From a virus: a stretch of 22,271 bases of DNA. This document shows positions 1 through 22,271 of the stretch, piece by piece (position 1 is the stretch's first letter; every line of letters starts with the position of its first letter). The notes under the pieces are model-generated. The model searched no databases. It was not told the origin of the DNA and saw only the letters and a program-made list of their open reading frames with translations. A program made the position numbers and the translations under genes. The DNA lies in the IMG/VR virus record IMGVR_UViG_3300050120_000212, positions 1-22,271 of that record, one strand, 5' to 3'.

Positions 1-5
1 ATCCG

Positions 6-215
6 ATGAAGCATCCTCTAAGCGACTTTGGCTACAAGCGACCACCTCACTGGCTTTGGCTTCGCTCGCGCTTCCTCTACGGGGTCATGTCGAAATTAAA
101 CGACGTGCAGCTGATTTTGAGAGGTCGTTGCAGCTTGCACCGTGCGTGGCAGGCGGGTCATGACGATGGGACGCGGATGGAATATCACCGCACTGTCATC
201 ATGGGCGGCCGATAG
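6..215 (+). CDS. Small hypothetical protein, possibly 5'-truncated
   Basis: Product is not recognised. The frame is open from the left edge of the window to a TAG stop, so the gene may start outside; an internal ATG at 87 after a GGGG stretch is an alternative start giving 42 residues. The C-terminal half (AWQAGHDDGTRMEYHRTV) has the look of a real small soluble phage protein, rich in charged and aromatic residues, while the N-terminal part is arginine- and tryptophan-rich and less convincing. A second frame (bases 2-163) is also open from the edge and cannot be excluded. No domain or membrane segment is visible. The next gene begins 48 nt downstream. Confidence 0.4.
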   Translation: MKHPLSDFGYKRPPHWLWLRSRFLYGVMSKLNDVQLILRGRCSLHRAWQAGHDDGTRMEYHRTVIMGGR

Positions 216-220
216 GTCGC

Positions 221-234
221 ACAATGTATATTGT
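221..234 (+). promoter_or_regulatory. Dyad overlapping a possible -10 box
   Basis: ACAAT-GTAT-ATTGT is a perfect 5-bp inverted repeat with a 4-nt centre, and a TATATT hexamer (227-232) lies inside it. A start site near 239 would give a leader of about 25 nt to the ATG at 264. No -35 box is visible. It could be an operator over a promoter, but short AT-rich dyads also arise by chance. Confidence 0.3.
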
Positions 235-263
235 AGGAAGTCAACCAAAACCGAGGAATCCCC

Positions 264-500
264 ATGCGCGAAGTGAAGAGCCAAGAGCCCCTAGACCCAA
301 TCGTTATGGTCGCAGGCAATATTTCTATTAACGACCTGCAAGCGGCATCGAATTACGTGACCATTCACGGGAAGACGGACATCGTTTGGCTCGCTGCTGA
401 AAAGGCCATTGAAGCGGCTGATGCTGACCCTTCTTTCATAAAGGAAGCGACAGAGCTATTCATAACTGCTCTACGGGTGCACGGCCTCTTGGCTAGGTGA
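264..500 (+). CDS. Small hypothetical protein, 78 aa
   Basis: Product is not recognised. The ATG at 264 has a GAGGA Shine-Dalgarno 7 nt upstream, which supports this start. The protein is soluble and alpha-helical in character, with an acidic middle (EAADADPSF) and a hydrophobic C-terminal helix (ELFITALRVHGLL). No signal peptide, transmembrane segment or metal site is seen. Its TGA stop is the first part of an extended -10 motif (498-506) that faces the next gene. It belongs to the early-type block of small genes with individual SD sites. Function is unknown. Confidence 0.75.
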   Translation: MREVKSQEPLDPIVMVAGNISINDLQAASNYVTIHGKTDIVWLAAEKAIEAADADPSFIKEATELFITALRVHGLLAR

Positions 501-506
501 TAAACT
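498..506 (+). promoter_or_regulatory. Extended -10 motif TGATAAACT
   Basis: TG-A-TAAACT fits the TGnTAnAAT family repeated through the window. Its TGA is the stop codon of the gene ending at 500. No TTGACA-like -35 box is found at normal spacing. The next start codon is at 570, so a leader of about 57 nt is predicted, containing the inverted repeat CAGCG/CGCTG (532-536 and 549-553). Confidence 0.4.
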
Positions 507-569
507 AGACACCAGAGCTGTCTTCACTGCTCAGCGCCCACTCCTGGACGCTGCTTGTGGAGAGAGCAC

Positions 570-911
570 ATGGACATTGATACGAAGGAACGTGTTGCCG
601 AGATACGGAGGTTGAATACGGAGTTCCGTACGACCTTTCGCGGCGGCCAAGTTCTACTTACGGCAAGCGTCGCTGCACTGCCCAGCACAGACAAAGCGAA
701 TGGCTTGCAGGCAATCGCGGAGTTCAAAGCCTTCAATGAGGAGAATGATCCGCACTTAGAGGCGGACTACGGCTCGTTCGACCTCTCGGGCAGGGAGTGG
801 TGGTTCAAAATAGATTATTTTGCGCCGGATATGGAGCACGCTTCCGAAGATCCCGGCGACCCGGAGAAGACCATGCGGGTGATGACTGTCGGCCTGTCGA
901 TGGATCGGTGA
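570..911 (+). CDS. Hypothetical protein, 113 aa
   Basis: Product is not recognised. The ATG at 570 is chosen over the in-frame TTG at 555 because a GGAGAG Shine-Dalgarno sits just upstream of it. The N-terminal third (IDTKERVAEIRRLNTEFRTTF) looks helical. The middle carries ANGLQAIAEFKAFNEENDPHLEADYG and an aromatic-rich stretch ending in WWFKIDYF, suggesting a small alpha/beta soluble protein. No membrane segment or metal motif is seen. The C-terminal residues VMTVGLSMDR are common in small phage proteins of the 'DUF3768' type, which have a similar layout, so that family is a guess to test. A strong hairpin terminator follows 5 nt after the stop. Confidence 0.75.
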   Translation: MDIDTKERVAEIRRLNTEFRTTFRGGQVLLTASVAALPSTDKANGLQAIAEFKAFNEENDPHLEADYGSFDLSGREWWFKIDYFAPDMEHASEDPGDPEKTMRVMTVGLSMDR

Positions 912-916
912 CACAC

Positions 917-942
917 GGCTCCTTCGGGAGCCTTTTTCTTTT
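917..942 (+). terminator. Intrinsic terminator, UUCG tetraloop
   Basis: A perfect GGCTCC/GGAGCC stem closed by a TTCG tetraloop is followed by TTTTTCTTTT. It ends the transcript of the gene at 570-911. Confidence 0.93.
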
Positions 943-971
943 GCTGCAACATGGCGCACGCTGCAACATGG
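943..971 (+). repeat. 12-bp direct repeat
   Basis: GCTGCAACATGG occurs at 943-954 and again at 960-971, a perfect repeat with a period of 17 nt. It lies in the gap between the terminator and the gene at 1037, and a CCTGT-G-ACAGG dyad follows at 975-985. The arrangement suggests a regulatory protein site, but its function is unknown. Confidence 0.6.
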
Positions 972-974
972 TGG

Positions 975-985
975 CCTGTGACAGG
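975..985. promoter_or_regulatory. Short perfect dyad, possible operator
   Basis: CCTGT-G-ACAGG is a perfect 5-bp inverted repeat around one base. It sits just after the 12-bp direct repeat and 52 nt before the start at 1037. An operator is plausible only by position. Confidence 0.3.
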
Positions 986-1009
986 ACCATTTTTGTGTGA
1001 TTGATAGTT

Positions 1010-1031
1010 GTCTCCTAGAAACAAAGGAGAC
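1010..1031 (+). promoter_or_regulatory. Hairpin that sequesters the ribosome binding site
   Basis: GTCTCC (1010-1015) and GGAGAC (1026-1031) form a perfect 6-bp stem around a 10-nt loop. The 3' arm is the Shine-Dalgarno site (AAAGGAG) of the gene starting at 1037. If the hairpin folds, the site is hidden, which suggests translational control. Confidence 0.6.
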
Positions 1032-1036
1032 TCCCT

Positions 1037-1324
1037 ATGAGACATCAACCTATCAACCTCCACAACGCCAACTTACTTACAGAAAGTGGCGATATTCAGT
1101 GTGACGCACATCGTCGTCGAGCTAACGATGAACGCGAACGTCAGATGGAGGAAGCACATCAGCGCCTCATTATGCGCTTCGCCCCGTTTATTTGGCCCGA
1201 CGACGAACGAATACAAGACCCGGTCAAGCTGATGGAGACCGTAGCCGAACGACTGTGGTCTGGCGCACAAACCGAAAAGGACCGTCGAATGCGCCTGGAA
1301 CAGGACGAAAGCTGGCCCGTTTAG
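1037..1324 (+). CDS. Hypothetical charged protein, 95 aa
   Basis: Product is not recognised. The ATG at 1037 has an AAAGGAG Shine-Dalgarno at proper distance, although that site lies in a hairpin. Residues about 25-50 are very rich in Arg, Glu and His (HRRRANDERERQMEEAHQR) and probably form one long helix. A conserved-looking segment FAPFIWPDDERIQDP follows, and the C-terminus is charged. No membrane segment, cysteine pair or enzyme motif is visible. It stands alone between two strong terminators (917-942 and 1338-1363), so it is an independent transcription unit. Function is unknown. Confidence 0.75.
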   Translation: MRHQPINLHNANLLTESGDIQCDAHRRRANDERERQMEEAHQRLIMRFAPFIWPDDERIQDPVKLMETVAERLWSGAQTEKDRRMRLEQDESWPV

Positions 1325-1337
1325 GCCCGCACACACT

Positions 1338-1363
1338 GGCCCGCTTCGGCGGGCCTTTCTTTT
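1338..1363 (+). terminator. Intrinsic terminator, UUCG tetraloop
   Basis: A perfect 7-bp GGCCCGC/GCGGGCC stem closed by TTCG is followed by TTTCTTTT. It ends the transcript of the gene at 1037-1324. Confidence 0.93.
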
Positions 1364-1366
1364 GCA

Positions 1367-1375
1367 TGGTACGAT
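1367..1375 (+). promoter_or_regulatory. Extended -10 motif TGGTACGAT
   Basis: TG-G-TACGAT lies directly after the terminator and 118 nt before the start at 1493. It fits the TGnTAnnAT family. The predicted leader of about 110 nt holds a GGCGC-TC-GCGCC repeat (1444-1455) and the SD hairpin at 1465-1492. Confidence 0.4.
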
Positions 1376-1464
1376 AAATAGCGGCAGTACAAACGACCTA
1401 GCCAGGTCCACTAAATATCAACGCACCCTCATCAAAACGCAGCGGCGCTCGCGCCGTGTGCGCG

Positions 1465-1492
1465 GGCGTTCGCCTCTCATAAGGAGAACGCC
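1465..1492 (+). promoter_or_regulatory. Second hairpin enclosing a ribosome binding site
   Basis: GGCGTTC (1465-1471) and GAACGCC (1486-1492) are a perfect 7-bp inverted repeat ending at the base before the ATG at 1493. An inner CCT/AGG pairing (1473-1475 with 1482-1484) would place the AAGGAG Shine-Dalgarno itself in the stem. This suggests translational regulation of the DUF932-like gene. Confidence 0.6.
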
Positions 1493-2209
1493 ATGACCTT
1501 GATGTTGCACAGCGGCGCCAATGCCGTCTCTTACGATGCCCTACGCGCTGTTGTCACTCCGAAGGGAACGGACACGCACGTCCCAATCCCGCACAATGAG
1601 CTTGTGGAATTGGTCCGGTACACGCTGGGATTCTTCGGCCATGAGATTGCCGATGAAACCCACGCCGTCACGCCCGATGGCTCTCGGTACTTCGGCCTCA
1701 TGTCTCTGCGATCGCCCTACGGCGATTACACGGACACTGTCGGCTTGCGCAATAGTCACGACAAATCCTTCCCCATCGGGATTGCTTTCGGCAGTCGGGT
1801 GTTCGTTTGCGATAACCTCGCCTTCAACGCCGACATCGTCATCAAGCGCAAGCACACGGTCAAGGCTAAACGAGAATTGCCTGGTCTGGTTACCGAGATC
1901 GTCCAACCACTTCAGGCTCAGCGCATCGCCCAGAACACGAAGCTACTAACCTACCAAGCGTCTCCTATCAGCGATGCTGTTGCCGACCAAGCGATAATGC
2001 AGATGTATCGTCGAGACGTAATTGGCGTCCAGGCTATCGGGCACGTCGTAAAGGCTTGGGAAGAGCCGCCGCACGATTGGGGTTCAAAGAGTGCTTGGAG
2101 GCTCTTCAACGCTGCAACCTTTGCCCTTGCTGGGAAGGTGGCAGAACGGCCGGATTTGACCAAGCAGCTTCACCAGGTCATCGACGGCACCTGTGAACGG
2201 CTGCAATGA
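1493..2209 (+). CDS. DUF932-like phage/plasmid protein
   Basis: A protein of 238 residues resembling the DUF932 family, which is common on phages and plasmids and has no established biochemical role. The recognisable core is RNSHDKSFPIGIAFGSRVFV, then CDNLAF and KRKHT (about residues 84-122), matching the family pattern of NSxDxS, a Cys-Asn/Asp turn and a downstream His-Thr. The C-terminal half is helical. The start ATG has an AAGGAG Shine-Dalgarno 7 nt upstream, inside a hairpin. It is shorter than typical family members of 300 or more residues. The stop overlaps the next start by ATGA, so the gene at 2206 is probably co-translated. Confidence 0.7.
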   Translation: MTLMLHSGANAVSYDALRAVVTPKGTDTHVPIPHNELVELVRYTLGFFGHEIADETHAVTPDGSRYFGLMSLRSPYGDYTDTVGLRNSHDKSFPIGIAFGSRVFVCDNLAFNADIVIKRKHTVKAKRELPGLVTEIVQPLQAQRIAQNTKLLTYQASPISDAVADQAIMQMYRRDVIGVQAIGHVVKAWEEPPHDWGSKSAWRLFNAATFALAGKVAERPDLTKQLHQVIDGTCERLQ

Positions 2210-2382
2210 AGACGGTCGAGTACGAGTTCACTCTACCGGACGGCTCCAAACGATACGAGTTCGTTGACCCCGACAACGACATGAGCGTGATGCAGCAAAT
2301 CGAATTGTGCAAGAAGCTGCATGGTGCCGTTGCAGCTCAGCCCGTGCAACCCACCCTGTTTGATTACGGCCCTGCGAAATAG
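2206..2382 (+). CDS. Small hypothetical protein, 58 aa
   Basis: A short gene whose ATG overlaps the TGA stop of the DUF932-like gene by 4 nt, an arrangement typical of translational coupling. It has no SD of its own. The protein starts MKTVEYEFTLPDGSKRYEF, which suggests a small beta-rich fold, continues with an acidic turn and a helix (MSVMQQIELCKKLHG), and ends in a proline-rich tail (QPVQPTLFDYGPAK). Its last codons form the 5' arm of the terminator at 2369-2396. Function is unknown; the coupling suggests it works with the upstream protein. Confidence 0.7.
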   Translation: MKTVEYEFTLPDGSKRYEFVDPDNDMSVMQQIELCKKLHGAVAAQPVQPTLFDYGPAK

Positions 2383-2396
2383 CAGGGCTTTTTCTT
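2369..2396 (+). terminator. Intrinsic terminator overlapping a gene end
   Basis: A perfect 7-bp GCCCTGC/GCAGGGC stem with a GAAATA loop is followed by TTTTTCTT. The 5' arm and the stop codon belong to the gene 2206-2382. Five nucleotides later a new promoter-like motif begins. Confidence 0.92.
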
Positions 2397-2397
2397 G

Positions 2398-2406
2398 GGT
2401 TACAAT
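2398..2406 (+). promoter_or_regulatory. -10 motif GGTTACAAT, predicted leaderless start
   Basis: TACAAT (2401-2406) ends 7 nt before the ATG at 2413, so transcription would start at or beside the A of the start codon. It has GG instead of TG in the extension. Its position right after a terminator supports a fresh promoter. Confidence 0.55.
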
Positions 2407-2412
2407 CAGGAC

Positions 2413-2595
2413 ATGGAGACAACCTTTAGAATTGGGGACTTGGTGGAGAAAATAAGCGGGTATCAATTTCCCGGCACAATTGTCGCTGTGTTTTTTACCG
2501 CAAAGGGGGACATTCGCTACGTTGTCGAAATGGAGCATTTCGGACTTCTGCACATCTTCAATGAACAGCAGCTCGCCAAACGGATGGTAAAATAA
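2413..2595 (+). CDS. Small KOW/SH3-like hypothetical protein, 60 aa
   Basis: The ATG at 2413 is chosen over an upstream in-frame TTG because the terminator and the -10 motif occupy the bases before it. The protein (FRIGDLVEKISGYQFPGTIV followed by a strand-rich stretch with RYVVEMEHFGLLHIF) reads like a single small beta barrel, with the GDxVxKxxGxxFPGTIV pattern seen in many short proteobacterial phage proteins. Binding partner is unknown. There is no SD site, and the start sits 7 nt after TACAAT, so a leaderless transcript is predicted. Its stop lies inside the next promoter motif. Confidence 0.8.
   Translation: METTFRIGDLVEKISGYQFPGTIVAVFFTAKGDIRYVVEMEHFGLLHIFNEQQLAKRMVK
2585..2593 (+). 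promoter_or_regulatory. Extended -10 motif TGGTAAAAT
   Basis: TG-G-TAAAAT overlaps the last codons and the stop of the gene ending at 2595. The expected start of transcription is about 2600, the 5' foot of the hairpin that presents the next SD site. The sequence TAAAATAAAC is shared with the motif at 9940. Confidence 0.55.
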
Positions 2596-2598
2596 ACA

Positions 2599-2621
2599 GC
2601 GGACGTTCAAAGGAGGTTCGC
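2599..2621 (+). promoter_or_regulatory. Leader hairpin with SD site in the loop
   Basis: GCGGAC (2599-2604) pairs with GTTCGC (2616-2621) as a 6-bp stem with one G-U pair, directly abutting the ATG at 2622. The loop contains AAAGGAG. Unlike the hairpins at 1010 and 1465, the ribosome site is exposed in the loop here. Confidence 0.5.
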
Positions 2622-2834
2622 ATGTTAGAGAACGCCAAGCGTACCTACGCGCTTGCTGACTTCACTGTTGAAGGTAAGGCCGATAAATGGTTCTACTGGA
2701 AAACCGCCAGATATGGGGACAAAGAAGAACGCAGAGGCCCCTACTCCAGTATCGCCAGCGTCACGCTCATGGTTGCCCGCGAATTGAAGCGGGAGATCAC
2801 CAAGCGGGACGCCGTACACCAGCTACCGGAATAG
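2622..2834 (+). CDS. Small hypothetical protein, 70 aa
   Basis: The ATG has a strong AAAGGAGG Shine-Dalgarno. The protein has an N-terminal strand region (YALADFTVEGKADKWFYW), a basic turn (KTARYGDKEERRGPYSS) and a C-terminal helix (SVTLMVARELKREITKRDAV). The RGPYSSIASVTLM segment is the sort of conserved core found in short phage proteins of soil alphaproteobacteria, from memory, but no function is attached to it. No membrane or metal motif is seen. It is the last + strand gene before a terminator and the first reverse-strand gene. Confidence 0.8.
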   Translation: MLENAKRTYALADFTVEGKADKWFYWKTARYGDKEERRGPYSSIASVTLMVARELKREITKRDAVHQLPE

Positions 2835-2891
2835 AGTTAGCCCTCGTCTGCTATCCCACCTAGGCTGCCGCAAGCTTCTACCTGGGCGCAG

Positions 2892-2900
2892 TGTTACGTT
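2892..2900 (+). promoter_or_regulatory. Orphan extended -10 motif TGTTACGTT
   Basis: TG-T-TACGTT lies in the 148-nt gap (2835-2982) between the gene ending at 2834 and the terminator at 2983. No good reading frame follows, so if active it would give an RNA of about 100 nt. The rest of this gap holds no gene or tRNA that I can see. Confidence 0.3.
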
Positions 2901-2982
2901 TGCAGCAGGGGAACATCAGGAACGCCCCGAGCGCGTTAAATTCGTCGCCGGGACCTCATCTGTGGACAGGGCTATTTTCTAC

Positions 2983-3009
2983 CCCCGCAATTCGCGGGGT
3001 TTTTCTTTT
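2983..3009 (+). terminator. Intrinsic terminator before a reverse-strand gene
   Basis: A perfect 6-bp CCCCGC/GCGGGG stem with an AATTC loop is followed by TTTTTCTTTT. It stops + strand transcription before it enters the reverse-strand gene, whose stop codon overlaps the end of the T tract. Confidence 0.92.
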
Positions 3010-3679
3010 ACAGTTTGACCTGGCCGCGATCAATTCGGTGCTTCAAGTTTGTAAGAGTCGCGAGAAGATACGCGGCCTGCCGCACGTAGTCCAATGTCTC
3101 ATCGGGGCTGGGAAGTGCCCGCGCCTGCGCTATCAGATTGCGACCATCGAGCAACGTTTTATACAACGCAAACATGTCAGCGCTTATTGCATTCTTCCAG
3201 GAGAGTGCGCCCATAATCATCAGCTCATCAATGCCGTTGCTTGGCTCGAATCCCATTGTCTTGCCAATCTCCAGCACCTTCGCCTCTACCGCTTCAAATC
3301 CGGATATGATCTGACCCGCCGCCGTCGTGTTCCATAGATCGATGCCTTGCAGGTTGGGCTGTACCCATTTGCTATCGCGCGTGCGTCCGCGACCGCGATC
3401 AATCGGTTCCGGCAGACTTGGGGCTTTGCCTTGTTCGAGTTCGGGCGAAAGATCGCTGTCATCTGTCAGTTGCGGCAGAGGTGGAGAGCGATCGATAATC
3501 TTTTTGCCCTCGTCCACACTGGCACCAAGGGTAATTTCTGTACCCCAGATGTTCACCTTTAGCAGCCGCGCGACTAGCGGGCCGACATGCTTCCTCAGCA
3601 TTAACAACAAAACGAGCAACACCACAGGCAGTGACAGAATGTGGCCTGTCATACCTTCGATAAATTGCAGCCAGTTCAT
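3008..3679 (-). CDS. Membrane-anchored hypothetical protein (cargo gene)
   Basis: A reverse-strand protein of 223 residues. The ATG at 3679 is preferred to the in-frame GTG at 3691 because the GGTGGGG stretch then serves as its SD site. One hydrophobic helix at residues 12-29 (HILSLPVVLLVLLLMLR) is followed by positive charges and WGTEITLG, suggesting a cytoplasmic C-terminal body. That body has a proline- and Asp/Glu-rich linker (60-95) and helices up to residue 223. No enzyme motif is visible. It is bounded by a + strand terminator and a divergent promoter, as expected for a self-contained moron. A role in superinfection exclusion or host membrane change would be a guess. Confidence 0.75.
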   Translation of the reverse strand: MNWLQFIEGMTGHILSLPVVLLVLLLMLRKHVGPLVARLLKVNIWGTEITLGASVDEGKKIIDRSPPLPQLTDDSDLSPELEQGKAPSLPEPIDRGRGRTRDSKWVQPNLQGIDLWNTTAAGQIISGFEAVEAKVLEIGKTMGFEPSNGIDELMIMGALSWKNAISADMFALYKTLLDGRNLIAQARALPSPDETLDYVRQAAYLLATLTNLKHRIDRGQVKL

Positions 3680-3702
3680 AAACGTCCCCACCCTGGAAGC
3701 AT

Positions 3703-3731
3703 CATGCCGCGTATTTCTCGGTGATACAATT
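3703..3731 (-). promoter_or_regulatory. Possible reverse promoter, divergent from RusA
   Basis: On the reverse strand TTGTAT is followed after 17 nt by CATGAT, a weak -35/-10 pair about 16 nt before the GGGTGGGG stretch of the gene starting at 3679. The -35 is the reverse complement of the + strand TACAAT motif, so both directions would share bases. Confidence 0.3.
3722..3730 (+). promoter_or_regulatory. Extended -10 motif TGATACAAT, leaderless rusA
   Basis: TG-A-TACAAT ends exactly 7 nt before the GTG start at 3737, the same spacing as at 2413. No -35 box is found. Transcription should begin at or next to the start codon. Confidence 0.65.
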
Positions 3732-3736
3732 GGGAA

Positions 3737-4090
3737 GTGAATACCGTCGTCCTCACAGGCGAACCCAAGTCAACCCAGCATATCTACCGCAACACCTGCC
3801 GAGGTGGCTATTCAACCACCTACATGACCCCGGAGGGCAAGGCACTCAAGGAGCAATATCAGTGGGAGGCCAGGTCCCAGTGGAAAGGGAAGCCCCTGGA
3901 GGGTGACATCGAGGTGTCGATCACGCTTTACTTCGGCACTAAGCGCCGCGCTGACCTGGACAACTTCAACAAGCTCAGCTTGGACGCCCTCACTGGCATT
4001 GCGTACCTGGACGACAGCCAGATATCAAAGCTGACTCTTGCCCGCGCATATGACAAGGAACGACCCCGCCTCGAAATCTCTGTGCTATAA
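3737..4090 (+). CDS. rusA: RusA-type Holliday junction resolvase
   Basis: A 117-residue member of the RusA family, which cuts four-way DNA junctions as a dimer with Mg2+. The catalytic signature is clear: RRADLDNFNKLSLDAL at residues 70-85 followed by YLDDSQI at 90-96. The acidic residues D73, D75 and D92 or D93 correspond to the metal-binding carboxylates of the E. coli enzyme. The N-terminus (VVLTGEPKSTQHIY) is the usual first strand. Length is normal for the family. The start is a GTG with no SD site, 7 nt after TACAAT. In phages the enzyme resolves branched DNA before packaging. Its TAA stop lies inside the next TATAAT. Confidence 0.93.
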   Translation: MNTVVLTGEPKSTQHIYRNTCRGGYSTTYMTPEGKALKEQYQWEARSQWKGKPLEGDIEVSITLYFGTKRRADLDNFNKLSLDALTGIAYLDDSQISKLTLARAYDKERPRLEISVL

Positions 4091-4091
4091 T
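4083..4091 (+). promoter_or_regulatory. Extended -10 motif TGCTATAAT
   Basis: TG-C-TATAAT has the consensus -10 hexamer. It contains the rusA stop codon (TAA, 4088-4090). The next ATG is at 4122, giving a leader of about 24 nt without an SD site. Confidence 0.6.
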
Positions 4092-4121
4092 GTGCGTATT
4101 ATCAATTCACGTGAAAATAAC

Positions 4122-4289
4122 ATGCAACCAACATCGATAACTGTTGTGCAACCTGATGGCTCTATTTGGACCGCCAGCGCTTTCACACAGATTACGGCTC
4201 CTGATCCTTTCGTTCCGACGGAGGCACAGGTGCAAGCAGCAGTAGATGCCGGCATTATCGCCGCATACACTCCTGCACAGACAGCATAG
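4122..4289 (+). CDS. Small hypothetical protein, 55 aa
   Basis: Product is not recognised. The ATG at 4122 follows a TATAAT promoter motif by 31 nt. An in-frame GTG at 4092 is too close to the -10 to be transcribed as a start. The N-terminal half (TSITVVQPDGSIWTASAF) looks like a beta hairpin, and the C-terminal half (PTEAQVQAAVDAGIIAAY) is a short amphipathic helix. It is close in style to short phage proteins found near structural modules, but no function can be given. A GC hairpin follows the gene and separates it from the convergent reverse-strand gene. Confidence 0.65.
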   Translation: MQPTSITVVQPDGSIWTASAFTQITAPDPFVPTEAQVQAAVDAGIIAAYTPAQTA

Positions 4290-4311
4290 TTCATCAGCCC
4301 TGCAAGCATAT

Positions 4312-4338
4312 GCGCGTCCAGTAGTGGGCGTGCATTTT
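4312..4338 (+). terminator. Possible terminator between convergent genes
   Basis: GCGCGTCC (4312-4319) pairs with GGGCGTGC (4326-4333) through 8 bp including two G-U pairs, with an AGTAGT loop, followed by ATTTT. The T tract is short, so this is a moderate candidate. Confidence 0.5.
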
Positions 4339-4339
4339 G

Positions 4340-4960
4340 CTATCTGATGCCCCAATGTATCCCTTGAACAACTCGCAGCGGCTCGTCTTTGTTGAACAGC
4401 TGCTTTTGCTCCCCGCCCTCTTTTCCTCCGGGTAACACATAGAGCGCCTGTATCCATCTGAACGATGCGCTATCGGCCGTCATCGCATATATCTCAACAC
4501 ACACAATATGTTTTGCCGCTGCCTCACCTGCGTCTTCAGCGTGATATTTGACCTGGTAGCCGTCCAACTTCCACGGATAAGAGATATCGACTTTCGCGTT
4601 CATCATCTGAATCTCACCCGGCTTAATAATTAGGGGGCTCGCATTCAGCAGAATGTTCTTCGCAAGCGTAAGTCCCTCCTCGCACTCGCTCTGATCGCTA
4701 CCATTGCCTCTAGCTAGCACCAGCGTTCCATACACCTCACTAATGACGGCAGGGCGATTTCCTGAGTTGATGAAAGTCAGGTCCTGCTTCAGATCCAGCG
4801 TGAAGTCCTGCTTGTCCCGACTGACATTCAATGAGTTGCCGAACACCACTCGAATGTCGTCCTGATGGAGCAGTATGTTGTACCCCGCCGAACCCGCAGC
4901 AATTATTACAGACACAAGCGAAATCGTTATTGCCAACCAGTCACGCTTAGACTCTGCCAT
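4340..4960 (-). CDS. Membrane-anchored hypothetical protein (cargo gene)
   Basis: A reverse-strand protein of 206 residues. The ATG at 4960 is chosen because GGGGAGC lies just upstream as an SD site. The N-terminus MAESKRDW is charged and is followed by one hydrophobic helix (WLAITISLVSVIIAAGSAGY, residues 8-27). The rest reads as a beta-sandwich: an FINSGNRPAVISEVYGTL segment near residue 65, then KPGEIQMMNAKVDISYPW. This layout, one membrane anchor plus an Ig-like body, is seen in unknown proteins of many bacteria. No enzyme motif is visible. It is the second reverse-strand gene flanking rusA, convergent to the gene at 4122 and divergent from the gene at 5026. Envelope modification or exclusion of other phages is only an inference. 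Confidence 0.75.
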   Translation of the reverse strand: MAESKRDWLAITISLVSVIIAAGSAGYNILLHQDDIRVVFGNSLNVSRDKQDFTLDLKQDLTFINSGNRPAVISEVYGTLVLARGNGSDQSECEEGLTLAKNILLNASPLIIKPGEIQMMNAKVDISYPWKLDGYQVKYHAEDAGEAAAKHIVCVEIYAMTADSASFRWIQALYVLPGGKEGGEQKQLFNKDEPLRVVQGIHWGIR

Positions 4961-4996
4961 TTTGCTCCCCGCAATTTCAACGAGCATGCCCACGTG

Positions 4997-5005
4997 TGTT
5001 ACAAT
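4997..5005 (+). promoter_or_regulatory. Extended -10 motif TGTTACAAT
   Basis: TG-T-TACAAT is divergent from the reverse gene starting at 4960. It ends 7 nt before an ATG at 5012 that opens a 5-codon frame, and 21 nt before the ATG at 5026. No -35 box is found. Confidence 0.6.
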
Positions 5006-5011
5006 TTGGCA

Positions 5012-5029
5012 ATGGCCGTTTCGGCATGA
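5012..5029 (+). other. Possible 5-codon leader frame
   Basis: ATG GCC GTT TCG GCA TGA encodes MAVSA. Its ATG sits at the leaderless distance from TACAAT, and its TGA overlaps the ATG at 5026 as ATGA. A leaderless ribosome could therefore pass directly to the next gene. This may be chance. Confidence 0.25.
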
Positions 5030-5349
5030 GTATGAAAGCACACAGGATACCACCAGCTCGATGGTTGAAGGTTAAACGCGGAATTGGGCCGGCGTGCAAT
5101 TGTTGCAAACCGAACCGAAACGTCCGTAAGAAGTCAGCCTCTCCGAGGCCCCGCAAACGGCTGCCTCCAAAAACTATCTGGTCGTCGCTCACTAATTTCA
5201 AACCGACCAACCAACCCGTTCTCATCTGCAATTGCGGCAACCGCTACCTCAAGACCCGCCCGGACCAAAAGATGTGTCTCCGCTGCGTCTCCTTCGCAGC
5301 AAACCCCGGTGTGGATAATCGACTTTTGAGAACTGAGGCGGTGTTATAA
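5026..5349 (+). CDS. Small cysteine-rich, possibly zinc-binding protein
   Basis: A protein of 107 residues (105 if the ATG at 5032 is used). It contains two cysteine clusters, CNCC at residues 24-27 and CNC at 68-70 with CLRC at 84-87, which could form a zinc ribbon or knuckle. The region between them is very basic (NVRKKSASPRPRKRLPPK), so nucleic acid binding is likely. No longer domain is recognised. There is no SD site; the start lies 21 nt after a TACAAT motif and overlaps a 5-codon frame. The TAA stop is within the next TATAAT, so gene end and promoter overlap. Confidence 0.65.
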   Translation: MSMKAHRIPPARWLKVKRGIGPACNCCKPNRNVRKKSASPRPRKRLPPKTIWSSLTNFKPTNQPVLICNCGNRYLKTRPDQKMCLRCVSFAANPGVDNRLLRTEAVL

Positions 5350-5350
5350 T
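5342..5350 (+). promoter_or_regulatory. Extended -10 motif TGTTATAAT
   Basis: TG-T-TATAAT is a perfect extended -10. It contains the stop codon of the preceding gene (5347-5349) and ends 11 nt before the ATG at 5361, predicting a leader of about 4 nt. Confidence 0.65.
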
Positions 5351-5360
5351 TTCTATATCG

Positions 5361-5579
5361 ATGAGGATCGTCCAAAAACACGAGATTGGTAAACTGGTGT
5401 CTTTGCTCAGGGGCATCGCCAAGGAGCAGATCACTGGCTTTCACAAATCGTCGCTCTACCCGCCGTATCTGTTTTGGAATGCAACTGGCTCAGAGCAATC
5501 GAAGATGTATACGACCATCTACGTGACACCGGCATTGCTCGCTGAAGCCGAAACGTCGATGAACGAACCAGCGATATGA
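5361..5579 (+). CDS. Small hypothetical protein, 72 aa
   Basis: Product is not recognised. The ATG lies 11 nt after a perfect extended -10 box and has no SD site, so initiation on a nearly leaderless mRNA is predicted. The protein has a basic helical N-terminus (MRIVQKHEIGKLVSLLRGIA), an aromatic middle (SSLYPPYLFWNATG) and a C-terminal ALLAEAETSMNEP helix. No membrane or metal motif is seen. The stop overlaps a tiny frame at 5576 by ATGA, and the gene at 5619 follows. Confidence 0.65.
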   Translation: MRIVQKHEIGKLVSLLRGIAKEQITGFHKSSLYPPYLFWNATGSEQSKMYTTIYVTPALLAEAETSMNEPAI

Positions 5580-5668
5580 ACACCTCGAAATTTGTGCATA
5601 GGCAAGTAGAAGCGCACAATGAAGGCGCACATGCCTATCTACCGTACAGATTTGGTGCACCTAGTTAG
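5576..5668 (+). CDS. Very small frame, 30 aa, doubtful
   Basis: The ATG overlaps the preceding stop as ATGA, and the frame encodes MNTSKFVHRQVEAHNEGAHA and ten more residues to a TAG stop. It overlaps the first 50 nt of the gene at 5619 in another frame. It may be a coupling frame that delivers ribosomes to the start at 5619 or 5631, or it may not be a gene at all. Nothing in the protein points to a function. Confidence 0.25.
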   Translation: MNTSKFVHRQVEAHNEGAHAYLPYRFGAPS

Positions 5669-5840
5669 CGAGGGGACTTCGCTCGGGGAGATCGTGAAAT
5701 ACTTCGGTACTCGTTGGCATCTCTCCACCGCCGAAACGTATCGCCTCTTTCGTTCAGTTGGTTTGATGAGCACCGTTCCCAGTGACAACGACATTTCGGA
5801 GAACCGCCGCAGGCAGTTGCAGGATTTATCACTCACATAA
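5619..5840 (+). CDS. Small possible helix-turn-helix protein, 73 aa
   Basis: The start is either ATG 5619 or ATG 5631; the second has GAAGG upstream and the first has no clear SD. The segment DLVHLVSEGTSLGEIVKYFG, then TAETYRLFRSVGL, resembles a helix-turn-helix of the kind found in small phage regulators, with a polar tail (NDISENRRRQLQDLSLT). The match is by pattern only. The stop is followed by TATTT and the next ATG 5 nt later. Confidence 0.6.
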   Translation: MKAHMPIYRTDLVHLVSEGTSLGEIVKYFGTRWHLSTAETYRLFRSVGLMSTVPSDNDISENRRRQLQDLSLT

Positions 5841-5845
5841 TATTT

Positions 5846-6397
5846 ATGGCTCGATTTACTGAGAAGCAGCAGAAAGCGCATCGCCAGGGTTTTATAGACG
5901 ACTGCATGGACAAGGCATGGGGTGCCGCCTGTCATGCTGACTGGATTTCCAAAAGCCTCACCGAGCTTGTGACCGAATACCAGAAGCTCCAGGCTGAGGA
6001 CAAAGCGCTAGAGGCGCAGATCACCGCGAATGCAGAGGGCTTCAACGGCCACACGGTAGCGAATCGCAACAAGCGCAACGAACTTCAGAAGCGCCGCAAC
6101 GCCATCGCAAACACGATGAAGCTTGTTGCTACCAATTCCCAGAAAGGAGCTGAGACAATGCAGCGCCTCTTGGACAGCGTTGACCAGAACCTGTTGCTGG
6201 CCGACTTCGCAAAGGACTGGAGCTGGACGGAGGTTGAGGCAACGGCTGAGCCTGAGATAAAGCCGCTTCGTGACGTTTACGTTCTTCAGAAGGACTGGAG
6301 CGATAGGAAGGCCGGCGACAGCATCACGCGTGACGAATTGGGTGACGGAGCGATTTACAGAGACCTCATAGAGAAGGGCGTTATCACTGAGGACTAA
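5846..6397 (+). CDS. Hypothetical coiled-coil protein, 183 aa
   Basis: Product is not recognised. The protein is mostly helical, with a long heptad-like stretch from about residue 35 to 125 (KLQAEDKALEAQITANAEGF, NKRNELQKRRNAIANTM, then KGAETMQRLLDSVDQNLLL). The C-terminus has YVLQKDWSDRKAGDSITRDE followed by a short domain ending in EKGVITED, a pattern often used in small phage proteins for a folded beta cap. The start ATG has no SD site and lies in AT-rich DNA (CATAATATTTATG), five bases after the preceding stop. No membrane or metal motif is seen. Confidence 0.75.
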   Translation: MARFTEKQQKAHRQGFIDDCMDKAWGAACHADWISKSLTELVTEYQKLQAEDKALEAQITANAEGFNGHTVANRNKRNELQKRRNAIANTMKLVATNSQKGAETMQRLLDSVDQNLLLADFAKDWSWTEVEATAEPEIKPLRDVYVLQKDWSDRKAGDSITRDELGDGAIYRDLIEKGVITED

Positions 6398-6401
6398 GCG
6401 C

Positions 6402-6560
6402 ATGAGCCGAGGAGATGAAATATACCGCAAGGAGAGAGCGATTGAAGAACTCAGGCGCGACATGGGCGGCATCAATCCTACTCTCAGCCTCTATAAGGTT
6501 CTGTCCGATCGCAAAGCCGCACTTGAGACGGAATTAACAGAGTTAAGAAACGCGCAATGA
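6402..6560 (+). CDS. Small coiled-coil protein, 52 aa
   Basis: A short gene whose ATG follows the previous stop by 4 nt and has GAGGA upstream, inside the last codons of that gene. The protein (MSRGDEIYRKERAIEELRRD, then a GINPTLSLY turn and SDRKAALETELTELRNAQ) is a helical hairpin. Short helical proteins of this type are common upstream of phage terminases, but no function is known for this one. It is probably in an operon with its neighbours. Confidence 0.7.
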   Translation: MSRGDEIYRKERAIEELRRDMGGINPTLSLYKVLSDRKAALETELTELRNAQ

Positions 6561-6563
6561 TTT

Positions 6564-6695
6564 ATGAAATTTGTTGATTGGTTTGAACGTTGGATCAATA
6601 GGTTTGATTCAGAAAACGCACTTGTCATTGGCTTTCTGTCTGGAATTTTTTTCACCGGTTTAATCATAATATTTTCTCTATGGATTACGCACTAG
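6564..6695 (+). CDS. Small membrane protein, 43 aa
   Basis: The ATG follows the previous stop by 3 nt (TGATTTATG) without an SD site. After a charged amphipathic start (MKFVDWFERWINRFDSEN), residues 19-41 form one transmembrane helix (ALVIGFLSGIFFTGLIIIFS). The base composition is clearly more AT-rich than its neighbours, which fits a membrane helix but could also mean separate origin. The end overlaps the start of the gene at 6680 by 16 nt. A holin-like or spanin-like role cannot be told from one helix, and no endolysin is present nearby. Confidence 0.65.
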   Translation: MKFVDWFERWINRFDSENALVIGFLSGIFFTGLIIIFSLWITH

Positions 6696-6991
6696 CGAAA
6701 CAGTTGAAGGACGCCGGGTTTCCTCAAAAGGAAGACGGCACACAGCTTTTTGCATATGGGGTAAATCTTGGCATGTCGCAAAAGCAAATGACTGCCAAGA
6801 GTGCTTACCGTCCCACCCTCGAAGAACTTATAGAGGCGTGTGGTGACAAATTTGAAGTTCTTAATCGTGACGATGACGGTTGGTACTGCAATAATATTGT
6901 CTTGCCTGAACACGCACACGAGCCATTTTATTCAGGCTCAACTCCCATCGAGGCAGTAGCGCGATTGTGGTTGGCGCTCAACACGAAGTAG
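6680..6991 (+). CDS. Hypothetical protein, 103 aa
   Basis: A conserved-looking small phage protein without known activity. It begins MDYALAKQLKDAGFPQKEDG, has YRPTLEELIEACGDKFEVLN in the middle, then a WYCNNIVLP turn and a C-terminal GSTPIEAVARLWLALN helix. The pattern of an aromatic-rich fold with a final 'AVARLWLALN' helix is familiar from many phage and prophage hypothetical proteins. The ATG has no SD site and lies 8 nt after TAATAT. The gene overlaps the small membrane gene and is followed by a promoter motif 3 nt after its stop. Confidence 0.8.
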   Translation: MDYALAKQLKDAGFPQKEDGTQLFAYGVNLGMSQKQMTAKSAYRPTLEELIEACGDKFEVLNRDDDGWYCNNIVLPEHAHEPFYSGSTPIEAVARLWLALNTK

Positions 6992-6993
6992 CG

Positions 6994-7002
6994 TGTTACA
7001 AT
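6994..7002 (+). promoter_or_regulatory. Extended -10 motif TGTTACAAT before the packaging genes
   Basis: TG-T-TACAAT lies 3 nt after the TAG stop at 6991 and 26 nt before the ATG at 7028. A leader of about 19 nt without an SD site is predicted. It would drive the terminase genes. Confidence 0.6.
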
Positions 7003-7027
7003 TCAGCTTCAACGCACTGAAACGCTT

Positions 7028-7594
7028 ATGGGAGCTGTAACCCGCACATATGAGGATAAAATCAAACGCGCTATTCGCGACGCAATGGCAGTCGATCCGC
7101 TGTTGACGGTGTCCGCTCTTGTAGAGCATTTGAACGAGAAGTTTGAGCACAGCTTTGACCCGCGCTACATCAAGCGTCTCTCCGCAAAGGTAATGGGCGC
7201 AATGCGCTCTGACCTTGACCGCGGTAAAATCGAGCAGCGTATCAACTCTCTCAAAGAAACGTACCGCATTGCTCGTGAAGCACTGTTGCGGATTGTTCTT
7301 TGGCAGCCGAATCCCGACGCTACATACATTCAGAGAGGGCCAAGTGCCCAGGCTGTAGCCGAGGCCGCCAAGAATCTTGTCATGCTCGACATCGCAGTCC
7401 TCAACGCCGAGGTAGCGAACGGCCTCTATAAGAACCTCGACGAGGCGGCATCGCAGTTGAAGTATCCCGCCCTTCCCGAGGAGCAACGCGGCACCATAGC
7501 GTCAACATTTAAGAAGTGGAATATCCTGCCGCCTGGCTCGCTTGTCGAGTCCATCACCATACATGCCACCCGAGCTATTACCCCAGCCGAATAA
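7028..7594 (+). CDS. Putative terminase small subunit
   Basis: A 188-residue protein directly upstream of and overlapping the large terminase gene, the usual place of the small subunit, which binds DNA at the packaging site and regulates the motor. The N-terminal 60 residues (KIKRAIRDAMAVDPLLTVSA then LVEHLNEKFEHSFDPRYIKR) look like a winged helix. A basic helical stretch (RSDLDRGKIEQRINSLKETY) follows, and the C-terminus has an extended arm. No sequence signature proves the assignment; it rests on position and the N-terminal DNA-binding look. The last 32 nt overlap the large terminase. Confidence 0.55.
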   Translation: MGAVTRTYEDKIKRAIRDAMAVDPLLTVSALVEHLNEKFEHSFDPRYIKRLSAKVMGAMRSDLDRGKIEQRINSLKETYRIAREALLRIVLWQPNPDATYIQRGPSAQAVAEAAKNLVMLDIAVLNAEVANGLYKNLDEAASQLKYPALPEEQRGTIASTFKKWNILPPGSLVESITIHATRAITPAE

Positions 7595-9050
7595 AGAATA
7601 CATCGACGAAGAGACTTTACTACGCGGTATCGCGGACCCCGTCATACGCAAGGAGATGACGAAGCAGTTCAAGTGGTTCTGCCTCATCTACCTGCCCCAC
7701 TATTTCGAACTTGAGCCAGCAGACTTCTTTGATGAACTGATACTCACGCTCCAGGACGACGCGATTGACGCCCTTGAGGTTATCGGCTTTCGCGGCAGCG
7801 CCAAAAGCACATTCGCCAGCACCGCCTACGTGCTCTATGCCGCACTCGTCAAACCCGACCTCTATCCGTTCATTGTCCTCCTCACCTCAACCGGCGACCT
7901 CGCCAGCGCCACCATAGCCGGCGTCAAGCGCGAGCTGGAAGAGAACACGCTGCTACGGGACGATTTTGGCGTCCCCACCTTCCACAAGGTCACCGGCCAG
8001 TCCTGGGAAGTCCTCAAGAAGCTGGAGAGCAAGGACGAGTGGCAGGCTCGCAATCTGCTCCTCTCCACCGGCATTCGCATACTCGCTCGCAGCCGTGGCC
8101 AGCGTATCCGCGGTATCCGCCATCGGCACCACCGCATCAAACTGGCCATTGGCGACGACATTGACGACCTCAAGTCGGTAGCCACCCAGGAGAGCCGCAA
8201 CAGCACCGCCCAGTGGTGGCGTGGGGAAGTCATCGGCGCCCTCGCCCTGGACGCCCGCCGTATCCTAATAGGGAACTGGCTGCACCTGGACGGGCTGATG
8301 GCCCGCATGAAGGATTCCGGCCGATACAAGGTGCTGGAATATCCCCTGATCCTGGACGGCCCAGGCACCGAATGGGAGCGCTGTACCTGGAAAGCCGCCT
8401 TTCCCAGCCAGGAGAAGATCGACCAGAAACGCCAGGACATGGGCGATGTCGGCTTCCGCCGCGAAATGCTCCTGCAAGTGGTGCCCGAGGAAGGCCAGGA
8501 CGTTCTGGCCGAGGATATTCACTACTACGATGACCCACCGTTCGACGATGGCAACTACATGGGCCATGGGGGCGACTTAGCCATCTCGACCAAGGAGAGC
8601 GCCGACTGCACCAGCTTGGTATCCGGCGAGGTGACATGGTCCAGCGGTTCGATGGAGATTTACGTTCAGCCCAATCCCTTGAACCGCCGCATGACGTTCC
8701 ACGAGACCATGAACGCCTTTGACGACGTGCGTCACTCGACCAAGATGACCAGCGAGTTCTTCATTGAGGCTGTGGCGTATCAGCAGGCGGCGATTGAGGA
8801 GATGGACCGTCGCGCATTCAGCGTCAGAGCGATGCACCCGATAAAAGATAAGCGGTCGCGGCTACGTGTGGCAGCACGCTACATCAAGAACGGCACCGTC
8901 AAGTTCCCGCGCAAGGGTTGCGAGGAGCTTATCAATCAGCTGTTGGGCTTTGGCGTCGAGAAGCATGACGACCTTGTGGACGCACTGGTGTGGCTGATTC
9001 TTGGTGTCGCTGAGGAAGGAATAGAGCAGCAGCGCGTTACTTACGTGTGA
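7563..9050 (+). CDS. Terminase large subunit
   Basis: The packaging motor of 495 residues: an ATPase that drives DNA into the prohead and a nuclease that cuts the concatemer. The ATPase has a Walker A variant, GFRGSAKST at residues 75-83, and a Walker B strand LAIGDD with D198 and D199. The RNase H-like nuclease has D338 (GGDLA), D348 (SADCTS) and a C-terminal HDDLVDALVWL with D469, D470 and D473. The ATG at 7563 is preferred to an upstream in-frame TTG at 7542. Both overlap the preceding gene, which indicates translational coupling, and there is no SD. The stop codon TGA is the first part of the next promoter motif. Confidence 0.97.
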   Translation: MPPELLPQPNKEYIDEETLLRGIADPVIRKEMTKQFKWFCLIYLPHYFELEPADFFDELILTLQDDAIDALEVIGFRGSAKSTFASTAYVLYAALVKPDLYPFIVLLTSTGDLASATIAGVKRELEENTLLRDDFGVPTFHKVTGQSWEVLKKLESKDEWQARNLLLSTGIRILARSRGQRIRGIRHRHHRIKLAIGDDIDDLKSVATQESRNSTAQWWRGEVIGALALDARRILIGNWLHLDGLMARMKDSGRYKVLEYPLILDGPGTEWERCTWKAAFPSQEKIDQKRQDMGDVGFRREMLLQVVPEEGQDVLAEDIHYYDDPPFDDGNYMGHGGDLAISTKESADCTSLVSGEVTWSSGSMEIYVQPNPLNRRMTFHETMNAFDDVRHSTKMTSEFFIEAVAYQQAAIEEMDRRAFSVRAMHPIKDKRSRLRVAARYIKNGTVKFPRKGCEELINQLLGFGVEKHDDLVDALVWLILGVAEEGIEQQRVTYV

Positions 9051-9056
9051 TACACT
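9048..9056 (+). promoter_or_regulatory. Extended -10 motif TGATACACT
   Basis: The TGA stop of the large terminase supplies the TGn of TG-A-TACACT. The hexamer ends 8 nt before the ATG at 9064, predicting a leaderless mRNA. Confidence 0.5.
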
Positions 9057-9063
9057 AAAACAA

Positions 9064-9246
9064 ATGACCATCGAAGAAGCAAAAGCACATAACGAAACCG
9101 TCGACGCGTCATCAAGTATCACGGTCGTTAGCCTTGGCGTCGTCAATATGATGATCGCCTCTGGCCACATGCCAGCGGACTTATTGCGTTACGTTTACAT
9201 ATCGACGTGGGTACCAGCGACTTCGTACGTCCATCGGCTAGGGTAA
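9064..9246 (+). CDS. Small hypothetical protein, 60 aa
   Basis: Product is not recognised. The ATG lies 8 nt after TACACT and has no SD site. The protein starts MTIEEAKAHNETVDASSSIT and continues as helices with a hydrophobic core (VVSLGVVNMMIASGHMPADL) and an aromatic tail (RYVYISTWVPATSYVHRLG). It is not clearly a membrane segment. Its end overlaps the end of the convergent HEPN gene by 9 nt. It could be a partner of the large terminase unit, but nothing supports a specific role. Confidence 0.6.
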   Translation: MTIEEAKAHNETVDASSSITVVSLGVVNMMIASGHMPADLLRYVYISTWVPATSYVHRLG

Positions 9247-9882
9247 CTTGCTGCGACCGGCAAACCGGTCCTTCTCACCAATCAACGCGCTGAAGTCTGC
9301 TGAGAAGCCACGCGCAGTCTCAACCGCCCATTTCGCGCATTCGTATGTTAGAAAGCCGTACGGGAATATGAAGTGTGTGTCGTAGCCTGCAACGACCGGC
9401 AGTCTTGTCTTCAGATACTTTACCAATTTGCTATCGTGTACATCTGCATCATGATCCCACGCCGGTTTGAAATGCATAAAGCTGTTTCGAAAACGAAATA
9501 GATTCGCTGCGTCGAGCCAAGCTGTCGAACTAGTCTTCGCTGTTTTGTTTAGGAGGCCCGCAAGTTTTTCGTACTTTCCCATCGCGTACCCGGAGCGGTC
9601 ATCACGCAGCTTTGTGAGCCCAGCCAGCATCGTTCCCGCCGGCTGATTGTTGCTGAGCCTATCGATCAGGTCCTGAACTATCTCGTTGCAGTTCGCTTCG
9701 AGCGCAGCGGCCGACATAATGACCGCGGCCGGAACGTGCATCATCATGTCATCGAACCACGGACCGAATATTTGCACGTTATTTGCCTGTTCTACGGCAT
9801 GGGCACTAAGCGCTTCTTGAACGGCAACCCGCAGATGCTGCGTTGCGAAATTCGACCGCGTATTGAGCGTCGCATTCGACAT
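9238..9882 (-). CDS. HEPN-motif protein between terminase and portal (cargo gene)
   Basis: A reverse-strand protein of 214 residues. The ATG at 9882 has GGGAG five bases upstream, better than the in-frame GTG at 9903. The protein is all-helical, with AAVIMSAAALEANCNEIVQD near residue 52 and LFRFRNSFMHFKPAW at 128-142. The latter contains R132-N133-x3-H137, the Rx4H signature of HEPN domains, many of which are RNases in toxin, CRISPR and anti-phage systems. The alanine- and glutamate-rich helix and RN..H helix together are typical of HEPN-like proteins. The gene is alone on the reverse strand between two essential late genes, as a moron would be. Defence against competing phages is plausible but not shown. 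Confidence 0.6.
   Translation of the reverse strand: MSNATLNTRSNFATQHLRVAVQEALSAHAVEQANNVQIFGPWFDDMMMHVPAAVIMSAAALEANCNEIVQDLIDRLSNNQPAGTMLAGLTKLRDDRSGYAMGKYEKLAGLLNKTAKTSSTAWLDAANLFRFRNSFMHFKPAWDHDADVHDSKLVKYLKTRLPVVAGYDTHFIFPYGFLTYECAKWAVETARGFSADFSALIGEKDRFAGRSKLP
9255..9270. terminator. GC hairpin near the convergent gene ends
   Basis: GACCGG (9255-9260) and CCGGTC (9265-9270) are a perfect 6-bp stem with a CAAA loop, inside the last codons of the HEPN gene. There is no real T tract on either side, so termination is uncertain. Confidence 0.3.
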
Positions 9883-9939
9883 GATGTCTCCCATCTCAGG
9901 CACGTCCAGTCTCCCTCATTCGGTCAGGTGAATTCAGTA

Positions 9940-9948
9940 TGATAAAAT
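9940..9948 (+). promoter_or_regulatory. Extended -10 motif TGATAAAAT
   Basis: TG-A-TAAAAT is divergent from the HEPN gene and ends 9 nt before the ATG at 9957, giving a leader of 1-3 nt. It shares TAAAATAAAC with the motif at 2585. Confidence 0.6.
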
Positions 9949-9956
9949 AAACGCAT

Positions 9957-10169
9957 ATGGCAACAAAAACACGCAAAGTGACGACAGAGGAGATTTATCA
10001 GGTTTGCGATTTGTGCAGCGGAGAGATCACCGCCTGCAACGGCAATACGATAGCAATTGCCGACAACATTTATCTCGTTCACTTGATGCCTACAGTCGAT
10101 GGCAAGACACCATGTGGCATTCAGGCCATCGCAGATGCATTGGCCAAGAACGTCGCTAAGAAGCGCTGA
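9957..10169 (+). CDS. Small hypothetical protein with CxxC, 70 aa
   Basis: The ATG follows an extended -10 by 9 nt and has no SD site. The protein has a CDLC pair at residues 17-20, with further cysteines at 27 and 53, so a small zinc site is possible. The C-terminus (QAIADALAKNVAKKR) is a basic helix. No named family is recognised. It is the first gene of the right-hand + strand block and precedes the HicA-like gene by 6 nt. Its order and sequence do not fit a HicB antitoxin. Confidence 0.65.
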   Translation: MATKTRKVTTEEIYQVCDLCSGEITACNGNTIAIADNIYLVHLMPTVDGKTPCGIQAIADALAKNVAKKR

Positions 10170-10175
10170 TATTAT

Positions 10176-10460
10176 ATGCTTTCCACCGTCAAGCGTAAGG
10201 ACCTTTGGCAGCGGCTAGGCAATGTCCAGCGGGCCGAGGTGTTGATCAAAGCGGCGAACCAACTCGGCTTGACGGTCACCAGCAACCACGGCTCACACTT
10301 TACTATCCGCGACCCCCGCTATGAGTTGGACGATGTGCGCGGCGTAATCAACACCGTCTACAAGGGCGTGTACAAGCAGCTCAGCCACGCCATTTTCAAA
10401 AAGATGATCGCACACGGTATCGCCGAGGACGACATCTGGAAGGCTCTGAACATGCTGTAG
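10176..10460 (+). CDS. Small protein with a HicA-like GSH motif, 94 aa
   Basis: The first 50 residues (WQRLGNVQRAEVLIKAANQL then GLTVTSNHGSHFTIRDP) resemble the HicA/YcfA dsRBD-like fold, where a GSH motif carries the active histidine; here it is GSH at residues 45-47. The C-terminal half (YKGVYKQLSHAIFKKMIAHG, then EDDIWKALNML) does not fit HicA and makes the protein longer than the usual 60-80 residues. No HicB partner is next to it, so a toxin function is doubtful. A nucleic-acid-binding phage protein is an alternative. The ATG is 6 nt after the preceding stop, without SD. Confidence 0.6.
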   Translation: MLSTVKRKDLWQRLGNVQRAEVLIKAANQLGLTVTSNHGSHFTIRDPRYELDDVRGVINTVYKGVYKQLSHAIFKKMIAHGIAEDDIWKALNML

Positions 10461-10498
10461 CGCCAATATCCCCACCACGGCGAGCGTCTGTAGGAGCG

Positions 10499-10507
10499 TG
10501 ATAAACT
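10499..10507 (+). promoter_or_regulatory. Extended -10 motif TGATAAACT before the portal gene
   Basis: TG-A-TAAACT ends 13 nt before the ATG at 10520, predicting a leader of about 6 nt without SD. It has the same hexamer as the motif at 498-506. It could drive the whole head operon. Confidence 0.55.
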
Positions 10508-10519
10508 TCCACTAAAGCT

Positions 10520-12820
10520 ATGCCTAAATGGATTTCGGAGACAATACAGCGTATCGCGAATCCCAATTCCGGTGGCACCGCGCCTCTCAACCGCTACTCG
10601 GGTTTCAATGATAACGGCATTGTAGTCACCGACCGCCGCGGCACTAAACAGACCAAGATGCCTGCTGCCGATGAGAAGGCTTACGGCATGGGGAGCGATC
10701 CCCTGGCCATCTACAAGCCCACAGGCGCTAAGACCGTCTCTGCTGCGAAGGCAATGGCGCAGTTCACCGGCTGGACTTACGCCGCCGTGAACGCGATCGC
10801 CAGCGAAGTCGCAAACATCGACCTGCGCCTCTACAAAATCACTGGTAAGGACCACGACGAGCAGACGGACCACCCGCTGTTAGATTTGCTCGACGGCGTC
10901 AACGAGCAGATGACCGGCATCGAGTTCAAGTACACCATGATGGCGCACTTGGAGTTGACTGGTAATTTCTACTGCCTCCTTGAGGGCGTCAACGACGCGA
11001 TGACTCCTCCCCGTGCGCTGTACCCGCTCAATCCAGGCAGCGTGCGCGTCAAGGTCAACAAGACCACATTTCCATACAAACTCTCCCACTACGAATACAC
11101 CCTCGACGGCAACATTTACTCCTTTCAGCCGTACCAGATCCTGCACGTTAAATATCCCGACCCGAACGACCCATTTGTTGGCATCGGCGTGCCGCAAACT
11201 ATCCCCACCTGGATCGACAGCGACAATTACGCGATGGAGTACAATCGCAAGTTCTTCATCAATGGCGCATCTGTTGGCCTCTACATTCAGACCGACACCA
11301 ACGTTGAAGGCAACCTGGACCGTATCCGTTCGAGCTTTGGCAATCGCCAGGCTGGCATTGAGAACGCCCACAAGACCCCTGTGCTGCCGAAGGGCGCGAA
11401 GCTGGAGCATACCGGCGTTACTCAGCGGGATATGGACTTCAACAAGCTCACCGAGGCCACACGCGACCGTATCCTTGCCGGCTTCCGTGTTTCCAAGACC
11501 ATTCTCGGCACAGCGGAGAGCGACACCAACCGCGCCACAGCTGAAACGGCGGACTACGTCTTCAGCAAGCGTACCATCAAGCCCAAGATGCTGTTGGTTG
11601 TCTCCTACCTCAATGAATTCCTGGTCCCCCGCTACGGCGATGACCTGTACCTGACCTTCATTGACCCTACCCCCGAGGACAAGGAGTTCCGCACCCAAGA
11701 GATGACCGCAGCCGCTGGCACCGGCGTCCCCATAATGACCCAGAACGAGGCTCGCAGGAGCTATCTGGGCCTTGGACCGGTTACAGGCGGCGACCAGCTC
11801 CTGAAGCCCGCTGCGCTCGAACCAGTGGGCACCACCGACAAACCCGAGGGTGAGGACCAGACCCCCCAGCTCGCCAAGACCGCCGAAGGACGAAGGGTCA
11901 AGACCGTCCGCGTTCGCACAGGCGGCAAGACCGCGCATAGCCATGCCGCCAAGGTTCGCTCCGCCCTCAGCGAGGCCTTTAAGAAGGCGATCGATCGCTC
12001 CGTGCCTGACTACCAGGTCAAGAGCGTCAACGACCTGACCGATACCGAATACATGGAGCATTGGAAGCGGTTCGCTGACAGCAGCGAGCACGCCGAGGCG
12101 GAACTCAAAGAGGTGTTTGCCGACATCAATGCTCGACAACGCGCTGAGGTGTTGGAGAACCTGCCCGACGCGACCGGCGTCACCAAAGCCCTTGATGACA
12201 TCTTCGACCTTCGCGAATGGATAGGCATCACCATCGACCTTGCCGGTCCAATCCTCACCGCTTTGGCCAAGGACGAGGCAACCGCTGCATTCGCCATGAT
12301 CGGAGCAACCAACCAGGACGTTCTAGCCGACGAGAGCACGCGCCAAGCATTGGACCGCGGCATCTCAAAGATGGCCACCAGTTACAACGAAACCACCCTC
12401 TCCCAGCTCAAGGACGTTCTTGCTGAGAAACTAAACCAGCCAGGCGGCACCAATCTGAGGGAACTTACCGATGCGGTTGATGGCGTCTACAGCTACGCCG
12501 ACGAACGCCGCGCCGGATTGATCGCGAAGACTGAGAGCTTCCGAGCCGCGAACTGGGCCAACAAGACCGCTTGGAAGGCAAGTGGTGTCGTCAAGACCGT
12601 CCGTTGGTATTCAGCCGAGGACGAGAAGGTCTGTCAGTTCTGCGAGGTGATGGTTGAGAAAGGCTCCATCGACATCGATGACACCTTCGCAGATGCTGGC
12701 AGCAAGATCATGGGCGCCGATGGCGGCATCATGACCGCGGATTACGGCGACATAGAATCGCCACCCTGTCACCCCGATTGTCGCTGCTACCTACGCCCGG
12801 AGACCGTTTCAATAAATTAA
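10520..12820 (+). CDS. Portal protein fused to a MuF-like head protein
   Basis: A protein of 766 residues in one uninterrupted frame. The N-terminal part is an HK97-type portal, the ring through which DNA enters the head, recognised by FTGWTYAAVNAIASEVANID at about 82-101, the HLELTGNFYCLL stretch, and a helical crown up to about residue 430. A hydrophilic linker (430-480) joins it to a MuF/gp7-like region. The latter ends in WYSAEDEKVCQFCEVM, with C705 and C708, and PPCHPDCRCYLRPE, with C750, H751, C754 and C756, the classical MuF signature of a probable metal site. In most phages these are two adjacent genes. The start has no SD site. The next gene begins 3 nt after the stop. Confidence 0.92.
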   Translation: MPKWISETIQRIANPNSGGTAPLNRYSGFNDNGIVVTDRRGTKQTKMPAADEKAYGMGSDPLAIYKPTGAKTVSAAKAMAQFTGWTYAAVNAIASEVANIDLRLYKITGKDHDEQTDHPLLDLLDGVNEQMTGIEFKYTMMAHLELTGNFYCLLEGVNDAMTPPRALYPLNPGSVRVKVNKTTFPYKLSHYEYTLDGNIYSFQPYQILHVKYPDPNDPFVGIGVPQTIPTWIDSDNYAMEYNRKFFINGASVGLYIQTDTNVEGNLDRIRSSFGNRQAGIENAHKTPVLPKGAKLEHTGVTQRDMDFNKLTEATRDRILAGFRVSKTILGTAESDTNRATAETADYVFSKRTIKPKMLLVVSYLNEFLVPRYGDDLYLTFIDPTPEDKEFRTQEMTAAAGTGVPIMTQNEARRSYLGLGPVTGGDQLLKPAALEPVGTTDKPEGEDQTPQLAKTAEGRRVKTVRVRTGGKTAHSHAAKVRSALSEAFKKAIDRSVPDYQVKSVNDLTDTEYMEHWKRFADSSEHAEAELKEVFADINARQRAEVLENLPDATGVTKALDDIFDLREWIGITIDLAGPILTALAKDEATAAFAMIGATNQDVLADESTRQALDRGISKMATSYNETTLSQLKDVLAEKLNQPGGTNLRELTDAVDGVYSYADERRAGLIAKTESFRAANWANKTAWKASGVVKTVRWYSAEDEKVCQFCEVMVEKGSIDIDDTFADAGSKIMGADGGIMTADYGDIESPPCHPDCRCYLRPETVSIN

Positions 12821-12823
12821 TTT

Positions 12824-13450
12824 ATGTCATCACTCGATTCAGTCGCAAACTTTGTACAGGTCCAGGCTTCCACCGGTTATTCCTCAGCGGCTACCTCGAT
12901 AGCGCTCCAATCAGGCCAAGGCTCCAAGCTTCCTGCCGCGCCGTTCAACCTCATCTGGTGGAACTCTACCGACTATCCGAATCCGGCCAATGACCCGAAC
13001 GTGGAGATTGCCCGCGTCACCGCAATTTCGGGCGACACCATCACCATCACGCGTGCGCAAGAGAGCACGACCGCGACGAGCAAGAACACCGCTGGCAAGA
13101 CCTACAGCCTGGTGCTCGGCATCACGGCGAAGATGATTACCGACATCGGCACGGCACTCAGTGTCAGCGGTATCACTCGAAGCGTTCAGTCCGTATCAAC
13201 TAACACCACGGCCGGTTCGGCCGCAGCGACCGATTACACCTATTACGTCAGCGGCGCGACGACCATCACCCTGCCGACTGCCGTTGGTAATACGAACCTC
13301 TACCGCATCATACGCACCGGCACATCAACCGTTGCGATTGCTACGACTTCCTCCCAAACAATCAACGGAGCCGCAGCGCCACTCAATCTCATCGTTCAGT
13401 ACGCGTCCGTTGACTTGCAGAGCAATGGAAGCAACTGGTTTATCCATTAA
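12824..13450 (+). CDS. Beta-rich virion surface or fibre-like protein
   Basis: A protein of 208 residues built of two beta regions. Residues 10-105 contain PFNLIWWNSTDYPNPANDPN, then VEIARVTAISGDTITITRAQ and EST, the motif found at the start of many phage tail or head fibre proteins, where it is followed by a helix (TAKMITDI). Residues 125-208 form a second module (TTITLPTAVGNTNLYRII ... SQTINGAAAPLNLIVQYASV, ending in SNGSNWFIH) typical of receptor-facing tips. The position, immediately after the portal and before the protease, is unusual for a tail fibre and fits a head fibre or decoration protein. The ATG lies in AAATTAATTTATG without SD. Confidence 0.75.
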   Translation: MSSLDSVANFVQVQASTGYSSAATSIALQSGQGSKLPAAPFNLIWWNSTDYPNPANDPNVEIARVTAISGDTITITRAQESTTATSKNTAGKTYSLVLGITAKMITDIGTALSVSGITRSVQSVSTNTTAGSAAATDYTYYVSGATTITLPTAVGNTNLYRIIRTGTSTVAIATTSSQTINGAAAPLNLIVQYASVDLQSNGSNWFIH

Positions 13451-13462
13451 AATAATCTTCGT

Positions 13463-14257
13463 ATGGCAAACTTCCCACAAAATACCAATGGTCAAGCAAC
13501 AGAATCTAATAGCTCTCCGGTAGTTGTCGCTTCAGATCAGAGCGCGATCCCAGTTACCATCGCGTCAGTTCCTCTGCCTACCAACGCCGCACAAGAAACG
13601 GGCGGACACCTGGCCGCGATCGACACAGCCCAGGGTGCACAGGCCGATACCGCGTGGACGAGTGGAAGTGGCAGCGTAATTGCGCTGCTCAAAGCCATTG
13701 TTGGCAAACTCGCGGGGACCGTGGCCGTTTCGGGCACGTTCTTTCAGACGACTCAGCCAGTCTCCATTGCAACTGCACCAGCCCTGGTCGCTAGTAGCGC
13801 GGTCATTGGCAAGGTTGGCATCGACCAAACGACACCAGGGACGACCAACGGCGTTCAGGTAAACGCCGCTCTTCCCGCTGGCTCAAACAACATTGGTCTC
13901 ATCACACTGGCTCCAGCAACATCGGGTGGCCTTTCGGTCTACCACTTGGCCTCGGCTGCTTCCACCAACCTGCAAGTGCCAAAGGCCAGCGCTGGGCAAT
14001 TGTATGGCTACATCATATCCAACACGTCGGCCGCCTACTCGTATCTTTGCTTCCATAACTCTGCTTCGACACCGACCGCTGGTGCATCAATCTTTTTCAA
14101 GATTGGTATCCCGCCTGGAGGCGCAGCGAACGTCGAGTTTGCTAATGGCATTCCGTTCTCATCAGGCATCGCAATTTCAACCGTAACCGGCGCGGCGGAC
14201 AACAACACGACCGCGGTTGCTTTGAATGACCTGATAATAAATCTCCTCTACAAATAA
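13463..14257 (+). CDS. Putative virion structural protein, beta-rich
   Basis: A protein of 264 residues low in charged and rich in Ala, Thr, Ser and Gly. The N-terminus (ESNSSPVVVASDQSAIPVTI) is a motif seen in many unknown phage structural proteins, where a 'VVASDQSAIPV' strand precedes repeats. A TVAVSGTFFQTTQPVSIA strand follows at 92-109, and the C-terminal domain (LQVPKASAGQLYGYIISNTS, AYSYLCFHN, then GGAANVEFANGIPFSSGIAI) reads as a jelly-roll-type beta sandwich. It is the second of three display-type genes in a row. The ATG is 12 nt after the previous stop with no SD, and AATAAT ends 7 nt before it. Confidence 0.7.
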   Translation: MANFPQNTNGQATESNSSPVVVASDQSAIPVTIASVPLPTNAAQETGGHLAAIDTAQGAQADTAWTSGSGSVIALLKAIVGKLAGTVAVSGTFFQTTQPVSIATAPALVASSAVIGKVGIDQTTPGTTNGVQVNAALPAGSNNIGLITLAPATSGGLSVYHLASAASTNLQVPKASAGQLYGYIISNTSAAYSYLCFHNSASTPTAGASIFFKIGIPPGGAANVEFANGIPFSSGIAISTVTGAADNNTTAVALNDLIINLLYK

Positions 14258-15256
14258 ATGCGGCGCATTCTACCAACAATCGTAGCAACCCTCACCGGAC
14301 ATTCCCGACAGCAAGTTATCGCTGGCGTGGACTTCCAGTGGTCTCGAAAGAGTTGGGTGCACAATACATTCCGCGTTTACGAGCTTATCGTTTGGCGCCG
14401 GGAAGGCATCAGGACCGAATCCCTTTTAAAAGACGGGCGCGAATACTCTTATACCTGGGAAAGCTTTTTCGCTATTTTAGAGAGTGCCGTGCGTGCGTAC
14501 CTATCCGGCCTACCACGTCTTAAACTTGTTTATGTGCCCCAACTGCAATTTGCTGGACTCCCTCTTGACTTGAGAGGCCAGTCACCATTCCGCTTTGCAA
14601 TCGCGAGAGACAATGCATCTCAGTCAACGAAATCCTCGACTGGCGTCTCATCTGTCACTCTGTCCAAAACAAACACGGGGTCGAATCTGGCTTTACTATC
14701 GGGCTTTGAAGTAATTGGCACCAGTGTCACCGCTGTTTACGCCGCTGTGAGCATGACTCAACTTGATACCGTCGTTGATCCTGCATTTATCACGGCCGTC
14801 AACTACATGTACGGATTGCTGAGTCCTGCTACGGGCGCGAATAATCTTGTGTTGAGCAGGGCCGGCACCACCGACGCCTTTTACTATCAAGCTGTGAGCT
14901 ATTCCGGGGTAAGGCAATCAGGATTACCAGATGCGATAACAGCGAATAATCAGACAGGTGGCACCACCTATACCCAAACCGTCACCACCACTGTTTCGAA
15001 TGCTGTTGTGGTCGCACTTGGATATACCGAATCCACTCTTACAGCAGGCACAGGCGCTACGGCCTACTCAACACCAGGAGCAGGGGCTTCCGGAACGAAC
15101 ATGTTCGAGAGCACTACGTTTCCGATAGCCTCTCCCAGCAGTTATTCGATGACCATAGGAGGTGCCACTTCTTTTGCCATGATCATGGTTTCCCTAGCAC
15201 CCGTTGCTTCAGCTGCCGTTGTCCATTCCCTCATGTCGATGGGCATGGGCTCCTAA
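14258..15256 (+). CDS. Putative surface-display protein with beta-sandwich domain
   Basis: A protein of 332 residues. The ATG directly follows the TAA of the previous gene, without SD. The first 105 residues are unlike the rest: Trp-, Arg- and Tyr-rich (VDFQWSRKSWVHNTFRVYEL, then YTWESFFAILESAVRAYL), of unknown role and possibly the part that attaches to the virion. From about residue 110 to 315 a beta-sandwich is visible (SSVTLSKTNTGSNLALLSGF, VTAVYAAVSMTQL, YYQAVSYSGVRQSGLPDA, QTVTTTVSNAVVVALGYTES), a pattern of a widespread domain in secreted and phage surface proteins. The C-terminus is hydrophobic (MIMVSLAPVASAAVVH). Carbohydrate or cell-surface binding is likely but unproven. Confidence 0.7.
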   Translation: MRRILPTIVATLTGHSRQQVIAGVDFQWSRKSWVHNTFRVYELIVWRREGIRTESLLKDGREYSYTWESFFAILESAVRAYLSGLPRLKLVYVPQLQFAGLPLDLRGQSPFRFAIARDNASQSTKSSTGVSSVTLSKTNTGSNLALLSGFEVIGTSVTAVYAAVSMTQLDTVVDPAFITAVNYMYGLLSPATGANNLVLSRAGTTDAFYYQAVSYSGVRQSGLPDAITANNQTGGTTYTQTVTTTVSNAVVVALGYTESTLTAGTGATAYSTPGAGASGTNMFESTTFPIASPSSYSMTIGGATSFAMIMVSLAPVASAAVVHSLMSMGMGS

Positions 15257-15274
15257 TGCCCCTTATCCACACCT

Positions 15275-15298
15275 GAGGAGGTGATGAATTTGACGTGA
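15275..15298 (+). promoter_or_regulatory. Near-perfect SD driving a 4-codon frame
   Basis: GAGGAGGTGAT (15275-15285) contains GGAGGTGAT, a perfect complement of the 16S rRNA 3' end, and its ATG (15284) opens ATG AAT TTG ACG TGA. The TGA is the start of the promoter motif at 15296. The real gene begins 39 nt further on, in the same frame but behind this stop. Confidence 0.5.
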
Positions 15299-15304
15299 TA
15301 AAAT
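15296..15304 (+). promoter_or_regulatory. Extended -10 motif TGATAAAAT before the protease/scaffold gene
   Basis: TG-A-TAAAAT ends 19 nt before the ATG at 15323, predicting a leader of about 12 nt. Its TGA is also the stop of the 4-codon frame. No -35 box is found. Confidence 0.55.
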
Positions 15305-15322
15305 TGGCTCAAACAACAATAT

Positions 15323-17278
15323 ATGGAACCTCTTAAACTCACTGAAGCATTAGCAGCAGACATCAGGGCTCGGGTTAAGGCGATTGATTTTGGGGCCATT
15401 GAGAAGATCAAGAAAGCAGAGAAGGAGAACGGCACCTTCGACGTTATCATCTCCACCGAGGACGTAGACCGCGCAGGTGAAGTCGTCCGCCAGAACGGCT
15501 GGGACCTCACCAACTACAAGAACAATCCGATCGTTCTTTGGGGTCACGACTACTACGGCCTTGCTATCGGTATCTGCACCGAAACGTACAAGACCGAGAG
15601 CCACGGCGTTCCTGCATTGGGAGCCAAGGGCGTCTTTTTCGGCGCTGACATCAATCCGTTGGCGCAGCAAGTGCGCCGCATGTACGACTACGGCATCAAG
15701 AGTGGCTTCAATGTCGGCTGCACCACCTCCGTCGGTTTTATTCCGAAGGACTTTGACCCCGACAATCGCAACATCATCACAAAAGCCGAGCTATTAGAGT
15801 TCTCGTTCGTGTCCGTACCCGCGAATCAGGGTGTTGGACCGGCAAAAGGACGCTCCCTCACTTTCGCCGAGGCTCGCACCCTCCAGCTCGACGTTGTTGG
15901 CCTGCGCCAGAAGGGCGTCGAATTCACCGAGGTTCAGGGCTTCATTCCCAAGAGCCTGGGCGAGACCATTGCGCCTGCCGAGACCGCATGGAAGCAACCT
16001 ACCCTCAAGGATTTCACCGATAAGGAATGGGCTGACCTGGACGAGGCCGAGATCAAGGAGATCGCCGGTCATTTTGCATACGTAAAACAGTACCCTCCCG
16101 ATAAATTCGAAGACCTCAAGCTTGCCTACCGCAACGCCGAGGGCGCCATCGTCCTCAAGGGGCTTAAATCAGCCGTTCGCGACCTCAAGGGCGCCCGTGC
16201 GGGTGTTGACGTGGAAGGCGACGTAAAGCCCGTCTACGAGCACCTGGCGAAGCTGTACAGCCTGTTTGGCGAGACAGCACCGGAGCTGAAGACCATCAAA
16301 GAAGCCCAGGCGGGCGATACTTGCCAGATGGAAGATGGCGGCTCTGGCACCCTCCAGTCCGATCCAAACGACGCGGACGGCCCCCTGGTCTGCGTTCCAG
16401 CCGAGGCCAAAACTGCCAAGGACGAGCACGGCTCCCAGAAGGAACTGCTCAAGGCCGTAGGCGACGAGCACGACCGCCATACCGGCGAAATCGAAAAGGC
16501 CCTCGAAAACTACGCTGGCACTGGCGAGAAATCGGCTGGGAAGTTCAAAGACCTTCGCGATTCGGTGAAGGACGAGCACACCATGCACCGCGCGAAGTCA
16601 ATTGAGAATTTCAAGGACTTCAAACCATCGGAAGAAAAGGCATTCGACCGCAATCCACACCTCAAGGCCCTTCGTGACGAGCACGACGCATATGAGGCCA
16701 AGAACACCAAGTCCTTGGACGACTACGAGGAGAAATGCACCAAGAGCGTCGATGACGACAGTGCTCCAAATCCCGCCGAGTGGATTGCCGGCAAGATGGA
16801 GGACAATCAGCGTGCGCACAAGCGTGCGGTCAACAAGATCGCCAAGAGCATGTGCAAGGAGGCATTTGGCGAAGAGGACCAGGCCGATGAAAAGACGCTT
16901 GAAATCCTGAAGGAGTTCCTGTCACCGCACGTTGACGCACAACTTCTGACCGCACTTACCGCAAAGATTGGCGCACGCATCACGTCGGAGCGCACCAAAC
17001 AGCTGGGCGAGGCCCATCAACATCTGAAAGCTGCAACCGCCGTGTTGGAGAGTCTGTCAAAAGCTCTCGGAGACGGCAGCGGGGAGATAGAGCCGGCAGT
17101 GGTCGCGGCTCCCGCAACGCAAAGGTCGGTAACCGCAAGAGTCGCCCCTGTGAAGAACGATGAGCTTGATGCACATCTCTTCGCGCGCGATCTGTTGCGC
17201 GACATTACCACTGTGGCAACCGCAGGTCTCAAGAACATTAACGAGGAGATTCGCGCTAACGGCCGCAGTGCCAAATAA
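15323..17278 (+). CDS. Prohead protease fused to a scaffold-like coiled coil
   Basis: A protein of 651 residues. Residues 35-175 are an HK97-type (S78) prohead protease: IISTEDVDRAGEVV, WGHDYYGLAIG with H75, TTSVGF with probable catalytic S136, and AELLEFSFVSVPAN. This protease cleaves scaffold and capsid delta domains during maturation. Residues about 185-325 form a helical domain (WADLDEAEIKEIAGHFAYVK ... FEDLKLAYRN) often found after such proteases. Residues 330-360 are a small cysteine-paired module (C334, C357) shared with the gene at 18618. Residues 366-600 are charged helices with four DEH repeats, likely the scaffold. Ending near the capsid gene, this is a protease-scaffold fusion. 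It has no direct SD. Confidence 0.88.
   Translation: MEPLKLTEALAADIRARVKAIDFGAIEKIKKAEKENGTFDVIISTEDVDRAGEVVRQNGWDLTNYKNNPIVLWGHDYYGLAIGICTETYKTESHGVPALGAKGVFFGADINPLAQQVRRMYDYGIKSGFNVGCTTSVGFIPKDFDPDNRNIITKAELLEFSFVSVPANQGVGPAKGRSLTFAEARTLQLDVVGLRQKGVEFTEVQGFIPKSLGETIAPAETAWKQPTLKDFTDKEWADLDEAEIKEIAGHFAYVKQYPPDKFEDLKLAYRNAEGAIVLKGLKSAVRDLKGARAGVDVEGDVKPVYEHLAKLYSLFGETAPELKTIKEAQAGDTCQMEDGGSGTLQSDPNDADGPLVCVPAEAKTAKDEHGSQKELLKAVGDEHDRHTGEIEKALENYAGTGEKSAGKFKDLRDSVKDEHTMHRAKSIENFKDFKPSEEKAFDRNPHLKALRDEHDAYEAKNTKSLDDYEEKCTKSVDDDSAPNPAEWIAGKMEDNQRAHKRAVNKIAKSMCKEAFGEEDQADEKTLEILKEFLSPHVDAQLLTALTAKIGARITSERTKQLGEAHQHLKAATAVLESLSKALGDGSGEIEPAVVAAPATQRSVTARVAPVKNDELDAHLFARDLLRDITTVATAGLKNINEEIRANGRSAK
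16421..16684 (+). repeat. DEH repeats inside the scaffold region
   Basis: The 9-mer GACGAGCAC, coding Asp-Glu-His, occurs four times in frame, at 16421, 16463, 16571 and 16676. Spacings are 42, 108 and 105 nt. The surrounding protein repeats loosely as L-x(4,5)-DEHxxH-x(7)-L/I-x-x-Y/F. Confidence 0.7.
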
Positions 17279-17281
17279 TTT

Positions 17282-18553
17282 ATGACAGAACAAGAAAAGA
17301 GAGAGCAGCAAGCACAAATCAAAGCGATGCACGTCACTGCTTTTGATGAAGTGATGAAAGAGAAGCTTGTTCCGATAATTGGCGAACAGACCGCTTTCCA
17401 GGTCGGAGAGATCGTCAAGAAACTGGACTTGCAGCGCAAGACCGTCGGTCACGACATGACCGGATTGACTTCTAAGGCGAAGAAGGACTTCGTTGAAGTC
17501 GTCAAGGCTACCGTGTTCAAGGATTTTGCTATCGACACCAAGGCCAACGAGGCTTTGATCGAGGAGCAGGACAACCGCGGCGGCTACTTGGTATCTCGCG
17601 AAATTGCAGACGCTATCATGCGTATCGCAGCTTCGGTCGGTACCATCTTGAGCCAGGCGGCTAAGTGGGACATGACCACCGATGAACTCGGTGTGCCAAA
17701 CTACACTGGCTCCTTCCTCAAGGGATCGTACCTTGGCGTAGACCAGGCAGGCACTGTTACCGGACTCACGTTCGGCCAGGCTCAGCTCATTGCTAAAAAG
17801 TGGCAGCTCGCATTTGTGGTTGGTAACGACCTCCTTGCAGATGCCTCGGTCAACCTCGCAGATTGGCTTCTCGCCCTTGGCGGTGAAGCTCTTGCGAACA
17901 TGATCGACTACCAAGGTTTCATTGGCGGCGCAAATACCGGAGATCCATTCCTCGGTCTTTTGAACTACCCTTCGACTGCTACGGTAGACGAGACTGGCCA
18001 GAAGGTCACTTCATACGTTTTGCCAACCGGCGAAACGACTTTCGCTACCATGAAAGTTATGGACGACAGCTCACAGATGATTGGCTCTCTTGAAGAGTCC
18101 ATTCTTGATGGTGCTGCGTTCTATATGCATCGCACCGTTTGGGCCAAGCTCCGTGTTCAGAAGGATACGGCTGGCAACTACATCTTGCCGTACGCTGGTT
18201 GGGCTAAACCAGACCCTGCAATGCAAAACATCGCAGGCGGCGGACCTATCAAGCCAGCAGGCGAAATCCTCGGCTATCCTGTGTACACCAACCGTTGGCT
18301 CCCAGCAGTTGGCGCTTCATCGGTAAACGGCTTCTCCGACGGTGCAAGCAACCCTTTCACCATCTTCGGCAACATGAAGGCATTCGCATTTGGCGACAAA
18401 GGCGAGATGCGCGTTGCACAGTTCGAATCCGGCAGCTTCGGCGGAAAGGAAATTGCGTTGGCAGACCAGCGCGGACTTGTTTACAAGCACCGCCACGCTC
18501 TGACACTCGCACTTCCCCGCGCAATGGTTGTTGGCAAAACAGCAGCGTCCTAG
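17282..18553 (+). CDS. Major capsid protein, HK97 fold
   Basis: The shell protein, 423 residues. The first 90 residues are charged helices (EQEKREQQAQIKAMHVTAFD) that probably form the delta domain, removed or used as an internal scaffold. After an EEQDNRGGYLVSREIADAI boundary the HK97 core starts, with ASVGTILSQAAKWDMTTDEL, a long E-loop region, the spine helix (LADWLLALGGEALANMIDYQ) and the P-domain (LGYPVYTNRWLPAV, IFGNMKAFAFGDKGEMRVAQ). The final KHRHALTLALPRAMVV is a typical last strand. The ATG is 3 nt after the protease stop in AAATAATTTATG, with no SD. Strong expression is expected, so the missing SD is notable. Confidence 0.95.
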   Translation: MTEQEKREQQAQIKAMHVTAFDEVMKEKLVPIIGEQTAFQVGEIVKKLDLQRKTVGHDMTGLTSKAKKDFVEVVKATVFKDFAIDTKANEALIEEQDNRGGYLVSREIADAIMRIAASVGTILSQAAKWDMTTDELGVPNYTGSFLKGSYLGVDQAGTVTGLTFGQAQLIAKKWQLAFVVGNDLLADASVNLADWLLALGGEALANMIDYQGFIGGANTGDPFLGLLNYPSTATVDETGQKVTSYVLPTGETTFATMKVMDDSSQMIGSLEESILDGAAFYMHRTVWAKLRVQKDTAGNYILPYAGWAKPDPAMQNIAGGGPIKPAGEILGYPVYTNRWLPAVGASSVNGFSDGASNPFTIFGNMKAFAFGDKGEMRVAQFESGSFGGKEIALADQRGLVYKHRHALTLALPRAMVVGKTAAS

Positions 18554-18561
18554 CCGATAAT

Positions 18562-18586
18562 GGAATAGCACCTCACGCGCTATTTC
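18562..18586 (+). terminator. Hairpin after the capsid gene
   Basis: AATAGC (18564-18569) pairs with GCTATT (18579-18584), extendable by G-U and G-C pairs, followed by TCTC. It is an AT-rich, weak terminator or an RNA processing or stability element at the 3' end of the capsid mRNA. Confidence 0.35.
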
Positions 18587-18617
18587 TCAGAACTTTATCC
18601 GGTAACATCTACATGTT

Positions 18618-18986
18618 ATGAGCGACGAACTAAAAGCATTGCAGGAAACTGCATTGCAGGCTCGGGCGAAAGCCGACGAGCTGAAAGCAGCACTCAACGA
18701 CCAGTCTTCAGACGAGGATTGGAAGGCAGCGGAACAAGCGGAAACTGACGCTACAACCGCTGAGAGCGCGTTTGCTGACGCCCAGGCGAAAGCCGACGCT
18801 GATGCAGCCGGCGCTCAACCTGATGATGCTGCGAAGGTAGACGAAGTCTCGGACGCAAGCCGCACTGGCTACGCTGAAAAGGGACTTCGTGCAGGCGACA
18901 AGTGCATTTGCCCTGATGGGCGAACGGGCACCGTCCACTCCTTCGATGCAGGCATGATCTGCATACCCAATCAGGACCAGGGCTAA
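18618..18986 (+). CDS. Putative capsid accessory protein with shared Cys module
   Basis: A protein of 122 residues. The N-terminal 80 residues are an Ala-, Glu- and Asp-rich coiled coil (ALQETALQARAKADELKAAL, ADAQAKADADAAGAQPDDA). The C-terminal 30 residues (GLRAGDKCICPDGRTGTVHS then FDAGMICIPNQDQG, residues 90-122) form a small module with C96, C98 and C115. The same pattern, AGDxCxxxDGxxGT ... GxxxC(V/I)P, is at residues 330-360 of the protease fusion. The gene follows the capsid gene directly, where decoration or head-stabilising proteins are usual. The ATG lies in ACATGTTATG without SD, near an AACAT/ATGTT dyad. Confidence 0.7.
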   Translation: MSDELKALQETALQARAKADELKAALNDQSSDEDWKAAEQAETDATTAESAFADAQAKADADAAGAQPDDAAKVDEVSDASRTGYAEKGLRAGDKCICPDGRTGTVHSFDAGMICIPNQDQG

Positions 18987-19001
18987 TACCAGGCCACGCG
19001 G

Positions 19002-19056
19002 TTTGCCCCCGCACTCGCCGTAGTCGACGGCGGTTGGCAAAACAATCACCAATCTT
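19002..19056 (+). promoter_or_regulatory. Leader element A with GC hairpin
   Basis: TTTGCCCCCG is followed by a CGCCGT/ACGGCG hairpin (19016-19021, 19027-19032, loop AGTCG), then an A/C-rich stretch and CAATCTTATG. Element B before the next gene has the same order and ending. Confidence 0.45.
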
Positions 19057-19530
19057 ATGCGTTTTAACCCCTATGATGACGTGCTTGTCGCACCGTCAAC
19101 TGTCAGCTCAGTAGCGATTAACTCGCTCGCTGGTTCTTCAGCAGTAAACGGCGATTCCCTCGACACGGCGGTAACGTTTGATGCCGATTCGATCATGGTG
19201 CATGTCCGCACCGAGATCGCATCTGGCTCGCCTTCAGCGGCGACTGTGGCTTGGGCACTCCAGGAGTCAGCCGACGGCTCGACCAACTGGACTGCGGCCA
19301 ATGACAACACTGGCACCGCTATCGGCGCTGTCTTGACTACCAAGACGGTAGCTCAGGACAGCTACGCTCGCGTTGAAGGCATCATGGTCAACCGCAAGCG
19401 CTATCTGCGCATTGTGTTGACCCCGACCTACACCAGCGGCACCAGCCCTGCGACGTTGGCTTTCGCCGAGTACATCGGTGCTCCAGGCAACAGCCAGGTC
19501 AACCAAGGTCGCGGCACTTCAAATACCTAG
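19057..19530 (+). CDS. Putative beta-sandwich head decoration protein
   Basis: A protein of 157 residues. It has a beta-rich pattern (VAINSLAGSSAVNGDSLDTA, FDADSIMVHVRTEIASG, then ATVAWALQESADGSTNWTAA) and a second strand set (YARVEGIMVNRKRYLRIVL TPTYTSGTSPATLAFAEYIG). The WALQESADGSTNWT segment is a common motif in virion beta-sandwich proteins. No enzyme motif is visible. The location between the capsid and connector genes supports a capsid-surface or head-completion role. The ATG is in CAATCTTATG, without SD, after a 70-nt leader with a hairpin. Confidence 0.7.
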   Translation: MRFNPYDDVLVAPSTVSSVAINSLAGSSAVNGDSLDTAVTFDADSIMVHVRTEIASGSPSAATVAWALQESADGSTNWTAANDNTGTAIGAVLTTKTVAQDSYARVEGIMVNRKRYLRIVLTPTYTSGTSPATLAFAEYIGAPGNSQVNQGRGTSNT

Positions 19531-19545
19531 TATTTGAACCCTCGC

Positions 19546-19596
19546 TTTGCTCCCGACCAACGATCGGGCGCAGCGACGAGGAACAACCTCAATCTT
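19546..19596 (+). promoter_or_regulatory. Leader element B with GC hairpin
   Basis: TTTGCTCCCG is followed by a CCCGA/TCGGG hairpin (19552-19556, 19564-19568), an A/C-rich stretch and CAATCTTATG. It parallels element A in order, spacing (51 against 55 nt from TTTGC to ATG) and ending. Confidence 0.45.
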
Positions 19597-20472
19597 ATGG
19601 AGCAAATCACCCCTTACGCCCTAACAACATTGCAGCGGGTGAAAGACCTGCTTTTTGACCCGTCTCTTTTCATCAACGTCAGCGGCACCACCACGAACGG
19701 CAGCAATTCAATTACGAGCGCTGTTGTGCAGACTGGAAAGACGATCCGCGTTGGTCAAGGCATCGCTGGCGCCGGTATCCCAACTGGCGCATACGTCACC
19801 GCTGTTGTGACTGGAACTCTAACCATTTCGGCAAATGCGACCACCGGGGCATCGGGTGTAGCGCTGGTGATTACTGACCAAAGTGTTGCTTACGATGCCG
19901 TGCTGACCCGCATGATCAATTGGGCTACCAGCTTCATCAACAACGAGTGCGGGGTCACCTCTTTCGTCCAACAGACCTACGCTAACGACACCTACTCAAT
20001 CGACAGCGCTCGCCAGGACACCCTCTTGCTTCGCAACACTCCCGTCTTTTCGCTTTCAAGCTTCCAGTGGCGTGCTGGAACACCGACCAACCCGAGTTGG
20101 ACTGACTTTATCCCCGACCAGTACGAACTAATCAATCCACGCACGGACCCGATATCCGGCCTTGTTTGGTATCCAAGCGGCATGATCCGCATCTATGGCG
20201 TGCTGCCGACCATCAACAGCAACATGATCCGGGTCACCTATGTTGCCGGCTACCCCGTGGACTGGGCCAACGCCGAGGACCGCAGCACCCACCTATTGCC
20301 GGGGGATCTCACCAGCGTTTGTGAAAATCTGGTTGTCCGCCGGTTCAAGCGCCGCCAGCTCGCCGGCCAGAACAGCCAGTCTCTTGAAGGCGCATCAACC
20401 CAGGGCTGGAGGGACAAGCTCGACGCCGAGGATTTGTCGGTACTCGGCCAGTATAAGGACCTGCACTTCTAG
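19597..20472 (+). CDS. Head-tail connector, gp6-like, with inserted domain
   Basis: A 291-residue homologue of HK97 gp6-type connectors that form a ring under the portal. ATG 19597 is preferred to an in-frame TTG at 19534 because MEQITPYALTTLQRVKDLLF is the usual beginning and because leader B precedes it. Between the first helix and the second (AYDAVLTRMINWATSFINNE, from residue 98) lies an extra beta segment of about 65 residues (27-93) with VGQGIAGAGIPTGAYVTAVV, a module reported in other phage proteins as VGxxVxGxGIPxGT. The remainder (YANDTYSIDSARQDTLLLRN, then beta strands, DLTSVCENLVVRRFKRRQL) is normal. The next gene starts 2 nt after the stop. Confidence 0.85.
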   Translation: MEQITPYALTTLQRVKDLLFDPSLFINVSGTTTNGSNSITSAVVQTGKTIRVGQGIAGAGIPTGAYVTAVVTGTLTISANATTGASGVALVITDQSVAYDAVLTRMINWATSFINNECGVTSFVQQTYANDTYSIDSARQDTLLLRNTPVFSLSSFQWRAGTPTNPSWTDFIPDQYELINPRTDPISGLVWYPSGMIRIYGVLPTINSNMIRVTYVAGYPVDWANAEDRSTHLLPGDLTSVCENLVVRRFKRRQLAGQNSQSLEGASTQGWRDKLDAEDLSVLGQYKDLHF

Positions 20473-20474
20473 AT

Positions 20475-20930
20475 ATGCAATTCGAGATTAAACTAACCGG
20501 CATCACCCAGCTCTCAGCGGCCTTTCAACAGGCCCCTGCCATTTCAGCCCCCCTCTTGCAGCGTGCCCTCTCCGCTTCTTCCGCGATCCTGGCGAAATAC
20601 ACCACCAAAGCCACCGTGCCGTGGCGCACAGGCTTCCTCACGCAATCTTTCAAGGCCCAGCTTGAGGGATTGAGCCTCACCTGGTTCCCGACCGCGGACT
20701 ACGCCAAATACGTCGAATTCGGCACACGCCCGCACGCCATCACTGCCGTCAACGGCCAGGCACTCGTCTGGTATGGCATGGACCACCCTGTGCGGAATGT
20801 CTGGCACCCAGGCACCAGGCCAGATGACTTCATGGGCCGTATCATGGAGTCCGCTACGCCCGAAATCGAGGACACGTTCGGGCAGGCATTAAACGCTATC
20901 GTCGCGGCCATCGCGAAAAAGACGGTATGA
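20475..20930 (+). CDS. HK97 gp10-like head closure/tail completion protein
   Basis: A protein of 151 residues of the HK97 gp10 family, small proteins that fit at the head-tail joint. The signature is YAKYVEFGTRPHAI at about residues 76-89, and KATVPWRTGFLTQSFKAQ precedes it. The start of the protein, MQFEIKLTGITQLSAAFQQA, is a normal first strand and helix. It lies between the connector and terminator genes, as expected. The ATG comes 2 nt after the previous stop with no SD, and the stop overlaps the next start by ATGA. Confidence 0.9.
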   Translation: MQFEIKLTGITQLSAAFQQAPAISAPLLQRALSASSAILAKYTTKATVPWRTGFLTQSFKAQLEGLSLTWFPTADYAKYVEFGTRPHAITAVNGQALVWYGMDHPVRNVWHPGTRPDDFMGRIMESATPEIEDTFGQALNAIVAAIAKKTV

Positions 20931-21388
20931 ATGGCTCAATTGCTCAAAACATAAAAACCCAGATTGTCCTCAACATCAACGCGCTGAAAGAGGCTGGCAT
21001 CATCAACTCGGTTTACGAGACCGATTTGGGCAAGAACCCGATCGAGATGGAGCCGGACGCCGGCTATCCCTTCGCCATCGTCGGTATGCCAGTCATCACA
21101 TCGGATTACGAGGACCAGGCTTTCAACCGCCGCACGTACAAATTCGACGTGCTCGTTGTCGTCTCCTATCAATACCTGACCGACCAGAACCAGGGTGTCG
21201 AAGGAATTATCGACGCATTCCTCAATCAGTTCGACAACAACTTCACGCTAGCCGGCGTTGCGCAAGCGACCGTGTTGCCAATCGAGGTGACATCATCGCC
21301 GATATCCACAGCTACCAAAGAGTTGGTCTGCTTTGTTGCTAATATAAAGGCGCAAGCACTCTACGAGTGGCAAAATACCAACCCATGA
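20927..21388 (+). CDS. Putative tail terminator protein
   Basis: A protein of 153 residues in the position of the tail terminator (gpU-like), which caps the tail tube and joins it to the head. It starts with a helix (QNIKTQIVLNINALKEAG), then has YPFAIVGMPVITSDYEDQAF and a strand-rich core (RTYKFDVLVVVSYQYL), then a helix (VEGIIDAFLNQFDNNFTL) and final strands (ELVCFVANIKAQALYEW). The alpha/beta layout and length fit the family, but no diagnostic motif proves it. The ATG overlaps the previous stop as ATGA. Confidence 0.75.
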   Translation: MNGSIAQNIKTQIVLNINALKEAGIINSVYETDLGKNPIEMEPDAGYPFAIVGMPVITSDYEDQAFNRRTYKFDVLVVVSYQYLTDQNQGVEGIIDAFLNQFDNNFTLAGVAQATVLPIEVTSSPISTATKELVCFVANIKAQALYEWQNTNP

Positions 21389-21594
21389 TGAACAACGCGA
21401 AAAACACCATGATGACCTCGGCCCCAAAAGAGAAGGCCGGATTTCACTTTCCTGGTGATGGTGTCTTCCACAACGCATTCATCTGGGCAGAGAACTTGGA
21501 AGAGGCGACCAAGGAATATCTTCGCACCCGCACGCTTATCAACCCCGTCGCACCAGCAGCCAATGACGACCTGGAGGACACCACAACCCAATAA
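21385..21594 (+). CDS. Small hypothetical protein, 69 aa
   Basis: Product is not recognised. ATG 21385 overlaps the previous TGA, and a GTG at 21367 in the same frame is less likely. The protein starts MMNNAKNTMMTSAPKEKAGF, has HFPGDGVFHNAFIWAENLEE in the middle, then a charged helix (EATKEYLRTRTLINPV) and a polar tail (NDDLEDTTTQ). Small genes in this spot are often tail assembly or adapter proteins, but nothing specific is visible. It precedes the tail tube gene by 12 nt. Confidence 0.7.
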   Translation: MMNNAKNTMMTSAPKEKAGFHFPGDGVFHNAFIWAENLEEATKEYLRTRTLINPVAPAANDDLEDTTTQ

Positions 21595-21606
21595 TCAACT
21601 TTATAT

Positions 21607-22271
21607 ATGGCAAAAATAATCGGTAGGCAGTTTCAGGTAGGCATCGGCAAAGAGACCACACGCGGCGCAGTCGCATCACCCTCGTTCTGGGCGCCATTCA
21701 ATGACCTCACGCTCGACGAGAAGCAGGACAAGGTTTTTGATACCCAGGCATACGGTATCATCGAAGACAGCGTATCCTCTCTCACGACGAAGAAATACGT
21801 TGAGGGCTCGCTTGGTGCAAACCTCTACGACTCGACCTTTGGTCTAGTCCTATACGCTCTTCTCGGCACCCTCTCCTCGCACGCGGCTCACTCTGGCGAA
21901 ACCGTCGTTTACGACAACATTTTCAATGTCGCAGAGAGCACGCAACATCAGAGCTTGACGATCGCGGTACACGACATCGCGACCGGCCAGGACTACGCGC
22001 ATGCGAATGCCGTCATTTCAAAGCTGGAGATAAAATACGCGCTCAAACAGTTCGTGCAATACACCGCGACCGTGATGGGCCTCACTGGCGCTTCACAGAG
22101 CAGCTATACCCCTTCGAACACCTCTGAAAATCGCTTCGTTCCGCAATATCTCACTTTGAAGCTCGCTCCAACGGTAGCCGGCGTTGAAGGAACGCTTACC
22201 GCGACTGGTACTTGCTCCACCACGATCCACATCACTGCGCTTTCGATATCGACTGCTCTTCTTCAGGTCGG
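21607..22271 (+). CDS. Tail tube protein, partial at the right edge
   Basis: The first 221 codons of a gene that runs off the window. The translation begins MAKIIGRQFQVGIGKETTRG, followed by FWAPFNDLTLDEKQDKVFDT and a set of strands (KKYVEGSLGANLYDSTFGLV, YDNIFNVAESTQHQSLTIAV), with repeated ISKLEIKYALKQFVQYTATV. The GIGKETxRGxxASPxFW opening is common in long-tail phage tube proteins of the Phage_TTP type. Its place after the terminator gene supports this. The ATG lies in CTTTATATATG, with no SD. The C-terminus is outside the window. Confidence 0.8.
   Translation, partial: MAKIIGRQFQVGIGKETTRGAVASPSFWAPFNDLTLDEKQDKVFDTQAYGIIEDSVSSLTTKKYVEGSLGANLYDSTFGLVLYALLGTLSSHAAHSGETVVYDNIFNVAESTQHQSLTIAVHDIATGQDYAHANAVISKLEIKYALKQFVQYTATVMGLTGASQSSYTPSNTSENRFVPQYLTLKLAPTVAGVEGTLTATGTCSTTIHITALSISTALLQV

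Follow-up and report, generated by a model that had tools for sequence, protein, structure and literature searches.

The two proteins whose genes flank the major capsid gene in the analysed window were confirmed to carry homologous copies of one module of about 30 residues. The window, i.e. the whole stretch of DNA that was analysed, comprises 22,271 bases (IMG/VR virus record IMGVR_UViG_3300050120_000212, positions 1 to 22,271). Its head genes encode, in this order, the large terminase, a portal protein with a Mu-F-like part, a protease-scaffold protein, the capsid protein and a 122-aa protein, 3′ of which lie the genes for a 157-aa protein, a head-tail adaptor, an HK97-gp10-like protein and a tail-terminator-like protein. 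The pattern GD-x-C-x3-DG-x2-G...C-[VIL]-P is present both in the protease-scaffold protein and in the post-capsid protein. Both segments were found where the original prediction had placed them, with residue 330 of the protease corresponding to nucleotide 16310 and residue 92 of the post-capsid protein to nucleotide 18891. The H/Q position of the predicted pattern is not conserved. The capsid protein encoded between them (423 aa; 17282..18553, + strand) was assigned to the HK97 fold by its match to Pfam Phage_capsid (E = 5.3e-26, 92.1 bits) and contains no cysteine.

The first copy lies in a protein of 651 aa (15323..17278, + strand), which consists of a prohead protease, a linker and a helical scaffold-like part, as judged from PHROG matches and AlphaFold2. 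Residues 28-184, approximately, matched the PHROG head maturation protease profiles phrog_80 (E = 1.4e-13) and phrog_617 (E = 1.8e-16). The match to Pfam Peptidase_S78 reached 13.7 bits, which is below the curated cut-off of 21, and the protein was therefore filed as a PHROG head maturation protease that is S78-like only. H75 and S136, presumably the catalytic His and Ser, were nearly invariant among 54 aligned proteases. AlphaFold2 prediction with this 54-row alignment yielded a beta-rich protease part and long helices at residues 370-583 and 613-650. The module (residues 330-359, with C334 and C357; 16310..16399, + strand) showed strands at 333-335, 341-346 and 355-359 with a pLDDT of about 77-83. 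Low-confidence stretches at 324-327 and 362-367 border it on either side, so that this copy looks like a bead on the flexible linker between protease and scaffold. Nearly invariant in the module were G331, D332, C334, D338, G339, G342, G353 and C357, two of the 54 aligned proteases being without it. The module was doubled in tandem in the proteases of L141/L142 and L152 and also in the post-capsid genes of L012, L027 and L030; its doubling in both genes fits an autonomous unit.

The second copy forms the C-terminal part of the 122-aa post-capsid protein (18618..18986, + strand), in which comparison with relatives and AlphaFold2 also indicated a helical hairpin (residues 3-65) and a disordered stretch (66-81). 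For this copy (residues 92-118, with C96, C98 and C115; 18891..18971, + strand), AlphaFold2 with an alignment of 24 rows, i.e. the window and 23 further loci, predicted strands at 95-97, 103-109 and 112-117 with block-mean pLDDT values of 80-85. The same three-stranded meander was predicted at matching places in the protease and post-capsid copies, as expected from the original prediction. Throughout the post-capsid family, the module is the conserved C-terminal part, whereas the tail before it is variable and in most cases disordered or helical; mean pairwise identity was 0.62 in the module versus 0.35 in the N-terminal part. Across the 24 relatives the latter ranges from a tail rich in Ala/Glu/Thr/Ser or in Pro to a helical hairpin, which is the window's own type and was recognized by eye in 5/24 rows. 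When the module codons were compared with those of six relatives, 12-17 differences fell at third positions, and first and second positions had 2-5 each, indicating that the post-capsid module is held at the protein level. A second virus (L002) showed the same gene order and both copies, with identities of 54% for the protease, 76% for the capsid protein and 43% for the post-capsid protein.

The window's post-capsid copy has three cysteines and its protease copy two. Of the 25 distinct post-capsid modules, 21 have CxC and 15 have GT[VLI]H, which would suit a metal-binding knuckle in which C96, C98, H107 and C115 hold a zinc ion. Such a site is very improbable, however, because the third cysteine and the histidine are absent from the protease copies, which contain just two Cys and lack such a His (GT[VLI]H in 0/58 protease modules), and are not constant in the post-capsid ones; L002, for example, has Phe where the window has His.

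Kinship of the two copies was indicated by BLASTP, by an HMM made from proteases only and by profile-profile comparison. In BLASTP of the two whole proteins the module segment was the top alignment, with 12/31 residues identical and E = 3e-4 for this single comparison; the alignment of the two window copies contains a 4-residue gap in the loop. The independent HMM was built from 38 protease modules of viruses without a module-bearing post-capsid gene and run on 24,065 ORFs of the collected loci, near copies included. An HMM search had been proposed along with the original prediction, and this protease-trained model indeed picked up post-capsid proteins, the best with E = 7.8e-9 (L112). At E < 1, every match outside the proteases was either a post-capsid protein or a fragment of a broken, frame-shifted or partly read protease. 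The window's own post-capsid copy scored E = 0.03, and those of L009, L024 and L102 only E = 6.8, the same level as chance matches. When a profile of 34 protease modules was compared with one of 24 post-capsid modules, the probability was 97.9% and E = 3.2e-13; since the members of both sets had been chosen with an HMM seeded from both kinds, the protease-only HMM is the cleaner test of homology. In DNA, the window copies were identical at 41/66 positions of aligned codons (10/22 third positions), and copies resembled each other within genomes (0.392) barely more than between genomes (0.381; permutation p = 0.049). Recent duplication or gene conversion was rejected on these values, and the low DNA identity with the small within-genome excess points to an old event.

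Relatives were fetched by the capsid alone, and hence blind to the module, which gave 85 rows with near copies included. The protease was readable in 75 of these and carried the module in 68; its absence from the other seven (L045, L046, L053, L066, L081, L090 and L092) indicates that the module is not essential to this type of assembly. Slot length behind the capsid gene was measured up to the start of the 157-aa gene g157 (19057..19530, + strand; phrog_5707 of unknown function, E = 8.7e-13), taken as the far edge of the slot. The 85 slots comprised 22 with a module-bearing protein, 15 with a DUF7210-like protein, three with a tail-only protein and 43 with a short gap of 97-185 nt, too little room for such a gene; two were cut off. 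Tail-only proteins were assigned to L017, L039 and L086, the last on the grounds that its gap is equal and its capsid row identical. A protease was readable in 19 of the 22 rows with a post-capsid module, and all 19 carried the protease copy as well. In a quick capsid tree of 84 rows with SH-aLRT supports and no bootstrap (L088, being too short, was dropped), all 22 module-bearing post-capsid genes fell inside one 23-row clade with an SH-aLRT of 100. The sole row of this clade without the post-capsid module, L017, keeps the tail. The simplest explanation of this placement is a single origin of the post-capsid copy, which was kept thereafter. The protease copy, being more widespread, is probably the older one, a direction of copying that we infer while the root of the tree is not proven. 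When 22 whole virus records were scanned, matches at E <= 0.1 occurred only in protease and post-capsid genes, and one record, which has a module-less protease, was without any match.

A module-driven pattern scan returned 109 stretches, of which 46 failed confirmation; all 63 confirmed loci carry the module in a protease (L003, L017 and L074 included). A context-blind codon-pattern scan of viral contigs returned 41 stretches, with the module in the protease in 37 (one frame-shifted), in the post-capsid protein in three and in a portal protein in one. The portal protein (L176; phrog_146) has the module at its C-terminus, and the next gene encodes a head maturation protease of another family. 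The module might be a dedicated head-assembly cartridge, a folded two-cysteine incorporation tag that phages have moved among protease-scaffold, post-capsid and, in another phage family, portal proteins, so that a single recognition event would bring several proteins into the procapsid; we regard this as rather unlikely. A looser codon pattern yielded 31 stretches, eight in proteases, six in post-capsid proteins, five in large cysteine-rich proteins and 12 judged to be chance. The cysteine-rich matches (L202, and L210 with three near copies) are large, low-complexity phage proteins; the L202 and L210-type genes lie near amidase-like genes, and L202 also near tail genes. Scanning bacterial genomes with the module profile at E <= 0.001 gave matches in 3/379 genomes of one phylum and 1/396 of another. 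Three of the four were module-bearing proteases and the fourth was L159, a 217-aa exported-looking protein from a genome of the same phylum as the Patescibacteria bin L090. A wide occurrence of the module away from capsids, which had been named at the outset as an argument against a capsid link, was thus seen in part, in the portal C-terminus of L176, the cysteine-rich phage proteins and the exported-looking bacterial protein. Taken together with the 37/41 occurrences in proteases, these finds link the strict form to head assembly and indicate that a general tiny C-x3-DG-x2-G-...-C bead is used more widely.

Isolated-phage records gave no match in blastn with positions 15323-19530, nor in tblastn with the 122-aa protein or with the tandem module of L141; a single-module query produced four records at E 1-4, regarded as chance matches. 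With the protease as query, 914 such records were matched, and among the matches listed (the best 40 of 914) only the protease domain was matched. In a search of genome contigs with the 122-aa protein, 0/217 stretches were confirmed.

We tentatively read the module as a tag for docking or incorporation during head assembly, copied once onto an accessory protein, an interpretation to which we give somewhat less than an even chance. The module would be an independently folding bead of three short antiparallel strands, with a DGxxG turn and a pair of conserved cysteines close to its ends. It would be ancestral in the flexible linker that joins prohead protease to scaffold in this capsid family, and would have been copied once to the C-terminus of the small accessory protein whose gene directly follows that of the capsid. 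The protease-scaffold and accessory proteins might then be brought into the same procapsid assembly via a shared partner, with the scaffold part, the inner shell surface and a further copy of the module as candidates; the post-capsid protein's variable N-terminal tail would be a passenger. Among the parts tested, the post-capsid modules tracked the scaffold part best: their distances correlated with those of the scaffold part at partial r 0.41-0.46 (p <= 0.003, uncorrected), although the control genes correlated too, g157 with r = 0.27 and the HK97gp10-like gene with 0.29 (p 0.015-0.025, uncorrected), with 0.04 for the adaptor. Five such distance tests were run in one set and 16 in another, with p values uncorrected. 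The rows without room for a slot gene (43/85) were counted against a tag.

A close rival, possible although doubtful, is that the module is a passive bead, a small stable fold with two cysteines that serves as spacer or protection in the flexible linkers of virion proteins and was spread by recombination between neighbouring genes, with no shared partner; its cysteines may pair after the virion leaves the cell. Both copies lie within or at the end of disordered linkers, as a spacer would. Loss of the module from seven proteases, and from L017 with the tail kept, i.e. without loss of the gene, weakens a tag and fits a bead, as do the like modules in the low-complexity, cysteine-rich L202 and L210 and in the exported-looking L159, which suggest a general bead. 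Confinement to two head genes out of whole records is, however, narrow for a spacer; the module is also strongly conserved relative to the tail, and the post-capsid copy was kept in 22/23 rows of the clade.

Alternatively, the post-capsid module might bind the capsid surface from outside with its tail pointing outwards, the protease copy binding the same site from its own side or serving otherwise. A gene right after the capsid gene, an accessory distribution and a small folded end with a variable tail would agree with such outer decoration, but the prohead protease works inside the procapsid, which makes an outer capsid site common to both copies unlikely, and the next gene, g157, is equally well placed. 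T5 pb10 is a two-domain protein anchored by one domain (PMC5292684), a precedent for this arrangement, which we nevertheless consider improbable here.

The module gave no match in Pfam, NCBIfam or PDB, and the 122-aa protein matched no Pfam family at E <= 1, and hence not PF23843. Matches of the module to thrombin and eggshell proteins (E 0.6-0.9) were rejected as weak, phrog_30847 (E 0.09-0.12) was not trusted, and an EGF-like domain (PF00008) was found in only 1/4 module rows with a best E of 0.043, not at the Pfam cut-off. Fold searches were dominated by helices and carry no information on the module, either way; the phage capsid domain 2r9i, with Z 7.5 for the helical hairpin, was tied with unrelated helical rows. 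Searching the literature by title revealed no account of such a module or of DUF7210, and none on a prohead protease/scaffold in Patescibacteria. The module is thus new to the libraries searched, real and well supported, and the role that we infer for it is an ordinary one. How small accessory proteins enter phage heads or attach to them is known in only a few cases, and a 30-residue module on both protease and accessory protein, if a true tag, would offer a handle, simple and testable, on HK97-type phages known from metagenomes only, and possibly a label for loading cargo into shells. Even as a passive bead, it would be a recurrent small domain now named. It poses a small, testable question and is not a new kind of system.

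Among known proteins, those resembling DUF7210 (PF23843) occupy the same post-capsid slot as small proteins in 15/85 relatives, as detected with an HMM made from DUF7210-like proteins, of which 1/10 passed the Pfam cut-off of PF23843. Their sequence is a different one and their layout is the mirror image, with the domain N-terminal and the tail C-terminal. FluMu_N was considered for the slot proteins of distant relatives, for which Pfam gave DUF7210 instead. In phage lambda, the protease gpC and the scaffold Nu3 share a sequence stretch, the shared part being the scaffold itself, from a nested gene. This resembles the present case in that the protease of the head has sequence in common with another protein of head assembly, but here a 30-residue module occurs in two separate ORFs on either side of the capsid gene and is not nested in-frame. 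C-Nu3 and C-C are given as interacting pairs in PMC3224144. T5 pb10 is likewise an accessory capsid protein made of two parts, one helical and one beta (PMC5292684), although its beta part is a full Ig-like domain and its helices bind the capsid; the comparison is one of layout. The capsid targeting sequence of T4 is a short element that leads several head proteins to the prohead core (PMC5694885). It is an N-terminal propeptide of 10-20 residues that is removed by the protease. The module, in contrast, is folded, has conserved cysteines and was found internally in the protease and C-terminally in the post-capsid protein. Together with the lambda C and Nu3 pair, the T4 element is a precedent in kind for the proposed tag; in T4, one short element draws several proteins into the prohead, as the module may do.

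The linker of the protease-scaffold protein, i.e. the stretch between the prohead protease part and the helical scaffold, carried contents other than the two-cysteine module in several related loci. Small cysteine inserts and a domain containing KLPHH were found at this position in L045, L066, L081, L053 and L091, giving the linker the appearance of a cassette site. The linker of L045 showed two C-x-P-x-S units that are similar to each other.

Altered protease genes carrying the module were also observed. In L030 (3837-6158), a single ORF of 774 aa united the protease and the module with the capsid protein and a short scaffold segment; most of the scaffold and the N-terminal part of the capsid protein were missing. 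This fusion is known from one contig only (L094 and L166 represent the same contig) and is possibly a deletion or an assembly fault. The protease module of L011 (106-299; same contig as L177) was interrupted by a frameshift, which may be either natural or a sequencing error.

Similar modules were also detected outside the two head genes. One terminated the portal protein of another phage family (L176, 6314-7882), and a head maturation protease gene followed directly. Another, with one additional cysteine, was located within a 217-aa protein (L159, 1060-1710, minus strand), which showed a hydrophobic stretch at its start and hydrophobic helices at its C-terminus and, judged by eye, might be exported and pilin-like.

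Downstream of the 157-aa gene, inserted ORFs were observed in L028 (6050-6616) and L047 (6886-7533), which by eye look like HNH-type homing endonucleases. The bins that contain the capsid relatives L090, L092 and L091 bear the titles Patescibacteria, Nomurabacteria and Acidobacterium.

The helical hairpin of the post-capsid protein (window 18618-18986, residues 1-65) matched the phage capsid domain structure 2r9i only weakly (Z 7.5), equal to unrelated helices, and showed a weak likeness (E 0.026) to the N-terminal part of phrog_10, a major head protein family.
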